A stretch of 64,000 bases of DNA, taken from assembly GCF_000378965.1 (NCBI RefSeq), contig NZ_KB900536.1, positions 2,853,407 through 2,917,406 of the forward strand, given 5' to 3'. The stretch comes from Thioalkalivibrio thiocyanodenitrificans ARhD 1. Lineage in GTDB: Bacteria > Pseudomonadota > Gammaproteobacteria > Ectothiorhodospirales > Ectothiorhodospiraceae. The notes below the pieces were generated by a model. The model had not been told where the DNA came from. It did not search any database and saw only the letters and a program-made list of their open reading frames with translations. A program made the position numbers and the translations under genes. Below, one piece after another: positions 1-64,000 of the stretch. Positions within the stretch are counted from its first letter, which is position 1, and every line of letters starts with the position of its first letter.

Positions 1-1407
1 CGCCGGGGCTCGCGTGCACCGCTGCCGGAACTGTCCGAGCTGGACGTGGTGCGTCATTACACCCGGCTGTCCCAGAAGAACTTCTCCATCGACACGCAGT
101 TCTATCCACTGGGCTCCTGCACCATGAAGTACAACCCGCGGGCCTGCAACAGCCTGGCCATGCTGCCCGGTTTCCTGGATCGGCATCCGCTCGCGCCCGA
201 ATCGTGCAGCCAGGGCTATCTGGCCTGCATGCACGAATTGCAGGAGATGCTGACGGATGTCACGGGCATGAAGGGCGGAGTCTCCCTGACACCCATGGCG
301 GGCGCCCAGGGCGAGTTCGCCGGCGTGGCCATGATTCGCGCCTACCATGATGCCCGCAAGGACACGGCGCGCACCGAGATCCTGGTGCCCGACGCCGCCC
401 ACGGCACCAATCCGGCCACGGCGACCATGTGCGGGTACACGGTGCGCGAGATCCCCACCGACGATTCCGGTGACGTGGACATGGATGCCCTGCAGGCGGC
501 GCTGGGTCCGCATACGGCGGGCATCATGCTCACCAACCCGTCCACGCTGGGCGTGTTCGAGCGGCGCATCAAGGAGATCGCCGATCTGGTGCACCAGGCC
601 GGCGGCCTGCTTTACTACGACGGCGCGAATCTGAACGCCATTCTCGGCAAGGTGCGCCCCGGCGATATGGGTTTCGACGTGATCCACATGAACCTGCACA
701 AGACCTTCTCGACGCCCCACGGCGGCGGCGGTCCGGGTGCCGGTGCCGTGGGAGTGAGCGAACGCCTGCGGCCCTTCATGCCCATCCCGGTGGTGGCCCG
801 GGACGAGGACGGACGCTATCGCTGGCTCACCGAGAAGGACCTGCCCCAGTCCATCGGACGGCTGTCCGCATTTGCGGGCAATGCCGGTGTGCTGCTGCGT
901 GCCTATGTCTACATGCGCATGCTGGGCCGTGCGGGTATGTCCCGGGTGGCGGATTTCTCCACCCTAAACGCCAACTACGTGATGGCCCGCCTCAGGGAGA
1001 GGGGTTTCGAACTGGCCTTCCCGGATCGCCGTGCGACGCACGAGTTCATCGTCACCCTCAAACGGCTTGCCAAAGAGACGGAGGTCACCGCCATGGACGT
1101 GGCCAAGCGCCTGCTGGATTACGACTATCATGCCCCCACCACGTACTTCCCGCTGCTGGTGCCCGAGTGCCTGCTGATCGAACCCACGGAGACCGAGAGC
1201 AAGGAGACCCTGGACGGCTTCGTGGATGCCATGGCGCAGATCCTGGAGGAGGCCCGCACCACGCCCGACAAGGTCAAGGGCGCCCCCTACACGCAGCCGA
1301 ACCGGCGTTTCGACGAGGTGCGTGCCGCCCGTGAGTTGGACGTGGTCTGGCAGCCGCGCTCAGGCACCGGAGACAGCGACCCGCCCGGGCCGGGCATGTC
1401 CGGCTGA
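1..1407 (+). CDS. gcvPB: Glycine dehydrogenase (decarboxylating) subunit 2, 5'-truncated by window edge
   Basis: C-terminal half of the split P-protein of the glycine cleavage system, a PLP enzyme that decarboxylates glycine and passes the aminomethyl group to the lipoyl H-protein. The frame is open from base 1, so the start lies outside the window; little is missing, since the family begins about 40 residues before the [14 protein letters not shown] stretch seen here. The PLP-lysine motif [16 protein letters not shown] is present with its Lys codon at 700-702, as is the early [16 protein letters not shown] block. The stop overlaps the dgkA start (TGATG). A gcvPA partner would be expected just upstream. 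Confident family assignment. Confidence 0.96.
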
Positions 1408-1766
1408 TGGCCTACAGCGGCGACCGTGGCCTGACGCGCATCGTCAGGGCCGTGGGCTACTCCTGGACCGGATTGTGCGCCGCGGTCCGGCACGAGGCGG
1501 CGTTTCGCCAGGAGTTGCTGGTGGTGGTGCCGGCCGTGCCCCTGGCGCTCTGGCTGGGCGAGACGGGTGTCGAGCGCGCCCTGCTGGTGGGCAGTCTGCT
1601 GCTGGTGCTCATCGTGGAACTGCTCAACTCCGCCATCGAGGCCGCCATCGACCGGTTTGGCGGCGAGGTGCATGAACTCTCCGCGCGTGCCAAGGACTTC
1701 GGGTCTGCGGCGGTGCTTCTCTCCCTGATCAACGCCGTGGTGGTGTGGCTGCTGGTGCTCCTGTAG
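1407..1766 (+). CDS. dgkA: Diacylglycerol kinase (prokaryotic, integral membrane)
   Basis: Small inner-membrane kinase that phosphorylates diacylglycerol to phosphatidate, recycling lipid by-products of envelope synthesis. At 119 residues it has the normal family length. It contains an amphipathic N-terminus, three hydrophobic helices (about 36-50, 57-75 and 98-118) and the signature VELLNSAIEAAIDRFG followed by SARAKDFGSAAV, which holds the catalytic and Mg-ATP-binding acidic residues. The ATG overlaps the gcvPB stop by one base, so translation is probably coupled to the glycine cleavage gene even though the functions are unrelated. Confidence 0.95.
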   Translation: MAYSGDRGLTRIVRAVGYSWTGLCAAVRHEAAFRQELLVVVPAVPLALWLGETGVERALLVGSLLLVLIVELLNSAIEAAIDRFGGEVHELSARAKDFGSAAVLLSLINAVVVWLLVLL

Positions 1767-2036
1767 CCCGGATGCTGAAAGCCTTTCAATCCCTTCACCC
1801 GTGATGTCTGCCGGCCATGGCCGTTCAGAAGCTGCATTGATCCGATCCGGCGTGGTCTTCGTGAGCGTCGTGGCTCAAACTCCGTCGCAACCCGGGCTGC
1901 ATCGCCGATTCACCCGGGCCGCGCGTCCGATGCGACTGCTATAGTCTTGTGACACTGACATGCGGTTTCTGTGTGCGCACCCCCGTGCTCCGACCGCGTC
2001 ATCATCGAGGCAACCTTACACTGGAGGAGAAATCAC

Positions 2037-2531
2037 ATGACGATCATTCGTTCGCTGTTGCTTGGCACCGCCATCATGACGGCCGGCGCCGCCCAGGCCG
2101 ATGCCCCGGTCACCCTGGACATCAAGCGCCTGACACTGGAGATGGCGTACCAGATTGCCCACGCCACACTGGAGGCCTGCCGCGCCGAAGGCGTGAACGT
2201 GGCTGTCACCGTGGTGGATCGGGGCGGGCATCCCCAGGTGGTGCTGCGCGATACCCTGGCCATGGACCTGACGCTGGAGATCTCGAAGCAGAAGGCCTAC
2301 ACAGCCATGTCCTTCAACGCCCCGCTGTCGGATATGGAGGACCGGTTCACCAAGCCCTTCCAGGTGGGTAAGGTGCAGGGCATCGTGTTCTCGGCGGGCG
2401 GACTTCCTATCCATGTGGCCGGCTCCATTGTCGGCGGTGTGGGCGTGAGCGGCGCGCCAAGCGGAGAACTGGACGAGCGTTGCGCGGCCGCCGGCATCGA
2501 CTCGGTGCAGTTCGAGCTCGAGATGGGATGA
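2037..2531 (+). CDS. GlcG/HbpS-family (DUF336) periplasmic protein
   Basis: 164-residue protein with a cleavable signal (first ~21 residues, ending AGAAQA) and one GlcG/HbpS domain, seen in AVTVVDRGGHPQVVLRD, SKQKAYTA and GGLPIHVAGSIVGGVGVSG. Members of this family bind heme or small ligands, and several are linked to glycolate or heme use; the ligand here is unknown. The ATG at 2037 was chosen because GGAGGA lies about 7 bases upstream and because it starts exactly at a signal peptide; a longer upstream reading would bury the signal. The stop codon lies inside the GATGAAG heptad repeat that separates this gene from convergent znuA. It stands alone, with 270 bases of spacer before it. Confidence 0.85.
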   Translation: MTIIRSLLLGTAIMTAGAAQADAPVTLDIKRLTLEMAYQIAHATLEACRAEGVNVAVTVVDRGGHPQVVLRDTLAMDLTLEISKQKAYTAMSFNAPLSDMEDRFTKPFQVGKVQGIVFSAGGLPIHVAGSIVGGVGVSGAPSGELDERCAAAGIDSVQFELEMG

Positions 2532-2632
2532 AGGGCGAGGATGAAGGATGAAGGCAGGGCATGCCCCTCCCCGATGCTTTCGCTGAAGCAGGGTTTTATT
2601 CATCCTTCGTCCTTCATCCTTCATCCTTCATC
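2526..2632. repeat. Inverted GATGAAG/CTTCATC heptad repeats between convergent genes
   Basis: Left arm 2526-2554 carries degenerate GATGAAG units. Right arm 2600-2632 carries four CTTCATC-type units in inverted orientation. The arms can pair into a long hairpin. The stops of both flanking genes (TGA at 2529-2531 on +, TGA at 2621-2623 on -) lie within the arms, and the last residues of ZnuA (DEG) are repeat-encoded. A bidirectional terminator role is possible. Confidence 0.75.
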
Positions 2633-3613
2633 AATAAGACAGTCGATCAGGCTGTCGGCCATGTTGCGCAGCAGCTGTTCATAGCCCTCGAGGCCGGAGG
2701 GGAGGTCCGCGCCCAGGGGGTCCAGGATGCCCGCGCGGGCGGGGGTGCCTTCGGTGACCGTGGCCACGATGGCCGGACGGAACTGAGGCTCGCTGAACAC
2801 ACACAGTACATCGGCCTCCGCGAGGCGCTGGCGGATCTCCTGCACTCGCCGGGCCCCCGGCGCCCGGGACGGATCCACGGTGATGGAACCGGCCGGCGTC
2901 AGCCCGAAGTGGCGCTCGAAGTACTGGTAGGCATCGTGGAACACGATGAAGGGACGCCCCTGTACGGGTGCCAGGCGTTGTGCCAGGTCCTGCTCCAGAT
3001 GCCCCAGCCGCCCCAGCAGCTGATCCATGTTGTCCCGATACGCGCCGGCGTTGCCCGGGTCGCGTTCCGCCAGCATCCCCGCCACATGGCGCACGATGCG
3101 GCGTGCGTTCTCCGGAGAGAGCCAGGCATGGGCGTCCGGTGCACCCCGGTCATCGCCATGTGCTGCGGCGTGGTCGTGACCGTGACCGTGATCGTGACCG
3201 TGACCGTGGTCGTGGGTCTCCCAGATGCCGCCGCTGCGTACCGGATAGGTCACCAGATCCGCGTCATGCAGCAATGCGATGCGGTGCGCATCCGGCGGCA
3301 GCCCGGAAAGGGGGCGCACCAGGAAATTCTCCAGTTCGGGGCCTACCCAGATCACCACCTGCGCCTCCTGCAGGCTGCGCATTCCGGAAGGGCGCAGGGC
3401 ATAGTCGTGGGGCGATGCGCCGCCGGGTACCAGAAGTACCGGTTCGGAGATCCCCCGGGTCACCCCCATGACCAGATCGTGTATGGGCTTGATGCTGACG
3501 ACAACGCGCGGCGGTTCCTGGGCCCCGGCGGCGGACATGGCGAGGACAAGGACACACAGGCACAGGACAAGGCGGGAAAGCGGTGTTAGTCTCGGGGCAT
3601 ACCAGCGCGGCAT
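2621..3613 (-). CDS. znuA: Zinc ABC transporter periplasmic zinc-binding protein
   Basis: Cluster A-I solute-binding protein that captures Zn(II) in the periplasm for the ZnuBC permease. It has an N-terminal signal ending near AMSAAGA. An early His in SIKPIHDLVMGV, a His-rich loop (HDHGHGHDHGHGHDH, about residues 134-152), a further His in HAWLSPENARRI and another in FHDAYQYFERHFG supply the expected zinc ligands. The 330-residue length is normal. It is divergent from znuC across a 107-base spacer containing a Zur-type operator, so repression by zinc-loaded Zur is likely. Its 3' end runs into the CTTCATC repeat, which supplies the stop codon. Confidence 0.95.
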   Translation of the reverse strand: MPRWYAPRLTPLSRLVLCLCVLVLAMSAAGAQEPPRVVVSIKPIHDLVMGVTRGISEPVLLVPGGASPHDYALRPSGMRSLQEAQVVIWVGPELENFLVRPLSGLPPDAHRIALLHDADLVTYPVRSGGIWETHDHGHGHDHGHGHDHAAAHGDDRGAPDAHAWLSPENARRIVRHVAGMLAERDPGNAGAYRDNMDQLLGRLGHLEQDLAQRLAPVQGRPFIVFHDAYQYFERHFGLTPAGSITVDPSRAPGARRVQEIRQRLAEADVLCVFSEPQFRPAIVATVTEGTPARAGILDPLGADLPSGLEGYEQLLRNMADSLIDCLIDEG

Positions 3614-3644
3614 GAGACGGTCTCCATGGGAGTTCGTTTATGGG

Positions 3645-3659
3645 TGTAATAGTATAACA
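3645..3659. promoter_or_regulatory. Zur box
   Basis: TGTAATAGTATAACA is a 15-base palindrome with one mismatch to the gammaproteobacterial Zur core TGTTATANTATAACA. It lies midway between the divergent znuA and znuC starts, so one operator can control both transcripts. The site is an AT-rich island in very GC-rich DNA. Confidence 0.88.
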
Positions 3660-3720
3660 GCCATGCCCGTCGTCCAGTCGGGCAATCAGACCCGGTGGAT
3701 TGTCTGTCAAGGAGCCTGCC

Positions 3721-4512
3721 GTGAGTGGTCGGGAAACAAGCGTTTCAGGCGCGGCGCCTCTGGTGGAGGCGCGCGGCGTGGAACTGGTATTGGGCGGGCG
3801 GCGGATCCTCCATCATGTGGATCTGACCGTGCAGCCGGGCCAGATTGTCACCCTGATCGGTCCCAACGGCGCGGGCAAGACCTGCCTCGTGCGGGTGCTG
3901 TTGGGCCTGCTGACCCAGACGGGCGGGCGGGTGACCCGTGCGCCCGGTCTGAAGGTGGGTTACATGCCCCAGCGTGTGCTGGTGGACGAGGTACTGCCCA
4001 TTACCGTGGGGCGTTTTCTCACCCTGGGAGGTCGGGCCGGGCGCAGGCGCCAGCGTGAAGTGCTCGAGGAGACCGGCGTGGCGCATCTGATGGATCAACC
4101 CATCCAGTCGGTGTCCGGCGGCGAGATGCAAAGGGTGCTGCTGGCGCGTGCCCTGTTGCGCGAGCCGGACCTGCTGGTGCTGGACGAGCCCGCTCAGGGT
4201 GTGGATGTGGGCGGCCAGGGAGAGGTGTTTCGTCTGATTGCCGGGCTGCGCGAACGCTACGGCTGTGGCGTGCTCCTGGTCTCCCACGAGTTGCACCTGG
4301 TGATGGCCGCGGCGGATGCGGTGGTCTGCCTGAACCAGCATGTGTGCTGCACCGGCCGCCCCGAGGCGGTCAGCCGCCACCCGGAATACCTCAGGCTGTT
4401 CGGCGATCCCTCGGAGGCCATAGGGCTGGCAGTCTATGCACATGATCACGACCACCGCCACGACCTGCACGGCCGCGTGGTAGAAAATGAAAAGCAGCAG
4501 GAAACGCCATGA
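3721..4512 (+). CDS. znuC: Zinc ABC transporter ATP-binding protein
   Basis: ATPase that powers zinc import through ZnuB. It has Walker A GPNGAGKT, the signature SGGEMQRVLLARALL, Walker B LLVLDEPAQGVD, and a switch histidine in LVSHELHLV. The GTG at 3721 was chosen because AAGGAG sits 6 bases upstream (3709-3714); a TTG at 3700 in the same frame has no such site. The C-terminus ends in a His/Asp-rich tail (HDHDHRHDLHG), common in ZnuC proteins and possibly zinc-sensing. It forms an operon with znuB 45 bases downstream, the gap being filled by a TTGCCAC repeat. Confidence 0.95.
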   Translation: MSGRETSVSGAAPLVEARGVELVLGGRRILHHVDLTVQPGQIVTLIGPNGAGKTCLVRVLLGLLTQTGGRVTRAPGLKVGYMPQRVLVDEVLPITVGRFLTLGGRAGRRRQREVLEETGVAHLMDQPIQSVSGGEMQRVLLARALLREPDLLVLDEPAQGVDVGGQGEVFRLIAGLRERYGCGVLLVSHELHLVMAAADAVVCLNQHVCCTGRPEAVSRHPEYLRLFGDPSEAIGLAVYAHDHDHRHDLHGRVVENEKQQETP

Positions 4513-4519
4513 AGCCGCC

Positions 4520-4547
4520 TTGCCACTTGCCACTTGCCACTTGCCAC
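4520..4547 (+). repeat. Perfect (TTGCCAC)x4 tandem heptad repeat
   Basis: Four exact copies of TTGCCAC fill most of the znuC-znuB gap and end ten bases before the znuB ATG. This is one of several heptameric repeat families in the window, and it displaces any normal ribosome-binding site from znuB. Confidence 0.9.
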
Positions 4548-4557
4548 TGCCTTTAAG

Positions 4558-5358
4558 ATGGACGATTTCATCCTCAGAGCGCTGATGGGCGGCATGGCGG
4601 TGGCCCTGGTGGCGGGACCGCTGGGTGCCTTCGTGGTGTGGCGGCGCATGGCCTATTTCGGAGACACCCTGGCCCATTCGGCCCTGTTGGGAGTCGCGCT
4701 GGGTTTTCTGCTGGGCATCAGCATGAATCTGACGGTGATCGCCCTGTGCACCGGGCTTGCGGTCCTGCTGGTGCTTCTGCAGCGCCAGCGGCGGCTGGCC
4801 AGCGACACCCTGCTCGGCATCCTCGCGCACAGCACGCTATCCCTTGGCCTCGTGGCCGTGGCCTTTCTGGAAGGCGTGCGCATCGACCTCATGGGTTACC
4901 TGTTCGGTGACATCCTGGCGGTCTCCCAGACGGACCTGGCGTGGATCTTCGGCGGCGGCCTGCTGGCGCTGCTGTTGCTGGCCGTCCTGTGGCGCCCCCT
5001 GCTGGCCATGACGGTGCACGAGGATCTGGCCCGCGTCGAGGGCGTCCCCGTGATGTGGGTCAGTCTGGGTTTCATGCTGCTGATTGCGGTGGTGATCGCC
5101 GTGGCCATGAAGGTGGTGGGCATCCTGCTGATCACCTCGCTGATGATCATCCCGGCCGCCACCGCCCGACGGCTTGCCGCCACGCCGGAACAGATGGCGG
5201 TGCTGGCGGGCGTGTTCGGTGCGCTGGCCGTGGCGGGTGGGGTGGCCGGATCACTGCAATGGGATACCCCGACGGGTCCGAGCATCGTGGTGGCGGCCGC
5301 CGCGTTGTTCGTGGTGGTCTATATCGTGCCTGGGCGGCGGTTTCGTCAAGCCGGCTGA
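4558..5358 (+). CDS. znuB: Zinc ABC transporter permease
   Basis: Polytopic inner-membrane channel subunit of the high-affinity zinc importer, ABC-3 family. 266 residues with about eight hydrophobic helices and the family features PLGAFVVWRRMAYFGDTLAHSALLGVALG near the N-terminus and AMKVVGILLITSLMIIPAATARRL near the C-terminus. ATG 4558 begins MDDFILRALMGG, the usual start of the family; an upstream TTG reading would translate the TTGCCAC repeat. It probably depends on the Zur-controlled znuC transcript. Confidence 0.95.
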   Translation: MDDFILRALMGGMAVALVAGPLGAFVVWRRMAYFGDTLAHSALLGVALGFLLGISMNLTVIALCTGLAVLLVLLQRQRRLASDTLLGILAHSTLSLGLVAVAFLEGVRIDLMGYLFGDILAVSQTDLAWIFGGGLLALLLLAVLWRPLLAMTVHEDLARVEGVPVMWVSLGFMLLIAVVIAVAMKVVGILLITSLMIIPAATARRLAATPEQMAVLAGVFGALAVAGGVAGSLQWDTPTGPSIVVAAAALFVVVYIVPGRRFRQAG

Positions 5359-5404
5359 AGCGCTGTGGCGACGCTGGGAAGCAGGAGACCTGCCGCTTCA
5401 GGCC

Positions 5405-5905
5405 TTATACCCTGCCTCTGTCTTCATCGCGCTCCAGCAGGATGAACGTGTACGGATAGGCGTTCCTTTCGTCCGGCCCGTGTTCCTCGCGGCGCACTTC
5501 CCGCCAGTCGTCACCGATCCCGGGGAACCAGGTGTCGCCCTCGAATGCGTGGTCGATGCGGGTGAGATGGATCCGGTCGGCCCGGGGCAGCGTGTCCGCA
5601 AAGAGCCGGGCGCCGCCGATCACGAACAGCTCAGGCGCATCGCCCGCCGCCCGAATCCCTTCGTCGACGGAATGCACCACGATCGCACCTTCGGCCCGGT
5701 AATCCGGGTCGGAAGTGATGACGATGCTGGTACGCCCCGGCAGTGGTCTGCCGATGGATTCCCAGGTCCTGCGCCCCATGAGCATGGGTGCCCCCATGGT
5801 GGTGCGTTTGAAGAATGCCAGGTCCGCGGGCAGGTGCCAGGGCAGTTGATTGTTGCGGCCGATGAGGTTGTTGCGGTCGACGGCAACGATGAGGGAGAGT
5901 TTCAT
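5405..5905 (-). CDS. folA: Dihydrofolate reductase
   Basis: Reduces dihydrofolate to tetrahydrofolate with NADPH, regenerating the folate consumed by the thymidylate synthase encoded just upstream on the same strand. 166 residues with MKLSLIVAVDRNNLIGRNN, the active-site LPWHLPADLAFFKRTTMG, MGRRTWESIG and the NADPH-site VIGGARLF. ATG 5905 was preferred to an in-frame start six codons earlier because MKLSLIVAVD is the family N-terminus. thyA ends 48 bases upstream; that spacer is a heptad-type repeat stretch. Confidence 0.96.
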   Translation of the reverse strand: MKLSLIVAVDRNNLIGRNNQLPWHLPADLAFFKRTTMGAPMLMGRRTWESIGRPLPGRTSIVITSDPDYRAEGAIVVHSVDEGIRAAGDAPELFVIGGARLFADTLPRADRIHLTRIDHAFEGDTWFPGIGDDWREVRREEHGPDERNAYPYTFILLERDEDRGRV

Positions 5906-5953
5906 GTCAGTGGCAAGTCTCAAGTCTCAAGGTTAGCCGGTGTTCCTTGCCAC

Positions 5954-6787
5954 TTATATCGCTACCGGTGCCTTGATATGCGGATGGGCCTGGTAGCCTT
6001 CCAGGGTGAAATCCTCGAACCTGAAATCAAACAATGACCTCACCTCCGGATTCAGGCGCATCTCCGGCAGGCCAAAGGGCGCCCGGGAGAGCTGTTCGCG
6101 GGCCTGTTCGAGATGGTTGGCGTAGAGGTGCACGTCGCCGAAGGTGTGCACGAAATCGCCGGGTTGAAGATCGGTGACCTGGGCCACCATGAGGGTGAGC
6201 AGGGCGTAGGAGGCAATGTTGAAGGGCACGCCCAGGAACACGTCGGCGCTTCGCTGGTACAGCTGGCAGGAGAGCCGGCCATCGGCCACATAGAACTGGA
6301 AAAAGGTGTGACAGGGGGCCAGCGCCATGCGCCCGGCCCGGGCATTGTCCCGGGGTGATACCCCTTCATCCGGCAGGTCCGCCACGTTCCATGCACTGAC
6401 GATCAGGCGCCGGGAATCGGGCCGGGTGCGGATCTGCTCCACCACCTGGCTGATCTGGTCCACATGGTGTCCGTCCGGCGTGGGCCAGGCCCGCCACTGA
6501 TGCCCGTACACCGGGCCCAGTTCACCGTCCTCGGTGGCCCACTCATCCCAGATGCGCACGCCGTTCTCCTTCAGGTAGGCGATGTTGGTCTCGCCCTTCA
6601 GGAACCAGAGCAGCTCGTGGATGATGGACTTCAGGTGCAGCTTCTTGGTGGTCACCAGGGGGAAGCCCTGCGCGAGGTCGAAGCGCATCTGGTGGCCGAA
6701 CAGGGAACGGGTGCCGGTGCCGGTGCGGTCGGATTTCTCCGTGCCCTGTTCCAGCAGCATGCGCATGAGATCGAGGTACTGTTTCAT
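5954..6787 (-). CDS. thyA: Thymidylate synthase
   Basis: Methylates dUMP to dTMP using methylene-tetrahydrofolate. 277 residues, slightly longer than the 264-residue E. coli enzyme because of an insertion ([15 protein letters not shown]) just before the catalytic block [14 protein letters not shown], a variation seen in other members. The nucleophilic Cys, the dUMP phosphate-binding [16 protein letters not shown] and the folate-binding C-terminus [10 protein letters not shown] are intact. It is transcribed with folA immediately downstream, pairing the enzyme with the reductase that recycles its cofactor; lgt is the upstream neighbour on the same strand. Confidence 0.97.
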
Positions 6788-6886
6788 AAGGGTGGATGCC
6801 AGTGCGAAGGTTCAATAAGGCTGCCAGACACGGACCATGCCCACCGGACTTCTCCGGATCCGGCGGCGAGGCGGCCACCGCCCACC

Positions 6887-7678
6887 CTAGGGGTGCGATG
6901 GCTGCCGGTAGGCCCAGAACATGATAGCGGCTCCGGCGAGGACCATGGGGGCCGTCAGCACCTGTCCCATGGTCAGCCAGCCGAAGGCGATGTAGCCGAT
7001 GTGCGCATCGGGTTCGCGCACGAATTCCACCAGGAACCGGAACACGCCGTAGCTGATCAGGAACAGGCCGGAGACGGCACCCACCGGGCGCCGGTGCCGG
7101 GAGAACAGCCACAGGATGACGAACAGGGCGAGCCCCTCCAGCGCAGCCTGGTAGAGCTGGGAGGGGTGGCGGGGCAGCATGTCGGCGGCCGGGAAGACCA
7201 TGGCCCAGGGGAGGTCCGTGGGTTTTCCCCACAGCTCACCGTTGATCCAGTTGCCGATGCGCCCGGTGCCCAGACCGATGGCGACCAGCGGCGCGATGAA
7301 ATCGGTGACCTGGAAGAACCGGGCGCCCAGCTTGCGGCCGTAAAGCCAGGAGGCCAGCAGCACGCCGATCAGGCCGCCGTGGAAGCTCATGCCCCCTTCC
7401 CAGACCCGAACGATCAGCAGCGGGTCCGCCATCCAGGCGCCGAAGTTGTAGAACAGCACATAGCCGATGCGCCCGCCCAGGATGAGACCGATCACGCCGT
7501 AGAACAGGGCGTCGCCCACCTGCTCAGGCTTCAGGGGGCTCCATGGCTTGCGGGCGTGGATGCGTCCCACCCACCAGAAGCCGGCGAAGCCCACCAGGTA
7601 CATGAGGCCGTACCAGTGGATGCTGATGGGCCCCAGGCTGATGGCCACCGGATCGATGAAGGGGTGCGTGGGATACAT
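6887..7678 (-). CDS. lgt: Prolipoprotein diacylglyceryl transferase
   Basis: Inner-membrane enzyme that transfers diacylglycerol from phosphatidylglycerol to the lipobox Cys of prolipoproteins, the first step of lipoprotein maturation. 263 residues, about seven hydrophobic segments, and the signature [21 protein letters not shown], with [10 protein letters not shown] and the [12 protein letters not shown] block also present. It is first in a likely lgt-thyA-folA run on the minus strand, an arrangement common in gammaproteobacteria. The 248-base region upstream is shared with a divergent gene. Confidence 0.96.
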
Positions 7679-7690
7679 GGGTCCGCGAGG

Positions 7691-7717
7691 TTGAAGGTTC
7701 AGGGTTCAGGATTCAAG
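7691..7717. repeat. Short GGTTCA(A/G) heptad repeat
   Basis: GAAGGTTCAGGGTTCAGGATTCAAG is a degenerate three- to four-unit version of the GTTCAAR heptad that is expanded at 54348-54446. It lies just upstream of the lgt start. Confidence 0.6.
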
Positions 7718-7926
7718 TGCAAGGCCAGAGGATACCCCAAACGCGCTCCCCGAATCCTGCGACTTGAACAGGTCCTTGCGTGGTCCGGAACGGCGCATCG
7801 GGATCCCCGGCCCCGTGGATTCCCGGCGGCCATTGGGGTTTCGGGACGGGCGCGGACTGGAGGGCTATAGTGCTCCTTCGGGTTGATCGATCTCCTTCGG
7901 CCCGCACCACAGATATGGAACGCCAC

Positions 7927-9963
7927 ATGACGTCAAACCACCGTAACCGACTCGCCCGCGAGACCAGCCCCTACCTGCTTCAGCACGCGGACAATCCCGT
8001 GGACTGGCACCCCTGGGGTGCCGAAGCGCTGGAGAAGGCACGGGCAGAGGACAAGCCCATCCTGCTCTCCATTGGCTACTCCGCCTGTCACTGGTGTCAC
8101 GTGATGGCCCACGAGTCCTTTGAGGACGAGGCCACGGCCGAGGTGATGAACCGCCTGTACGTGAACATCAAGGTGGACCGTGAGGAACGCCCGGACCTGG
8201 ACAAGATCTATCAGACCGCGCACTTCATGCTGAGCCAGCGGGGCGGCGGCTGGCCGCTCACGATGTTTCTCACCCCGGACCAGGTGCCCTTCTTCGGCGG
8301 TACCTACTTCCCGGATACGCCGCGCCATGGCCTGCCCGCCTTTCGCGATCTGCTGGAACGCATCGCCGGCTTCTACCATGAGCGCCGCGGCGAGATTGAA
8401 CGCCAGAACGAGTCCCTGCAGGGGGCGCTGGCGACCCTGTTCACCCCGCAGGGGAGTGATGCGCCCGGTAGCGCCGTGCTGGATACCGTGCGCGCCCAGA
8501 TCGCTCAGCAGTTCGATGAGCGCGATGGCGGCTTCGGCACGCCTCCGAAGTTTCCCCATCCGTCCACGCTCGAACGCCTGTTGCGCCACCATGCCCATGC
8601 CGGTGACGGGAAGGCCCTGGCCATGGCGACGTTCACCCTGGAGAAGATGGCCCGCGGCGGCATGAACGATCAGCTCGCCGGCGGCTTCTGCCGATATTCG
8701 GTGGACGGGCAGTGGATGATCCCCCATTTCGAGAAGATGCTCTACGACAACGGACCGTTGCTGGCACTCTACGCCCAGGCGCATGCCGCCACCGGCGATG
8801 CCGGTTTCGCGGACGTGGCCGAACGCACCGCCCGCTGGGTCATCGACACCATGCGCGCGCCGGAGGGCGGATTCTATTCGGCACTGGACGCGGACTCCGA
8901 GGGTGAGGAAGGCCGTTACTACGTGTGGGAGCCCGATGAGGTGCGTGCATTGCTGCCGGAGGAGGTATATCCCGTGTTCGCCCGGGTCTACGGCCTGGAT
9001 CGCCCGCCCAATTTCGAGGGGAAATGGCACCTGCACACGTACGTGACGCCGGCCGATCTGGCGCAGGATGCAGGCACGGATGCGGCCACGGTGGAGGCCA
9101 TGCTGGAGGCGGCGCGCGCGCCGCTGCTCGCGGCACGCGGGAAACGGGTGCCACCGGGTCTGGACGACAAGGTCCTCACCAGCTGGAACGCGCTGATGAT
9201 CCGGGGCCTCGCCGTGGCGGCCCGGCATCTGGCGCGGCCGGAATGGAGCGATGCCTCCACGGAGGCACTGGACTTCATACGCACGGCGCTCTGGCGTGAC
9301 GGCCGCCTCCTGGCCACGTACAAGAACGGCCAGGCCCGCCTGCCCGCCTATCTGGATGATCACGCCTACCTGCTGGACGCCTGCCTGGAGCTGTTGCAGG
9401 TGCGCTGGCGGGGCGAGGATCTGGCGTTTGCCCGCGAGCTCGCGGACATCCTGCTGGATCACTTCGAGGACAGCGCGCAGGGCGGCTTCTTCTTCACCGC
9501 CGACGATCACGAGGCGCTGATCCAGCGTCCCAAGACCTTCGCGGACGAGTCCATGCCCTCGGGCAACGGCATCGCGGCCCTGGCGCTGGGACGCCTTGGG
9601 CATCTGCTGGGCGAGCCCCGGTATCTCGCCGCCGCGGAACGCACCGTGCAGCTTGCCGCCCCCTTGATGGACCAGGCCCCCATGGCGCATGCGAGTCTCA
9701 TCAGCGCCTTCGAGGAACAGCTGTACCTGCCGAAGCTCGTCATCCTGCGGGGTGAGCCGGCCATCATCGAGACCTGGCGCGAGCGCCTGGAGCGGGACTA
9801 TGCACCGCGCCGCCTGGTGTTCGCCATCCCCGCGGATGCGCCGGACCTGCCCGATTCCCTGGCGGCCAAGGCACCCCGGGGCGAGGCGGTGGCCTATGTC
9901 TGCACCGGCACCACCTGCGGGGAGCCGGTGACGGACCTGGAGGTCCTGGTCGGGCAACTCTGA
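7927..9963 (+). CDS. Thioredoxin-domain protein of the YyaL/SPATA20 (DUF255) family
   Basis: 678-residue cytoplasmic protein. The N-terminal DUF255 thioredoxin-like domain (about residues 1-165) has the motif [18 protein letters not shown], with a CxxC pair, and [13 protein letters not shown]. The remainder is an (alpha/alpha)6 barrel resembling N-acylglucosamine 2-epimerases and glycosidases ([54 protein letters not shown]). The biochemical function of the family is not established. ATG 7927 and ATG 7915 are both possible starts. A TATAGT hexamer about 50 bases upstream may be a -10 element. It is divergent from lgt and followed by a 268-base spacer with nested inverted repeats. Confidence 0.9.
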
Positions 9964-9983
9964 TCGAGCAAGGAGAGGCTGTT

Positions 9984-10156
9984 GTGGCCACAGAGGTCAC
10001 AGAGAAGAAACCAACAGGGTCGTAGGTTGGGGTGAGCACAGCGAACCCCAACATGGCAGAGGTCTCCCGGGCCTCGGCGTGTTGGGGTTCGTTCCTCACC
10101 CCAACCTACCACCGCTCAAAGTCTTTCCTCTGTGTCCTCTGTGACCTCTGTGGCCA
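9984..10156. repeat. Nested inverted repeat (CACAGAGGT outer arms, GGTTGGGGTGAG inner arms)
   Basis: Outer arms are GTGGCCACAGAGGTCACAG at 9984-10004 and its approximate inverse at 10128-10156. Inside lie a GTAGGTTGGGGTGAG...CGAACCCCAAC module at 10022-10052 and its inverted partner at 10081-10109. The whole fills the spacer before the efflux operon and can fold into a long cruciform. The inner module recurs at 17831-17868 and the outer arm at 40526-40707. No gene is visible in it. Confidence 0.85.
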
Positions 10157-10231
10157 AAACAGCCGTTTCACGTCAATACCCCCTGAGCCCCGTCAATGCC
10201 GCCGTGAGCTTCAGCGGCTAGACTGTCATCC

Positions 10232-11311
10232 ATGTCCTTCGTCTCCCGAAACCGGTCCGCACTGATCATCGCGGGGGCCGCCCTGCTCCTGGCCGCGTGG
10301 ATCCTGAGCGGGGTGCTCACCCGGGAGCCCCCGCGTATCAACGAACGGGCGGAGGCCGCACCCATGTCCGTGGCGGTGAGGGAGAGCGAGGCGGGGCCGG
10401 TGGAGCGCCTGCTGAGTCTTCAGGGCGAGGTGCAGGCGGATCAGCGCGTGTCGGTGCGCGCGGAGACATCGGGGCGGATCGCGTCGCTGCCCGTGACCCT
10501 TGGGCAGGCGGTCAATGCCGGAGACGAGATCGCCCGGATCGCCATGGACGACCGGGAGGCGCGGCTGCGCCGGGCGGAGGCGGCGGTGGCGGGGCGCGAG
10601 ACCGATTACCGGGCTGCACGGCAACTGGCCCAGGAGGGGCTGCAGGCGCAGTTGCGTGTGGAAACGGCGCTGGCTGAACTGGAGGCGGCCCGGGCGGAGT
10701 TGGAGGCCATTCGCCTGGACATCGCCAACACCCGTATCCGTGCACCCATCGCCGGGGTGATCAACCATCGTTACGCGGAGGTGGGGGATTTCGTCAGCAG
10801 GGGCGACCCGGTGGCGGAGGTGCTGGAGAACAATCCGTTGCGCGCCGTGGTGCAGGTGCCTCAGCACAGCGTGCACCGGGTGAGCGTGGGTGGTACGGCC
10901 CATGTGTTGTTCGTGGACGGCAGCGAGCACGAGGGTGAGGTGCGATACATCTCCGCCCGGGCCGACACCGCCACCCGCACCTTCCGGGTGGAGATCACCG
11001 TGCCCAACCCCGACCGCGGTCTGCCCTCCGGGGTGAGCGTGCAGGTGCGCATCCCGGTGCAGCAGGTGATGGCCCATCGCATTTCGCCCGCCCTGGTGGC
11101 CCTGGATGACCGGGGGCGTCTGGGGGTCAAGACCGTGGATGATGAGGACCGGGTGGCCTTTCACGAGATCGAGGCGGTGCGTGCCGACGTGCAGGGAATC
11201 TGGGTGACGGGCCTGCCCGAGCGCGCACGCATCATCACCATCGGGCAGGGTTTCGTGAATGCGGGCGAGCCCGTGCGGGTGGTGGAAGAGCCGGCGGCCG
11301 CGTCCCCATGA
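10232..11311 (+). CDS. RND efflux periplasmic adaptor (membrane fusion protein)
   Basis: 359-residue adaptor anchored by an N-terminal hydrophobic segment (about residues 9-28), with a barrel-sandwich/lipoyl domain split by a short helical hairpin (GEVQADQRVSVRAETSGRI ... RIRAPIAGVINHRYAEVGDFV) and a beta-barrel domain after it. It links the inner-membrane pump encoded next to an outer-membrane channel. The adjoining permease starts within its stop (ATGA, 11308-11311), showing a tightly coupled operon. No TolC-like gene is present here, so the channel must be supplied from elsewhere. The substrate is not evident from sequence. Confidence 0.92.
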   Translation: MSFVSRNRSALIIAGAALLLAAWILSGVLTREPPRINERAEAAPMSVAVRESEAGPVERLLSLQGEVQADQRVSVRAETSGRIASLPVTLGQAVNAGDEIARIAMDDREARLRRAEAAVAGRETDYRAARQLAQEGLQAQLRVETALAELEAARAELEAIRLDIANTRIRAPIAGVINHRYAEVGDFVSRGDPVAEVLENNPLRAVVQVPQHSVHRVSVGGTAHVLFVDGSEHEGEVRYISARADTATRTFRVEITVPNPDRGLPSGVSVQVRIPVQQVMAHRISPALVALDDRGRLGVKTVDDEDRVAFHEIEAVRADVQGIWVTGLPERARIITIGQGFVNAGEPVRVVEEPAAASP

Positions 11312-14300
11312 AGACCCTGATCCAGGCGGCCCTGGATCGCGCCCGCACGGTCCTGCTGATCCTGCTGCTGATCCTCACCGCGGGCGGCATGGCCTACGTC
11401 TCCATCCCCAAGGAGGCGGCGCCGGACATCGACATCCCCATCTTTTTTGTCTCGGTGACCTATTCCGGCATCTCGCCGGAGGACAGCGAACGGCTGCTGG
11501 TGCGCCCGCTGGAGCGCGAGCTGCAGCCGGTGGCGGGCCTGAAGGAACTCCAGTCCCGCGCCGGCGAGGGTTTCGCCCTCATCCGCCTGGATTTCGAACC
11601 GGGTTACGACAACCGTCAGGCCCTGGCGGATGTGCGCGAGCAGGTGGACCTCGTGAGAAGCCAGTTGCCGCCGGGCACCGACGAGCCGCAGGTGATCGAG
11701 GTGGATCTGTCCATGTTCCCGGTGCTTACCACCGCACTTTCGGGCCCCGTGCCCGAGCGTACCCTGGTGCGCATCGCCCGGGATCTGCGCGACCGGCTGG
11801 AGGCCCTGCCCGGGGTGCTGGAGGTGAACATCGGCGGCGATCGGGAGGACGTGCTGGAGGTGATGGCCGATCCCCTGGTGATGGAGACGTATCGCATCCC
11901 CTATCAGCAACTGATCGAGGCCATCGAGCGCAACAACCGGCTGGTGGCCGCTGGTGCAATAGACACGGGCGCGGGACGGGTGGCGCTCAAGGTGCCCGGC
12001 GTGATCGAGTCCCTGGAGGACGTGCTCAACCTGCCGGTGATGGTGGATGCGGGCACGGTGGTCACCTTCGGCGACGTGGCTACCGGCCGGCGCACCTTCA
12101 AGGATCCGGACGGTTTTGCCCGCATCAACGGCCAGCCGGCGGTGGCCCTGGAGATCCGCAAGCGCGGCGGCGCGAACATCATCCACACGGTGGACGATGC
12201 CCTGGCGGTGATCGAGGCGGCCCGGGCGGACTGGCCCGAGGCGGTGCGCATGGATCATCTGCAGAACATGGCCGATGACATCGCCGACCTGCTGGGGGAC
12301 CTGGAGAACAACGTCCTCCTGGCCATCGTGCTGGTCATGCTTACCATCGTGGCGGCGCTGGGCGGGCGCTCCTCCTGGCTGGTAGGGCTGGCCATTCCGG
12401 GTGCCTTCCTGGGCGGGATCCTGGCCATCCACCTCATGGGCTTTACGCTGAACATCGTGGTGCTTTTCTCGCTGATCCTGGTGGTGGGCATGCTGGTGGA
12501 CGGGGCGATCGTCGTGGTGGAGCAGGCGGATCGCTATCTGGCCGAGGGCATGGATCGGCGCGAGGCCTTCGGGAGCGCGGCGGTGAGGATGTCCTGGCCC
12601 ATCATCGCCTCGACGCTCACCACGCTCGCGGTGTTCTTCCCCATGCTCTTCTGGCCGGGCATGGTGGGCGAATTCATGTTCTACCTGCCGGCCACGGTGC
12701 TGGTGACCCTCACCGCCTCCCTGCTCATGGCGCTGGTCTTCATCCCCGTGCTGGGCAGCCTGGTGGGCGCCAGGGACGCCAGCCGCCCGGCGCAGGTGGA
12801 GCGTATCCGGGCGGCCGAGCGGGGGGATTTCGAGCACATCGACGGATTCACCGCCCGGTACGTGGGATTGTTGCGCCGCCTGGTGGCCCATCCGGGCCAG
12901 ACCGCGTCCGTGGCCCTGATCCTGGTGGTCGCGGGCTATGCGGCCTACGGCCAGTTCGGTCGCGGCGTGGAGTTCTTCCCCCACGTGGAGCCGCGTTTCG
13001 CCCAGGTCCAGATCCAGGCCCGGGGGGATCTGTCCGTATGGGAGGTCGATGCCCTGGTGCGCCGGGTGGAAGCCCGTCTGCTGGACGTGCCGGAGATCGA
13101 GACCGTCTACGCCCGCACCATCGGCAGCCCCGCGCAGCGGCTCCTGGCGGATTATGCCGAGGACGTGATCGGGGTCATCCAGGTGGAACTGGTGGACTGG
13201 CGTCTGCGCCCGCCCGCCGCCGAGATTCTGGCCCGGTTGCGCGAGGCAACTGCTGACCTTCCCGGCATGGTGTTGCAGTTCCGGGAACAGGAGAGCGGTC
13301 CCGGGACGGGAAAACCCATCCAGGTGGAGATCTCCGGACGCGATGCCGGCGTCCTGTCCGGGGAGGTGGGCCGGTTGCGCGACACCATGGACCGCCTGGG
13401 TGGTTTCGTGGACGTGGAGGACGACCGGTCACTGCCCGGGGTCGAGCTGCGCGTGGAAGTGGATCACCGGGAGGCGGCCCGGTACGGCGCGGACATCGGT
13501 CTGCTGGGCAATGCGGTGCAGATGCTCACCCAGGGCATCCGGCTCGGCGGTTACCGGCCCGACGACGCCGACGAGGAGGTGGATATCCGGGTGCGCTTCC
13601 CCTTCGACGAGCGCAACCTGGCGCAGCTGGTGAACCTGCGGGTGCCCACCGCCTACGGTCTGGTGCCGATCAACAACTTCGTGGAATTCAGGCCCGCGCC
13701 CAGGACCGGCATCATCAAGCGCGTGGACGGGCGGCGCGCCTTCACGGTGAGTGCCGACGCCGCCCCCGGCCTGCTCGTCGACGACCAGGTGACGCGCCTT
13801 CGCACGGCCCTGGACGCGGAGCCCCTGCCCGAGGGGGTCGAGCTGCGTTTCCGGGGCCAGGCCGAGGAACAGGCCGAGGCCGTGAGTTTCCTGGAACTGG
13901 CCTTCGTGCTGGCCCTGTTTCTCATGTTCCTGATCCTGGTCACCCAGTTCAACAGTCTGTACCAGGCCGTTCTGGTGCTGTCCGCCATTGTGTTTTCCAC
14001 CGCCGGTGTGCTGCTGGGCCTGCTCCTGCGCCAGGAGCCGTTCGGCATCGTCATGAGCGGCGTGGGGGTGATCGCGCTGGCCGGCATCGTGGTGAACAAC
14101 AACATCGTGCTCATCGACACCTACAACGTGCTGCGCCGCCAGGGGCTGGATACGGTGGAGGCGGCGCTGCGCACCGGCGCCCAGCGCCTGCGCCCGGTAC
14201 TGCTGACCGCCATCACCACCATCCTCGGCCTGTTGCCCATGGTGCTCACGCTCACCGTCGACCTCACCGGCCGGGACTTCAGCATCGGCGCGCCCTCCAC

Positions 14301-14421
14301 ACAGTATTGGGTCCAGCTGGCCACCGCCATCTCCGGCGGCCTGCTGGTGGCGACGCCGCTGACCCTGCTGGTTACCCCGGCGATGCTGGCGTGGGGCGAT
14401 CGGCGGGGGGCGCTGCAATAG
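11308..14421 (+). CDS. RND family efflux permease (AcrB/HAE-like)
   Basis: 1037-residue proton-driven transporter with the RND layout: one N-terminal helix, a large periplasmic loop, six helices (about 335-540), a second periplasmic loop and five helices at the C-terminus. Diagnostic stretches include VVGMLVDGAIVVVEQADRYLAEGM in the TM4 region, which carries the Asp of the proton relay, and VGVIALAGIVVNNNIVLIDTYN in the second half. It works with the adaptor whose stop overlaps its start. It is distinct from the second RND permease in this window at 17899-20964. Specificity is unknown. Confidence 0.94.
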   Translation: MKTLIQAALDRARTVLLILLLILTAGGMAYVSIPKEAAPDIDIPIFFVSVTYSGISPEDSERLLVRPLERELQPVAGLKELQSRAGEGFALIRLDFEPGYDNRQALADVREQVDLVRSQLPPGTDEPQVIEVDLSMFPVLTTALSGPVPERTLVRIARDLRDRLEALPGVLEVNIGGDREDVLEVMADPLVMETYRIPYQQLIEAIERNNRLVAAGAIDTGAGRVALKVPGVIESLEDVLNLPVMVDAGTVVTFGDVATGRRTFKDPDGFARINGQPAVALEIRKRGGANIIHTVDDALAVIEAARADWPEAVRMDHLQNMADDIADLLGDLENNVLLAIVLVMLTIVAALGGRSSWLVGLAIPGAFLGGILAIHLMGFTLNIVVLFSLILVVGMLVDGAIVVVEQADRYLAEGMDRREAFGSAAVRMSWPIIASTLTTLAVFFPMLFWPGMVGEFMFYLPATVLVTLTASLLMALVFIPVLGSLVGARDASRPAQVERIRAAERGDFEHIDGFTARYVGLLRRLVAHPGQTASVALILVVAGYAAYGQFGRGVEFFPHVEPRFAQVQIQARGDLSVWEVDALVRRVEARLLDVPEIETVYARTIGSPAQRLLADYAEDVIGVIQVELVDWRLRPPAAEILARLREATADLPGMVLQFREQESGPGTGKPIQVEISGRDAGVLSGEVGRLRDTMDRLGGFVDVEDDRSLPGVELRVEVDHREAARYGADIGLLGNAVQMLTQGIRLGGYRPDDADEEVDIRVRFPFDERNLAQLVNLRVPTAYGLVPINNFVEFRPAPRTGIIKRVDGRRAFTVSADAAPGLLVDDQVTRLRTALDAEPLPEGVELRFRGQAEEQAEAVSFLELAFVLALFLMFLILVTQFNSLYQAVLVLSAIVFSTAGVLLGLLLRQEPFGIVMSGVGVIALAGIVVNNNIVLIDTYNVLRRQGLDTVEAALRTGAQRLRPVLLTAITTILGLLPMVLTLTVDLTGRDFSIGAPSTQYWVQLATAISGGLLVATPLTLLVTPAMLAWGDRRGALQ

Positions 14422-14454
14422 GCCATGGCTATCATCAACTTGGGTGATCGCGAC

Positions 14455-14482
14455 TTTACGATCGGTTGTCAGGGTCTATAGT
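14455..14482 (+). promoter_or_regulatory. Candidate sigma-70 promoter for the cfa gene
   Basis: TTTACG (14455-14460) and TATAGT (14477-14482) are separated by 16 bases, about 60 bases upstream of the chosen start. Both boxes are recognisable but neither is a perfect consensus. Confidence 0.45.
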
Positions 14483-14540
14483 CCTAAGGAGTTCGCCCAC
14501 GTTGCTGATGCCAGAGGTTGTGGCAGGGAGGCGGTTTGAC

Positions 14541-15752
14541 ATGTCGCAGCAGGGTCTCCGTGAACACAGCAGGCACCCGGGTGGCGGTCCGGGTATCCGG
14601 CGGGCACCGGAAGCCGGACGTTCGGATCAGGGTCCGCTCGAGGGCGCCCTGGGGATCATGACCGAACTGCTCGCCAGGGCCGGCGTCCGCGTCAACGGCG
14701 ACCGTCCGTGGGACCTGGTTCTCAAACGGGATGACGTGCCGGAGCGGGTGCTGGCCTACGGGAGTCTGGGTCTGGGCGAGAGCTATATGGACGGCCACTG
14801 GACGGCAGAGCGCCTGGACGAATTCTTCACCCGCGTGCTGGGTGCGCAGCTGGACCGGGAGGTGGCCCGTTCGGTGCGGTTTGCATTGCATTTCCTGCGC
14901 CACCGTCTATTCAATCTGCAGAACGGACGCCGGGCATGGCAGGTGGGCGAGGCGCATTACGATCTGGGCAACGCCTTCTACGAGAGGATCCTCGATCGCC
15001 GCATGACCTACACCTGCGGCTACTGGGAGAACGCATCCAGCCTGGACGAAGCCCAGGCGGCGAAGCTGGATATGATCTGCCGCAAGCTGGATCTCAGACC
15101 CGGCCAGCGTGTGCTGGACATCGGCTGCGGCTGGGGCAGCTTCATGCAGTTTGCCGCCGAGCGCTATGGGGTGGAGTGCGTGGGCGTGACCGTTTCCAGA
15201 TCGCAGGCGGCCTACGGCCAAGCGCGTTGCAAGGGCCTGCCGGTGGAGTTTCGCCTCATGGACTACCGGGAAGTGGACGAGCCCTTCGATCACATTGCCA
15301 GCGTCGGGATGTTCGAGCACGTGGGACACAAGAACCACCGGAGTTTTTTCGAGGTCGCGCGCCGCTGTCTCAAGGACGGCGGGCTGTTCCTGCTGCACAC
15401 CATCGGCAAGACCCGGCGCCACAGCACACCGGATCCCTGGCTCGACCGCTACATCTTCCCCAACGGGGATCTGCCGTCCATGGGTCAGATCGCAGAGGCG
15501 GCGGAGGATCTGTTCGTCATGGAGGACGTGCACAACTTCGGCGCCGACTACGACAGGACGCTCATGGCCTGGAACGAGCGTTTCCAGGCGGCCTGGCCCG
15601 AGTTGTCCCGCGAGTTCGACGAGCGCTTCAAGCGCATGTGGGAATACTACCTGCAGGCCTGCGCAGGCGCCTTCCGTGCCCGGAAGGTTCAGCTCTGGCA
15701 GGTCGTGCTGAGTCCCGAGGGCGTTCCGGGCGGTTACCGCAGACCCCTGTAG
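14541..15752 (+). CDS. cfa: Cyclopropane-fatty-acyl-phospholipid synthase
   Basis: Uses S-adenosylmethionine to convert cis double bonds of membrane phospholipid acyl chains to cyclopropane rings, a stationary-phase and stress modification. 403 residues with YDLGNAFYERILDRRMTYTCGYW, the SAM-binding VLDIGCGWGSFMQFAA, GVTVSRSQAAYGQARC, SVGMFEHVGHKNHRSFF and the C-terminal LMAWNERFQAAWPEL typical of the family. ATG 14541 was chosen for its AGGGAGG site 9 bases upstream; an in-frame ATG at 14508 is the alternative. The TAG stop lies inside the REP-like element that follows. Confidence 0.94.
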   Translation: MSQQGLREHSRHPGGGPGIRRAPEAGRSDQGPLEGALGIMTELLARAGVRVNGDRPWDLVLKRDDVPERVLAYGSLGLGESYMDGHWTAERLDEFFTRVLGAQLDREVARSVRFALHFLRHRLFNLQNGRRAWQVGEAHYDLGNAFYERILDRRMTYTCGYWENASSLDEAQAAKLDMICRKLDLRPGQRVLDIGCGWGSFMQFAAERYGVECVGVTVSRSQAAYGQARCKGLPVEFRLMDYREVDEPFDHIASVGMFEHVGHKNHRSFFEVARRCLKDGGLFLLHTIGKTRRHSTPDPWLDRYIFPNGDLPSMGQIAEAAEDLFVMEDVHNFGADYDRTLMAWNERFQAAWPELSREFDERFKRMWEYYLQACAGAFRARKVQLWQVVLSPEGVPGGYRRPL

Positions 15753-15826
15753 GAGGCCCGACCCCGGGCCGAACATATTTGCCTGATCAGACCGCGTCGG
15801 TTCGCGGCGGGGTCGCCGCTCCTACA
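15749..15826. repeat. REP-like hairpin element
   Basis: Left arm starts TGTAGGAGGCCCGACCCC; right arm is the approximate inverse, ending GGTCGCCGCTCCTACA. The GTAGGAGC...GCGAA form resembles Pseudomonas REP sequences. It sits between two convergent genes and contains the cfa stop codon, so it may act as a bidirectional terminator. Related copies with different stem sequence are at 28001-28075 and 55221-55288. Confidence 0.8.
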
Positions 15827-15828
15827 CG

Positions 15829-16500
15829 TCATTCCTTCTTGCGTCTGAGAAAGCGCACCCACCCCTCACGGCTCACCGGGCGCGTGCTCCAGTTGAGCTC
15901 GATGGAAAGGATGCGGATGGCAAAGGTGAGGAAGATGGTGAGCCAGCCCGCCAGCGCAACGGCCAGGTCCAGCCACTGGGTCATGGCCATGTAGGCCCCG
16001 CTTCCGCCCACCACCGCCAGTGCGTAGAACTGCCCCGGCCTGAGGATGAGCGGCGGGTCGCCCGCCAGCACGTCACGGATCACGCTGCCGCCCACCCCGT
16101 TGATAATGCCCACCAGCAGGGCGGCCGGCACGCCGAGCCCGGCGACCAGTGACAGCTCGATCCCCACCACCGCGAATCCGCCGATACCGGCTGCATCGAT
16201 GATGGCGACACCGCGCCGGTTGAAGAAGGGATGATCCCCGAACATCAGACCGAGGAGCATGGCGAGTACGATCATTCCCAGGTAGGCGGGTTGCGTGGCG
16301 AACAGGGGCGGCCCCTGCTGCAGGAAGAGGCCATCGCGGATCAGACCGCCGCCCGCGCCCGTGGCAAGTGCCAGAAAGAACATGCCCACGATGTCGTAGC
16401 CCTTGCGGATGGCTACCACCACGCCCGAAAGCGCGAAGACGAATACGGCGCCCAGATCGAAGTACATGGGCAGGGTAAACAGGTCATCCGGAGAAAGCAT
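15829..16500 (-). CDS. TRIC-type cation channel family protein (UPF0126)
   Basis: 223-residue polytopic membrane protein made of two similar three-helix halves, each with a glycine-rich GGxxRD motif (ATGAGGGLIRDGLF and INGVGGSVIRDVLAGDPPL), the hallmark of the bacterial relatives of trimeric intracellular cation channels (YadS/YicG group). Structures of prokaryotic members show potassium-permeable trimers; the physiological role is poorly defined. It is convergent with cfa, the two separated only by a REP-like hairpin, and divergent from the cytochrome c peroxidase gene. Confidence 0.88.
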   Translation of the reverse strand: MLSPDDLFTLPMYFDLGAVFVFALSGVVVAIRKGYDIVGMFFLALATGAGGGLIRDGLFLQQGPPLFATQPAYLGMIVLAMLLGLMFGDHPFFNRRGVAIIDAAGIGGFAVVGIELSLVAGLGVPAALLVGIINGVGGSVIRDVLAGDPPLILRPGQFYALAVVGGSGAYMAMTQWLDLAVALAGWLTIFLTFAIRILSIELNWSTRPVSREGWVRFLRRKKE

Positions 16501-16585
16501 TCGTGATCTCTCCTATCATCGGGTAAGCGCGTGCGGACCGGCGCCTGGCGCCGGTCCATACCCATGTATTGTTCAGGGCCATCGC

Positions 16586-16599
16586 TTGATCCAGGTCAA
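16586..16599. promoter_or_regulatory. FNR/ANR box upstream of cytochrome c peroxidase
   Basis: TTGATCCAGGTCAA matches the FNR/ANR consensus TTGAT-N4-(A/G)TCAA. It lies about 80 bases upstream of the peroxidase start, a usual activating position. Regulation by oxygen limitation is consistent with what is known for ccp genes in Pseudomonas and E. coli. Confidence 0.8.
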
Positions 16600-16677
16600 G
16601 AGGGCAGGCCCGATCTGGATTTAGTCTAAGTCCAGTTTCCTCGCCGTTTCCTTCAATCAAACAATCAGGAGTCTTAC

Positions 16678-17664
16678 ATGAAACTCCAACGCCCGCTGAC
16701 AATTGCAGCCGGTCTTGCGCTGGGCCTGAGCCTCGGTGCTGCCGTGGCGGACAGCCATGACATGGCAAGTTACAAGGCGATGTTCGAGCCCATCCCCTCC
16801 ATCGCGCCGATCCCGGCGGACAACACCCAGACGGCCATCAAGGTGGAGCTGGGCAAGATGCTGTTCTTCGAGCCGCGGATCTCGGCCAGCGGCATCATCA
16901 GTTGCGCCACCTGCCATAACCCGGCCCTGGGGTTCACCGACCGAATCCCGTTGGCCGTGGGTCACCTGGGTCAGGTGGGCGAGCGCAACACCCCCACGGT
17001 GCTCAACGCCGCCTTCCTGGGTTCCCAGTTCTGGGACGGTCGCGCCGCCACGCTGGAGGAGCAGGCGCTTGGCCCCATCGAGGCGGATATCGAGATGGCC
17101 ATGCCCCTGGACGAGGCCGTGCAGCGACTCAAGGAATTTGACGTGTACAAGGAGATGTTTGCCGAGGTGTTCGGCGGTGACGATCCCATCAACGCCGACA
17201 ACGTGGCCAAGTCCCTGGCATCCTTCCAGCGTACCCTGATTACGCCCAACTCGCCTCTGGACCGCTACCTCGCCGGTGACGAGCAGGCGCTGACCGACCA
17301 GCAGAAGCGCGGCATGCGTGCCTTCGTGGACCGGGGCTGCGTGGCCTGCCATCGCGGGCCGGCGCTCAGCGACAGCCAGTTTCACCGCATCCAGGTCCCG
17401 GGCTCCACGGATCTCGGTCGCTATCTGGTGACCGGTGAAGAACACCACCGTCACGCCTTCCGTACCCCCACGCTGCGCAACGTGGCGGTCACCTATCCCT
17501 ACTTCAACAACGGGCAGGTGGCGACGCTGGACGAGGCGACCCGGGTCATGGGCCGCGAAATGCTGAACCTGGAACTGCCGGACGGAGAGGTGGCCGATCT
17601 GGTGGCCTTCATGCACGCCCTCACGGGCGACATGCCGGATTTCGCCTTTCCGGCCCTGCCGTGA
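16678..17664 (+). CDS. Di-heme cytochrome c peroxidase (CcpA/MauG family)
   Basis: Periplasmic enzyme that reduces hydrogen peroxide with electrons from small cytochromes or cupredoxins. 328 residues including a Sec signal cut near residue 24. It has two heme-c sites, CATCH (C76, C79, H80) and CVACH (C221, C224, H225), placed as in bacterial di-heme peroxidases. FWDGRAATLEEQALGPI and FRTPTLRNVAVTYPYFNNG are typical family blocks. The FNR/ANR-type site upstream suggests expression under low oxygen. It is monocistronic and followed by a 234-base spacer holding inverted repeats. A MauG-like oxidase role is less likely given the arrangement and length. Confidence 0.93.
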   Translation: MKLQRPLTIAAGLALGLSLGAAVADSHDMASYKAMFEPIPSIAPIPADNTQTAIKVELGKMLFFEPRISASGIISCATCHNPALGFTDRIPLAVGHLGQVGERNTPTVLNAAFLGSQFWDGRAATLEEQALGPIEADIEMAMPLDEAVQRLKEFDVYKEMFAEVFGGDDPINADNVAKSLASFQRTLITPNSPLDRYLAGDEQALTDQQKRGMRAFVDRGCVACHRGPALSDSQFHRIQVPGSTDLGRYLVTGEEHHRHAFRTPTLRNVAVTYPYFNNGQVATLDEATRVMGREMLNLELPDGEVADLVAFMHALTGDMPDFAFPALP

Positions 17665-17673
17665 GGCGGCTTT

Positions 17674-17898
17674 GAAGTGGGAGTTGGGAACTGGCAAGTG
17701 CGATGCGGTAAGCGCGGTCGGGGCGGCAGCCCTTTGCCAGGGGCGGCCACTTCACCGCGAACGGTGGTGTCATCCGCGACTCCGCCATTCGTTGCGGGTC
17801 GTGTCTCCGACCCGAAAACTGCCGTAGCCGCCGCAGGTTGGGGTGAGTAGCGCGAACCCAACCTGCGGTCCACCCAATTCCCGCTTCTCACTTCAACG
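17674..17898. repeat. Inverted GAAGTGGGAGTTGGG heptad arms flanking a hairpin
   Basis: Left arm 17674-17702 reads GAAGTGGGAGTTGGGAACT onward; right arm 17874-17898 is its degenerate inverse. Between them, 17831-17868 is a perfect 12-base-stem hairpin (CCGCAGGTTGGG / CCCAACCTGCGG) of the same module as in 10022-10109. The convergent neighbours and the hairpin fit a terminator region. No gene is seen. Confidence 0.8.
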
Positions 17899-20800
17899 TC
17901 ACGCCTGCACCGTCGAGAATTGCCGCCTTTCCAGCCAGTTCTCGATCAGGGAATAGACCACCGGCACCACCACCAGGGCCAGCAGGGTGGAGCTGATCAT
18001 GCCGCCGATGACCGCCACCGCGAGCGGGCCCACGGTGTCACTGCCCGCCCCCGCACCGGTAGCCGCCGGCGAAAGGGCGAGGATCAGGGTCAGCGAGGTC
18101 ATCACCACCGGGCGCATTCGGATGGGACACGCCTCGCGCAGGGCCTCGTCCACGCCCTTGCCCTGTTCACGCAACTGGTTGGTGAGGTCCACCAGCAGGA
18201 TGGAGTTCTTGGCCACCAGGCCTACCAGCAGCACCATGCCGATCATGGAATAGATGTTGAGGGTGTTTCCCGTGGCCCACAGGGCGACGAGCCCCCCGAT
18301 GATGGCCAGCGGCTGGGCGACCATGATGATCAGCGGCTGGATGAATGAATTGAACTGACTGGCCAGCACCATGAACACCAGCACCGTTGCCACCACGAAC
18401 ACGAAGGTGATGTAGCCGGCGGTCTTCTCGAACTCCTCCGCCTCGCCCAGCATGCGGACCGTGTAGCCGAGCGGAAGCTCCTCCCCGGCCACGCGTTCCA
18501 CCGTGTCCACCGCATCGGCCAGGGGTATTTCCGGGGTGGCGTAGAAGTTGGCGGCGTACTGGAGGTTGAAACGGCTGATCACCGCGGGCCCCAGCGCCTC
18601 GTCGAAACGGGCCACCGTGTCCAGGCGCACCATGTCGTTGGTCTCGTTGCGCAGGAAGATGCGGCGCATGTCCAGCGGTTGTTCAAGGCGCCCCTCGGCG
18701 GCCTTGAGGCGCACGTCGTAGCGTTCGCCGTCGCCGGGCTCGTCGTTGTACTTGGCCACGTCAACCCCGCCGGCCAGGACGTTGGCGGCCATGGCCACGT
18801 CCCGGGTGGACAGCCCCAGGCTCGCGGTGCGCTCACGGTCCACGTTGAGCACCAGCTGGGGCAGATCGAGCTGCAGGTCCAGGTCCATGCGCCCCACCTC
18901 CGGGTGCTCCTCGGTCAGTCGGTCACGGATGCGCCGGGCGTGCTCGGCCACCTGGTTGATGTCGGGGCCGCGCACCACGAACTGCAGGGGCTCGCCCCGC
19001 TGTCCACCGATGAAGGGGACCGGACCGGCAAAACCGCGTACACCGGGGATCCGGGCGATCTTCTCGTTCATGCGTGCGACCACCTCCTGCTGGCGTTCGT
19101 CACGCTCGCCGGTGGGTTTCATGCGCACGAACGCCAGGGCCTGATTCACCTGGCCGCGATCCCCCAGTCCGATGGCGGAGAAGTAGGTGCGTACGGTGGG
19201 TTCCGCGGCCAGGATCTCCTCCACCATGCGCAACCGGCTGTCGGTGTACTCGATCCCCGATCCCAGCGGGGTGCGCAGCAACACCATGAAGCGGCTCTCG
19301 TCCTCCTCGGGCACGAAGGTCTTGCCGATGTTGGCGAAGAACCACCCGCTGGAGAGCACGATCAGTGCCGCCATCAGCAGGGTGATCAGGCGATGGCCCA
19401 GGGCCGCGTCGAGCAGCCGGCGATAGGTCTTGTCCATCACCTGGAAGCCGCGCTCGAACAGGTTGTAGAGCTGGCCGTGTGACGGACTGACCCGCAGGAA
19501 TCGGGAGCACAGCATGGGGGTCAGGGTCACCGCGACGAAGTAGGAGATCAGCACGCCCACCGCCACCACCACGGCAAACGATTCGAAGAAGCGGCCGATG
19601 ATGCCGCCCATGAACACCACGGGCGCGAAGATGGCGACCAGGGAAAGCGTGGTGGCGAGGATGGCGAACACCACCTGGTTGGTGCCCAGCAGGGCGCCCT
19701 GGATCGGATCGGGCTCGATGGTCTCCCGATGGCGGTAGATGTTCTCCAGCACCACGATGGCATCGTCCACCACTACGCCGATGAGCAGCAGCAGCGCCAG
19801 CAGGGTCATGGAGTTGAATGTGTAGCCGAAGAAGTACATGGCCGCCACGGCGCCCAGCAGCGACACCGGAATGGCAGTGGCGATGATGATCGTGGCCCGG
19901 AAGTTCTTCAGGAAGATGAGCACCACCAGCGCCGCCAGCAGGGTGCCGAGCACGATCTTGTCCAGCAGGGCGTAGATCATGTCCAGGATGAACACCGAGT
20001 GGTCCGAGGCGATGGAAAGATGCATGCCCGGCGGGAGCTGAGGCTCGATCTCCTCGGCCAGTCGCTTCTTCACCTCGTTGACGATGGCGATGGTGTTGCT
20101 GCCCGGCACCTTGACGATGCCGAGCCCCACGGTGGGTTCGCTGTTGAAGCGGGCAAGGCGCCGGAAGTCCTCGAGATCGTCCTCCACGGTGGCCACGTCC
20201 CGCAGCCGGATGGTGGTGCCGCCACGGTGTTCGATCACCAGGCGTTCCAGGTCACGGGGATTGTGATACTCGAGATCCAGCTTGATGAGCCGCTCGGTGC
20301 GTTCACCCACCAGGAAGCCGCCGGGAAGCTGGAAGTGTTCGCGCTCGAAGGCCTCCATGATGTCCTGCACCGTGAGGTCCAGGGACGAGAGCTGCTCCGG
20401 GTACAGATTCACCCGGATGGTGCGGTCGCGCCGTCCGCCCAGGCGCACCTCGCCCACGCCGTCGATGGTTTCCAGGGACTTGCGTACCACGTTGCGGGCG
20501 TACTGGTTGAGCTGCTGCTGGGTGCGGTCACCCTGCAGCGCGATCCACATGATGGGGGAGGCGTCGGTCTCCACCTTGGCCACCACCGGGGGGTCGGCGT
20601 CGGCCGGTAGCTGGCGCAGCACCTGGTTCACCTTGGCCTGGACCTCGTTGAAGGCCACATCGATGTCCTTGTTGAGGTTGAAGGTGATGGCCACCACCGA
20701 CACGCCGGGCGAGGAGGACGACTGCACCGAGTCGATACCCGGCACGCTGTTGACCGAAGACTCGATGATGCTGGTCATGGACGCGTCCACCACGTCCGGG

Positions 20801-20964
20801 TTGGCGCCGGTGAGCACGGTCGTCACCGACACCACCGGGAAATCGATGGACGGGAAACGGTCCACGCCGAGCCGGTCCATGGAGATGAGACCGAAGAGCA
20901 CCAGCACGGCGCTCATCATGTACGCCAGGACGTGGCGGCTGATCGATAGTTCAGGCAGCGTCAT
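17899..20964 (-). CDS. RND multidrug efflux permease (HAE1-like)
   Basis: 1021-residue inner-membrane proton/drug antiporter. It has the N-terminal LPELSISRHVLAYMMSAVLVLFG helix, the VVVDDAIVVLENIYRHRET block with the paired TM4 aspartates of the proton relay, and VGLVAKNSILLVDLTNQLREQG in the C-terminal helices. It is the last gene of a tetR-adaptor-permease operon: the adaptor ends where this gene starts, sharing one base at 20964. No outer-membrane factor is encoded nearby. Substrates cannot be deduced. Confidence 0.95.
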   Translation of the reverse strand: MTLPELSISRHVLAYMMSAVLVLFGLISMDRLGVDRFPSIDFPVVSVTTVLTGANPDVVDASMTSIIESSVNSVPGIDSVQSSSSPGVSVVAITFNLNKDIDVAFNEVQAKVNQVLRQLPADADPPVVAKVETDASPIMWIALQGDRTQQQLNQYARNVVRKSLETIDGVGEVRLGGRRDRTIRVNLYPEQLSSLDLTVQDIMEAFEREHFQLPGGFLVGERTERLIKLDLEYHNPRDLERLVIEHRGGTTIRLRDVATVEDDLEDFRRLARFNSEPTVGLGIVKVPGSNTIAIVNEVKKRLAEEIEPQLPPGMHLSIASDHSVFILDMIYALLDKIVLGTLLAALVVLIFLKNFRATIIIATAIPVSLLGAVAAMYFFGYTFNSMTLLALLLLIGVVVDDAIVVLENIYRHRETIEPDPIQGALLGTNQVVFAILATTLSLVAIFAPVVFMGGIIGRFFESFAVVVAVGVLISYFVAVTLTPMLCSRFLRVSPSHGQLYNLFERGFQVMDKTYRRLLDAALGHRLITLLMAALIVLSSGWFFANIGKTFVPEEDESRFMVLLRTPLGSGIEYTDSRLRMVEEILAAEPTVRTYFSAIGLGDRGQVNQALAFVRMKPTGERDERQQEVVARMNEKIARIPGVRGFAGPVPFIGGQRGEPLQFVVRGPDINQVAEHARRIRDRLTEEHPEVGRMDLDLQLDLPQLVLNVDRERTASLGLSTRDVAMAANVLAGGVDVAKYNDEPGDGERYDVRLKAAEGRLEQPLDMRRIFLRNETNDMVRLDTVARFDEALGPAVISRFNLQYAANFYATPEIPLADAVDTVERVAGEELPLGYTVRMLGEAEEFEKTAGYITFVFVVATVLVFMVLASQFNSFIQPLIIMVAQPLAIIGGLVALWATGNTLNIYSMIGMVLLVGLVAKNSILLVDLTNQLREQGKGVDEALREACPIRMRPVVMTSLTLILALSPAATGAGAGSDTVGPLAVAVIGGMISSTLLALVVVPVVYSLIENWLERRQFSTVQA

Positions 20965-22046
20965 CAGTCGGGCTCCGGCACGTTCACGGGCGCTCCGTCG
21001 GTGAGAAATCCGGCGCCGTCAACCGCCACCCGTTCACCGGCTTCAAGCCCGTCAAGCACCTCGATCATGCCGTTGGTGCGCACCCCGGTGCGCACCACGC
21101 GCTGGCGGGCGGTATCGTTCTCGATCACGTACACCACGCTGCCCGCGGGCCGCAGCACGATGCTCATGTCCGGCACCAGCAGGGCCTCTTCGCGGGTCTC
21201 CAGCACCACCCGTCCGTTGACACTGGCGCCGGGACGCCAGCCGCCCGGGTTGTCAAACTCGGCGATGATCATCACGGAGCGTGTGCTGCTGCCCAGCATG
21301 GGGCGGATTTCCGTGATGGTGCCGTCCACCTGCTGGTCGCGGGCCACCGGTGAGATCAGTTCCACGGTCAGTCCGGTGCGCAGCCGGTCGGCAACGTATT
21401 CCGGGAAGGGCAACTGGGCGCGCAGCAGCCGGTCGGTGGAAATCCGGAACAGGGGGGTGCCCTGGCCCGCCCAGCCGCCCACGTCCGCCTCGCGGCTTTC
21501 CACCCGGCCGTCCACCGGGGCCTTCACGCGGGTGCGCTCGATATTGCGCTCCGCCTGCGCCAGCTCGGCGCGGGTGGAAGCCAGTTGGCCCTCCAGGGCG
21601 CGCAGTTCGGCGAGAGCGTTGTCCAGGTCGCTCTCGGAGACCATGTTGCGTTCCAGCAACTGGCGGTTGCGCGTCACCTGGCGCTGCTGGTTCTCGATCA
21701 GCGCCTCGAGCCGTGAGATCTCCGCACGGGCCCGTTGCGCCGCAAGGCGGAAGTCACCGTCGTCCAGCCGTGCCAGGAGCTCGCCGGCTGCCACCGCGTC
21801 GCCCTCGTCCACCATGATCTCCACGATGCGCGCGGCCACCTCCGCGGCAACGGTGGGTGCCGCGGTGGTACGTACGGTGCCGAGCGTCTCCTCGGTGATG
21901 CGTACCGTGTCGATGGTCACCGCTTCGGCGGTGATGGTGGTGCCGCGCGGCCGTTCCTGCTCCGCACCGTTGTCCGGTTCCGGGCCACAGGCAACCAGGC
22001 CAATCAGCAGCAGGGGGGCGATCAACAGGGGGCTGAGGGATTTCAT
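20964..22046 (-). CDS. RND efflux periplasmic adaptor lipoprotein
   Basis: 360-residue membrane fusion protein. The lipoprotein signal ends LLLIGLVACGPEPDNG, so it is probably lipid-anchored. It then shows the barrel-sandwich strands (TVAAEVAARIVEIMVDEGDAVAAGELLARLD), a long coiled-coil hairpin (about 95-170, rich in Arg/Glu/Leu heptads), the returning VKAPVDGRVESREADVGG, and the beta-barrel and proximal domains. ATG 22046 was chosen over a longer reading because it begins the signal peptide. It pairs with the permease it overlaps and lies 34 bases after a TetR-type regulator gene. Confidence 0.93.
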   Translation of the reverse strand: MKSLSPLLIAPLLLIGLVACGPEPDNGAEQERPRGTTITAEAVTIDTVRITEETLGTVRTTAAPTVAAEVAARIVEIMVDEGDAVAAGELLARLDDGDFRLAAQRARAEISRLEALIENQQRQVTRNRQLLERNMVSESDLDNALAELRALEGQLASTRAELAQAERNIERTRVKAPVDGRVESREADVGGWAGQGTPLFRISTDRLLRAQLPFPEYVADRLRTGLTVELISPVARDQQVDGTITEIRPMLGSSTRSVMIIAEFDNPGGWRPGASVNGRVVLETREEALLVPDMSIVLRPAGSVVYVIENDTARQRVVRTGVRTNGMIEVLDGLEAGERVAVDGAGFLTDGAPVNVPEPD

Positions 22047-22080
22047 GGAGAGATCCTTGTGGTGCTTGACGGGTACGGTT

Positions 22081-22722
22081 CTATGTGGCGGCCCGCCCCG
22101 CGCCACGGAGCAGCACCTGCATGTACATCCGGCTGTAACGTTTCGGGTCATCGGCAAAGTCCACGCCGGGCAGGTGGCGCAGCACATCCTGGGATTGCGC
22201 GAAGAACACGTTGGCCGCGAGCATCATGACCGCGATGAAGGCCGGCGGCAGGTCGCGGTCAAGTTCACCGCGCCGCTGGCCCAGGCGGACGGTTTCCACC
22301 AGGCGATCGAAGCCGTCGTGGAAGACGTCCCGGGCCAGCTCCTCGGCCCGCCCCGGCGCGTTTTCCAGCACCTCGCGCAGAATCAGGCGGGTATCCCGCG
22401 CGTTGTCCAGCATGGACGCCAGGTGCTTCACGGCGAAATCGGCGAGTTGCTCGCCGATGGAGCCATCCTCCAGGTTCAGCGCCTCCAGCTCGTCCCGGGA
22501 CTCCCGGCAGGCCTCTCGCAGGGCCGCGATGTAGAGCTCATGCTTGCTGCGAAAGTGGTGGAAAATGTTGGCCTTGCTGACGCCCGCGGCGTTCGCCACG
22601 GCGTTCATGGAGACCGCATCGAATCCCTGGCTGGAGAACAGGTCCAGGGCGGCCCGAAGTATGCGTGATACCGCCTGGCCGGGAGGTGTCTCGGGGGCGT
22701 TGGTCTCGGTGCTCTCAGGCAT
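22081..22722 (-). CDS. TetR/AcrR family transcriptional regulator of the efflux operon
   Basis: 213-residue repressor with an N-terminal helix-turn-helix (about residues 20-64: ILRAALDLFSSQGFDAVSMN...AGVSKANIFHHFRSKHELY) and an all-helical ligand-binding C-terminal domain. It is first in the operon with the adaptor and permease genes downstream, the classic layout for autoregulated RND pumps. A perfect 16-base palindrome 41 bases upstream is its likely operator. Since that palindrome also faces the divergent redox operon at 23002, joint control is possible. The inducer is unknown. Confidence 0.93.
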   Translation of the reverse strand: MPESTETNAPETPPGQAVSRILRAALDLFSSQGFDAVSMNAVANAAGVSKANIFHHFRSKHELYIAALREACRESRDELEALNLEDGSIGEQLADFAVKHLASMLDNARDTRLILREVLENAPGRAEELARDVFHDGFDRLVETVRLGQRRGELDRDLPPAFIAVMMLAANVFFAQSQDVLRHLPGVDFADDPKRYSRMYMQVLLRGAGRAAT

Positions 22723-22762
22723 GGTCGGCGTCCCGTGAATGGCGGGGAAGGCGGGAAGGATA

Positions 22763-22778
22763 CTGACCGGCCGGTCAG
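22763..22778. promoter_or_regulatory. Palindromic TetR-family operator
   Basis: CTGACCGGCCGGTCAG is a perfect 16-base inverted repeat, followed at once by a further GTCAGTC half-site. It lies 41 bases upstream of the tetR start. Sites of the form TGACNGN-NGTCA are usual for autoregulated TetR repressors. Confidence 0.8.
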
Positions 22779-23001
22779 TCAGTCAAGAGAGAGGATCGCC
22801 GGCAGGACAGCTTCTCGGGGATTGCCGCACCCTGTCCGGATGCTGATACGCTGGGGTCTCCCGCCGGGCCGGCAAGTGGTGACCTGCCGGCGCACAAGGT
22901 AGACTCGAACGGCCCGGGCGAGGGTCCCCGTGCCCCGGCCTCGCCGATCACGGGCCACTTACCCGGAGGTCAGCTTGCAGACATCCCCCAAGGACATTCC
23001 G

Positions 23002-23811
23002 ATGCCCGCAAATGCAGGCAGGCAGCACCGTTTACCCGCCGCACGCCCGGATCTGTCCAGTCACGCCCTGATCGGACTCCTGGCAGGTCTGTGTCTTCTC
23101 CTGGTCGGCTATCTGCTGATTCGGCCACTCCTGCCCGAGGCCTGGCAGCGGCCCGGCTCACCGGTGTTGCAGTCTGCGGCGATACTGGGTTCCATCCTGC
23201 TGCTGTCACCGTTTGCCCTCTGGCTGGGCAAGCGCACCGGGCTGAGCGCGGTCCCGAATCGTTTGTATGTGCTGCATGTGGTGGCGAGCACGGCGGGCAT
23301 GTTTCTGGTGGGGATGCACGCTGCGGCCAGCCTGCGGGGGCCGCCGCTGTTCATGGTGGTCTGCCTCGCGCTGCTGGTGGTGACGGGGATGGTCGGGCGG
23401 GTGTATCTGTCAGGGCCCATGGCCGCAACCTTCGGGAGCAAGTCCGCCCCGTTCCGGCCGGTCCCGCCCGAGCTGAAGAATGCGCTGCGCCAGATCATCC
23501 GGGAAAAGGATGCCCTGCTCGGGAAACTGGATCCGCAGGCATCCGAAGCCCTGTTCTCGGTAACGCTGCGCCACTGGGTCCGCGCCCCCCGGCTCTCCCT
23601 GGCCTATCAGCGCCTGGTGTGGCGGGAGGCTGCCCTGACCGGCCAGCGGGCCTCGGTCCCGCCCCTGCAGGCCTATTGGCGGCCTGCTCATATCGTGCTC
23701 GCCTGGCTGTTTCTCGCCGCGCTGGTTGCCCACGTGGTGCTGGTGACATTTCTGCCCGGTTACGTGGCCGGGGAGGGCGAGATCTACTGGTGGCATCTGG
23801 GCGGCAGGTGA
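23002..23811 (+). CDS. Transmembrane protein with two H-x13-H helices, putative bis-heme cytochrome b subunit
   Basis: 269-residue membrane protein with about five hydrophobic helices (near residues 23-44, 58-76, 88-107, 114-136 and 228-250) and a ~80-residue basic hydrophilic loop before the last. Helices 3 and 5 each carry two histidines exactly 14 apart (H92/H106 and H230/H244). The same H-x13-H spacing binds two b-hemes between helices in cytochrome b of the bc1 complex. No sequence family was recognised; the heme inference rests on spacing and on the neighbour, a ferredoxin-molybdoenzyme fusion 21 bases downstream that needs a quinone-linked anchor. ATG 23002 was chosen because AAGGA lies upstream; longer in-frame readings exist. 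Confidence 0.6.
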   Translation: MPANAGRQHRLPAARPDLSSHALIGLLAGLCLLLVGYLLIRPLLPEAWQRPGSPVLQSAAILGSILLLSPFALWLGKRTGLSAVPNRLYVLHVVASTAGMFLVGMHAAASLRGPPLFMVVCLALLVVTGMVGRVYLSGPMAATFGSKSAPFRPVPPELKNALRQIIREKDALLGKLDPQASEALFSVTLRHWVRAPRLSLAYQRLVWREAALTGQRASVPPLQAYWRPAHIVLAWLFLAALVAHVVLVTFLPGYVAGEGEIYWWHLGGR

Positions 23812-23832
23812 TGCCACGGGAGTGAAGCGGTC

Positions 23833-26808
23833 ATGCAACTGGCATTGATGATTGACCTGGAGCGCTGCATCGGCTGCAAGAGCTGTGAGGCCGCCTGCAA
23901 GGCGGAGCACGGTCTCGGTCCGGGCGAGAACCGCAACCGGGTCATCTGGCTCGGCGGCGAGACCGAGCCGGCCCTCGATTTCCTGACGCTCTCCTGCCAG
24001 CACTGCGAGCGCCCTGCCTGCCTGCGTGCCTGCCCGGTCAACCCCAAGGCCATCAGCAAGCATCCGGACACGGGGGTGGTGAGCGTGGACGAGTCCCGCT
24101 GCACCGGATGCGGCGAGTGTGTCGTGGCCTGCCCGTATGGCGCCATGGGCTACGATCCGATCGATCACCACGCCGTCAAGTGCGATCTGTGCAGCGAACG
24201 AAGGGGGGCGGGTCTGCGACCCGCCTGTGCAACCGTCTGTCCGGCCGAGGCAATCTCCTTCGGCGATCGCGCGGATCATCTGAAGACCGTGGCCGAGGCC
24301 GGGCGTCGCACGGTGGATCACGACGCCTTCCTGCTCGGCCCCGCCAACATCTTTCTGGAGCGGCTCGATCGACCGGCGGCCGGCGCAGCGCAAGCGGCAG
24401 TCGCACCGAAGGCGGATGGCTTCTCCGTCGAGGGCCGTCGCCGCCCTGCGGTTGTGGATGATCCGAAGCAGAGGGCGAAGCTTCAACCGAAGTCCATCGC
24501 GTTTCCGTTTCGCGCAGGCCGCGAGGATCGCCAACCCGACGCGGTGGTGGCCGGGGGCTGCAACATCTGCTTCAACTGCTGTCCCACCGAGTATCACCTG
24601 AAAGACGGCCGCGTCGTGCGCGTCACCGGCAACGAGGCGGATCCGCTGTGGCGCGGCAAGGTCTGCCCGAAATCGCAGTTCCTGCTCCAGCTCTACAACA
24701 GTAACGATCGACTGACGCAGCCGCTGAAGCGGGTCGGTGCGCGGGGCGAGGGCCGATTCGAGCCCATCGGATGGGACCAGGCGCTGGACGAGATCGCCGC
24801 CCGACTGAACGCCATCCGGGCAGAGCACGGACCGGAGGCCCTGGGCATCTTCGCGGGTACGCGCACCGGTACGCTGACGCGCAAGGGCTATATCCGGCTG
24901 TTCACCCAGCTGTGGGGCACGCCCAACTTCGCGGATACCGAGGCCTTCTGTTCGGAGTCGAAGAACGTGGCCTTCGAGGCGACCCTGGGCATTGCCGGCA
25001 GCGGCAACAGCTACACGCCCGGCGATCTGGGCAGCGCCGCGCTCTACGTCTACTTCGGCGACAACCAGGCGGAGTCGCGCCCGGTGCACTTCGGCATGAT
25101 CAACGACTGGCGGCTCAAGAACGGGGCGCGGATGGTGGTGGTCGATCCCCGGTTGACGGTCACTGCCAGCAAGGCGGACCTGTGGCTGGCGATCCGCCCG
25201 GGTACCGATATGGCTCTGGCGCTGGCGCTCTCGTATCACATCCTCGAAGCCGGGCTCCACGATGCGGACTTTTGCGAACACTGGGTGCTTGGCTGGCGCG
25301 AGTGGCGCGAACATCTGTTCGCCAGGGGGTATTCCCCGGAGTGGGCAGCGCCCGTTACCGGCATCGATGCGCAGGCCATCCGCGATCTGGCGGAGGAGAT
25401 CGCTTCGGCGGACGGCTGCGTGATGTTCGGGGCCCGCGGCATCAATCAGCACAGCAACGGCACCCAGACCAACCGCACCCTGCTCTTCCTGGCGGCGATC
25501 ACCGGCAATATGGGCCGCAGGGGCGGAACGTATTTCAATTTCGGCACGCCGTCGCCCGTACTCGCAGATGCGCCCCGGCATCGCAGGGCCGGGGGGCAGC
25601 GTCCCATGCTGGCCACCAATCCGACCGGCTGGTTGGATGCCATGGTCAACAGCGACCCCTACCCGATGCGGGCGGTGATCACGGCCAACAACCCGCTCAC
25701 GGCATGGCCGAACCAGGCTCGGGTGCGCGAGGCATTCAGGGCGCTCGATCTGCTTGTGCACATCGAGCTGTTCAGGAACGAGACCAGCGCGTATGCGGAT
25801 TACATCCTGCCCGCGGCGACGGGCGTGGAGAAGGGCGAGATCGGGCGGGCCAGCGAGGACCGGCGCGTGATCTGGATCGACAAGGTGGTCGATCCGCCCG
25901 GTGAGGCGCGGCCGGACGGATGGATCTGGATCGAGCTGGGCAAGCGTTTCGGTTTCGATGATGTGCTGCGCGACGAGTACAAGGATGCGGCGCGCTTCTG
26001 GGACGAGATGTGCATCGATCATGTGTGGATGCGCGGGTGCACGCAAAAGCGGCTGCACTCGGTGCCGTGGCGTTGGGTGCGCACGCCGCTGGTGGACGAG
26101 GATGCCCCGGAAATCGAGACCCTGCACCTGGAAGGCACGACGGCGACAGGGCATCCGGAAGGGCACCGCTTCCCGACGCCGAGCGGCAGTCTCGAGTTCT
26201 GGACCCAGTCCCTGGATGCCCGCTTCAGGGCGCTGGGCTTGTCGGCACTGCCCGAGTTCTACAGCGACGCCGAGCAATTGATCGATCTGCCCTACGTGCG
26301 ACCGCAGGCCGGCGATGCAGTCCCCGTCCGCAATTCCTTCGCCAAGGGCGAGGTGTACACGCGGCCCGTGGAGATCACCCAGCCGAACGATGATGCGCCG
26401 GCCAGGACACTGGCGTCGCGGGGCTTTGACACCGAATTGATCACCGGGCGCCCGCCCGCGCCGCATTTCCATTCCTGGACCCATTACGCATGGCAGGCAC
26501 AGGAGATGTGGCCGGATCTCTACGTCCAGATCCATCCCGCCAGGGCGCAACGCCTGGGCATCGCGGACGGGGAGGAGGTGAGCGTGGAAACCGCTCACGG
26601 TCGGATCGACGCGCGGGCGTGGGTGTACCCGGGTATCCGGGAAGACGCGGTCTACGTGCCCATCGGCTGGGATGCCAGCCAGCCCTTCCACCCCTGGCAG
26701 TCGGTGAACTTCCTGACGGACGAGCGACAGCGGGACCCCCTGTCGGATCATTCGAACCTAAAGAGCTTCCTGTGCCGGATCGTGCCTAAACGAGCCGACC
26801 GGGTGTGA
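23833..26808 (+). CDS. Fused four-cluster ferredoxin / molybdopterin oxidoreductase
   Basis: 991-residue protein combining two subunits usually encoded separately. Residues 1-145 are an iron-sulfur protein of the DmsB/PsrB/SoeB type with sixteen cysteines in four groups (C12/15/18/22, C55/58/63/67, C90/93/96/100, C117/120/132/136). After a ~95-residue linker, residues 240-991 are a Mo-bis-PGD catalytic subunit with its own [4Fe-4S] site (C243, C246, C250, C278) and a likely Mo ligand at C373 (FCSESKN). There is no Tat signal, so it should act in the cytoplasm, with the upstream putative cytochrome b carrying electrons to or from quinone. The substrate is unknown; sulfite (SoeA-like), polysulfide or thiosulfate are possibilities, not demonstrated. 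Confidence 0.88.
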   Translation: MQLALMIDLERCIGCKSCEAACKAEHGLGPGENRNRVIWLGGETEPALDFLTLSCQHCERPACLRACPVNPKAISKHPDTGVVSVDESRCTGCGECVVACPYGAMGYDPIDHHAVKCDLCSERRGAGLRPACATVCPAEAISFGDRADHLKTVAEAGRRTVDHDAFLLGPANIFLERLDRPAAGAAQAAVAPKADGFSVEGRRRPAVVDDPKQRAKLQPKSIAFPFRAGREDRQPDAVVAGGCNICFNCCPTEYHLKDGRVVRVTGNEADPLWRGKVCPKSQFLLQLYNSNDRLTQPLKRVGARGEGRFEPIGWDQALDEIAARLNAIRAEHGPEALGIFAGTRTGTLTRKGYIRLFTQLWGTPNFADTEAFCSESKNVAFEATLGIAGSGNSYTPGDLGSAALYVYFGDNQAESRPVHFGMINDWRLKNGARMVVVDPRLTVTASKADLWLAIRPGTDMALALALSYHILEAGLHDADFCEHWVLGWREWREHLFARGYSPEWAAPVTGIDAQAIRDLAEEIASADGCVMFGARGINQHSNGTQTNRTLLFLAAITGNMGRRGGTYFNFGTPSPVLADAPRHRRAGGQRPMLATNPTGWLDAMVNSDPYPMRAVITANNPLTAWPNQARVREAFRALDLLVHIELFRNETSAYADYILPAATGVEKGEIGRASEDRRVIWIDKVVDPPGEARPDGWIWIELGKRFGFDDVLRDEYKDAARFWDEMCIDHVWMRGCTQKRLHSVPWRWVRTPLVDEDAPEIETLHLEGTTATGHPEGHRFPTPSGSLEFWTQSLDARFRALGLSALPEFYSDAEQLIDLPYVRPQAGDAVPVRNSFAKGEVYTRPVEITQPNDDAPARTLASRGFDTELITGRPPAPHFHSWTHYAWQAQEMWPDLYVQIHPARAQRLGIADGEEVSVETAHGRIDARAWVYPGIREDAVYVPIGWDASQPFHPWQSVNFLTDERQRDPLSDHSNLKSFLCRIVPKRADRV

Positions 26809-27141
26809 TCTCAGTGGGTTGTGCATCCCGGGGGCTCCTGCAACGCCGGGGGTATCGCCGTTCACAGCCCGGATGTCGCGATTCGTCAACCGGGCTACAC
26901 ATCCCGCGCGCATTGTGCTTTGTATGTTTCGCAAGCCACCCGAACGTCTTGCCTGTGAACCCCCTGGCAGGTTTGCGCTCCCCGGCGCCTGCTCGTGTCT
27001 TCGGCGCGTGTGGCGGGCCTGCCGCACCTCGTGTTTCCCATTGGAAGTCGGTGTATGTGCGGGCCGTGCGTACCGTTAGAATACATGCGCCGACATGACC
27101 CGATCTGGAATGAAAGGCCCATTTGCATTGACGGAGAATTC
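26809..27141. other. Spacer with a weak hairpin, no gene recognised
   Basis: 333 bases between the molybdoenzyme gene and a small ORF. The only structure seen is AGCCCGG (26866-26872) pairing with CCGGGCT (26890-26896), which may be a terminator stem without a T-run. A TAGAAT hexamer at 27077-27082 could be a -10 box but has no convincing -35. Short frames here show no family resemblance. Confidence 0.5.
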
Positions 27142-27249
27142 ATGACCCGGACACTGAGCGACCTGATACGCTTCTCATGCGAAAAGATGCGGGAGATCAG
27201 CGTCGCTGCTCAATGGCCCGTTGCCCGAACAACACGGGTGGGTCCATGA
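27142..27249 (+). CDS. Small upstream ORF (35 aa) overlapping the acyltransferase start
   Basis: ATG 27142 is preceded by GACGGAG at a normal distance. The ORF encodes 35 residues beginning MTRTLSDLIRFSCEKMREIS and stops in the ATGA that starts the acyltransferase. That overlap is typical of translational coupling, so it may be a small protein or a leader that delivers ribosomes to the next gene, whose own ribosome-binding site is poor. No homology is recognised, and a chance ORF cannot be excluded. Confidence 0.4.
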   Translation: MTRTLSDLIRFSCEKMREISVAAQWPVARTTRVGP

Positions 27250-28004
27250 AGGCATTGAGAATCACCCGCAGGCTCGTGCTGCTGCTCGTCCACATGGGCG
27301 TCGGTATCGCGGTGGTGGTGCTGCTGGGTCATCAGCGCGACGGAGGCGCACCCCGGGGCCGATTCGAGCGGGCCGTGCGCTGGTGGCTCGCGCGTGTCCC
27401 GCGCATCGCCGGCGTTCGGGTCCATGTCCGGGGCGTACCGGCGGCCGGACCGGTGCTGACGGTGTCCAATCACGTCTCCTGGCTGGACATCCCGGTACTG
27501 GGCGGGCTCGCGTCGGTGGGTTTCCTGTCCAAGGAGGAGATTCGCCGCTGGCCGCTGATTGGCTGGTTCGCCACACGCGCCGGCACCCTGTTCATCCGCC
27601 GCGGGGCCCACGCGGCGGCCGCGGTCACCGAACGCATATCCGCGGAGCTGGTCCGCGGCCGCCGGGTGCACGTGTTCGCCGAGGCGACCACCACCGACGG
27701 AACCGACGTGCGCCGATTCCATCCCCGCCTGCTGGCCGCCGCCCAGGCCACCGGCAGCCCCATCCAGCCGGTGGCCCTTCGTTACCTTCCCGCGCCGGAC
27801 GGGCGTCCCACCCCGGCGCCGTATCACGGGGGTGCCGTGCTGTTTCCCCATCTGCTGCGGGTGCTGGCCGAGCCGCGCCTGGACGTGGAAGTGCATTTCC
27901 TTGAACCCATTCCGACGACGGAACAGGACCGCCGCGGTCTGGCGGACGCGGCCCGTAAGGCGGTGCGTGCCGTGGTGGTGGGGGAGCGCAGCCCCGCTGC
28001 GTAG
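27246..28004 (+). CDS. 1-acyl-sn-glycerol-3-phosphate acyltransferase family protein
   Basis: PlsC-type lysophospholipid acyltransferase of 252 residues with an N-terminal membrane segment (about 8-25). The catalytic HxxxxD is in SNHVSWLDIPVLGG; block II is GTLFIRRGAH and block III FAEATTTDG, where the usual EGT is changed. It probably acylates lysophosphatidate or an ornithine-type lipid at the inner membrane; several family members act on lyso-ornithine lipid, so the substrate is uncertain. The TAG stop is the first part of the REP-like element that follows. Confidence 0.85.
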   Translation: MKALRITRRLVLLLVHMGVGIAVVVLLGHQRDGGAPRGRFERAVRWWLARVPRIAGVRVHVRGVPAAGPVLTVSNHVSWLDIPVLGGLASVGFLSKEEIRRWPLIGWFATRAGTLFIRRGAHAAAAVTERISAELVRGRRVHVFAEATTTDGTDVRRFHPRLLAAAQATGSPIQPVALRYLPAPDGRPTPAPYHGGAVLFPHLLRVLAEPRLDVEVHFLEPIPTTEQDRRGLADAARKAVRAVVVGERSPAA

Positions 28005-28075
28005 GAGCCCAGTCCCCTGGGCGATCCAGCCCGGCACCGGTGGATCATTCTTCGCCCGGAGGACCGGGCTCCTAC
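28001..28075. repeat. REP-like hairpin element, copy 2
   Basis: The arms GTAGGAGCCCAGTCCCC...TGGGCGA and TTCGCCCGGAGGACC...GGGCTCCTAC pair with only a few mismatches around a ~25-base loop. The arms are identical to those of the element at 55221-55288, while the loop differs. The acyltransferase stop codon (28002-28004) is formed by the GTAGGAG end. Confidence 0.88.
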
Positions 28076-28133
28076 GGGAAGAACCCTGCATCGCAGCAAC
28101 CAGCCGGATGACCAACCTGTTGGGGTTACACAG

Positions 28134-29339
28134 CTAGATCGGCAACTCCTCGATATCGATGCCATACTCGCCGGCGGCGAGGGTCCTGACGATCCTCACC
28201 GGCAGATCGTCCTTGCTGTAGGTATCCAGATTGACCAGCGGATAGACCCCGTACGGCTGCTTGCTCGGATCAAGCAGCAGGATGACATTCGGTCTCAGGT
28301 TGCGGCCCGAGTTCTGGGACTGGACGATGGCGACTTCTCCGGAACTGAGTTCAACCAGTGAACCGGTCGGGTAGGCGCTCAGGGTCTGGATGAAGTACTC
28401 GACCAGCATCTCGTCAAACAGCTTCCCTCTCTGCTTGTACAGCATCTCTTCAGCCTTTGACGGGGAAATCGCATCCGCAAACGGCCGCGGCCGGGTGACT
28501 GCCACGTACTGGTCGACGATGCCCGCGATCTGCCCGAACAAGGGAATATGGCCGCCCGTGAGTCCGTCCGGGTAGCCGCAGCCATCGAGCCGTTCATGGT
28601 GGGTGCGCACGATGTTCAGGACCTCGGGCGGGTAATCGGCGCTTTCCGCCAGAAGCTTCACGCCCAGTTCGACATGGCTCTTCATCAGCTCCCATTCTTC
28701 ATCACTCAGGCGCCCGGTCTTGTGCTGGATTGCCGTTGGCAGTCGCAGTTTCCCGATGTCCATCAACAGGCAGCCGATGGCGAGGTTCTGAAGCTCCTGC
28801 TCCGCGATGCCGAGCTTCCTGCCCAGGGCGGTTGCCCAGACCGCAGCGGTCAGTGAATCCTTGTACAGGTAGGAGTCGAATTTCTTGAGGCGCGTGAGCC
28901 AGATATAGGCGTCGGGGTTTCGAGTGATGCTGTTGACCAGGTTCTTCGCAGGCTGCTGAAAGATCTCGAATGAGACAGGCCTGCCTACCCGGACCAGGGA
29001 TTCGACCTCCGAGAAAAGTTCCCCGAACACTTCCTGCGAGGGTTTGGCTTCGCTGATCTCCCTGTCGACGGGGACGGAATCCACATAGGTGGTCTGGTGG
29101 AGAATGGTGGACGTCGCGTGCGTCTCCGTACGCCCGGAACCCTTCCTCGTCAGTTCGATCTCTTCATCAGGAACGATGACATACGCATAGCGGGCGTGCC
29201 TGCACAACTCGTCGATGTCCTGTTGAGTGTGAAGTTCGAAACCCTGAAACATGAAGGGTGTCTCGGTCCATGGCCGGTCGAGACTGGCCACATACATGCC
29301 GATGGCAAGCTGATCACAGGAGACTTTCTTTATAGGCAT
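28134..29339 (-). CDS. HD-GYP domain protein with DUF3391 N-terminus, metal site degenerate
   Basis: 401-residue cytoplasmic protein. Residues ~1-110 resemble the DUF3391 domain that precedes many HD-GYP cyclic-di-GMP phosphodiesterases; residues ~150-340 form the HD-GYP domain with HHERLDGCGYPDGL intact. Metal-binding positions are changed: the helix usually reading HSxxVA is DSLTAAVW (D161), the HD pair is MD (M193-D194), and the later Asp-x-x-Asp region reads DQYVAV. It may therefore bind rather than hydrolyse cyclic-di-GMP. It stands alone, downstream of a sulfotransferase gene on the same strand, with about 300 bases between. Confidence 0.87.
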   Translation of the reverse strand: MPIKKVSCDQLAIGMYVASLDRPWTETPFMFQGFELHTQQDIDELCRHARYAYVIVPDEEIELTRKGSGRTETHATSTILHQTTYVDSVPVDREISEAKPSQEVFGELFSEVESLVRVGRPVSFEIFQQPAKNLVNSITRNPDAYIWLTRLKKFDSYLYKDSLTAAVWATALGRKLGIAEQELQNLAIGCLLMDIGKLRLPTAIQHKTGRLSDEEWELMKSHVELGVKLLAESADYPPEVLNIVRTHHERLDGCGYPDGLTGGHIPLFGQIAGIVDQYVAVTRPRPFADAISPSKAEEMLYKQRGKLFDEMLVEYFIQTLSAYPTGSLVELSSGEVAIVQSQNSGRNLRPNVILLLDPSKQPYGVYPLVNLDTYSKDDLPVRIVRTLAAGEYGIDIEELPI

Positions 29340-29637
29340 GGCAGATGTTTGGTTGGCTTCTTATTGGATGAGATAATGACTGATAGTGCCGATTCTAGTG
29401 GAATCAGAGGCGATACGACAGGCTGTTTCCGGGCCGGCTGCTCGTGGAGGTCTGCCGTTGCGACGCGGCCTCTCCGTTCCTCCGGGCCTCCGACACGCTG
29501 AGCAAACTGCCCGGAAAGATCGGGATCCATGACACGCGTGAACGACGTCCTGATGACAGATCCTGCCGGCCGCGGTTGTGAAACGGTGTCGATGGCGCCG
29601 GGGGGACGCCCGGGCCCGGTTCATCGGTCCGCCGTGG
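29340..29637. other. Spacer, nothing recognised
   Basis: 298 bases between two minus-strand genes. No repeat, hairpin or convincing ORF was seen. It probably holds the promoter of the HD-GYP gene, because the 50-70 bases before that start are relatively AT-rich. Confidence 0.5.
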
Positions 29638-30489
29638 CTATGGGCTTCGCCACGGACTCAGGTCAAGGCCGGTCAGTTCCGCAAGCCTGTGGTTGAAGGG
29701 GGCAAAACGCTCGGCCAGGTCCCGCCGGATGTCGTCGGGGAACGCGGGTCGGCGACCCGGGACGGCGTCGCCGAGTTTCATGGCCAGGCGATGGACCCGA
29801 TGGCCCTTGCCGAAGACCTTGCGGGCCAGCCAGACCCCCGGGACCAGACCCGGCGACCGGGAAGGGTGCGAATGCAGGCGCGGCGGGTGGGCCGCGAAAC
29901 CCGGCAGCCCGAGGAAATCGGTGATCCGGCCCAGCTCGGTGGCCGGATCGGCAATGAACCGTTCAAACAGCACGAAATGCATCTGGCTGAGGGGGAACCA
30001 GCGCAGATATTCTTCGATCTGCACGACATACTTGCCACGCTCGACGTAACCGGTTGCCGGGCCGTGGGCCTTTACGCGGGCGGGCTCGCGTGCCAGCGCC
30101 GCCCTCAGAGACCTCAGTTCATAGCCCGTGCGGCGCCGATGCAGGTAGTGGGAGTAGGCCCGGCGGACCGGGTCCCGAAATATCCAGATCAGTCGGGCAT
30201 CCGGGATGGCTGAACGGATGCGTTGTGCGCAACCGGGAATGCAACTGTACGCGGGTGTCTTCTCGCCGATCAGGGTGGTCGCGGCAGATTGGCCGTCCAG
30301 GCCCGCGGTCACGCACTGCGAGTACCACTCGAGGCCGCGGGCGTAGTTCTCGTCGCGATTGAAGAAGTGCACTTCCCTGGGATGCATATGAATGTCGGGA
30401 TGCATCCTCAGTGAATCACGCAATGAGCACGTGCCGGATTTCATGGTGCCGACGATCAGGAAATCCGGCAGCCGGGGCGAACCTGTCAT
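29638..30489 (-). CDS. Sulfotransferase domain protein
   Basis: 283-residue protein of the PAPS-dependent sulfotransferase superfamily. It shows the 5'-phosphosulfate loop FLIVGTMKSGTCSLRDSL near the N-terminus and the 3'-phosphate motif WIFRDPVRRAYSHYLH in the middle. HPREVHFFNRDENYARGLEWY and GEKTPAY resemble heparan-sulfate-type and bacterial carbohydrate sulfotransferases. The acceptor is unknown; an exported glycan or lipid is most likely. No glycan biosynthesis genes flank it. It has no signal peptide, as expected for a cytoplasmic PAPS enzyme. Confidence 0.88.
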   Translation of the reverse strand: MTGSPRLPDFLIVGTMKSGTCSLRDSLRMHPDIHMHPREVHFFNRDENYARGLEWYSQCVTAGLDGQSAATTLIGEKTPAYSCIPGCAQRIRSAIPDARLIWIFRDPVRRAYSHYLHRRRTGYELRSLRAALAREPARVKAHGPATGYVERGKYVVQIEEYLRWFPLSQMHFVLFERFIADPATELGRITDFLGLPGFAAHPPRLHSHPSRSPGLVPGVWLARKVFGKGHRVHRLAMKLGDAVPGRRPAFPDDIRRDLAERFAPFNHRLAELTGLDLSPWRSP

Positions 30490-30657
30490 GTCGGAATCGA
30501 TCCTTGCCCTGCAAGTTGGTGTGACGGCTTCATCCCGCCGGTCTCCCGGCGGGCACCGCCCCCGATGCGCCGGTCAGGCCCGGCAGGCCGGCGGCGCATC
30601 AGGACACACCGCGGTGTTCGGATCCTGATGCTGGCCCAACGCCTGTCCGGACGACAA

Positions 30658-31572
30658 TCATGTCCGGGCATCGAAGCAGATCCCGAGCAGCGGTTCCATG
30701 GCACGTGCCGTGAGGCCCAGGTCACTGAAGCCACTCATGCCATGGCCCACGATGTTGTCCGTTTCCATGAGAATCACCTGATCACGCGTCAACGGCGGTC
30801 CGGGCAGTATGGATGCGAGGGTGACCAGCAGGTGCCATGCGGCAAAGGGCACGGGGACCAGCAGGCGCCGGCGGTGCAGATGATCGAGCACCATGGCGAT
30901 GATCTCCCGGTAGGTATGGATCCCGGCACCGCCCAGTTCGAAGGTGCGGCCGCGCGCTTCGGGCGATTGCAACGCCCGCTCGATACCCGCGGCCACATCC
31001 TCCACGTACACGGGTTGCAGCCGAGTGCCGCCATGACCGAACAGAGGCACCACCGGCAGGCGCCGGGTGATCATCTCCAGGGAACGCAGGAAGGCATCGC
31101 CGGGGCCGAACAGTACACTTGGGCGCAGGATGACGGCCCCCGGGAAGGCGCTGCGTACCCGTCGTTCGCCCCGCGCCCGGGCCCGCACGTAAGGCGAGGC
31201 CGAGGCCTCGTCCGCGCCGATCCCGGAGATGTGTACCAGCGAGGCGACACCGGCCTGTTCGGCCAGAGCGGCGATACGCCCCGCACCTTCCACGTGAATC
31301 GCCTCGAACGACGGGCCGCCCGGTCGTTCGACATAGAGCGAGACCGCATTCACCGCGCCGTCCGCACCGCGAAGCGCCGCGCTGACCGCCGCCTCGTCCT
31401 GGATGTCGGCGGCCCGATACTCCACGAGCCCGCTCGGGTTCTCTCCTGCGGCGCTGTCCGCATGCCGTGCCACGATGCGTACGGCGATCCCGGATCCGGT
31501 CAGGCGGCTCACCACTGCGCGCCCCAGAAAGCCGGTTCCGCCGAACACGGCAATCCGGAGAGTCACCGTCAT
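30658..31572 (-). CDS. NAD(P)-binding atypical short-chain dehydrogenase (NDUFA9-like)
   Basis: 304-residue extended/atypical SDR with an N-terminal Rossmann motif ([15 protein letters not shown]) and the downstream [41 protein letters not shown] and [15 protein letters not shown] blocks characteristic of the complex I NDUFA9-like / NAD(P)H-binding group. Members bind nucleotide, and many lack demonstrated catalysis. Its ATG overlaps the ilvD stop by four bases, so it is co-translated with ilvD though functionally unrelated. It is possibly linked to quinone or respiratory functions, but that is inference. Confidence 0.85.
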
Positions 31573-33251
31573 TCCTCCGCGTCCGTGACGGCGCCCTTCG
31601 ACGCGGAGCCGACCAGCCGTGCGTACTTGGCGAGCACTCCGCGCGTATCACGGGGGGACGGAGGTGTCCATTGCCGGCGGCGTTGTTCCAGCTCCGCCTC
31701 GGAGACATTGAGCTGCAACCTGCGCGCGCCCGCATCGATGGTGATGGAGTCCCCTTCCCGTACCAGTGCGATGGCGCCGCCCGCGGCGGCCTCCGGCGCC
31801 ACGTGTCCTACCACCAGGCCGTAGGTGCCGCCGGAGAAGCGCCCGTCGGTGATCAGCCCGACGCTGTCACCCAGACCGGCCCCGATGATCGCCGAGGTGG
31901 GCGACAGCATCTCACGCATGCCCGGGCCGCCCCGGGGGCCCTCGTAACGGATCACCAGGATGTCGCCTGCCCTGATGCGGCCGGCCAGAATGGCCTCCAT
32001 GCAGGCCTCCTCGGCGTCGAACACCCGCGCCGGACCGGTGATCTCCGGCTTCTTGATGCCGCTGATCTTTGCCACGGCTCCCTCGGGCGCCAGATTGCCC
32101 TTGAGCACCGCCAGGTGCCCGCTGGCATAGACCGGCTTGTTCCAGGGACGGATGACCATCTGGTCATCGGGCGGGTCGGGCGGCACGTCGGACAGGGTCT
32201 CGGCGACAGTTCTGCCGGTGATGGTCAGGCAGCCGCCATGCAGCAGCCCCCGTTCAAGGAGCATCTTCATCACCTGGGGGATCCCGCCCGCCCGGTGGAA
32301 CTGGGTGGTGACGAAACGTCCCGAGGGCTTCAGGTCGCAAAGCACCGGCACCCGGCCGCGGATTTCCTCGAAGTCGTCCAGGGAAAGCGGCACCCGGGCG
32401 GCATGTGCGATGGCCAGCAGGTGCAGCGTTGCATTGGTGGATCCGCCCAGGGCCATGACCACCGCGATGGCGTTCTCGAAGGCCTGGCGGGTCAGGATCT
32501 CCCGGGGCAGGCGCTGGTGGCGGATGGCGTCCACAAGCACTTCGGCGGAACGGGCCGCACTGTCGGCCTTTTCCTCGTCTTCAGCCGCCATGGTGGATGA
32601 GTACGGCAGGCTCATGCCCATGGCCTCGAAGGCACTGGACATGGTGTTGGCCGTGTACATCCCGCCGCAGGAACCGGCACCCGGGCAGGCATTGCGTTCG
32701 ATACCGGCCAGGTCTTCGTCACTCAGCCGTCCGGCGGCGTGGCTGCCGACGGCCTCGAAGGCGGATACGATGGTGAGATCCCTGCCCTTGTAATGCCCCG
32801 GCTTGATGGTGCCGCCATAGACGAAGATTGCCGGGATATTCATGCGCGCAATGGCGATCATTGCGCCCGGCATGTTCTTGTCACAGCCCCCGAAGGCGAT
32901 GACGCCGTCCATGGACTGACCCATGCACACGGTCTCGATGGCGTCGGCGATCACCTCCCGGGAGACGAGCGAGTACTTCATGCCCTCGGTCCCCATGGAG
33001 ATGCCGTCGGAGATGGTGATGGTACCGAACAGTTGCGGCATCGCCCCCGCCGCGCGCAGGGCGGCCTCGCCGCGTTCGGCGAGGTTTCCGATGCCCATGT
33101 TGCAGGGGGTGATGGTGCTGTGCGCGCTGGCAACGCCCACGATGGGCTTTGTGAAGTCGCCGTTGTCGAACCCGACGGCGCGCAGCATGGCGCGGTTCGG
33201 ACTGCGCTGGACGCCCTCGGTGACAATCCGGCTTCTGCGGTTATCGGACAT
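31569..33251 (-). CDS. ilvD: Dihydroxy-acid dehydratase
   Basis: Iron-sulfur enzyme of valine, isoleucine and leucine synthesis that dehydrates 2,3-dihydroxy acids to 2-keto acids. 560 residues, the shorter of the two common family lengths, with cluster cysteines in [11 protein letters not shown] and [18 protein letters not shown] and the early CNMG stretch. The C-terminal [15 protein letters not shown] and [19 protein letters not shown] blocks are typical. ATG 33251 was chosen for [16 protein letters not shown], matching the family. The stop overlaps the next gene (ATGA). Other ilv genes are not nearby. Confidence 0.96.
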
Positions 33252-33406
33252 GATCTGATCCTCCTGAAATGCGACCGGCCCATCCACTCGTGGCGTTCAC
33301 CGTGGCCCGCAATCCTGAACAGACGGGCGTCCGTGAATGAACCCGGGCAGGAATCCCGGAACGGTTCAGCATACGAATGCGCCTCCCGCTTCCGTCAGGA
33401 TGAGGC

Positions 33407-34219
33407 TCAACCGCACCCGGTCTGCATGATCTCCACATCGTTGCCGTCAAGCCGTGCCAGGGCCAGGCTCTGACCCCACACGCACCCGGTATCCAGGGCG
33501 AGCACGTTATCCGCCTGATACAGGCCCAGTGTGGACCAGTGACCGAACACGATGCGTTCCCGGGCACTCCTGCGACCGGGCACGGCAAACCAGGGCATCA
33601 GATGGGGCGGCTGGTCACCCGGGGGGCCCTTGTGCTCCATGTCCACATGGCCGTCCGCGCTGCAGTAGCGCAATCGGGTGAAACAGTTGATGATGAAGCG
33701 AAGCCGATCCCATGCCCTGAGATCCGGCGACCAGAGATCCGGTTTGTCCGCGTACATGCGCTCCAGCAGCAGGCCATGATCATCACCCCGCAGCGCGGCT
33801 TCCACCTCCCTCGCGCAGGCAAGCGCCGTCTCCAGATCCCATTGGGGCGGCAGGCCCGCATGCACCATGGTCCAGCGCAGGTCCGGATCATGATGCAGCA
33901 GGGGCTGGCGGCGCAGCCAGTCCATCAGTTCGTGGCGGTCCGGGGCGTCGAGTATGGCCTGCACCGTGTCCCTGCGACGCACCTTGTGCACGCCCTGGTG
34001 GATGGCCAGCAGATGCAGGTCGTGGTTGCCCAGCACCGTGATGGCGGCATCACCCAGTTCACGCACAAACCGCAGCGCCTCCAGGGACTGGGGGCCGCGA
34101 TTGACCAGGTCTCCCACCAGCCAGAGCCGGTCCCCGGCGGGATCGAAGCGCACCCGGTCCAGCAGACGCTTGAGGGGATCGAGACAACCCTGGAGATCTC
34201 CGACGGCGTAGACACTCAT
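33407..34219 (-). CDS. apaH: Bis(5'-nucleosyl)-tetraphosphatase, symmetrical
   Basis: Metallophosphatase that splits Ap4A into two ADP, lowering stress dinucleotides and affecting Np4A RNA caps. 270 residues with the phosphoesterase motifs YAVGDLQGCLDPL, GDLVNRGPQSLEALRFV, VLGNHDLHLLAI and HAGLPPQWDL. In E. coli it follows apaG directly; here a methyltransferase gene and repeat DNA lie between apaG and apaH on the same strand. The start is preceded by the GAAGTGGGAATTGGG-type repeat. Confidence 0.96.
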   Translation of the reverse strand: MSVYAVGDLQGCLDPLKRLLDRVRFDPAGDRLWLVGDLVNRGPQSLEALRFVRELGDAAITVLGNHDLHLLAIHQGVHKVRRRDTVQAILDAPDRHELMDWLRRQPLLHHDPDLRWTMVHAGLPPQWDLETALACAREVEAALRGDDHGLLLERMYADKPDLWSPDLRAWDRLRFIINCFTRLRYCSADGHVDMEHKGPPGDQPPHLMPWFAVPGRRSARERIVFGHWSTLGLYQADNVLALDTGCVWGQSLALARLDGNDVEIMQTGCG

Positions 34220-34227
34220 GCGGGGAT

Positions 34228-34513
34228 TTTGAAGTGGGAAGAGGGAATTGGGAAGTATGAATCCGGCCAGGTGAGGCAGGGACCGCCACCATGATGCGCG
34301 TCACCCCGGGATGGCAACCGAGGCACCCGGCAGGGCACGGGCGCCGGGAGCTGCACTGCCGGTTTCACCCGCCCGGACTCGTGAAGGAGCAAAACGGCCG
34401 GATCAGCACGGCCCGGGGCTGGAGTGGTGACCCCGAGGTGCAAACCATGTCCGGCTTGCAAGGTATGGTTGGTTTCAATTCCAACTTCCCGATTCACACT
34501 TCCAACTTCTCAA
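34228..34513. repeat. Inverted GAAGTGGGAATTGGG heptad arms between apaH and the methyltransferase
   Basis: Left arm 34228-34256 reads GAAGTGGGAAGAGGGAATTG onward. Right arm 34478-34513 reads CCAACTTCCCGATTCACACT onward in inverse orientation. The right arm includes the stop and last codons (KLEV) of the methyltransferase. About 220 bases lie between the arms with no gene. Confidence 0.75.
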
Positions 34514-35102
34514 GGACGATGTGCCTGAACCAGCCGCCCGCCAGCGCCGGCGTGTCCTCGATCACACGCAGATGGTCGTGCTGCCCGAGCAGTTCCTCGA
34601 AGACCACGTCGGTACGCGTGGCCAGCCGGCTGATCACCGGATTCACCAGGCGTCGCAGCGGGGCCCGCTGGCCGGAGCGCAGGAACTTGTCCAGGATCAG
34701 GATCCGGCCGCCGGGGCGCAGGACGCGGACGGTCTCCGCAAAGGCGCGGCGTGGTTCCGGCACCACGGCCAGTATCAGGTGAAGGATGATCGTGTCGAAG
34801 CGCCCGCTGTCATACGGCATGGCCATGGCGTCGCCCACCTGCAACTCGACGGGGATATCCAGGGAGCCGGCAACGCGACGTGCACGCGCGAGCATGGCGG
34901 GTGTCAGATCCATGCCGTGATAACGGGCACCCGGCGGAAGGAAAGGCAGGTCAAGCCCTGATCCGATCCCGGGGAGCAGGATCTCCTGGCCGCGCACGTC
35001 ACCGAGGCGCTCCAGACTGCGCCGCCTCGGGCCGCGCGTGGCCCGGTCCACGATCAGGTCGTAGATCGGGGCCCAAACGGTGTAGGTATGACGCAGGGAC
35101 AA
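34494..35102 (-). CDS. Class I SAM-dependent methyltransferase
   Basis: About 202 residues with the SAM-binding core: motif I ILLPGIGSGLDLPFLP, ending helix 2 at YHGMDLTPAMLARARR, then VGDAMAMPYDSGRFDTIILHLIL and VLRPGGRILILDKFL. The N-terminal TYTVWAPIYDLIVDRATRGPR resembles UbiE/Methyltransf_11 proteins acting on small molecules or quinone-like lipids; the substrate is unknown. The start is uncertain: reading further upstream only translates heptad repeat, and the best candidate is a TTG at 35102. The C-terminal KLEV and stop also come from repeat sequence, so both gene ends look reshaped by repeat expansion. Confidence 0.8.
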   Translation of the reverse strand: MSLRHTYTVWAPIYDLIVDRATRGPRRRSLERLGDVRGQEILLPGIGSGLDLPFLPPGARYHGMDLTPAMLARARRVAGSLDIPVELQVGDAMAMPYDSGRFDTIILHLILAVVPEPRRAFAETVRVLRPGGRILILDKFLRSGQRAPLRRLVNPVISRLATRTDVVFEELLGQHDHLRVIEDTPALAGGWFRHIVLEKLEV

Positions 35103-35187
35103 GTGGCTTGGAAAGTTGGAAGTGTGAATTGGGAAGTGCGAAGTATGAGCGCCTTTGTTCCCACTTCGCAATTCACACCTCGTACCT
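35103..35187. repeat. Inverted heptad repeats upstream of the methyltransferase
   Basis: GTGGCTTGGAAAGTTGGAAG onward to 35150, then the inverse from 35155 (CCCACTTCGCAATTCACACC onward). It is the same GAAGTGGGAATTGGG family as at 34228-34513, and fills the gap between apaG and the methyltransferase. Confidence 0.75.
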
Positions 35188-35191
35188 CAGA

Positions 35192-35590
35192 TCAGTGGAG
35201 AACGCGTGGCATGGAAAGCATGAAAGGCGGAATCTCGGCGTCGAAGTCCACGCCGTCGTCGCCGCGCATCTGGTAGCTGCCTTGCATGGTGCCGACGGGT
35301 GTCTCGATCATGGTGCCGCTGGTGTACTGGAATCCTTCGCCGGGTTTGAGGTGCGGCTGCTCGCCCACCACGCCTTCGCCGCGCACTTCCTGCACCTTGC
35401 CGTTGGAATCGTTGATGACCCAGTGGCGGGTCAGCAGTTTCGCCGGTACGCGTCCCTCGTTGCGTATGGTGACGGTGTAGGCGAACACGTACCGGGACTG
35501 ATCGGGATCGGACTGTTCCGGTATGTAGGCGGTTTCCACATCCACCGTGATGTTGTGATTGTCACTCCGGCTGTGTGTGTTCTCGGTCAT
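35192..35590 (-). CDS. apaG: ApaG (Co2+/Mg2+ efflux-associated, DUF525) protein
   Basis: 132-residue single-domain immunoglobulin-like protein with YTVTIRNEG, LLTRHWVINDSNGKVQEVRGEGVVGEQPHL split across the usual strands, and GTMQGSYQMRGDDG. The family is genetically linked to cobalt/magnesium resistance and to apaH, but its biochemical role is unsettled. ATG 35590 was chosen because it begins the conserved domain with a short leader. It normally follows rsmA directly; here glk and tal separate them. Confidence 0.93.
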   Translation of the reverse strand: MTENTHSRSDNHNITVDVETAYIPEQSDPDQSRYVFAYTVTIRNEGRVPAKLLTRHWVINDSNGKVQEVRGEGVVGEQPHLKPGEGFQYTSGTMIETPVGTMQGSYQMRGDDGVDFDAEIPPFMLSMPRVLH

Positions 35591-35750
35591 GGGGGGTCGG
35601 AAATCGTATGGGTGTGGAAGACCTATCTTGCCCCAACCGGCCGCCGGAGGAAAATGGCCACAAAATACGTTCAAGATTCTGAACCTGGGATTCGGGCGGA
35701 TGGGGTCGGCGCCCCGCTCCGGAATCCTGAGCAGTGAATATGGAAATGTC

Positions 35751-36752
35751 CTATCCGTTCTTCACCAGCCGGTGCACGTGTCGTGCGGCCCCGAGCAACC
35801 CGGCGTTGGGATCGGTGATGACCTTGACGGGGAACCGGGTCAGCAGGTGTCCCATGGGCGCCTTGTTGACGAAGGCGGCCATGAAGTCCCCGTTCTGCAG
35901 CAGAGGCAGGATGCGCGGTGCGATACCGCCCGCCAGATAGACCCCGCCCGTGGGGAGCACGGCGAGGGCCAGGTCACCGGTCTGCGCCCCGTAGATGCGC
36001 ACGAACAGGCGCAGGGTATCCCGGGCAAGGGGGTCCGAGTCCTGCAGGGCGAAACGGCACAGTGCCGCCGCCGGGTCCTCCCGGACCATGGCCTCGGCCA
36101 GCGCGGGGCCGGGGGCATGGTCCTCGGTCTGCAGATAGGCGGCGATGCGCGCGAGCCCGCGGCCGGAGAGCAGGTGTTCCCGGGTGCATCGCCCCGCCTC
36201 CCGGACCACGAACTGCCACAGCCGCATCTGTTGGGCGTCCGTCGGTGCGAAACCGCTGTGTCCCCCCTCGCCCGGCAGCAGCTCCTGGCCGGGGCAGATG
36301 GTACACACGCCCAGGCCTGTACCCGCGCCTACCAGCAGGCGCGGCCCGGCGGGGTCGGCTTCCCCGTGCTGCAGGGTGGCCAGGGCGGAGTCCGCCAGGA
36401 CGGGCAGGCTGTGGGCGATCCCCTCGAAGTCGTTGATCAGGGCGACGGCCGGGATCCCCAACGCCCGGCCCAGGTGTTCAGAATCCAGTTCCCAGGGCAG
36501 GTTGGTCAGGCGCGCGCGCCGCCGCCCACCGGCCTCACCTTCCACGGGGCCCGCCACGGCCAGGCAGGCCCCCTGCAGGTGTTCCGGGGCGGTGTGGCAC
36601 TGTGCCAGGAACTGCCGGGCCATGGATTCAAAGTCAGGATAGTCCTGACTCTCGAATCGGGTGAGGTGGTTGAATTCGAGCCGGCCATGCCGGTCACGGG
36701 CCAGCATGAGCAGGCTCTTGGTACCCCCCACGTCTGCCGCGAGCAGGTTCAT
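35751..36752 (-). CDS. glk: Glucokinase
   Basis: ATP-dependent hexokinase of the ROK-unrelated bacterial Glk family, feeding glucose into glycolysis. 333 residues with the phosphate-binding LLAADVGGTKSLLML, LTNLPWELDSEHLGRALGIPAVALINDFEGIAHSLP (catalytic Asp in NDF) and LLVGAGTGLGVCTICPG, then VYLAGGIAPRILPLL. An ATG two codons earlier is an equally good start. It is co-directional with tal immediately upstream, forming a small carbohydrate pair between rsmA and apaG. Confidence 0.94.
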   Translation of the reverse strand: MNLLAADVGGTKSLLMLARDRHGRLEFNHLTRFESQDYPDFESMARQFLAQCHTAPEHLQGACLAVAGPVEGEAGGRRRARLTNLPWELDSEHLGRALGIPAVALINDFEGIAHSLPVLADSALATLQHGEADPAGPRLLVGAGTGLGVCTICPGQELLPGEGGHSGFAPTDAQQMRLWQFVVREAGRCTREHLLSGRGLARIAAYLQTEDHAPGPALAEAMVREDPAAALCRFALQDSDPLARDTLRLFVRIYGAQTGDLALAVLPTGGVYLAGGIAPRILPLLQNGDFMAAFVNKAPMGHLLTRFPVKVITDPNAGLLGAARHVHRLVKNG

Positions 36753-36891
36753 GGGCAAAGCTGCCGTGGCGCCACCCGGTCCAGGTGCCAGGGGGCGTCG
36801 GGACGATCATACGGAGCCGCAGCCCGTGGCCCGTCCGGGGCTCCGGCACGCTGCCGGGAGCGGGCACGCCCGAGGGATACTGCGGCCGGGT

Positions 36892-38034
36892 TCATGTGGA
36901 CGCCCTCAGGCGGTCGCGGACCTCTGCCAGTGCCCCCAGCAGATGATCGAAGGCATCCCTGAAACCGCGAATGCCATCGGCCTCCAGTCGATCGGTGACA
37001 CTTTCCAGATCGATCCCCAGGTCGGCGAGACTCGCGATGCGGCCGCGGGCCTCGTCCAGGCCCTCGGCCAGGGTGGATGTCGCGACACCGTGATCGAGGA
37101 ATGCCCGGTAGGTATCCGGAGGCAGGGTGCTGACCGTGTGTTCGCCGATCAGGGACTCGACGTAGTGCACGTCGCTGTAGTCGGAATTCCTGGTGCCGGT
37201 GCTGGCCCAGAGCAGGCGCTGGGGATGGGCGCCGGCGGCCTCCAGCCGGCTGTAGCGCGCACCGCCGCGCTGGTCCCGGAAATGGGCGTAGGCGAGCTTC
37301 GCATTGGCGATGGCCAGGGTGCCGTGCAGGTGTTCCACCGGGCGGCCTTCCCTGATCCGTTCATCGAGCAGCCGGTCCACTGCCGTGTCCACGCGACTGA
37401 CGAAGAAGCTGGCCACCGAGGCAACCCGATCGAGGGGGTCGCCGCGCTCCAGGCGTATCTCCATGCCCCGCATCCAGCCCTCGAGGACCTGTTTGTAGCG
37501 CGGCACCGAGAACAGCAGTGTCATGTTCACGTTCACGCCTTCGGCGATCAGTGTCTCCAGGGCGGCCACGCCCGCCCGGGTGCCGGGTACCTTGATCATG
37601 GCATTGGGTCGGTCCATGCGGGCGAACAGGGCCTGGGCCTCGCGCACCGTGGCGTCCGTGTCGTGGGCCAGTTCGGGTGAAACCTCGAGACTCACGAATC
37701 CGTCGCCGCCGCCGGTCTCCCGGTACAGGGGCATGAAGGCGTCGGCTGCGCGCCGAAGGTCGTCCATGGCAACCCGGTTGAAAAGTGTCTCCGGGTCCGT
37801 GTCCGGCTCTTCGAGCAGATATGCGCGGATGGCCTCCTCGTAGAGGTCTGTCCCGGTCACAGCCTGATCGAAGATCACGGGGTTGGATGTCAGGCCGGCC
37901 AGCCCGTCATCACGGATCATGCGATCCAGTTCGCCGGAATCCAGCAGATCCCTGCGGACGCAGTCGTACCAGACGCTCTGACCCAGGTCGCGCAAGGCAT
38001 GGAGACGGTTGCCGGAGGGTCGGGTCGGGGGCAT
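36892..38034 (-). CDS. tal: Transaldolase
   Basis: Pentose-phosphate enzyme that moves dihydroxyacetone units through a Schiff base on lysine. 380 residues of the longer TalB-like/actinobacterial form: [44 protein letters not shown] with the Schiff-base Lys, [20 protein letters not shown] and [28 protein letters not shown] 38034 was chosen at MPPTRPSGN; longer readings are not supported by the family. It pairs with glk just downstream, suggesting joint handling of hexose carbon. Confidence 0.95.
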
Positions 38035-38331
38035 ACGTGATCTCGCGGGGCGATGAGGTGAGTGTGCTGATGTCTGCGCCCCTGAACAGGGTCCCGCGCG
38101 GTGCCTTGCCCGGGGATGCATGCACAGGCCCTCAGTATAGCGCCCGTCCTCCGGGGACGTGAGCGCCGCCCCGTCGTCTCAGGCACGGATGGCGGGAGTC
38201 GGCACACAGGCAAGCGCAGGCCCGTGGATCGGATCGGCAGGCCTTGCATGACGCACAGGTGGCCTTCGGCATCCCGTCAATCCGGTCAATGCCAGACATC
38301 CGCTGTCTTTAAGCAGAATGGCCCGGCATTC

Positions 38332-39141
38332 CTACGCCGGTTCTCCATGGGTGGACCGGAATTCGGCAATCCTGTTGGCCAGGGCCACGAACCGGGCCAC
38401 GTCCAGGGTCTCGGGACGCGCGCCGGGGTCGATGCCGGCGGCCTCCAGGACTTGCGCATCCGCAAAACCGCGCACCGCGTTGCGCAGCGTCTTGCGGCGC
38501 TGGGTGAAGGCCTGGTTGACCAGCGCCGAGAACAGCCCCGGGTCGCGGGCCTCGTGGGGAAGCGTCTCCCAGGGCGTGAGCCGCACATACGCCGAGTCCA
38601 CCTTCGGCGGCGGATGAAACGCGCCGGGACCCACACGAAACAGGGCCTCGGCACGGCAGTGATACTGGACCATGACGCTCAGCCGACCGTAGTCCCGGTT
38701 GCCGGGGGATGCCACCAGCCGGTCCACCACTTCCTTCTGCAACAGGAAATGCATGTCCTGTACAGCATGCGCAGCCTTCAGCAGGTGAAAGATCAGCGGG
38801 GTGGAGATGTTGTAGGGCAGGTTGCCCACCACCCGCAGCTTTCCCTGCGCCGGCACCAGGGAGGTGAAGTCGAAGCGCAGGGCATCGGCGCTATGGACGA
38901 TGAGCTCTCCGCTGTCCCGACACAGGGCTTCCAGGCGGGGAATGACGTCGCGATCCAGTTCCACCACGTGCAGCCTGCCCATGCGCCTGAGCAGCGGCAG
39001 GGTCAGCGCGCCGAGGCCCGGCCCGATCTCCACCAGGGTCTCCCCCTTCCGGGGCGCGATGGCCGCCACCATCCGGTCGATGACGGCCGTGTCGTGCAGG
39101 AAATGCTGCCCGAATCGCTTGCGGGGATGATGGGTGCTCAC
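38332..39141 (-). CDS. rsmA: 16S rRNA (adenine(1518)-N(6)/adenine(1519)-N(6))-dimethyltransferase
   Basis: Dimethylates two adjacent adenines in the 3' terminal loop of 16S rRNA during late 30S assembly. 269 residues with [18 protein letters not shown], the SAM motif [19 protein letters not shown], and the catalytic [15 protein letters not shown] (NLPY). It follows pdxA and a DUF4156 lipoprotein gene on the same strand in the conserved lptD-surA-pdxA-rsmA order. The next conserved members, apaG and apaH, are displaced by tal and glk. Confidence 0.96.
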
Positions 39142-39164
39142 GAAACCGGCCGCGTCCGCAGGCG

Positions 39165-39491
39165 TCAGCAGCGGTAGACGTCGAAGACCTGCCGGCCGCC
39201 CTCGAGCGGGGCGCGCGGCACGATGGCGTTGGCGTTCCAGTCAGCGGCCGCCGAATTGCGTGCGGTGGCTTCCGCCTCTTCGGCCAGTTTCTCGGGCGGG
39301 CGGCGCACGAAGCCGATCCGCTCGCGAATGGTCACAATGGTCGCGCCCAGATGCTCGCAGCGCTGCACCTCGACGGCGGTGGCGACGCGGACCTGCTCGC
39401 CCTCGCCGGTCACCGGCACGAAGGTGCAGGCACCGAGCACAAGGGCGCCCGTGATGATGGCACTCAGGCGCAAATGCATGGATTTCATCAT
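39165..39491 (-). CDS. DUF4156 domain lipoprotein
   Basis: 108-residue protein with a lipoprotein signal ([14 protein letters not shown], lipobox LGAC) followed by the DUF4156 domain, in which [13 protein letters not shown] and a C-terminal Cys (VYRC) can form a disulfide. The function of the family is unknown. Its start overlaps the pdxA stop (ATGA at 39488-39491), so it is translated with pdxA, and rsmA follows 23 bases later. It is an insertion into the usual pdxA-rsmA junction. An ATG one codon downstream is an alternative start. Confidence 0.85.
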
Positions 39492-40531
39492 TGTTCTCCT
39501 GGGTTTGACGGCTGATCCCGGGTTGACCGGTCAGCGCCCTGCTGAAGGGCCAGGCGGAAGGCAAGCGCCTCGGCCTCCGCGAAGCTGCCGGTCTCGGCAC
39601 GCCCGGTGCCGGCCAGTTCCAGGGCGGTGCCGTGATCCACGGAGGTACGGATCAGCGGCAGCCCCAGGGTGATGTTCACCGCGCGCCCGAAACCCGCGTG
39701 CTTGAGTACGGGCAGGCCCTGATCATGGTACATGGCCAGCACCGCGTCCGCGCGTTCCAGGTGCCGGGGTGTGAACAGCGTATCGGCGGGCAGCGGCCCC
39801 ACCAGGTGCAGCCCCCGGCTTCGCAGACGCTCCAGGGCCGGCGCGATCACCTCGATCTCCTCGCGTCCCAGGTGTCCGCCTTCGCCCGAGTGGGGGTTGA
39901 GCCCGCACACCAGGATGCGCGGCTCCGCGATGCCGAAACGCCCGCGCAGGTCCCGGTCCAGCACCTCCAGGACGTGCTCGAGGCCGGGCCCGGTGATGGC
40001 GTCGCTCACGGAGCGCAGCGGCAGGTGGGTGGTGGCCAGCGCCACCCGCAGGCCGCCTGCGGCCAGCAGCATCACGGGCGTGGCGGCGCCGCAGCGCGCG
40101 GCAAGGAACTCCGTGTGGCCGGTGAAGGGGATGCCCGCGTCGTTGATCACGCCCTTGTGCACAGGGCCCGTGACCAGGGCCTGGAAGCGCCCGTCCAGAC
40201 AGCCGTCCACCGCCTGCTCAAGGGTGGCAAGCACATGGGGCGCGTTGGCGGGGTTCAGCCTCCCTGGTTGCACCGGTGCGTGCAGGGGGCAGGGCGATAC
40301 CGTCAGCATGCCCGGCCGGTCAGGGCGGGGAGGCGCGCCTGGATCGAACTCGCGCAGCGACAGGGGCAGGCCGAGCATCTCTGCCCGTTCCCTGAGCAGA
40401 TCGGGATCCGAGATCACCACCCGATGCGCGTCGCACGGCGCCTGTGCGGCCATGACCACCAGGTCCGGACCGATGCCGGCGGGTTCACCGGGCGTGACGG
40501 CGATGCGGGGGGTGGGGGGGGATTTGGCCAC
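39488..40531 (-). CDS. pdxA: 4-hydroxythreonine-4-phosphate dehydrogenase
   Basis: NAD-dependent enzyme of pyridoxal 5'-phosphate synthesis. About 347 residues with [56 protein letters not shown] and [22 protein letters not shown]; the metal-binding histidines are present. No ATG lies near the family start. The best choice is GTG 40531, which belongs to the GTGACCTCT repeat arm upstream, so the repeat apparently supplies the start codon. Reading further upstream only translates repeat ([11 protein letters not shown]). Confidence 0.93.
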
Positions 40532-40707
40532 AGAGGTCACAGAGGTCACAGAGCAAAAAGATAAAGATAAGCTACCAAGTACACTGGCCAAGCCTTGTCA
40601 CGACACCACCCGGGCTCCTGATCACCAGGATATCCGGCATGAAGCCACACCTGCAGTGCAGCGAATTTCCGCTTTCTCTGTGACCTCTGTGACCTCTGTG
40701 GCTAAAA
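40526..40707. repeat. CACAGAGGT/ACCTCTGTG inverted repeat between surA and pdxA
   Basis: Left arm 40526-40558 reads GGCCACAGAGGTCACAGAGG onward; right arm 40676-40707 is the inverse (period of nine, GTGACCTCT). It is the same outer arm as at 9984-10156, but here without the GGTTGGGG inner module. The ~115 bases between the arms hold no gene. Confidence 0.85.
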
Positions 40708-40744
40708 GCGGGTTTGCTCACGGCAGCCCCCCGGACCCCGTCCG

Positions 40745-42067
40745 TCACAGGCCGCTGATGCGGGTGTCCAGGCGCAGCTCGACGTAGGACTCGTCGCGCA
40801 GGCGGCGGAGCCAGAGTTCGGTCTCGTCCTCGCGCTTGCGGTCGCGAATGATCTCCCGGGCCTGTGCCCGCATGAGCTGGCGGGAGCTGTCATGTTCGCG
40901 GCGGTCCAGCACCTCGGCGATGTGCCAGCCGAACTGGGTGCGGAAGGGTTCGCTGATCTCGCCCGGCGGCAGGTTGTTGATCACTTCCTCGAACGCGGGT
41001 ACCAGGTCCCCGGGGTCCGACCAGCCCAGATCGCCGCCGCGCATGGCGCTGCCGCGGTCGTCGGAGTGCGCCCGGGCCAGGTCCTCGAAGGCATCGCCCA
41101 TGGCGATGCGTCGGCGAAGTGATTCCAGGCGCTCCCGGGCGCGCTCGTCACTCAGCACCGCGGTGGGGGAGATGAGGATGTGCCGCGCATGCGTCTGGGT
41201 GATCCGGGCCCGTTCACCGCCCCGGCGGCCCTCGAGCTTGACGATGTGAAAGCCGGACGGGGAGCGGATGACCTCGCTCACGTCCCCTTCCCGCATGAGC
41301 ACCACATTGCGGGCGAACACGGTGGGCACCTGGGCCGCGGACCGCCAGCCGAGATCGCCGCCTTCCAGCGCCTGCTGGCCGCCGGATTCGCTCACCGCCA
41401 GTTCGGAAAAGCTCCGCTCTTCCTCCAGGGCCAGTCTGCGTACCGACTCGGCCCGCTCCCTGGCTTCCTGAATGTCGGCGGGTGTGGCGCCCTCGGCCAG
41501 GGGGATGAGGATGTGGCTGATGCGGTACTCCACGTCCTGGTCGATGGCGCCGCTCTCGCTGGCGATCAGGTCGTCGATCTCCTGTTCGCTCACCTGGATG
41601 CGATTGTCCACCTGGCGGCGGCGCAGCTGGCTGATCGCCATTTCATCGCGAATCTGTTCCCGGAATCGCTGGAAGTCGATGCCTTCCGCAACCAGCAGCT
41701 CACGAAACCGGGGCAGGCTCATGCGGTTCTCCCGCGCGATGTTCTCCATGGCCTCGTTCAGCGCAATGTCGTCGATGCGGATGCCCATGCCTGCGGCGCG
41801 CTGCAACTGCAGCCGCTCGATGACCAGACGCTCCATCACCTGTGGAACGAGTACACTGTCCGGCGGCGGCTGATTGCCCCGGCTCCGGATCTGCTGCCTG
41901 ATCTGGTCCAGCCGGTAGTTCAGTTCGCTCTCCATGATCACGTCGTCCTCCACCACGGCGACGATGCGATCCAGGGTGACGTCATCGGTGGTCTGCGCGC
42001 TGCCCGCCGCGGGCCACATGAGAGCGGCCAGCAGCAGGGCAGTCAGGATTGCGCGGATATCAGTCAT
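40745..42067 (-). CDS. surA: Periplasmic peptidyl-prolyl isomerase and outer-membrane chaperone SurA
   Basis: Chaperone that delivers outer-membrane beta-barrel proteins, including the LptD encoded next to it. 440 residues: Sec signal (ends near PAAGSAQ), an N-terminal SurA domain (about 30-175: DRIVAVVEDDVIMESELNYRL), and two parvulin domains (about 178-280 with EYRISHILIPL, and about 288-390 with QTHARHILISPT). ATG 42067 overlaps the lptD 3' end by eight bases. It probably shares an extracytoplasmic-stress transcript with lptD, as in E. coli. Confidence 0.96.
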   Translation of the reverse strand: MTDIRAILTALLLAALMWPAAGSAQTTDDVTLDRIVAVVEDDVIMESELNYRLDQIRQQIRSRGNQPPPDSVLVPQVMERLVIERLQLQRAAGMGIRIDDIALNEAMENIARENRMSLPRFRELLVAEGIDFQRFREQIRDEMAISQLRRRQVDNRIQVSEQEIDDLIASESGAIDQDVEYRISHILIPLAEGATPADIQEARERAESVRRLALEEERSFSELAVSESGGQQALEGGDLGWRSAAQVPTVFARNVVLMREGDVSEVIRSPSGFHIVKLEGRRGGERARITQTHARHILISPTAVLSDERARERLESLRRRIAMGDAFEDLARAHSDDRGSAMRGGDLGWSDPGDLVPAFEEVINNLPPGEISEPFRTQFGWHIAEVLDRREHDSSRQLMRAQAREIIRDRKREDETELWLRRLRDESYVELRLDTRISGL

Positions 42068-44270
42068 AACTCTCAAAACCTCGGATACTTTCGCCCAACA
42101 GGTCCTCGAGACCGGTGCCCAGCCCCGCAAGGCCCTTGAGGATCAACTGGAAATGGATGGCGTTATTGTACTCGCGATCCCCGCTCGCCGTCAGATAACG
42201 TCGCCCCACCACCCGTGCGCGCCAGCAACAGCTCTCGTACTCAAAGCCCATCAGGATCTCCACATCCCGGTTGTCACGCAGGCTGTAGTTGTAGCGGCCC
42301 ACCACGTCCCATTGTGCCGACAAGGGCCAGGCGGCGGACACGTCCACCTGCTCCAGGTCCCGGTCCGGCCGTGACGGGTCTTCCCGCAGGCGGTAGCCCA
42401 GGTTGGCGATGCGCCTTCCCGCGCCCCGGTACTGGAGTTGGGCAGTGGCCATTTCGGTTTGTTCCCGGTGGGGATCCCACTGCACGGCGGCCCGGGAATA
42501 CCACGCCCGGGCCATGCGCAGGGCCGCCTCGGCGACCAGGCTGGAGCTGCCCCGGGTGACCGGCTCGCCGCCTGGCTCCAGGGTCACCCTGCGGTCGTCG
42601 AAATGGAGGATCTGGCCCGCGCTGGCGCGCAGGCGCTCCTCTCCGCTGCCGGCGTCGATCAGCCGGCTGGTGAGCGCCAGGGTCAGCTGGTTGGCGTCGC
42701 CCACCCGGTCGGCACCGGAGAAGCGGGTGTCACGGAACAGTTGATCGAAACTGAAATCCATGCGCCCGGTATCGAACAGCGGCAGCGCATCCTGGTCGCG
42801 GTGCGGCACATACAGGTAGTAGAGGCGCGGCTCCAGGGTCTGCATCCGTCCGCCCTGCAGGGGACGGTCGAAAAACAGCCCGCTGTCCAGGCTGAAGATG
42901 GGCAGGGCGCGATCCGGGCTGCGCGGCTCGCCCGGTTCGGTGCCGGAGAGCCGGTAGCTTGTATAGCGGTACTTGACCTCCGGCGTCAGGAATCCGAATG
43001 TGCGGCGCATGGGCATGCGCAGGGCGGGTGTCAGGTCGAGGCGCTGCCCCGTGAGGCTGTCGTCGCGCTCGAAGGCCACCCACTCCGCCCGCAGGTCGCC
43101 TTCCAGCCCCCCCGGCACACCGGGCAGACCGGACTGAAACAGGACCTGGGGCAGGCGCTGGTAGGGCCTGGCTTCCGACGGGATGGCCGGGTCCACGGTC
43201 TGGTAGCCCTGGAAGCGGGTGAGCAGGTTCCAGCCGCTGCCCGCGTAGCGCACGTCGGCGCGGCTCTCCAAGTGCGTGGTGCTGGATGCATCCAGTGTGC
43301 CGCCCAGGTCCGCGAGATAGTCCCTGTCGGAGACGGTGTTCAGCAGGACATCCACGGTGGTCCGCTCCAGGGGCTCGCCGCGGTGCCTGAAGCTCAGCGC
43401 GCCGCGTTCATCGCCGAACGCCCGGTCATCGAGGTATGCCACATCGAGTTCCCCCCGGCTGCGCGGATTGAGGTAGCGGAATTCACCGCCCAGCAGGAGC
43501 CCGCGGTCGCCCAGCAGCCTCGGGGTGAGGGTGGCGTCCCGGTGGGGGGCAATGTTCCAGTAGTAGGGGATGCTCAGATCCAGGCCCGAGGCATCGGAGT
43601 TGCCGAAACCGGGATACAGGAATCCGGATTTTCGCCGGTCGTCGATGGGGAAAGTGATGTACGGGGTATAGAACAGCGGCACGCCCTTGAAACGCAGGGA
43701 CACGCCCCGGGCGGTGCCGTCTCCGGCGGCCTGATCCAGATCCACCTGCCGGGCCCTCAGGATCCAGTCCTCGTTGCCCGGGTCGCAGGTGGTGTAGGTG
43801 GCCCCGGTGAGACGCACCTGCTCGGGGCCCAGACGCTCCACGTCGCCGGCCTCTCCCCGGGCATGCATGGGGCGGTAGCGGTAGAGGGCGCTGTCGAAGG
43901 CGCCTGTCTGGGACTCCAGGTACAGGTGGCCCTGACGGCTTTCCATGCGCAGATCGCCATCGTCGAAGACGACATTGCCCTCGGCCTCGGCGTAGCCGCG
44001 CGATTCGTCGAAACGCAATTCATCGGCGGCGAGGGACCTGCCGTCACGGGAGAGCACCGCGTTGCCCCGGAACACGGACATGCCGGCCCGGTCCACCAGC
44101 GCCTCGTCGGCGAACAGGCGTACACGGGTGTCACCGATGGGGCTGGCCGGGGTGTGCACGATGTCCGGCTCCGGGGCGCACAGTGCCCAGGGATCAAACT
44201 CCGTGGCAGGTGCCGGACCGGCGAGCGCCATCAGAACAAGGCCGGACAATGTGCGTTTCACCGCGTTCAA
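42060..44270 (-). CDS. lptD: LPS-assembly protein LptD
   Basis: Outer-membrane beta-barrel that with LptE inserts lipopolysaccharide into the outer leaflet. 736 residues: signal peptide (ends PAPATE), a jellyroll OstA-like domain (about 45-190: DTRVRLFADEALVDRAGMSVFRGNAVLSRDGR in the family pattern) and a C-terminal barrel. Four conserved-type cysteines are visible (CAPEP near the N-terminus, TTCDPGNED, and the adjacent pair ESCCW near the C-terminus), matching the disulfide pattern needed for activity. It overlaps surA, and an adk terminator lies upstream. Confidence 0.95.
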   Translation of the reverse strand: MNAVKRTLSGLVLMALAGPAPATEFDPWALCAPEPDIVHTPASPIGDTRVRLFADEALVDRAGMSVFRGNAVLSRDGRSLAADELRFDESRGYAEAEGNVVFDDGDLRMESRQGHLYLESQTGAFDSALYRYRPMHARGEAGDVERLGPEQVRLTGATYTTCDPGNEDWILRARQVDLDQAAGDGTARGVSLRFKGVPLFYTPYITFPIDDRRKSGFLYPGFGNSDASGLDLSIPYYWNIAPHRDATLTPRLLGDRGLLLGGEFRYLNPRSRGELDVAYLDDRAFGDERGALSFRHRGEPLERTTVDVLLNTVSDRDYLADLGGTLDASSTTHLESRADVRYAGSGWNLLTRFQGYQTVDPAIPSEARPYQRLPQVLFQSGLPGVPGGLEGDLRAEWVAFERDDSLTGQRLDLTPALRMPMRRTFGFLTPEVKYRYTSYRLSGTEPGEPRSPDRALPIFSLDSGLFFDRPLQGGRMQTLEPRLYYLYVPHRDQDALPLFDTGRMDFSFDQLFRDTRFSGADRVGDANQLTLALTSRLIDAGSGEERLRASAGQILHFDDRRVTLEPGGEPVTRGSSSLVAEAALRMARAWYSRAAVQWDPHREQTEMATAQLQYRGAGRRIANLGYRLREDPSRPDRDLEQVDVSAAWPLSAQWDVVGRYNYSLRDNRDVEILMGFEYESCCWRARVVGRRYLTASGDREYNNAIHFQLILKGLAGLGTGLEDLLGESIRGFESYD

Positions 44271-44332
44271 GCGCGCATATCCCGAAAACCGTTATGGGCA
44301 TCACCCGGCATCCGGGTAGCTTAGCAGCCGGC

Positions 44333-44362
44333 GAAAAACAACGGCCCCGCGGAAGGGGCCGT
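44333..44362 (-). terminator. Rho-independent terminator after adk
   Basis: On the minus strand ACGGCCCC and GGGGCCGT form an 8-base stem with a six-base loop, followed by TGTTTTTC. It lies 47 bases after the adk stop and before the lptD start, separating the two transcription units. Confidence 0.85.
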
Positions 44363-44408
44363 GCGGGGGAACCCCGGTCGCCGTGATTCGGCGGAGGGGT
44401 TCCGCGAA

Positions 44409-45797
44409 TCAGCGACGCGCCCGTCTCCCGGCTGTCCTCTTGCCCGCGTTCTTCTTCCTTGCGGTGGACCCCTTGGCCGCGGCCTTTTTCACGGTCTTCT
44501 TTTTCGGCGCCGCCTTCTTTGGTGCGGCCTTCCGGGGTGCGGCCTTCCTGGCAGTCTTTTTCACCGCCTTTTTCTTTGGCGCTGCCTTTCCGGCCGCGGC
44601 TTTTTTCACGGTCTTCTTTTTCGGCGCCGCCTTCTTTGGTGCGGCCTTTCGGGGTGCGGCCTTCCGGGTGGTCTTTTTCACGGCCTTTTTCTTTGGCGCT
44701 GCCTTTCTGGCTGCGGTTTTCCCGGCTGCGGTCTTTTTCACGGTCTTCTTTTTCGGCGCCGCCTTCTTTGGTGCGGCCTTTCGGGGTGCGGCCTTCCGGG
44801 TGGTCTTTTTCACGGCCTTTTTCTTTGGCGCTGCCTTTCTGGCTGCGGGTTTCCCGGCCGCGGCCTTTTTCACGGTCTTCTTCTTCGGCACCGCCTTTTG
44901 CACTGCTTTCTTCTTGGCGGACGGCTTGCCGGCCACCTTTTTTTTGGCCGCCGCCTTTGCGGTGCCCGCCTTGGCGTCCGCCGCTGCCTTGGCCGATTTG
45001 GCCGGGGACACCTGTTTCGATGTGTCCCGCTGACCGGCGGCCACGGCCTTGGCCCTCGCCTTGTGGGCCTCGACCGCTCGTTTGACCGCGCCCGCCGTGC
45101 GCCGCGGCGCGGCCGGCGGGGCTTCTGTGGCGCGCACCTTGGCTGCCTCCATCAGCCGCGTGGCGGACCGGACGACGGATTCGAAGATATCGGGGATCTC
45201 GCCCTCGCCCTCGACCACCTCCAGCACCCCGCGCGACTCGTAGTAGCCCACCAGCGGCCTGGTCTGGCTCTCGTAGATCCGCAGCCGGTTGCTGATGGTT
45301 TCCTCGTTATCGTCGGCTCGGTGGTGGAGGTTGCCGCCGCACATGTCGCACACGCCGAAATGGCGGGGCGGCCTGGTGTAGCTGTTGAACACCGCGCCGC
45401 AGGATTCGCAGGTCAGGCGGCCGCTCAGGCGCTGCATGAGAATGTCGAAATCCACGTCGATAAGCAGCACGCCGTCCAGGGGATGGCCCATGTCCGCGAG
45501 CATCCGGTCCAGTGACTCGGCCTGGGAGAGATTGCGCGGGAACCCGTCCAGGATGAATCCTGCATCGGCGTCGGGCAGGGAGAGGCGTTCACGGATCATG
45601 CCCAGTACGATCTCGTCGGGCACCAACTGGCCGGCGTCCATGGCGGCCTTGGCCTGCTGGCCCAGCGCGGTGCCGGTGGTCACGGCGGCGCGCAGGAGGT
45701 CTCCGGTGGAAATCTGGGGGATCCTGTAACGCTCGACCATGAGCTTGGCCTGCGTTCCCTTGCCGGACCCCGGCGCACCCAGAAGCACGATACGCAT
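44409..45797 (-). CDS. adk: Adenylate kinase with histone-H1-like Lys/Ala/Pro repeat tail
   Basis: 462 residues, more than twice the normal ~215. Residues 1-219 are a complete adenylate kinase (AMP + ATP to 2 ADP): P-loop GAPGSGKGT (7-15), FILDGFPRN, and a LID with four cysteines (C130, C133, C150, C153) in zinc-binding spacing, more common in Gram-positive Adk. Residues 220-462 are a low-complexity basic tail of KAAPKKKAVKKTTRKAAPRK-type repeats ending RTAGRRARR, resembling AlgP/histone H1 C-termini. The frame is continuous with no intervening stop. The tail could bind DNA, RNA or polyphosphate; this is inference. ATG 45797 was chosen at MRIVLLGAPG. Divergent from ppa. Confidence 0.92.
   Translation of the reverse strand: MRIVLLGAPGSGKGTQAKLMVERYRIPQISTGDLLRAAVTTGTALGQQAKAAMDAGQLVPDEIVLGMIRERLSLPDADAGFILDGFPRNLSQAESLDRMLADMGHPLDGVLLIDVDFDILMQRLSGRLTCESCGAVFNSYTRPPRHFGVCDMCGGNLHHRADDNEETISNRLRIYESQTRPLVGYYESRGVLEVVEGEGEIPDIFESVVRSATRLMEAAKVRATEAPPAAPRRTAGAVKRAVEAHKARAKAVAAGQRDTSKQVSPAKSAKAAADAKAGTAKAAAKKKVAGKPSAKKKAVQKAVPKKKTVKKAAAGKPAARKAAPKKKAVKKTTRKAAPRKAAPKKAAPKKKTVKKTAAGKTAARKAAPKKKAVKKTTRKAAPRKAAPKKAAPKKKTVKKAAAGKAAPKKKAVKKTARKAAPRKAAPKKAAPKKKTVKKAAAKGSTARKKNAGKRTAGRRARR
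44480..44885 (-). repeat. In-gene tandem repeats encoding the basic adk tail
   Basis: Roughly 115-131-base units beginning with the complement of TTTTTCACGGTCTTCTT recur at about 44485, 44602, 44733 and 44865. Protein residues 321-355 and 365-399 are identical and 405-438 nearly so, showing recent in-frame duplication by recombination or slippage. Confidence 0.85.
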
Positions 45798-46141
45798 GTC
45801 GTTTCCCCCCGGTTTGGCATGTCTGGGCCTGAAATCAGGCATTTTTCATGTGTTTGGGCGAGTCTTATACCTGCTTGCCCATCGGGGCGCAAGGGCGCCG
45901 CGCCCTGCTGTGTGACCGGTGCCAAGGGGCTATAATGCGGCCTCGAGGCCTGTCGGACTCGAGCCGTACACCTGGCAGCCGGGCAGGGGCGCGAGACCGG
46001 TTGCGCGGCTGTTCCGGGGGAATGCCGTGGCTTGTGGACCGGCCCATCGCAGGCATGGGTCGTTCTCCCTCCGGCACAAAAGGCTGTTTTCAAGCCGGTG
46101 GATGCCCGGCAAACCGAACCTTCTGGGGATCGACACATATT
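45798..46141. promoter_or_regulatory. Divergent adk/ppa intergenic region with a TATAAT box
   Basis: 344 bases without a gene. TATAAT at 45931-45936, preceded at about the right distance by only a poor -35, is a good -10 for plus-strand transcription towards ppa and would give a ~200-base leader. The ribosome-binding site before ppa (GGGGAT) is weak. No riboswitch or hairpin family was recognised in the leader. Confidence 0.5.
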
Positions 46142-46678
46142 ATGAATCTGGACAAGATCACGGCAGGTGAAGATCTGCCCAACGATATCAACGTGGTCAT
46201 CGAGATCCCGTCCCACGATTACCCCGTGAAGTACGAACTGGACAAGGAAAGCGGCGCCCTGGTCGTGGATCGCTTCATGAACACGGCCATGTTCTACCCC
46301 TGCAACTACGGGTTCGTGCCGAACACCCTGGCTGAGGACGGCGATCCGGTGGATGTGCTGGTGGTGACCCCCGTGCCGGTGATCGCCGGTTCGGTGATCC
46401 GTTGCCGCCCGGTCGGCATGCTCAAGATGACCGACGAGGCCGGCCCGGACGTCAAGGTCCTTGCGGTCCCCGTGGACCGGCTCCATACACGGTTCAGCCA
46501 CGTGCAGGGGCCTTCGGACCTGCCCGTGGACATGCTCGCCCAAATCACCCACTTCTTCGAGCAGTACAAGCAGCTTGAACCCGACAAGTGGGTGAAGGTG
46601 GAGGAGTGGGCGAGCAGTGACGAGGCGAAGGCCGAGCTTCTGGCAGGACAGAAACGTTATCAGAAGAGCAAGGTCTGA
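46142..46678 (+). CDS. ppa: Inorganic pyrophosphatase
   Basis: Family I soluble pyrophosphatase that hydrolyses the PPi released by biosynthesis. 178 residues with the active-site sequences [49 protein letters not shown] (the DxDPxD-type metal site) and [19 protein letters not shown], then [20 protein letters not shown] at the C-terminus. It is divergent from adk, placing two enzymes of nucleotide and phosphate balance side by side. The upstream leader is unusually long. Confidence 0.97.
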
Positions 46679-46822
46679 GGGCCCGTGGCTGCATGCCCCG
46701 GGCGGCGTCCCGGGGCCGCCGGTATGGACCCATTGAAGATCCCCGAGGATCGTGATGGGATCGGCACTCCCGGGCACCGGATGAGGTGGCCCGATCACAT
46801 GTCTCCAAGCGCGTAACCATTC

Positions 46823-48676
46823 ATGTCCGCTCGACAGGCGATCAAGAACCACCCGCAGGAACAACGCCTGTTTCTCGTACGGGTCATTATCATCCTGGTG
46901 ATGGTGCTGTTGCTGTTCGGCCTGCTGGTCGCCCGCCTGACGTACCTGCAAGTGGTGAGTTACTCCCATTTCACCACGCTCTCCCAGAACAACCGTGTCC
47001 GGCTTGAGGCCGTGCCCCCGCCCCGGGGCCTGATCTATGACCGGAACGGCGTTGTGCTGGCGGAGAACCGCCCGTCCTACCAACTGGAGATTACCCTGGA
47101 GCAGGTCGCGGACCTGGAGCACACCCTGGCGGCTCTGGCGGAACTGATCCCTCTCGAGGAAGCGGAGATCGCCCGCTTCCGGCGTGCCCTGCGCGGCAAG
47201 CGGCCTTTTCAGGCGGTCCCGCTGAAGCTCAATCTCACCGACCAGGATGTGGCCCAGTTCGCCATCAATCGCCACAGGTTCCCCGGCGTGGACATCGAGG
47301 CCCGCCTCGCCCGTCACTATCCCCTGGGCGAGGAGTTTGCCCACGTGGTGGGTTACGTCGGGCGTATCGATGAACGTGAGCAGGCGCGGCTCGACAGGCG
47401 CAACTACAGCGGCACCACGCACATCGGCAAGACCGGCGTGGAACGCTTCTACGAGGATGTGCTGCACGGCCAGGTGGGTTATCAGCAGGTGGAGGTCAAT
47501 GCGCAGGGGCGTGTGCTGCGGGTCCTGGAGCGCGAGTCCCCGGTGCCGGGCGAGGACCTGGTGCTGACCCTGGATTCGGGCCTGCAGGCCGCGGCGCGCG
47601 ACGCGCTGGATGGGCGCAACGGCGCCATCGTCGCCATGGATCCTGCCTCGGGCGAGGTGCTGGCCATGGTGAGCAAGCCCGGTTTCGATCCGAACCTGTT
47701 CGTGCACGGCATCCCGGCCGTGCTGTTCAACGCCCTGCGTAACGACCGCTATCAGCCGCTTTTCAACCGCGCATTGTCGGGGCAGTATCCGCCGGGGTCG
47801 ACCCTCAAACCCGTGGTCGGACTCGCCGGGCTGGAGAACGACGTGATCACCGCCGGGCGCACCATGTATGCACGGGGTTATTACACCCTGCCCAATGATG
47901 ACCGGCGTTACCGGGACTGGCGCCGGCAGGGGCATGGGCTGGTCGACCTGGACAAGGCGATCGCGCAGTCCTCCGATGTCTATTTCTACGATCTGGGCTA
48001 TCGGCTGGGAATCGATCGCATGTCGCCGTTTCTCCGGGAGTTCGGTCTCGGCCAGCGCACCGGCGTCGATACCACCGGCGAACGTCCGGGCCTGGTGCCC
48101 AGTCGGGAATGGAAGCGGGCCACCCAGAACATGCCCTGGTTCCCGGGCGAAACCCTGATCACCGCCATCGGCCAGGGATACATGCTGACCACACCCCTCC
48201 AGCTCGCCTCGGTCGCCAGCACCCTGGCCATGCGCGGCCAGCGCATGCGGCCCCATGTGCTGCGGGGCATCATCGATCCAGCCAGTGGCGACCTTCGGCT
48301 GCACGACCCGATCCCGGATGCGCCGGTGCGGTTGCGCAACACGGCCCACTGGGATCAGGTGGTGCAGCCCATGGTGCACTCGGTGCACAAGACCAATGGC
48401 ACCGCCTACTGGTCCATGGGGCAGGACCTCGAGTACACCATGGCCGGCAAGACAGGCACTTCCCAGGTATTCGGTCTGGCCGAGGATGAGGAATATGACG
48501 AGGAGGGGCTGGACAAGCACCTTCGGGATCACGCCCTGTTCATCGGCTTCGCGCCCGCGGACGCACCACGCCTCGCCGTGGCGGTCATCGCGGAGCATGG
48601 CGGCAGCGGGGGGCGGGTGGCCGCGCCCATCGCCCGCAAGGTGATGGACTATTTCCTGCTGGAAGAGGAGTTCTGA
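46823..48676 (+). CDS. mrdA: Penicillin-binding protein 2 (elongation transpeptidase)
   Basis: Class B PBP of the elongasome, cross-linking lateral-wall peptidoglycan with RodA. 617 residues: cytoplasmic tail, one membrane helix (about 20-42), dimerisation domain with PRGLIYDRNGVVLAENRPSY, and a transpeptidase domain with active-site SxxK (GSTLKPVV), SSD (AQSSDVYFYDLG) and KTGT (GKTGTSQVFG). The last base of the stop is the first base of rodA. It heads a run of cell-wall genes reaching to dacA. Confidence 0.97.
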   Translation: MSARQAIKNHPQEQRLFLVRVIIILVMVLLLFGLLVARLTYLQVVSYSHFTTLSQNNRVRLEAVPPPRGLIYDRNGVVLAENRPSYQLEITLEQVADLEHTLAALAELIPLEEAEIARFRRALRGKRPFQAVPLKLNLTDQDVAQFAINRHRFPGVDIEARLARHYPLGEEFAHVVGYVGRIDEREQARLDRRNYSGTTHIGKTGVERFYEDVLHGQVGYQQVEVNAQGRVLRVLERESPVPGEDLVLTLDSGLQAAARDALDGRNGAIVAMDPASGEVLAMVSKPGFDPNLFVHGIPAVLFNALRNDRYQPLFNRALSGQYPPGSTLKPVVGLAGLENDVITAGRTMYARGYYTLPNDDRRYRDWRRQGHGLVDLDKAIAQSSDVYFYDLGYRLGIDRMSPFLREFGLGQRTGVDTTGERPGLVPSREWKRATQNMPWFPGETLITAIGQGYMLTTPLQLASVASTLAMRGQRMRPHVLRGIIDPASGDLRLHDPIPDAPVRLRNTAHWDQVVQPMVHSVHKTNGTAYWSMGQDLEYTMAGKTGTSQVFGLAEDEEYDEEGLDKHLRDHALFIGFAPADAPRLAVAVIAEHGGSGGRVAAPIARKVMDYFLLEEEF

Positions 48677-49761
48677 TGCGCACCCTGGTCAGGGCCCTGC
48701 GGCTGGACATGACCCTGCTGGGCGGATTGCTGCTGCTGGCGTCGCTGGGCTTCGTGGTGCTCTACAGCGCCAGCGGCGAGAGCCTGGACACGGTCTATCG
48801 CCAGGGCGCGCGGCTGGGGCTGGCGCTTCTGGTGCTGCTGATCATGGCGCAGATCCCCGCGCGCAACCTCCAGCGCTGGAGCCCGTGGATCTATGTGGCA
48901 GGCATTGCCCTGCTCGCCATGGTCCTGGTGACCGGCGAGATGGGCAAGGGGGCGCAGCGGTGGCTGGACCTGGGCGTGCTCCGGTTCCAGCCCTCGGAGA
49001 TCATGAAGCTGGCGGTGCCCATGATGGTGGCCTGGTATCTGGCCGACCGCCCGCTGCCGCCCCGCTTCGTCGAGGTGGTCGTGGCCTGTGTGCTGGCCGC
49101 GGTGCCGGTATTTCTCATCGCGCGGCAGCCGGACCTGGGCACGGCCCTGCTGGTGGGCAGCGCCGGGCTGCTGGTGGTCTTCCTGGCGGGGCTTCGCTGG
49201 CGCATCCTGATGGGGCTTGGCGCCCTGGCCATGGTGGGTGCGCCCGTCCTGTGGCATTTCATGCGCGAGTATCAGCGCCAGCGCGTCTTTACGCTGTTCA
49301 ATCCGGAAAGCGATCCTCTGGGTGCCGGATATCACATCATCCAGTCGAAGATCGCCATCGGCTCGGGCGGACTGTACGGCAAGGGCTGGCTCAACGGCAC
49401 CCAGTCCCAGTTGGAGTTCCTGCCGGAACGTTCCACGGACTTCATCTTCGCGGTGTACGCGGAAGAGTTCGGCCTGCTCGGCGTGCTGCTCCTGCTCTCG
49501 CTGTACCTGGTGGTGATCCTGCGCGGGCTTTATATCGCGGTGAAGGCCCAGGAGGCGTATGACCGCCTGCTGGCCGGTTCCATTGCCCTGACGTTCTTCG
49601 TGTACCTGTTCGTCAACACGGGGATGGTGACAGGCCTGCTGCCGGTGGTGGGTGTACCCCTGCCCCTGGTCAGTTACGGGGGCACGTCCATGGTGACCCT
49701 GATGGCGGCCTTCGGTATCCTCATGTCCATCCATTCCCGTCGGAGGTTGCTGGCCCGATGA
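48676..49761 (+). CDS. mrdB: Peptidoglycan glycosyltransferase RodA (SEDS family)
   Basis: SEDS glycan polymerase that partners PBP2. 361 residues, about ten hydrophobic helices, with GEMGKGAQRWLDLGVLRFQPSEIMKLAVPM, the large loop containing TQSQLEFLPERSTDFIFAVYAEEFG (with conserved residues near the catalytic region) and GVPLPLVSYGGTSMVTLMAAFGIL at the C-terminus. It is translationally coupled to mrdA by a one-base overlap and to mltB by ATGA. Also named rodA. Confidence 0.97.
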   Translation: MRTLVRALRLDMTLLGGLLLLASLGFVVLYSASGESLDTVYRQGARLGLALLVLLIMAQIPARNLQRWSPWIYVAGIALLAMVLVTGEMGKGAQRWLDLGVLRFQPSEIMKLAVPMMVAWYLADRPLPPRFVEVVVACVLAAVPVFLIARQPDLGTALLVGSAGLLVVFLAGLRWRILMGLGALAMVGAPVLWHFMREYQRQRVFTLFNPESDPLGAGYHIIQSKIAIGSGGLYGKGWLNGTQSQLEFLPERSTDFIFAVYAEEFGLLGVLLLLSLYLVVILRGLYIAVKAQEAYDRLLAGSIALTFFVYLFVNTGMVTGLLPVVGVPLPLVSYGGTSMVTLMAAFGILMSIHSRRRLLAR

Positions 49762-50798
49762 GTCATCCCTGCCGCAGCATCGCCCGGTTCATGCGAACGG
49801 TCCTTGCTTCGTTTCTGCTGGCAACCATGAGTGCCGGCATCGCCCACGCCACCTCCGACCGCCCCGCCTTTGTTGCCGGCGACCCGCCTTACCTGGAACG
49901 GGAATCGGTCCAGCAATTCATCGACGGGATGGTCGCGGAGGGTTTCGGCCGGGCACAGCTCGAAGCGCTGTTTCGGGACGTGCAACCCCAGCAGCGGGTC
50001 CTGGACCTGATCTCCGCGCCCGCCGAGGCGCGTCCCTGGTATCGCTACCATCCCATCTTCCTCACGGACCAGCGTATCGAGGCGGGCAAGCGCTTCTGGG
50101 CCGAGCATGAATCCCTGCTGGCACGGGCCGAGCAGGAGTTCGGCGTCGAGGCGGCGATCATTGTCGCCATCATCGGGGTGGAGACCTTCTACGGCCGCAA
50201 CCAGGGCGGTTTCCGGGTGCTGGACTCCCTGGTCACCCTGGGCTTCGACTATCCGCCCCGATCGGGATTCTTCCGCTCGGAACTGGGGCATTTCCTGCGC
50301 CTGGCCCGCGAGGAAGGCCTGGACCTTCTCGAGACCCGCGGTTCCTACGCGGGGGCCATGGGGCGCGGACAGTTCATTTCCTCCAGCTACCGGGAATACG
50401 CGGTGGACTTCAGCGGCGATGGCCGGCGGGACCTGATCGGCTCCTGGGCGGACGCCATCGGCAGTGTGGCCAACTATTTCCGCCGCCACGGCTGGGCCCG
50501 GGGCGAGCCGGTGGTGGCGCGGGCGGACGCCGACGGAGATGATTACCGCAGGCTTTTGGGCGGCGGTTACCAGGCCCGCCATGAGCTGGAGGAACTGGCC
50601 CGACACGGTGTGACGCCCGTGGAATCGGTACCCCGGGACGGACGCTTCTCGCTGATCGAACTGGAAACCGAGAACGGCCATGAACTGTGGCTGGGTTATC
50701 CGAACTTCTACGTGATTACCCGGTACAATCGAAGCCCGCTGTACGCCAAGGCAGTGCACCTCCTGGCGGAGGAAATCAACCGGGCGAGGAGGCAATAA
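49758..50798 (+). CDS. mltB: Lytic murein transglycosylase B
   Basis: Periplasmic enzyme that cleaves glycan strands with 1,6-anhydro product formation. 346 residues with an N-terminal signal (hydrophobic about 14-31, cut near GIAHA) but no obvious lipobox, unlike E. coli MltB, so it may be soluble. The catalytic glutamate is in GVETFYGRNQGGFRVLDSLVTL, followed by AGAMGRGQFISSSYREYAVDF. It overlaps rodA by four bases. A heptad-repeat spacer separates it from rlpA. Confidence 0.94.
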   Translation: MSHPCRSIARFMRTVLASFLLATMSAGIAHATSDRPAFVAGDPPYLERESVQQFIDGMVAEGFGRAQLEALFRDVQPQQRVLDLISAPAEARPWYRYHPIFLTDQRIEAGKRFWAEHESLLARAEQEFGVEAAIIVAIIGVETFYGRNQGGFRVLDSLVTLGFDYPPRSGFFRSELGHFLRLAREEGLDLLETRGSYAGAMGRGQFISSSYREYAVDFSGDGRRDLIGSWADAIGSVANYFRRHGWARGEPVVARADADGDDYRRLLGGGYQARHELEELARHGVTPVESVPRDGRFSLIELETENGHELWLGYPNFYVITRYNRSPLYAKAVHLLAEEINRARRQ

Positions 50799-50802
50799 AT
50801 GA

Positions 50803-50937
50803 TGATTCAAGATTCAAAGTTCAAGGTTCAAAGTTCAACGGGGCAGTGCCTGCCCGTGGCCGTCCGAGTGGCCGGTACGGCCGCCCCACCCTCCCTTGAA
50901 CTTTGAACTTTGAACCTTGAACTTTGAACCTTGAATC
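50803..50937. repeat. Inverted GTTCAAR heptad arms between mltB and rlpA
   Basis: Left arm 50803-50838 (GATTCAAGATTCAAAGTTCA onward) and right arm 50895-50937 (CTTGAACTTTGAACTTTGAA onward) are inverse of each other and can form a long stem around a ~55-base loop. It is the same family as the larger array at 54348-54446. Confidence 0.9.
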
Positions 50938-50948
50938 GGGCTCATCTA

Positions 50949-51773
50949 ATGCGCCATCTGCTCCTGCTGATCCTGGTCCTGACGCTCGCTGCCTGCGGCG
51001 GCCCCCGCGGCCCCGCGCCGGACCGAGAGCAGGATGCCGCGCCGAGCAGCCCGCCGGATCTTTCCAATGTGCCCGATGCGGTGCCCCGGGCCGAACCGCG
51101 CAGCCGCTACGGCAATCCCCCGTCCTACGAGGTCTTCGGGCAGACCTATCACGTCATGGACTCGGCCGACGATTACGTGGAGCGGGGGGTGGCCTCCTGG
51201 TACGGCACCAAGTTCCACGGGCGCCGCACCTCCAGCGGCGAGCCCTATGACATGTATGCCATGACCGCGGCGCACACGCGCCTCCCGCTGCCCACCTACG
51301 TGCAGGTCACCAACCTCGAGAACCGCCGTTCCGTGGTGGTCAAGGTCAATGACCGCGGACCCTTCGCCAGGAACCGCATCATCGATCTCTCCTACGCGGC
51401 GGCCCACCGGCTGGGCATGGTGGAGCAGGGGACAGCGCTGGTGGAGGTGCGTGCGCTCAACCCCGGAGAGCCGCAACGGATGGCATCGGGCGATGCGCCG
51501 TCACCCCTGCCGGTGGCATCGGGAGCCGGGGCCGGGTCGGCGGCGGTCTATGTGCAGGTGGGTGCCTTCGCCAGCCGGCACAATGCCGAGCAGTTGCTGG
51601 CCCGCCTCAACGGGCACGATCTTGGCCAGGTGGCCATCAAGGAGGCGCAACGCGCCGACAGGCCCGTGTACCGGGTGCGCATCGGCCCCCTGGACAGCGT
51701 GGAGGTGGCCGACCGCACGGTTTACGGTCTCGAACGTATCGGCCTCTCCGATTACCATATCGTGGTCGATTGA
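50949..51773 (+). CDS. rlpA: Septal ring lytic transglycosylase RlpA
   Basis: 274-residue lipoprotein (signal ending LTLAAC) with a double-psi beta-barrel domain (about 75-170: ERGVASWYGTKFHGRRTSSGEPYDM, VVVKVNDRGPFARNRIIDLSYAAAHRLGM) and a C-terminal SPOR domain (about 195-272: VYVQVGAFASRHNAEQLLARL) that binds denuded septal glycan. It cleaves naked glycan strands at division. ATG 50949 was chosen at the lipoprotein signal; the arm of the heptad repeat ends twelve bases upstream. Confidence 0.94.
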   Translation: MRHLLLLILVLTLAACGGPRGPAPDREQDAAPSSPPDLSNVPDAVPRAEPRSRYGNPPSYEVFGQTYHVMDSADDYVERGVASWYGTKFHGRRTSSGEPYDMYAMTAAHTRLPLPTYVQVTNLENRRSVVVKVNDRGPFARNRIIDLSYAAAHRLGMVEQGTALVEVRALNPGEPQRMASGDAPSPLPVASGAGAGSAAVYVQVGAFASRHNAEQLLARLNGHDLGQVAIKEAQRADRPVYRVRIGPLDSVEVADRTVYGLERIGLSDYHIVVD

Positions 51774-51905
51774 AGGCCGGCGCGCTGTTCCCGCAGGCTC
51801 TGAGAACCGTTTCGTTTCGCCGCGACCGGGTAATGGTGTAGTGTGCCCGTGACCCGCGGAAGATTATCCTGAATCCCCCGAATCCGAGTGCACCGAACCG
51901 ACGCC

Positions 51906-53069
51906 ATGATCCATAGACTCCTGCTGACCCTGTCCTGCCTTGCGCTGCTGATACCGTTTGCCCAGGCGAGCCTCCAGGTACCCCCGCCCTCCGATATGAC
52001 CGCGCGCAACTACGTGGTCATGGATCACCTGAGCGGCATGGTGCTGGCCGAGCATGACGCCGACGATCGCGTCGAGCCCGCGAGCCTGACCAAGATCATG
52101 ACCGCCTACTTGGTGTTCCAGGAATTGAACAGCGGCAACATGGACCTGGAGGAGGAGGTGCGTGTCAGCGAGCGTGCCTGGCGAACCGGCATGAGCGGTG
52201 CCTCGCGCATGTATATCGAGGTGAACACCCGCGTAACCGTGGAGGATCTGCTGCGCGGGATGATCATCCAGTCCGGCAACGATGCCTGCGTGGCCCTGGC
52301 CGAGCATGTGGCGGGCACGGAGGGCGCGTTCGTGGACCTGATGAATGCCCAGGCGCGGGCGCTGGGCATGAACAACACGCAGTTCAGCAACTCCCACGGC
52401 CTGCCCTCCGAAGAGGCCCAGTACACCTCGGCGCGGGATATGGCCCGGCTGGCCCAGGCGCTGATCCGGGATTTCCCCGAGTACTACCGTTATTACTCGG
52501 AGCGCAGCTTCACCTTCAACGACATTACGCAATCCAACCGCAACCTGCTGTTGTGGCGCGACAGCCACGTGGACGGCCTGAAGACCGGCTGGACCCAGGC
52601 GGCCGGGTACAACCTGGTGTCTTCCCGGGAGCAGGACGGCATGCGCCTGATCGCCGTCGTGATGGGGATTGACGCGGCCAACCACCAGCAGGGCGGTATC
52701 CGGCGCGCCAACGAGTCACAGGCGCTCTATAGCTGGGGATTTCGCCAGTTCGAGACCCACAGGCTCTACCAGGCCGGCGAGGTGCTGACCGAAGCCCGGG
52801 TCTGGAAGGGCGAGACCGAGCGTGTACCCATGGGCGTGCCGGACGACCTGTATGTCTCGGTTCCCCGGGGGCGTTACAATGCCCTGCAGGCACAGATCGA
52901 GCTGGATGCGGGCATGGAGGCGCCGGTTCGCGAGGGCGAGGTCTACGGTGAACTGCAACTGATTCTGGATGGCGAGGTGCTGTTGCGCCAGCCGCTTGTG
53001 GCCATGGCAACCGTGGAGCCGGGCGGGATCATCCGCCGCCTTTGGGACACGGTCCTGCAGATGTTCTAG
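51906..53069 (+). CDS. dacA: D-alanyl-D-alanine carboxypeptidase (PBP5/6 type)
   Basis: Trims the terminal D-Ala of peptidoglycan pentapeptides. 387 residues: Sec signal (ends PFAQA), peptidase S11 domain with SxxK (EPASLTKIMTAYL), SxN (IQSGNDACVALAE) and KTG (HVDGLKTGWTQAAGYN), then the PBP5 C-terminal beta domain and an amphipathic terminal helix (GGIIRRLWDTVLQMF) for membrane attachment. ATG 51906 was chosen at the signal peptide. The stop is followed after five bases by a perfect palindrome. Confidence 0.96.
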   Translation: MIHRLLLTLSCLALLIPFAQASLQVPPPSDMTARNYVVMDHLSGMVLAEHDADDRVEPASLTKIMTAYLVFQELNSGNMDLEEEVRVSERAWRTGMSGASRMYIEVNTRVTVEDLLRGMIIQSGNDACVALAEHVAGTEGAFVDLMNAQARALGMNNTQFSNSHGLPSEEAQYTSARDMARLAQALIRDFPEYYRYYSERSFTFNDITQSNRNLLLWRDSHVDGLKTGWTQAAGYNLVSSREQDGMRLIAVVMGIDAANHQQGGIRRANESQALYSWGFRQFETHRLYQAGEVLTEARVWKGETERVPMGVPDDLYVSVPRGRYNALQAQIELDAGMEAPVREGEVYGELQLILDGEVLLRQPLVAMATVEPGGIIRRLWDTVLQMF

Positions 53070-53074
53070 GCCGA

Positions 53075-53098
53075 TTCGCAGCGTCGCGACGCTGCGAA
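53075..53098. terminator. Perfect palindrome after dacA, possible terminator stem
   Basis: A 24-base perfect inverted repeat centred on GTCGCGAC begins five bases after the dacA stop. It would form a strong stem with minimal loop, but there is no T-run, so it may stabilise the mRNA end or terminate weakly. Confidence 0.55.
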
Positions 53099-53225
53099 GA
53101 TGGGTCCCTGATCCGGCCCGTCCTTCGCGCATTCACGGCCTGGCGAGCGCCATGTGCGGGAGGCCGCAGGCCGATGAGGCGCATCAGCCGTCATTCCCCT
53201 TGTCACCGGTGCCCGTCCTGACGAC

Positions 53226-54080
53226 ATGATTGTTTACCTGAACGGCCATTATCTCCCTGAATCCGAGGCCAGGGTCTCGGTGCTGGATCGCGGTTTTCTC
53301 TTCGGCGACGGCGTCTACGAGGTCGTCCCCGCCTACGGCGGGCGCCTGTTCCGCCTGGAGCAGCACCTGGACCGCCTGGATCGCAGCCTGGCTGCCGTGC
53401 GGATCATGCCGCCCCTGGACCGGGCCGGCTGGACACGCATGCTCACGGAACTGCTGGCGCGCAATCCCGGCGGGGACCGATCGGTCTACCTCCAGGTGAC
53501 CCGGGGCGCGGCCCGTCGTGATCATGCCTTTCCGGAGGATGCCAGCCCCACGGTGTTCGCCATGGTCAATCCGCTGCAGCCCGGCGACCCCGCCTTGCTG
53601 GAGACCGGCGTGGCCGCGGTGACCATGCCGGATACCCGCTGGGCCCGTTGCGACATCAAGGCCATCACCCTGCTGGCCAACATCCTGGCGCGCCAGCAGG
53701 CGGTGGAGGCGGGCGCCACGGAGGCGATTCTGGTGCGTGCCGGCCGGGCCATCGAAGGGGCGGCCAGCAACCTGTTCGTGGTGGGCGACGGCGTGATCGT
53801 CACGCCGCCCAAGGACCAGTCCCTGTTGCCGGGCATCACCCGGGACCTGGTGGTCGAGTTGGCCGAGGCCCACAACGTGCCGCTCATGGAAACGCCTGTG
53901 ACCGAGGCCGACCTGCGCGCCGCCGAGGAAATCTGGCTGACCAGTTCCACCAAGGAGATCCTGCCCGTGACGCGGCTCGACGACCGGCCGGTGGGTGACG
54001 GGCGTCCGGGTCCCGTGTGGGCCCGAATGATGAAGCTCTACCAGGACTACAAGCAGCAACTGCGGGAAGGCCGGGTTTGA
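53226..54080 (+). CDS. dat: D-amino acid aminotransferase
   Basis: Fold-type IV PLP aminotransferase interconverting D-alanine and D-glutamate, precursors for peptidoglycan. 284 residues with VLDRGFLFGDGVYEVVPAYGGRLFRL, the Schiff-base lysine in RCDIKAITLLANILARQQA, EAILVRAGRAIEGAASNLFVV and EIWLTSSTKEILPVTRLD, the pattern of DAAT rather than branched-chain IlvE. Its place after dacA fits a D-amino-acid role. The stop overlaps the start of the ybeD-like gene. Confidence 0.92.
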   Translation: MIVYLNGHYLPESEARVSVLDRGFLFGDGVYEVVPAYGGRLFRLEQHLDRLDRSLAAVRIMPPLDRAGWTRMLTELLARNPGGDRSVYLQVTRGAARRDHAFPEDASPTVFAMVNPLQPGDPALLETGVAAVTMPDTRWARCDIKAITLLANILARQQAVEAGATEAILVRAGRAIEGAASNLFVVGDGVIVTPPKDQSLLPGITRDLVVELAEAHNVPLMETPVTEADLRAAEEIWLTSSTKEILPVTRLDDRPVGDGRPGPVWARMMKLYQDYKQQLREGRV

Positions 54081-54340
54081 GTGACGAAGGCATCATGCAG
54101 TTCCCCTGCCGGTTCCCGTTGAAGATCATGGGGCCGTCGGTGCCGGAGTTCTCCGAACGGGTCATAGAGATCGTCGAGCGTCACGTGCCGGGCACGCCCG
54201 ACGACGCCTACAGCCGGCGTCCCTCCAGCGGCGGGCGCTACCTCGCCATCACGGTGGTGATCCAGGCGCGCAGCCAGGCGCAGTTGGACGCGCTGTACCG
54301 GGAACTGACCGCCTGCGAGCTGGTGACTATGGTGCTTTGA
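54077..54340 (+). CDS. YbeD/DUF493 family protein
   Basis: Small (87-residue) ferredoxin-like-fold protein, found in many gammaproteobacteria between a dac or dat gene and lipB. It matches the family in FPLKIMGPSVPEFSERVIEIVERH, RRPSSGGRYLAITVVIQARSQAQLDALYREL and the C-terminal VTMVL. The exact function is unknown; an ACT-like regulatory role has been suggested. TTG 54077, overlapping the dat stop, is chosen because GGGAAGG lies 6 bases upstream; ATG 54095 is the alternative. Confidence 0.88.
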   Translation: MSDEGIMQFPCRFPLKIMGPSVPEFSERVIEIVERHVPGTPDDAYSRRPSSGGRYLAITVVIQARSQAQLDALYRELTACELVTMVL

Positions 54341-54347
54341 GGGGAGG

Positions 54348-54535
54348 GTTCAAAGTTCAACGTTCAACGTTCAAAGTTCAAAGTTCAAAGTTCAAAGTTC
54401 AAAGTTCAAGGTTCAAGGTTCAAGGTTCAAGGTTCAAGGTTCAAGGGAACGGTCGGGGACTGTGCGAAACTCGATCGATGCCGGCGCAGTCCTTTGGAAC
54501 TTTGAACATTGAACATTGATCTTTGACCCTCGAAT
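54348..54535. repeat. (GTTCAAR)14 heptad array with inverted tail between ybeD and lipB
   Basis: 54348-54446 holds about fourteen GTTCAAR units (first mostly GTTCAAA, then GTTCAAG, with two GTTCAAC units). A shorter inverted array (TTTGGAACTTTGAACATTGA onward) occupies 54496-54535. Perfect units imply recent slippage. There are no spacers, so it is not CRISPR. It pushes lipB ~205 bases from ybeD. Confidence 0.92.
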
Positions 54536-54545
54536 CTGATCATCC

Positions 54546-55157
54546 GTGTCTGAAGTCATCCTCAAGAACCTCGGCCTTGCCGACTACGAGCCGGTGTGGC
54601 GGCGCATGCAGGCGTTCACCGACGAACGCGATGCCCGCACGCCCGACGAGCTCTGGCTGGTGGAGCACCCTCCTGTATTCACCCTGGGCCTGAACGCCCG
54701 CCGCGAGCACGTGCTGGATCCAGGGGACATCCCTGTGGTTCCCGTGGACCGGGGCGGGCAGGTGACCTACCACGGACCGGGTCAGGCGGTGCTCTACGTG
54801 CTGCTGGATCTGCGCCGCAGGCGCCTGGGGGTGCGTGCGCTGGTCACGCATCTGGAGCAGGCGGTGGTGTCGATGCTGGCCGATCACGGCATTCGCGCCG
54901 AGCCGCGTCCCGATGCCCCCGGCGTGTACGTGGACGGCGCCAAGGTGGCGGCACTGGGGCTTCGGGTGCGCCGCGGCGCCAGTTACCACGGCATTGCGCT
55001 CAACGTGGACCCGGACCTCTCGGCCTTCGGCCGTATCAACCCCTGTGGTTTCGAGGGCCTCGAGGCCACTTCGCTGAAGCGCTTGGGGGTGGAGATGGAC
55101 GTGGAGACGGCGGGAAGGGCGCTGGCTGAAAAGCTCTTGATGAAGTTGGAAGGCTGA
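54546..55157 (+). CDS. lipB: Octanoyl-[acyl-carrier-protein]:protein N-octanoyltransferase
   Basis: Transfers octanoate from ACP to lipoyl domains, the first step in making protein-bound lipoate, which the glycine cleavage H-protein also needs. 203 residues with [40 protein letters not shown], the lysine of [14 protein letters not shown] and the catalytic cysteine of [14 protein letters not shown]. The start is GTG 54546. The C-terminal KLEG and stop fall in a GAAGTTGGAAGG heptad-type repeat. lipA, usually next, is absent here; an integron follows instead. Confidence 0.95.
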
Positions 55158-55526
55158 ATCGGGAAGTGGGAAAAAAGCCCGCTGCGGCACATCTGGCTAT
55201 GTAAATCCCCTTTCTCGCCTGTAGGAGCCCAGTCCCCTGGGCGATCCTCCCTAAACCAACCCCTTCGCCCGGAGGACCGGGCTCCTACCGGGTATGTGTA
55301 CCAGTCCACCCCGAACGAACAACCAATTGAGAGATCACAGCCAGCCCGTGCAGGTCGGGCTTCAGCCCGACGAACAGTCTGCCGGGTTCCATAGCGACCG
55401 GTTCGCCATAAGCGCGTCCCGGAGCCGAGTCCCCGTGATGTTTGCCATTCCCCGGCCCGCGGGGCTAAAGTTCTTAAAGGCACACAGGGAGTGTCCCTAT
55501 TCATGCCCCCGACAGTCCCACCGCAT
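55133..55526. repeat. Repeat-filled spacer between lipB and the integron integrase
   Basis: Holds a GAAGTTGGAAGGCTGAATCG heptad stretch (55133-55172), a REP-like hairpin (55221-55288) and a perfect palindrome GTCGGGC-TTCA-GCCCGAC (55354-55371). No gene was recognised. It is the 3' flank of the integrase gene and a junction between core chromosome and integron. Confidence 0.8.
55221..55288. repeat. REP-like hairpin element, copy 3
   Basis: It has the same arms as 28001-28075 (GTAGGAGCCCAGTCCCC ... GGGCTCCTAC), with an unrelated loop. Conservation of arms but not loop is typical of mobile REP/BIME-type elements. Confidence 0.88.
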
Positions 55527-56915
55527 TCAGCCCGTATCCAGCGGGCTGCGCACGGCCAGCCCGCCCCGGTTGAGCACGTGGGTGTAGATCTGTGTCGTGC
55601 GCACGTCGCTGTGCCCCAGAAGTTCCTGCACCGTGCGAATGTCGTAGCCGCTCTCCAGCAGATGCGTGGCGAAGCTGTGGCGCAGTGTATGGCAACTGGC
55701 CTTCTTCGCGATGCCCGCCCGCCGCGCTGCCGCCACCACCGCCTTCTGCACCGCCGTCTCGTGGAGATGATGGCGGCGCGTCGATTCGCTGCGCGGATCC
55801 CGGGACAGCCGCCCGCTCGGGAACACAAACTGCCAACGCCACTCCCTGGGCGCGCCGGGATACTTGCGCGCCAGGGCATCCGGCAGCAGGGCTTCGCCGA
55901 AACCGGCGTCCAGATCCCGTTGATGCAATGCCCGGACCTCCTTCAGATGCCGGGCGAGCGGATCGGCGAGGGACTCGGGCAACGGCACGATGCGATCCTT
56001 GTCCCCCTTGCCGCGCCGAACCACGATCAGCCCCCGGTCGAATTCAAGATCCTGGACCCTGAGGCGCAGCGCCTCCATCAGACGCATCCCCGTGCCGTAG
56101 AGCAGCGAGGCGATCAGCCACTGCATACCGCCGAGTTCCGCAAGCAGTCGATTCACCTCGTTGCGCGACAGCACCACCGGCAGGCGCTTCGGGCGCCGGG
56201 ATCGCCTGAATGCCCCCAGGTCGCCCAGCGGCTGCTCGAGCACCTTGTCATAAAGAAAAACCAGTGCGTTGAGTGCCTGGTTCTGCGTACTGGCGGCCAC
56301 ATTGCGATTTACCACCAGGTGTTCAAGGAAGTTCGCGACTTCCCTTGCGCCGAGATCATCCGGTGCACGGCCGTCGAAATGCTGGAGAAACCGGCATACC
56401 CATCCGAGATACGTCTTCTCAGTGCGGATCGACATGCCCCGGGTGCGTATGCCCGAGGCCAGGCGCACGAAAACCTCCAGGTGCTTGTGTATGAGCGGCG
56501 CGAAGCGGGTATCGCCAATCCGCCCCGCATAGTCCTCGGGCGTCACCGGCGCGACCTCTCGCGCTGTGGTGGCATGCTGTGCCTCAAGTGTTCGGGCCGA
56601 GTCCCGCCAGAAGTCCCAGTCCGGCGGCGCGGCCCATTCCGCGTTCACGATGCTATACAGATTCTGTATAGCATCGATAGTCTGCCGGAACTGCCAGGCC
56701 TGCAGGGTGGATATTTGCCCCTTTCGGGCCAGATAGCCGGAGATGTCATCCGGCTCGAGTTCCGCCAGACGCCGCCCCGGGAAGGCACGGATAAACTGTT
56801 CTGCCCTCAGCACGTACCAGCGTACCGATGCGGGCTTAACACCTTGAGAAAGAAGAATGTTCCGGTAGCGATCCCAGAACCTGCGTTCCCTGTCGGCGCG
56901 ACTTCCTGTCGACAT
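55527..56915 (-). CDS. intI: Integron integrase with extra N-terminal core-binding domain
   Basis: Tyrosine recombinase that inserts and excises cassettes at attI and attC. 462 residues; typical IntI has 320-340. Residues ~140-462 are a normal IntI: core-binding domain ([17 protein letters not shown]), catalytic R278, K303, H409, R412, H435 and Y444, and the IntI-only insertion (about 345-400, [20 protein letters not shown] and [14 protein letters not shown]). Residues ~10-95 look like a second SAM-like core-binding domain ([30 protein letters not shown]). ATG 56915 has AAGGAGG upstream. Orientation opposite to the cassette genes is the canonical integron layout. A 29-base palindrome lies inside the reading frame. 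Confidence 0.93.
56648..56676. promoter_or_regulatory. 29-base perfect palindrome inside intI
   Basis: The arms read CGATGCTATACAGA and its exact inverse around a central T, over codons for about residues 80-90. The core CAGATTCTG resembles CAGAATCTG at 57029-57037 and CAGAATCCG at 57004-57012 in the intI promoter. It could be an intragenic operator or a protein-binding roadblock. Confidence 0.6.
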
Positions 56916-57013
56916 GAGGCAACCTCCTTGTGCTTGCAAAGTGATGCGCAGGTTTATGCTGCCGCAACGGGTGCTCTCGAGGCAAGGAGACGCAGGTACT
57001 ATACAGAATCCGC

Positions 57014-57042
57014 ATATCACCAATATCGCAGAATCTGTTCAA
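57014..57042 (-). promoter_or_regulatory. Candidate intI promoter
   Basis: On the minus strand TTGAAC (57037-57042) and TGATAT (57014-57019) are separated by 17 bases, ending ~100 bases before the intI ATG. CAGAATCTG sits between the boxes and CAGAATCCG just after the -10. No LexA-type CTGT-N8-ACAG site was found. Confidence 0.5.
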
Positions 57043-57055
57043 TCTACTGTTGAAC
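57037..57055. other. Candidate attI simple site
   Basis: GTTCAATCTACTGTTGAAC is an inverted pair whose right member GTTGAAC fits the GTTRRRY core cleaved by integron integrases. It lies where attI is expected, next to intI on the cassette side. It also ends in GAAC, a tetranucleotide favoured by IS91-type elements, so the match may be shared or coincidental. Confidence 0.35.
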
Positions 57056-57161
57056 TAAACCGCTTCGCGGTGGCTCTCCTTCGATAGTCTTCGGTTGGTT
57101 ATTTCTCGTCGACACTCCTATCTGTGACCCGTGTGGGTCGTAGATGAGAGGAGAGACGACG

Positions 57162-58019
57162 ATGACACCCTTACGCCAACAGATGATCCGGGCCATGCGC
57201 CAGCGTGGCTTTTCGGTACGCACGCATCAGAGTTACCTGGCCGCGGTGAGCGCATTGGCCCGTTACCACGGGCGCTCGCCGGCGGATCTCGATGTCGGAC
57301 AGTTGCAGGCCTACTTCAATTACCTGGCACAGGAGCGGGGACTGTCGAGCGCCAGTTGCCGGCTTCATCTCAATGCGGTGCGCTTTTTGTACTTGCGGGT
57401 GTTGGAGCGGGCGTCGTTTGACGTGGCGTTTGTCGTACCCAAGCGTGCCCAGCGCATCCCGGAGTTGCTCACCCGCGAGGAGGTGGGGCGCATCCTGGGT
57501 GCGTGCACCAACCCCAAGCACCGGATGCTGCTCGAGACCTGCTACGGTTGCGGGCTGCGGGTCAGCGAGCTGGTGTGCCTGCGGGTGCGCGATATCGATG
57601 GTGAGCGCGGGTGGGTGCGTATCGAGCAGGGCAAGGGCGCGAAGGACCGCCTGGTGAGTCTTTCGCCCGTGCTGCTGGCGAGGCTACGCCGCTACTGGTC
57701 GCTGTGTCGCCCGGCGCACTGGCTGTTTCCCACCGCCCGCGATGCGCGCGAGCATCTGAGCATCTCCAGTGCACAGCGGGTGTTCAGCCGTGCCAAGGCG
57801 CATGGCGGGGTGGAGAAGGTGGGCGGTATCCACAGCCTGCGCCACGCCTACGCCACCCATCAGTTGGAGAACGGCCTGGCGGTGCACCAGCTCCAGCGCC
57901 TGCTCGGCCACGGCAACCTGCAATCGACGATGCGCTACGTGCACTGGGTGCCGGAGGGCCAGCGCGCGCGTGCCGATGCGCTTGATCTGATCGCGGATCT
58001 GGAGGTGCGCCATGGCTGA
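57162..58019 (+). CDS. Tyrosine recombinase of the IS91-type unit
   Basis: 285-residue XerC/D-like recombinase: N-terminal core-binding domain (QQMIRAMRQRGFSVRTHQSYLAAVSALARY) and catalytic domain with Arg in CYGCGLRVSELVCL, Lys in GKGAKDRLV, HxxR in HSLRHAYATH, and the late His and Tyr in LGHGNLQSTMRYVHW. Such genes accompany many IS91-family transposases, overlapping the transposase start as here by eight bases; their role in transposition is unclear. ATG 57162 is preferred to 57144 because GAGGAGAG lies just upstream of it. It is not an integron integrase: the IntI-specific insertion is missing. Confidence 0.92.
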   Translation: MTPLRQQMIRAMRQRGFSVRTHQSYLAAVSALARYHGRSPADLDVGQLQAYFNYLAQERGLSSASCRLHLNAVRFLYLRVLERASFDVAFVVPKRAQRIPELLTREEVGRILGACTNPKHRMLLETCYGCGLRVSELVCLRVRDIDGERGWVRIEQGKGAKDRLVSLSPVLLARLRRYWSLCRPAHWLFPTARDAREHLSISSAQRVFSRAKAHGGVEKVGGIHSLRHAYATHQLENGLAVHQLQRLLGHGNLQSTMRYVHWVPEGQRARADALDLIADLEVRHG

Positions 58020-59148
58020 GCCTGCAACCGTGCAGCAGGCGCTTGCGCGCTTTCTGGATGCATCCGGGCTCGATGGTCAGCGCCGCAAGGTCTGCGCCCA
58101 TCTGCAAGCCTGCCGGACCGAGGCCATGGGCGGGATGCGGCTACAGTGTGCTCAGTGCCGCGACGAGCAAATCGTCTACCACGGCTGCCGCGATCGGCAC
58201 TGCCCGCAGTGTCAGGGACGGGCCACCCGGCAGTGGGCCGAGCGCCAGCGGGGCCAGATCCTGGCGGTGCCCTATTACCACCTGGTCTTCACCCTGCCGC
58301 ACGAGCTCAACGGCTGGGTGGCGCTGCATCCGCGGGTGATCTATCGGCTGCTCTTTGAGGCGGTCTGGGCCACGCTCAAGGCCTTTGGCGAAGACCCCAG
58401 GCGCCTGGGCGGGGAGCTTGGCATGAGTGCGGTGCTGCACACCTGGGGCCAGAACATGAGCCGCCATGTGCACCTGCATTGCCTGGTGCCCGGCGGGGCG
58501 CTGCGCGACGATGGGCAGTGGCAGGCGAGCCGTGGCAACTACCTGTTTCCGGTGCGGGCGCTGTCGCGCCGCTTTCGGGGACGGATGGTGGCCGGGCTGC
58601 GCCAGGCGGCCAGCCGGGGCGAGCTTGGGCGCGTCACGCGCGAGGGCGAGATCGACGCCCTGCTTGAGCGCTTGATGGCGCACGAGTGGGTGGTCTACAC
58701 CAAGCACTGCCTCCAGCACACCGCCACTGTCGTCGACTACCTGGCGCGCTATACGCATCGCATCGCCATCACCAACGCGCGCATCCTGGCCGTCGATGAC
58801 CGGCAGGTCACCCTGCGCTACAAGGACTCCCGCGACGGCGATCGACACAAGACCCTGTGCCTGGAAGGCGCGGAGTTCGTGCGCCGTTTCCTGATGCACG
58901 TGCTGCCCAAGGGTCTGATGCGTATCCGCCACTTCGGCTTTCTTGCCAACCGTGGCCGGCGCGAAAAGCTTGAGCGCATCCGTCGGGCATTGGCCATGCC
59001 GCCTCCACAGGCAACGGTGCAGAGCGGAACACCCGATCACGGCGAAGCCGGCTATCCCTGCGCCAAGTGCCGACAGGGCCGCCTGCACGTGATCGCGCAA
59101 CTCGCCCCGCGGCACCGGCCCTGGAGGCCACCGGAGGGACCATCATGA
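58012..59148 (+). CDS. IS91 family HUH transposase (Y2 type)
   Basis: 378-residue rolling-circle transposase. N-terminal zinc-binding cysteines (C46, C49, C59, C64, C67 in CAQCRDEQIVYHGCRDRHC), HUH motif in RHVHLHCLVPGG (H152/H154/H156) and the two-tyrosine motif YLARY (Y243, Y247). These are the signatures of the IS91/ISCR group, which nick one strand at oriIS and can mobilise adjacent DNA. The length is normal and the frame intact, so the element may still be active. Confidence 0.95.
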   Translation: MAEPATVQQALARFLDASGLDGQRRKVCAHLQACRTEAMGGMRLQCAQCRDEQIVYHGCRDRHCPQCQGRATRQWAERQRGQILAVPYYHLVFTLPHELNGWVALHPRVIYRLLFEAVWATLKAFGEDPRRLGGELGMSAVLHTWGQNMSRHVHLHCLVPGGALRDDGQWQASRGNYLFPVRALSRRFRGRMVAGLRQAASRGELGRVTREGEIDALLERLMAHEWVVYTKHCLQHTATVVDYLARYTHRIAITNARILAVDDRQVTLRYKDSRDGDRHKTLCLEGAEFVRRFLMHVLPKGLMRIRHFGFLANRGRREKLERIRRALAMPPPQATVQSGTPDHGEAGYPCAKCRQGRLHVIAQLAPRHRPWRPPEGPS

Positions 59149-59386
59149 GCAAACCCTGAATCACACGGTTAAAGGCAGTCACCATCGACAGCCCCGCGAG
59201 GGGCTGCGGTAGCGTGCGCCCTGACGCTGGATCTTGCACCAAAATGGCGCCAGAATGGCCATAACTCACACGCCACAGGGAGCGAAAGTATGGCTGATGA
59301 GACCCCGCCGGACATCATTTTCGCCCGCGCCGGTGCCCAGCGCACTCCGCCGCGGCCACTGCGCGCAATACATTTCCCTATAGATC

Positions 59387-59414
59387 GTTCCGTGCCAGCC
59401 TGACGGGCGGCTTA
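59387..59414. other. Remnant of a cassette between the IS91 unit and attC-A
   Basis: Only 28 bases, starting with the GTTC target, separate the IS91 right end from attC-A. They probably represent the 3' tail of a first cassette whose coding part was lost when the IS91 unit inserted or recombined. Confidence 0.4.
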
Positions 59415-59473
59415 GTCCAACAGACATTTATCCACCATGCTGCGCACGGCGGATAAATGCTTATAAGTTGGGC
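59415..59473 (+). other. attC site A
   Basis: Begins GTCCAAC (RYYYAAC) and ends GTTGGGC (GTTRRRY). Inside, ACATTTATCC pairs with GGATAAATG, with a few unpaired bases on one side and a CATGC-TGC-GCACG tip. Size (59 bases), fold and orientation match integron attC sites. It marks the end of a plus-strand cassette. Confidence 0.88.
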
Positions 59474-59542
59474 CGACGTCCTCCCGTATTTGAGTAGCAC
59501 GCAGATTTGGAGTCCAATCCCCTGATCGGAAGGAGGTTGGGC

Positions 59543-59806
59543 ATGAAGAAGCGGTTTTCGGAGGAGCAGATCATTGGGTTTCTGCGTGAGGCGGAGGCGG
59601 GTCTGGCGGTCAAGGAGCTGTGCCGGCGGCACGGGTTCTCGGAGGCGAGTTTCTACCTCTGGCGCAGCAAGTTCGGGGGGCTGGATGTCTCTGAGGCCAG
59701 GCGGCTGAAGGCGCTGGAGCAGGAGAATGCGCGGCTCAAGAAGCTGTTGGCGGAGGCACTCCTGGAGCAGGAGGTGACCCGTGAGGTGCTGCGAAAAAAG
59801 TGGTAG
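59543..59806 (+). CDS. IS3 family transposase OrfA
   Basis: 87-residue helix-turn-helix protein ([44 protein letters not shown]) with a C-terminal leucine-zipper-like coiled coil ([22 protein letters not shown]), as in the IS407 group. AGGAGG precedes the ATG. The slippery run AAAAAAG at 59794-59800 near the end allows a -1 shift into orfB to produce the OrfAB transposase. Confidence 0.94.
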
Positions 59807-60648
59807 GCGCACCGTCGCGGCGGGAGGTGGTGCGCTGGATGTGTGCTCGGGGCCTCACGGAGCGCCATGCGCTTCGCTGCGTGGCCATGAGCGCGAGCAG
59901 TATGCGCTACCGAGCGGCCCCGGACCGCAATGTGGAGCTGCGCCAGAGGATCGTGTCGCTTGCGCATCGCCACCGGCGTTACGGGGCGGGGATGATCTAT
60001 CTGAAGCTGCGCCAGGAGGGTTTGGTGGTCAACCACAAGCGTGTCGAGCGTCTCTATGGCGAGGCACGGCTCCAGCTTCGCCGGCGCAAGCGCAAGAAGG
60101 TGGCGGCGGGAGAGCGCCAGCCGCTGGTGCGTCCCAGGGCTGCGAACCAGGTCTGGTCCATGGACTTCGTGTTCGACCGCAGTGCCGATGGTCGGGTGAT
60201 CAAGTGTCTGACGATTGTGGATGACGCCACCCATGAGTCGGTGGCAGTGGTTGCGGAGCGGGCTATCGGGGGCCAGTTGCTGACGCGGATTCTCGATCGG
60301 GTGGCTCTGACGCGCGATCTGCCGCAGGTGATGCGTACGGACAATGGGAAGGAGTTTTGCGGCCGAGCCATGCTGACGTGGGCGCATACCCAAGGGGTGG
60401 CGTTGCGGCTGATTGAGCCTGGAAAGCCGAACCAGAACGCGTACATCGAATCGTTCAATGGGCGCTTGCGGGATGAATGTTTGAACGAACACTGGTTTGT
60501 AAGCCTGGCTCATGCGCAGCAGATCATCGAGGGCTGGCGGCGCGAGTACAACGAGGAGCGCCCGAAGAAAGGACTGGGCGGGCTCACGCCCGCTGCTTAT
60601 GCAAGAAAACTGGCCGTGGCATCGGCTACCGTGGCAACCGGACTCTAA
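59800..60648 (+). CDS. IS3 family transposase OrfB
   Basis: 282-residue catalytic part of the transposase with an rve integrase core. The DDE triad is D122 (WSMDFVF), D181 (RTDNGKEF) and E217 ([17 protein letters not shown]), giving the expected 35-residue spacing between the last two. A helical DNA-binding region ([18 protein letters not shown]) precedes it. Normally made as an OrfAB fusion by -1 frameshift at 59794-59800; the frame is intact. A stop follows at 60646-60648, inside the element. Confidence 0.95.
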
Positions 60649-60687
60649 ATGCCAGCGCTACTCAACATGGGGGGACGTCGGGGCGTC

Positions 60688-61182
60688 ATGAAACTGCGAG
60701 AAGATAGAGATACGCTGGACATCGCAGAAGCAATTGCAAAGATTGCTGCGGCCGTGCTGGTGCCTGTGGTTATCGCGTATTTCGGATGGTCTTATCAAGC
60801 GCAACTCTCAGAAACTGGGCGGCAAATTGAACTTGTCCGTATGGCGGTGGATGTGCTCAAAGATCTAGGACCCACAAGTTCAGAGCTTGAACTTTGGGCT
60901 AAGGAAGTGCTTGAACAAGAATCACTCACTAAGGCACGCCTAAGGAAAATTGAAGCAGAGGCGCAGCAATACTCATGGTCAGCATTCTGCATTGATTCGG
61001 ATCACCCGCTGCTTGAACGGCCTGGGCCACTTCCAAGACTTGAAGGAGAAACTTGGCGCGATGTGGCTGTGTATGCTGTGACATTGAAGAATGAGCTTGA
61101 GATGAGCCATATTCTTCGCAACGCTACGCTGGACTGGATCGAGAATGCACAGAAAATCCAATGTTCCATAAATGGAAAATGA
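60688..61182 (+). CDS. Cassette-borne membrane protein of unknown function
   Basis: 164 residues, not recognised. One membrane helix (about 16-34, AAAVLVPVVIAYFGWSY), then a long charged, helical region (GRQIELVRMAVDVLKDLGPTSSELELWAKEVLEQ), suggesting a single-pass protein with a coiled-coil-like domain. It lies between the IS3 right end (9 bases upstream) and attC-B, so it is a gene cassette whose 5' end may have been cut by the IS; the visible start may not be original. Lower GC than the flanking core genes supports acquisition. Confidence 0.65.
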   Translation: MKLREDRDTLDIAEAIAKIAAAVLVPVVIAYFGWSYQAQLSETGRQIELVRMAVDVLKDLGPTSSELELWAKEVLEQESLTKARLRKIEAEAQQYSWSAFCIDSDHPLLERPGPLPRLEGETWRDVAVYAVTLKNELEMSHILRNATLDWIENAQKIQCSINGK

Positions 61183-61202
61183 GCTGTGATGTTGAGAATG
61201 CC

Positions 61203-61271
61203 GCCCAACAAGGCGCTTCATCCGACGTCAGGCCGCGTTGCGGCCTTCCTCGGCTGAGCTTAGCGTTGGCC
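61203..61271 (+). other. attC site B
   Basis: Begins GCCCAAC and ends GTTGGCC (one mismatch to GTTRRRY). The arms AAGGCGCTTCATCCGAC and GGCTGAGCTTAGC pair as in aadA-type attC sites, with a GGCCGC-GTT-GCGGCC tip. 69 bases, twenty bases after the preceding stop, plus orientation. Confidence 0.88.
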
Positions 61272-61363
61272 TGAAACGTCACCATTGTCTTACCAACTGA
61301 TACATAGAGCTGCGGCGTCCTAAAGATTTCTGATTACGCCTAAACACTGTATGGAGGATGAGA

Positions 61364-61744
61364 ATGAGTAAGCACTTTGATTTATCAGACGGAGAAAAAC
61401 TTCTTGCGGAAGGATTGGCCTCACATCTAAAGAGTGTTCTTTCAACTGATTCTGGTTATTGTTATCTAACCAACAAGCGATTAGTGTTTTGCAAAAAACA
61501 GATGGCCCTTTCTACTCTAGCCAGCCCTTTGATTGGTCCTTTAGTATCAGCTTTTCGAAAGCAAACGCGCATAACTTTTGAAGTACCATTAAAAAACATA
61601 AAATCGATAGAGAGAAATAAACATGGTTTTTCGTACAAAGATTCGTTGCACCTTGATTCCGATCAAACCATTAACTTACAGCTTCAAGATGAGTTTGTGA
61701 AATGCATAGAAGACATGGATATACCTGTCACGGTTAAGAGGTAA
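61364..61744 (+). CDS. Cassette-borne PH/GRAM-like domain protein
   Basis: 126 residues. The pattern GEKLLAEGLASHL...GYCYLTNKRLVFCKK...FEVPLKNIKSIERNKHGFSYKDSLHLD resembles bacterial PH-like/GRAM (YvbH-type) domains, which typically bind lipid or protein at membranes; no catalytic motif is seen. ATG 61364 has GGAGG at 61353-61357, six bases away; ATG 61358 is less well placed. Low GC and AT-rich codons contrast with the core genome. It sits nine bases before the next gene and shares its cassette. Confidence 0.65.
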   Translation: MSKHFDLSDGEKLLAEGLASHLKSVLSTDSGYCYLTNKRLVFCKKQMALSTLASPLIGPLVSAFRKQTRITFEVPLKNIKSIERNKHGFSYKDSLHLDSDQTINLQLQDEFVKCIEDMDIPVTVKR

Positions 61745-61753
61745 CGTAAAATC

Positions 61754-62389
61754 ATGCTCGCTTTCGGAAGATACTGGCGCTCTCTCTTGGTTGTTGTAAT
61801 TCTCCTTCTTTTTGGAAAAGGGGTAAGTGCCGCAACAACCTATTATGAAGTGAGATTACCGCACGGAATCAGTGTTAACCTTCCTGCGGGCTGGCGTTTT
61901 TTTAATGACTTTGAGCAAGGCGCGATAGAAGGATACGTCGATCAACTGCGAGACCTGTCGGGCTTTTCTGTTGTTGGGCAGTCGCACAAAGTGCTTTTAA
62001 TGGCACATGCGATGCCGCGCTCGAACTTCGCTTTCGTGCGAGTGACCTTTACAGTCCCGGGAGAATTAAGCCCAAGCATGGTTGCCAACCTGTCACAGAA
62101 AGATCTTCGATACTTAACCGAATTGGAAATGAGTTCTTTGGTGCGTGATGGGGGTATCAATGTTCTCGAATACAACGATTTTGAGAAAACGGTGATCGAT
62201 GGTCATCCTGCTCTTATTGGAGGCTACCGACGCGAGGGGCCGTTGGGGACAGTTCGCGTTATTATGCAGTTTGTGTATACAGATGCGGCAGCTATTAAGC
62301 TTACGGCATCATATAGAGAGTCTGAAGAAGGCATGTGGCAAGGTGTTATTGCAAGTATCATTTCCTCATTTAAAGTAAAAGTGGAATAA
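61754..62389 (+). CDS. Cassette-borne secreted protein of unknown function
   Basis: 211 residues with a clear Sec signal (RSLLVVVILLLFGKGVSAA, cut near residue 26) and no further membrane segment, so periplasmic or exported. The mature part (ISVNLPAGWRFFND ... VRVIMQFVYTDAAAIKLTASYRESEEGMW...IISSFKV) resembles PsbP/DcrB-like beta-sandwich proteins in its ending, but the match is weak. It is the second gene of a two-gene cassette with the PH-like protein; attC-C follows 76 bases later. Low GC supports foreign origin. Confidence 0.65.
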   Translation: MLAFGRYWRSLLVVVILLLFGKGVSAATTYYEVRLPHGISVNLPAGWRFFNDFEQGAIEGYVDQLRDLSGFSVVGQSHKVLLMAHAMPRSNFAFVRVTFTVPGELSPSMVANLSQKDLRYLTELEMSSLVRDGGINVLEYNDFEKTVIDGHPALIGGYRREGPLGTVRVIMQFVYTDAAAIKLTASYRESEEGMWQGVIASIISSFKVKVE

Positions 62390-62465
62390 AAGGCGAGTGC
62401 AATATTTTCGGTTTATGGGTAACGGGTAGAATGAGAAGTCAAATGAAGAGAAGCTTAATTTTTAT

Positions 62466-62521
62466 GGCCAACAACCTAATTCACCGGACGGCTTTAGCCG
62501 CCAGTGATTAGCACGTTGGGC
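62466..62521 (+). other. attC site C
   Basis: Begins GGCCAAC (one mismatch to RYYYAAC) and ends GTTGGGC. CTAATTCACCGGACGGC pairs with GCCGCCAGTGATTAG around TTTA, with unpaired bases on one arm as in functional attC hairpins. 56 bases, same orientation as sites A and B. Confidence 0.88.
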
Positions 62522-62585
62522 CTCAAGAGACCCCGTAGAGAGATTGCGATAAAATTATAGATATTCATGATGATGGCTCGACTTG

Positions 62586-63020
62586 ATGAGGAACGAATTG
62601 GCGGACACACTCTCCCCGCAAGAACGAAGCAAGCGAATGTCCCTTATCCGGGGTACAGGAACGGCCCCGGAAATGAAACTTCGTCGACTTGTGCATGGAA
62701 TGGGATTTCGTTACCGCCTACACATTAAGGATCTGCCCGGGAAGCCGGATTTGGTGTTTCCTTCAAGGCGCGCGGTGATTTTCATGCACGGATGTTTTTG
62801 GCATCGCCACAAGGGATGCAGGCTTGCAAGGCTTCCGAAATCGAAGCTGGACTTCTGGGGGCCAAAGTTGGAGGCAAATAGGAAACGGGATTCGCGTAAT
62901 CAACGACGGTTGAAGGACTTGGGATGGCGCGTGTTGATTGTATGGGAATGCCAAATGGCGGATGTCGACCGAGTATCCGCTGTTGTTAGGGAATTCCTGC
63001 AAAAACAGGAGGTTGAATAA
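62586..63020 (+). CDS. vsr: Very short patch repair endonuclease
   Basis: Nicks DNA 5' of T:G mismatches created by deamination of 5-methylcytosine, protecting sites modified by the partner methyltransferase. 144 residues with RSKRMSLIRGTGTAPEMKLRRLVHGMGFRYRLHIKDLPGKPDLVF (catalytic Asp in KPDLVF), FMHGCFWHRHKGC (zinc and catalytic histidines) and GWRVLIVWECQM. The stop overlaps the methyltransferase start by one base (TAATG). It lies 64 bases after attC-C, so it either belongs to a large next cassette or marks the array's edge. Confidence 0.93.
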   Translation: MRNELADTLSPQERSKRMSLIRGTGTAPEMKLRRLVHGMGFRYRLHIKDLPGKPDLVFPSRRAVIFMHGCFWHRHKGCRLARLPKSKLDFWGPKLEANRKRDSRNQRRLKDLGWRVLIVWECQMADVDRVSAVVREFLQKQEVE

Positions 63021-64000
63021 TGAAATCAGTTGAGCTTTTCGCGGGGGCTGGTGGTCTGGCCATGGGAGTATCCTTGGCTGGATTCGAATCCTTGGCTGTC
63101 ATAGAGCGCGACAAGTGGGCGTGCGACACCATACGAGAGAACCAGCAGCGAGGGTTTCCCGTGGTGAAGGGTTGGCCCCTTTGGGAGGGCGATGTTCGCG
63201 AATACGATTGGGACGCCATACCGGAGGACATCGACCTAATCGCTGGTGGCCCCCCTTGTCAGCCCTTCTCCATGGGTGGTCGGCACAAGGCGTTCGGGGA
63301 TGCGAGGGACATGTTCCCGGCGACGGTCGACATCGTGCGGCGCCTGTGTCCGAAGGCTTTCGTTATCGAGAACGTAAAGGGGATTACTCGATCCAGCTTC
63401 GCGAACTACTACCAATACATCCTCCTGCAGTTGGAATTCCCGGAGGTGGTGAGACGTGATGGAGAAACATGGCCGGATCATCTGAAACGGCTTCAAGAGG
63501 AAAAAACCTCCGGAGCACTTCACTTGAAAGGCCTCACATACAACGTCGTTCCGACGTTGGTGAATGCGGCCGATTACGGAGTACCCCAGAAGCGGGAACG
63601 TGTCTTCATCGTTGGCTTCCGTGCTGACTTGGGCGTTGAATGGTCCTTCCCAAAGTCAACGCATAGCCTTGACTCGTTGCTGCGGTCACAATGGATCACC
63701 GGGGACTATTGGGAACGCCACCGTATCGCGAAGTCGCATCGCCCGAATGTCCCGGATCGTCTTCTGGGGCGCGTTCGGCGGTTGGCGTCGGAGCTCATTC
63801 CGTCCGAGGAGAAGCCGTGGAGAACGGTGCGGGATGCGTTACAGGATGTTCCAGATCCCCGTCGACCCGGCGCGCGAGACTTTCTTAACCACCGATTCCA
63901 GGATGGCGCCCGGGTGTATCCGGGGCACACCGGTAGCCCACTTGATTTGCCTGCAAAGACGCTCAAGGCGGGAGATCATGGTGTCCCCGGTGGCGAGAAC
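63020..64000 (+). CDS. DNA (cytosine-5) methyltransferase, truncated by window end
   Basis: The frame is open from ATG 63020 to the window edge (327 residues). C5-methyltransferase motifs: I VELFAGAGGLAMG, IV AGGPPCQPFSMGG with the catalytic Cys, VI VIENVKG, VIII PQKRERVFIVGF; the last visible residues (PAKTLKAGDHGVPGGEN) enter motif IX territory. Family members transfer a methyl group from SAM to C5 of a target cytosine. GGAGG precedes the start within vsr. The recognition sequence and any cognate restriction gene lie beyond what can be seen. Vsr coupling fits a Dcm-like or type II system. Confidence 0.94.
   Translation, partial: MKSVELFAGAGGLAMGVSLAGFESLAVIERDKWACDTIRENQQRGFPVVKGWPLWEGDVREYDWDAIPEDIDLIAGGPPCQPFSMGGRHKAFGDARDMFPATVDIVRRLCPKAFVIENVKGITRSSFANYYQYILLQLEFPEVVRRDGETWPDHLKRLQEEKTSGALHLKGLTYNVVPTLVNAADYGVPQKRERVFIVGFRADLGVEWSFPKSTHSLDSLLRSQWITGDYWERHRIAKSHRPNVPDRLLGRVRRLASELIPSEEKPWRTVRDALQDVPDPRRPGARDFLNHRFQDGARVYPGHTGSPLDLPAKTLKAGDHGVPGGEN

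Follow-up and report, generated by a model that had tools for sequence, protein, structure and literature searches.

The sea is rich in organic sulfur in the form of sulfonates, among them taurine, isethionate and sulfolactate, and bacteria degrading these must get rid of toxic sulfite. Sulfite oxidation is commonly attributed to SoeABC, SorAB-type enzymes or Apr-Sat. SoeABC faces the cytoplasm and consists of a Mo-bis-PGD subunit without a Tat signal, a four-cluster ferredoxin and a membrane anchor. In these respects it resembles the gene pair analysed here, M and F, while the reaction is the same only as proposed for M-F below. The A, B and C subunits are specified by separate genes, whereas F is one fused chain with the ferredoxin first, and SoeC is NrfD-like, whereas M is a predicted diheme cytochrome b with four invariant histidines. 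PhsABC also combines a Mo subunit, a four-cluster ferredoxin and a separate membrane anchor annotated as cytochrome b, but PhsA has a Tat start, is encoded separately from PhsB and belongs to a different branch from F. M, with its predicted haems, can further be compared to FdnI and NarI, which are diheme b subunits of membrane complexes, and to the bc1/b6 cytochromes, in which helices B and D both contain H-x13-H; the ligands of M are likewise placed on two helices with this spacing in each. Passages of PMC8076601 describe DsrM, of another membrane complex, as a diheme b subunit as well, and NrfD-like subunits as devoid of redox cofactors.

Architecture of the M and F proteins

The window, that is the whole stretch of 64,000 nt from Thioalkalivibrio thiocyanodenitrificans ARhD 1 that was analysed, contains M and F separated by a gap of 21 nt (Table 1). 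Both reading frames stand where they had been placed in a first-pass annotation, which proposed a bis-heme cytochrome b paired with a fused ferredoxin-molybdoenzyme, together forming a two-gene, cytoplasm-facing and quinone-linked oxidoreductase.

Table 1. Location of M, F and their predicted functional parts in the window
Feature	Residues	Positions	Strand	Remarks
Gene M		23002..23811	+	269 aa, predicted bis-His diheme cytochrome b membrane protein; start ATG at 23002
M transmembrane helices, five predicted	20-43, 54-79, 85-108, 114-145, 221-250
M predicted haem ligand	H92	23275..23277	+	helix 3, predicted cytoplasmic side, invariant 28/28
M predicted haem ligand	H106	23317..23319	+	helix 3, predicted periplasmic side, invariant 28/28
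M predicted haem ligand	H230	23689..23691	+	helix 5, predicted cytoplasmic side, invariant 28/28
M predicted haem ligand	H244	23731..23733	+	helix 5, predicted periplasmic side, invariant 28/28
M soluble loop, helices 4-5	146-220	23437..23661	+	13 K/R vs 6 D/E
Gene F		23833..26808	+	991 aa, fused ferredoxin + Mo-bis-PGD oxidoreductase
F four-cluster ferredoxin domain	1-146	23833..24270	+	DmsB/PsrB/NrfC type
F Mo-bis-PGD catalytic domain	238-991	24544..26805	+	with own Fe-S cluster site
F Mo-ligand position	C373	24949..24951	+	invariant 28/28

For sequence comparisons, L011, L013 and L051, which looked unrelated, and L012, from which no ORF was obtained, were dropped. Alignments of 28 proteins each were obtained for M, leaving out L041 and L043 (5'-truncated M), L009 and L010, whose contigs equal those of L037 and L033 in length, and L054, L055 and L064, and for F, leaving out the incomplete sequences from L009, L010, L022, L039 and L054. 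The two H-x13-H helices noticed in the first pass, H92/H106 and H230/H244 counted from the ATG at 23002, withstood this comparison. All four histidines are kept in every aligned M protein, including that of the window, to which the others are 35-60% identical, and also in three M proteins outside the alignment (L054, L055, L064). The spacing alone is weak evidence, since two or more H-x13-H pairs were reproduced in 280 of 20,000 shuffles of the M sequence; it is the conservation across 28 proteins that carries weight. From its sequence, M is predicted to bind haem b via these residues, whose side and depth in the membrane were deduced from the AF2 model (mean pLDDT 84.4) and the pattern of positive charges. 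The loop between helices 4 and 5 is likely the cytoplasmic dock for F. Y254, I261, W263 and W264 are invariant among the 28 proteins as well, and the C-terminal end carrying them is probably periplasmic.

Profile searches against Pfam and NCBIfam placed M in no known non-heme family. The match of M to DUF4405 (PF14358) reached 18.9 bits, below the curated cut-off of 26.7; at E<=1 this family was matched by 19 of the 28 M proteins, with a best E of 4.1e-5. NrfD and DmsC families were absent among the Pfam matches listed at E<=1 for the 28 proteins. In contrast to FdnI, NarI and DsrM, no M matched the Pfam families which we take to be theirs, apart from weak matches to Ni_hydr_CYTB in three of 28; matches beyond DUF4405 and Ni_hydr_CYTB were taken as noise. 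Foldseek with the model of M gave nothing at E<=0.001. VIA-align was not used as evidence, because haem-b proteins (cytochrome b6f, Z 8.0; b561, 7.7; SpNOX, 7.4) and unrelated helix bundles such as talin (7.9) shared the same Z range. A wider set of M-like proteins (L046-L050, L053, L056) was connected to M by hhalign (98.7%, E 2.9e-16). Their histidine pairs align with those of M, the first pair being invariant in seven of seven, but in the two loci read by eye, L047 and L056, the neighbour is a multihaem cytochrome c and not a molybdoenzyme.

M and F together appear to follow the plan of complex iron-sulfur molybdoenzymes, with a Mo-bis-PGD subunit carrying its own Fe-S cluster, a four-cluster ferredoxin and an anchor. 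The ferredoxin domain was detected by PF13247 (6.7e-23) and, under the cut-off of that profile, by TIGR02951 (4.3e-33), the catalytic domain by PF04879 (4.5e-7), PF00384 (5.5e-49) and PF01568 (4.8e-22). Four sets of cysteines are present in the ferredoxin domain (C12/15/18/22, C55/58/63/67, C90/93/96/100, C117/120/132/136; all 16 invariant in 28/28) and one in the catalytic domain (C243/246/250/278). C373, the Mo-ligand position, has a cysteine counterpart in PhsA, SoeA and NapA, and in FdnG it falls on the in-frame TGA codon. All 21 cofactor-binding cysteines are invariant in the 28 aligned F proteins, in each of which both parts form a single chain, and direct reading of the N-terminus revealed no twin-arginine start. 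The AlphaFold model of F had a mean pLDDT of 56.6, and below 50 in the ferredoxin part (1-146). Thus, the pairing, the histidines, the fusion, the missing Tat signal and the two-gene make-up described in the first-pass annotation all stand in Alphaproteobacteria, Gammaproteobacteria and Nitrospinota alike, while haem binding and the quinone link are still predictions.

The catalytic domain was also placed in a tree of 13 F proteins with SoeA, PhsA, Psr-like and Fdh rows, from which F_L020, cut by a contig end, and L030, overlooked in the motif search, were left out. The assignment of the four SoeA rows is based on similarity, for three of them also on A-B-C gene order, and not on assays. F proteins formed a clade of their own (support 100/100), apart from the Soe clade and outside the Fdh group, with the PhsA and Psr-like references in another branch. 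Membership of F in SoeA was rejected: forcing both together lowered lnL by 44.45 (p-AU 0.0059), and the catalytic part of F therefore comes from another branch than SoeA. Its nearest kin among the tree rows (support 100/98) are L065 and L066, Mo proteins encoded by single genes on plasmids of Nostoc and Streptomyces. These differ from F by a twin-arginine start, seen by eye, and have no ferredoxin or M-like gene annotated alongside.

Distribution of the module and co-occurrence with Xsc

Of 29 named loci from Gammaproteobacteria, Alphaproteobacteria and Nitrospinota, 28 have F after M; L021 ('Proteobacteria bacterium') and L035 ('bacterium') were counted as alphaproteobacterial and Nitrospinota-type, respectively, by sequence likeness. 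The pair is retained together in many marine bacteria, whereas L034 has M without F in its available DNA. Among 398 genomes drawn evenly from the phylum, nine gave M matches at E<=0.001, only that of the window genome spanning the whole protein; the others were partial, with a best E of 3.1e-8. Genomes with weak or partial matches (G023, G059, G117, G017, G022, G101, G170) were scored as having no module. The matches in G022, G101 and G170 ranged from 8.1e-11 to 2.9e-12, and none of these genomes is among the 21 Xsc-positive ones of the class.

A link to sulfonates is indicated by sulfoacetaldehyde acetyltransferase (Xsc). Full-length M occurs in three of 58 relatives, which are three of the five genomes from the window genus, and exactly these three have Xsc. 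Among 369 class members Xsc was found in 3/3 module carriers versus 18/366 others (Fisher p = 1.6e-4). Both counts are uncorrected for kinship and rest on one genus among the relatives and on two lineages in the class. Conversely, 18 of the 21 Xsc-positive class members have no M-F module. Of 32 carriers searched, 16 had Xsc over the cut-off, including 12 of 13 gammaproteobacterial ones; it was absent at this cut-off from all nine Nitrospinota-type and six of ten alphaproteobacterial carriers. SsuD, an alternative source of sulfite, was over the cut-off in none of 34 genomes, with weaker matches in 12. SoeC is present in congeners both with and without the module, so that within the window genus it is Xsc, and not SoeC, that goes with the module. 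The window genome also encodes SoeABC, a PF03404 protein and AprA, and the module is therefore not its sole candidate route for sulfite. No match to SoeC, PF03404 or AprA was obtained at the limits used in either of two Halomonas genomes harboring Xsc and the module, and in these xsc and the module share a contig, separated by about 10 and 16 kb. The corresponding distance in the window genome is 1.8 Mb.

Several neighbours point in the same direction as Xsc. A TauE-family gene lies 3 nt downstream of F in L030 and L031, L032, L042 and L064 have a gene of the sulfate-exporter family PF03601 at a distance of 4.6-5.1 kb from M, and a TauD-family gene directly precedes M in L016, L017, L018 and L034.

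A candidate sulfite dehydrogenase

The first-pass annotation named no substrate; judged from genome context, sulfite released from sulfonates such as taurine is the likely one, rather than thiosulfate or polysulfide. It is rather probable that M-F is a two-gene, membrane-bound sulfite dehydrogenase working in the cytoplasm beside organosulfonate breakdown. This proposal is based on the gene pairing, the invariant ligand residues, the missing Tat signal and, for some of the carriers, the presence of Xsc in the genome or of exporter-type genes next to the module. Against it stand the carriers with no Xsc over the cut-off, half of the total and all of the Nitrospinota type, the other candidate routes of the window genome and the Xsc-positive class members that do without M-F. 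The Mo-bis-PGD site of F would convert sulfite freed by Xsc, and possibly by other desulfonating enzymes, to sulfate. The two electrons would then travel from the cluster of the catalytic subunit through all four clusters of the fused ferredoxin into M, where two haems b are predicted between helices 3 and 5, one held by H92/H230 near the cytoplasm, the other by H106/H244 near the periplasm. Most likely, M would reduce quinone, and the electrons would enter respiration.

The exit of the electrons could be different. The same enzyme might release them from the distal haem in M to a c-type cytochrome of the periplasm, acting as a transmembrane sulfite:cytochrome c oxidoreductase. The wider M-like set connected to M by hhalign, the multihaem cytochrome c genes adjoining M-like genes in L047 and L056, an FAD/2Fe-2S reductase gene also next to that of L047 (by eye) and the invariant residues at the probably periplasmic end of M are consistent with this rather unlikely arrangement. 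However, a CxxCH scan of ORFs of at least 80 aa in 31 loci gave only F itself and one unrelated-looking neighbour (L016, L018), and quinone is the usual partner of molybdoenzymes built this way. A transmembrane path in which a bc1-like H-x13-H diheme b takes the electrons of cytoplasmic sulfite from the fused ferredoxin-molybdoenzyme directly across the membrane, to cytochrome c or another periplasmic acceptor, would constitute a third, quinone-independent class of sulfite oxidases used by sulfonate-eating marine bacteria, but this is unlikely.

The substrate could also be another one. That F acts on a different sulfonate or C1-C2 intermediate or a non-sulfur compound, the link to Xsc being indirect, would fit the 16 of 32 carriers without Xsc over the cut-off and the CoA-transferase-like, dehydrogenase or hydantoinase genes near some copies; it is considered improbable, as genes of sulfite, sulfate or sulfonate type are repeatedly found as neighbours in Halomonas and several groups of Alphaproteobacteria. 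Oxidation or reduction of thiosulfate, polysulfide or tetrathionate is suggested by the best match to a solved structure, 2vpw_A (E 2.3e-67), deposited as thiosulfate reductase and assigned to Thermus PsrABC in passages of PMC8076601, and by PhsA as second-best NCBIfam profile (E 3.1e-87, 293 bits versus a cut-off of 694). The PhsA and Psr-like references, though, have twin-arginine starts (by eye) and fall into another branch, and genome context favours sulfonates, making such an activity quite improbable. Arsenite or thioarsenate came into view since the Streptomyces member of the sister clade of F sits among arsenic-resistance genes and, in passages of PMC6620896, a second, Soe-like SoeABC of Thioalkalivibrio is proposed to act on arsenite. 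Yet no arsenic gene was recognised among the module neighbours named by Pfam, annotation or eye, and this substrate is very improbable. The best NCBIfam profile of F is Fdh-alpha (E 1.1e-93), but its 314.6 bits are under the cut-off of 666.25. In formate dehydrogenase a catalytic histidine comes after Sec/Cys, as seen in FdnG; the four F rows that were aligned to references have S, A or D in its place, next to C373. Together with the position of F outside the Fdh group, this renders a cytoplasmic formate dehydrogenase extremely improbable.

As a sulfite dehydrogenase, M-F would be Soe-like and apparently undescribed, and built unlike the known enzymes for the same reaction. In the portion of the open-access PMC literature covered, no description of the two-gene module was found, and for sulfite dehydrogenase and Halomonas nothing beyond a Ruegeria genome note. 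The module is easily missed: in the one annotated record examined M is a 'hypothetical protein' and F a 'molybdopterin-dependent oxidoreductase'. If the proposal is true, it would fill a gap in sulfite oxidation by Halomonas and could give Alpha- and Gammaproteobacteria, perhaps also Nitrospinota, one more way of turning sulfonate sulfur into sulfate. A second branch of molybdoenzymes, using another type of membrane anchor, would then have come to catalyse the same reaction.

Further neighbours gave no functional hint. They comprise a RecA-like gene near the module in six of ten gammaproteobacterial loci (named by eye) and a GreA-like gene directly before M in six of nine Nitrospinota-type loci. 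The flanks in the window look unrelated, with RND pump, membrane-fusion, TetR, acyltransferase and HD-GYP-like genes (named by eye). In the congener G748 the module is bordered by the same flanks on both sides, with the pump genes missing.

The two genes and the predicted haem protein

The module consists of gene M, for a predicted bis-histidine diheme cytochrome b, and gene F, for a ferredoxin-molybdoenzyme fusion, located on the same strand with an intergenic gap of 21 nt. The first-pass annotation had described two H-x13-H helices in M (H92/H106 and H230/H244) and, in F, the fusion and the lack of a Tat signal. All this was confirmed; a twin-arginine start was not present on F when its sequence was read directly. 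Since at least two H-x13-H pairs were obtained in 280 of 20,000 random shuffles of M, the spacing within one protein is only mildly unusual.

Location of the module and of other features mentioned in the text
Feature	Sequence	Position	Strand	Remark
Gene M	window	23002-23811	+	269 aa
Gene F	window	23833-26808	+	991 aa
Four-cluster ferredoxin	F protein	residues 1-146		N-terminal
Mo-bis-PGD subunit	F protein	residues 238-991		complete, own Fe-S site
RND pump, membrane-fusion and TetR-type genes (by eye)	window	17899-22722	-	upstream of module
M without F	L034	7986-9305
Transposase-like ORF (by eye)	L057	1595-2803	-	adjoins canonical soeABC
Formate dehydrogenase alpha gene	L060	G000:C1:1076137-1077780		one in-frame TGA

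In the AlphaFold model of M (mean pLDDT 84.4), helices span residues 20-43, 54-79 (break at 68), 85-108, 114-145, and 221-250, with soluble helices between the last two membrane helices (114-145, 221-250). The soluble loop contains 13 K/R versus 6 D/E residues and should therefore be cytoplasmic by the positive-inside rule, which would put H92 and H230 towards the cytoplasmic side of the membrane and H106 and H244 towards the periplasmic side. M is thus predicted to have a ligand pair at each of two membrane levels, every pair drawing one histidine from the second and one from the fourth helix of a four-helix bundle. In cytochrome b, the ligand pairs are likewise found on helices B and D.

Fold searches with M gave no Foldseek match at E<=0.001, and VIA-align retrieved a mixture of haem-b and unrelated bundles. 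M scores under the family cut-off of DUF4405, which 19 of 28 M proteins match at E<=1. By profile comparison, M belongs with a wider set of small proteins whose histidine pairs align with its own (98.7%, E 2.9e-16). At the two loci of this set read by eye, L047 and L056, a multihaem cytochrome c gene adjoins the small M-like gene, as does a FAD/2Fe-2S reductase gene at L047 only. Given these neighbours, proteins of the wider set may serve generally as electron conduits whose soluble partner differs from case to case.

Distribution and conservation

Scanning named genomes with a three-row M alignment yielded 29 loci, in Rhodospirillales and other Alphaproteobacteria, SAR116, Gammaproteobacteria (including Halomonas, Modicisalibacter, and the Olavius algarvensis Gamma 3 symbiont), and Nitrospinota. 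F is located directly 3' of M in 28 of them. The sole exception is L034: its available sequence shows no F, and M is followed immediately by a DNA-methyltransferase-like ORF (by eye) and preceded by a TauD-family gene. M-F pairs are also present on a Pseudohalocynthiibacter plasmid (M 39% identical, E 4e-49) and in the congener G748. In another congener, G747, the contig stops about 220 nt past M, leaving too little sequence for the pairing check. The RND pump region upstream of the module is missing at the same place in G748.

The module is rare: full-length M was detected in 3 of 369 genomes of the class, 3 of 58 relatives, and 1 of 398 genomes of the phylum, the latter being the window's own. 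The diheme reading had been made to depend on conserved histidines, and H92, H106, H230, and H244 are kept in 28 of 28 aligned M proteins, as are R133, R227, Y254, W263, and W264; three further M rows outside this alignment also keep the histidines. The 28 aligned F proteins all retain the 16 cysteines of the ferredoxin, along with C243/C246/C250/C278 and C373. No account of the module was found in the open-access literature searched.

F among the molybdoenzymes

A phylogeny of the catalytic domain, proposed earlier as a check, was calculated from 36 subunits, without ArrA or Thermus PsrA rows and with several long reference branches flagged by the program. The 13 F rows form a single clade (100/100) separate from SoeA, PhsA, Psr-like, and Fdh rows. 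Its sister (100/98) is formed by two proteins encoded by single genes on Nostoc and Streptomyces plasmids, both with a Tat signal. One further group unites the SoeA, PhsA, and Psr-like rows (97/98), and another the Fdh, Nap, Nas, and AioA rows (99/100). A constraint joining F and SoeA was rejected (p-AU 0.0059); the four SoeA references were recognised by similarity, three of them by gene order too.

We class the module as a variant of the complex iron-sulfur molybdoenzymes that stands apart from SoeABC, the known sulfite:quinone oxidoreductase. Among the charge-translocating membrane subunits of these complexes, two types are described as the most common, diheme b-like and NrfD-like; the second type, to which SoeC belongs, lacks redox cofactors (PMC8076601). 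Compared to SoeABC, the module would combine an apparent Soe-type reaction with another kind of anchor, diheme b-like, and a fused electron-transfer subunit.

The Streptomyces plasmid relative of F (L066; Tat start, without ferredoxin) sits among arsenic-resistance genes. At L058, a Tat-bearing Psr-like molybdoenzyme gene is accompanied by ferredoxin, NrfD-like anchor, and chaperone-like genes (by eye); the set, which resembles that of tetrathionate reductase (by eye), adjoins a sensor kinase and a periplasmic binding protein.

Sulfite as the candidate substrate

On balance, we favor the module being a sulfite dehydrogenase. The Mo site of F would oxidise sulfite, and the electrons would pass via the five Fe-S clusters of F and the haem on the cytoplasmic side of M to quinone. 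Electrons might instead cross the membrane via the distal haem of M to a periplasmic acceptor, but a CxxCH scan of the ORFs of 31 loci detected the motif only in F itself and in one unrelated-looking neighbour. The earlier interpretation, a two-gene, cytoplasm-facing, quinone-linked oxidoreductase, is supported in part by pairing, invariant histidines, and fusion; for the substrate, which it had left open, genome context points to sulfite.

Xsc, a sulfite-releasing enzyme of sulfonate breakdown (TIGR03457 over its cut-off), was found in 16 of 34 genomes searched, all 16 among the 32 module carriers, some of which are incomplete, e.g. the single-cell genome of L019. It occurs in 12 of 13 gammaproteobacterial, 4 of 10 alphaproteobacterial, and none of 9 Nitrospinota-type carriers, and at this cut-off was absent from both congeners that lack the module. 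Among 58 relatives, full-length M and Xsc are present in the identical three genomes (Fisher p 3.2e-5), and in the class sample of 369 genomes (M at E<=1e-100) Xsc is present in 3 of 3 genomes with M versus 18 of 366 others (p 1.6e-4); these counts ignore kinship, the association stemming from a single genus among the relatives and from two lineages in the class sample. In Halomonas elongata 153B and H. almeriensis, xsc and the module share a contig (about 10 kb and 16 kb apart), and in H. almeriensis xsc adjoins a TauE-family gene.

Near the module, a TauE-family gene begins 3 nt after the F stop in L030 and L031 (PF01925 in L031; the L030 gene is 75% identical), and a PF03601 gene is found 4.6-5.1 kb away from M at L032, L042, and L064; the one on the plasmid is annotated as putative sulfate exporter. 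TauD-family dioxygenase genes are located directly 5' of M in L016, L017, L018, and L034 (PF02668 in L018, the others by similarity). Some members of this family act on other substrates. Neighbours of these three types occur at 9 of 32 loci screened and are absent from the other 23. A TRAP transporter is encoded close to M in L032, L042, and L036.

Other sulfite-oxidation routes were searched by three markers. Of the 16 Xsc-positive carriers, 2, namely H. elongata 153B and H. almeriensis, gave no match to SoeC (E<=1e-10), PF03404 (E<=0.001), or AprA (E<=1e-100). The remaining 14 have at least one marker each, in G784 solely AprA pieces under the cut-off. For a taurine-degrading sponge symbiont, a published account names sulfite dehydrogenases of the periplasm and of the cytoplasm as well as the Apr route (PMC10356861); soeABC has been predicted from SAR116 genomes (PMC12262181), and SorAB, Soe, and Apr genes have been reported in Nitrospinota (PMC10839748).

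The window genome itself also harbors canonical SoeABC (L057), a PF03404 protein, and AprA; its xsc, accompanied by an IclR regulator and a TctA/TctC transporter, is 1.8 Mb from the module. SoeC occurs in three of the four other congeners, whether or not they have the module; the remaining one, G747, has an 82% complete genome. AprA is distributed in the same way. Judging from these five genomes, SoeABC and Apr would belong to the lithotrophic equipment of the genus, and the module would track the sulfonate pathway. At L057, aprA is about 10 kb from soeABC and its adjoining transposase-like ORF. Another molybdoenzyme of the window genome, the formate dehydrogenase of L060, likely uses selenocysteine, judging from an Ensifer FdnG, in which a TGA is aligned with the Mo ligand.
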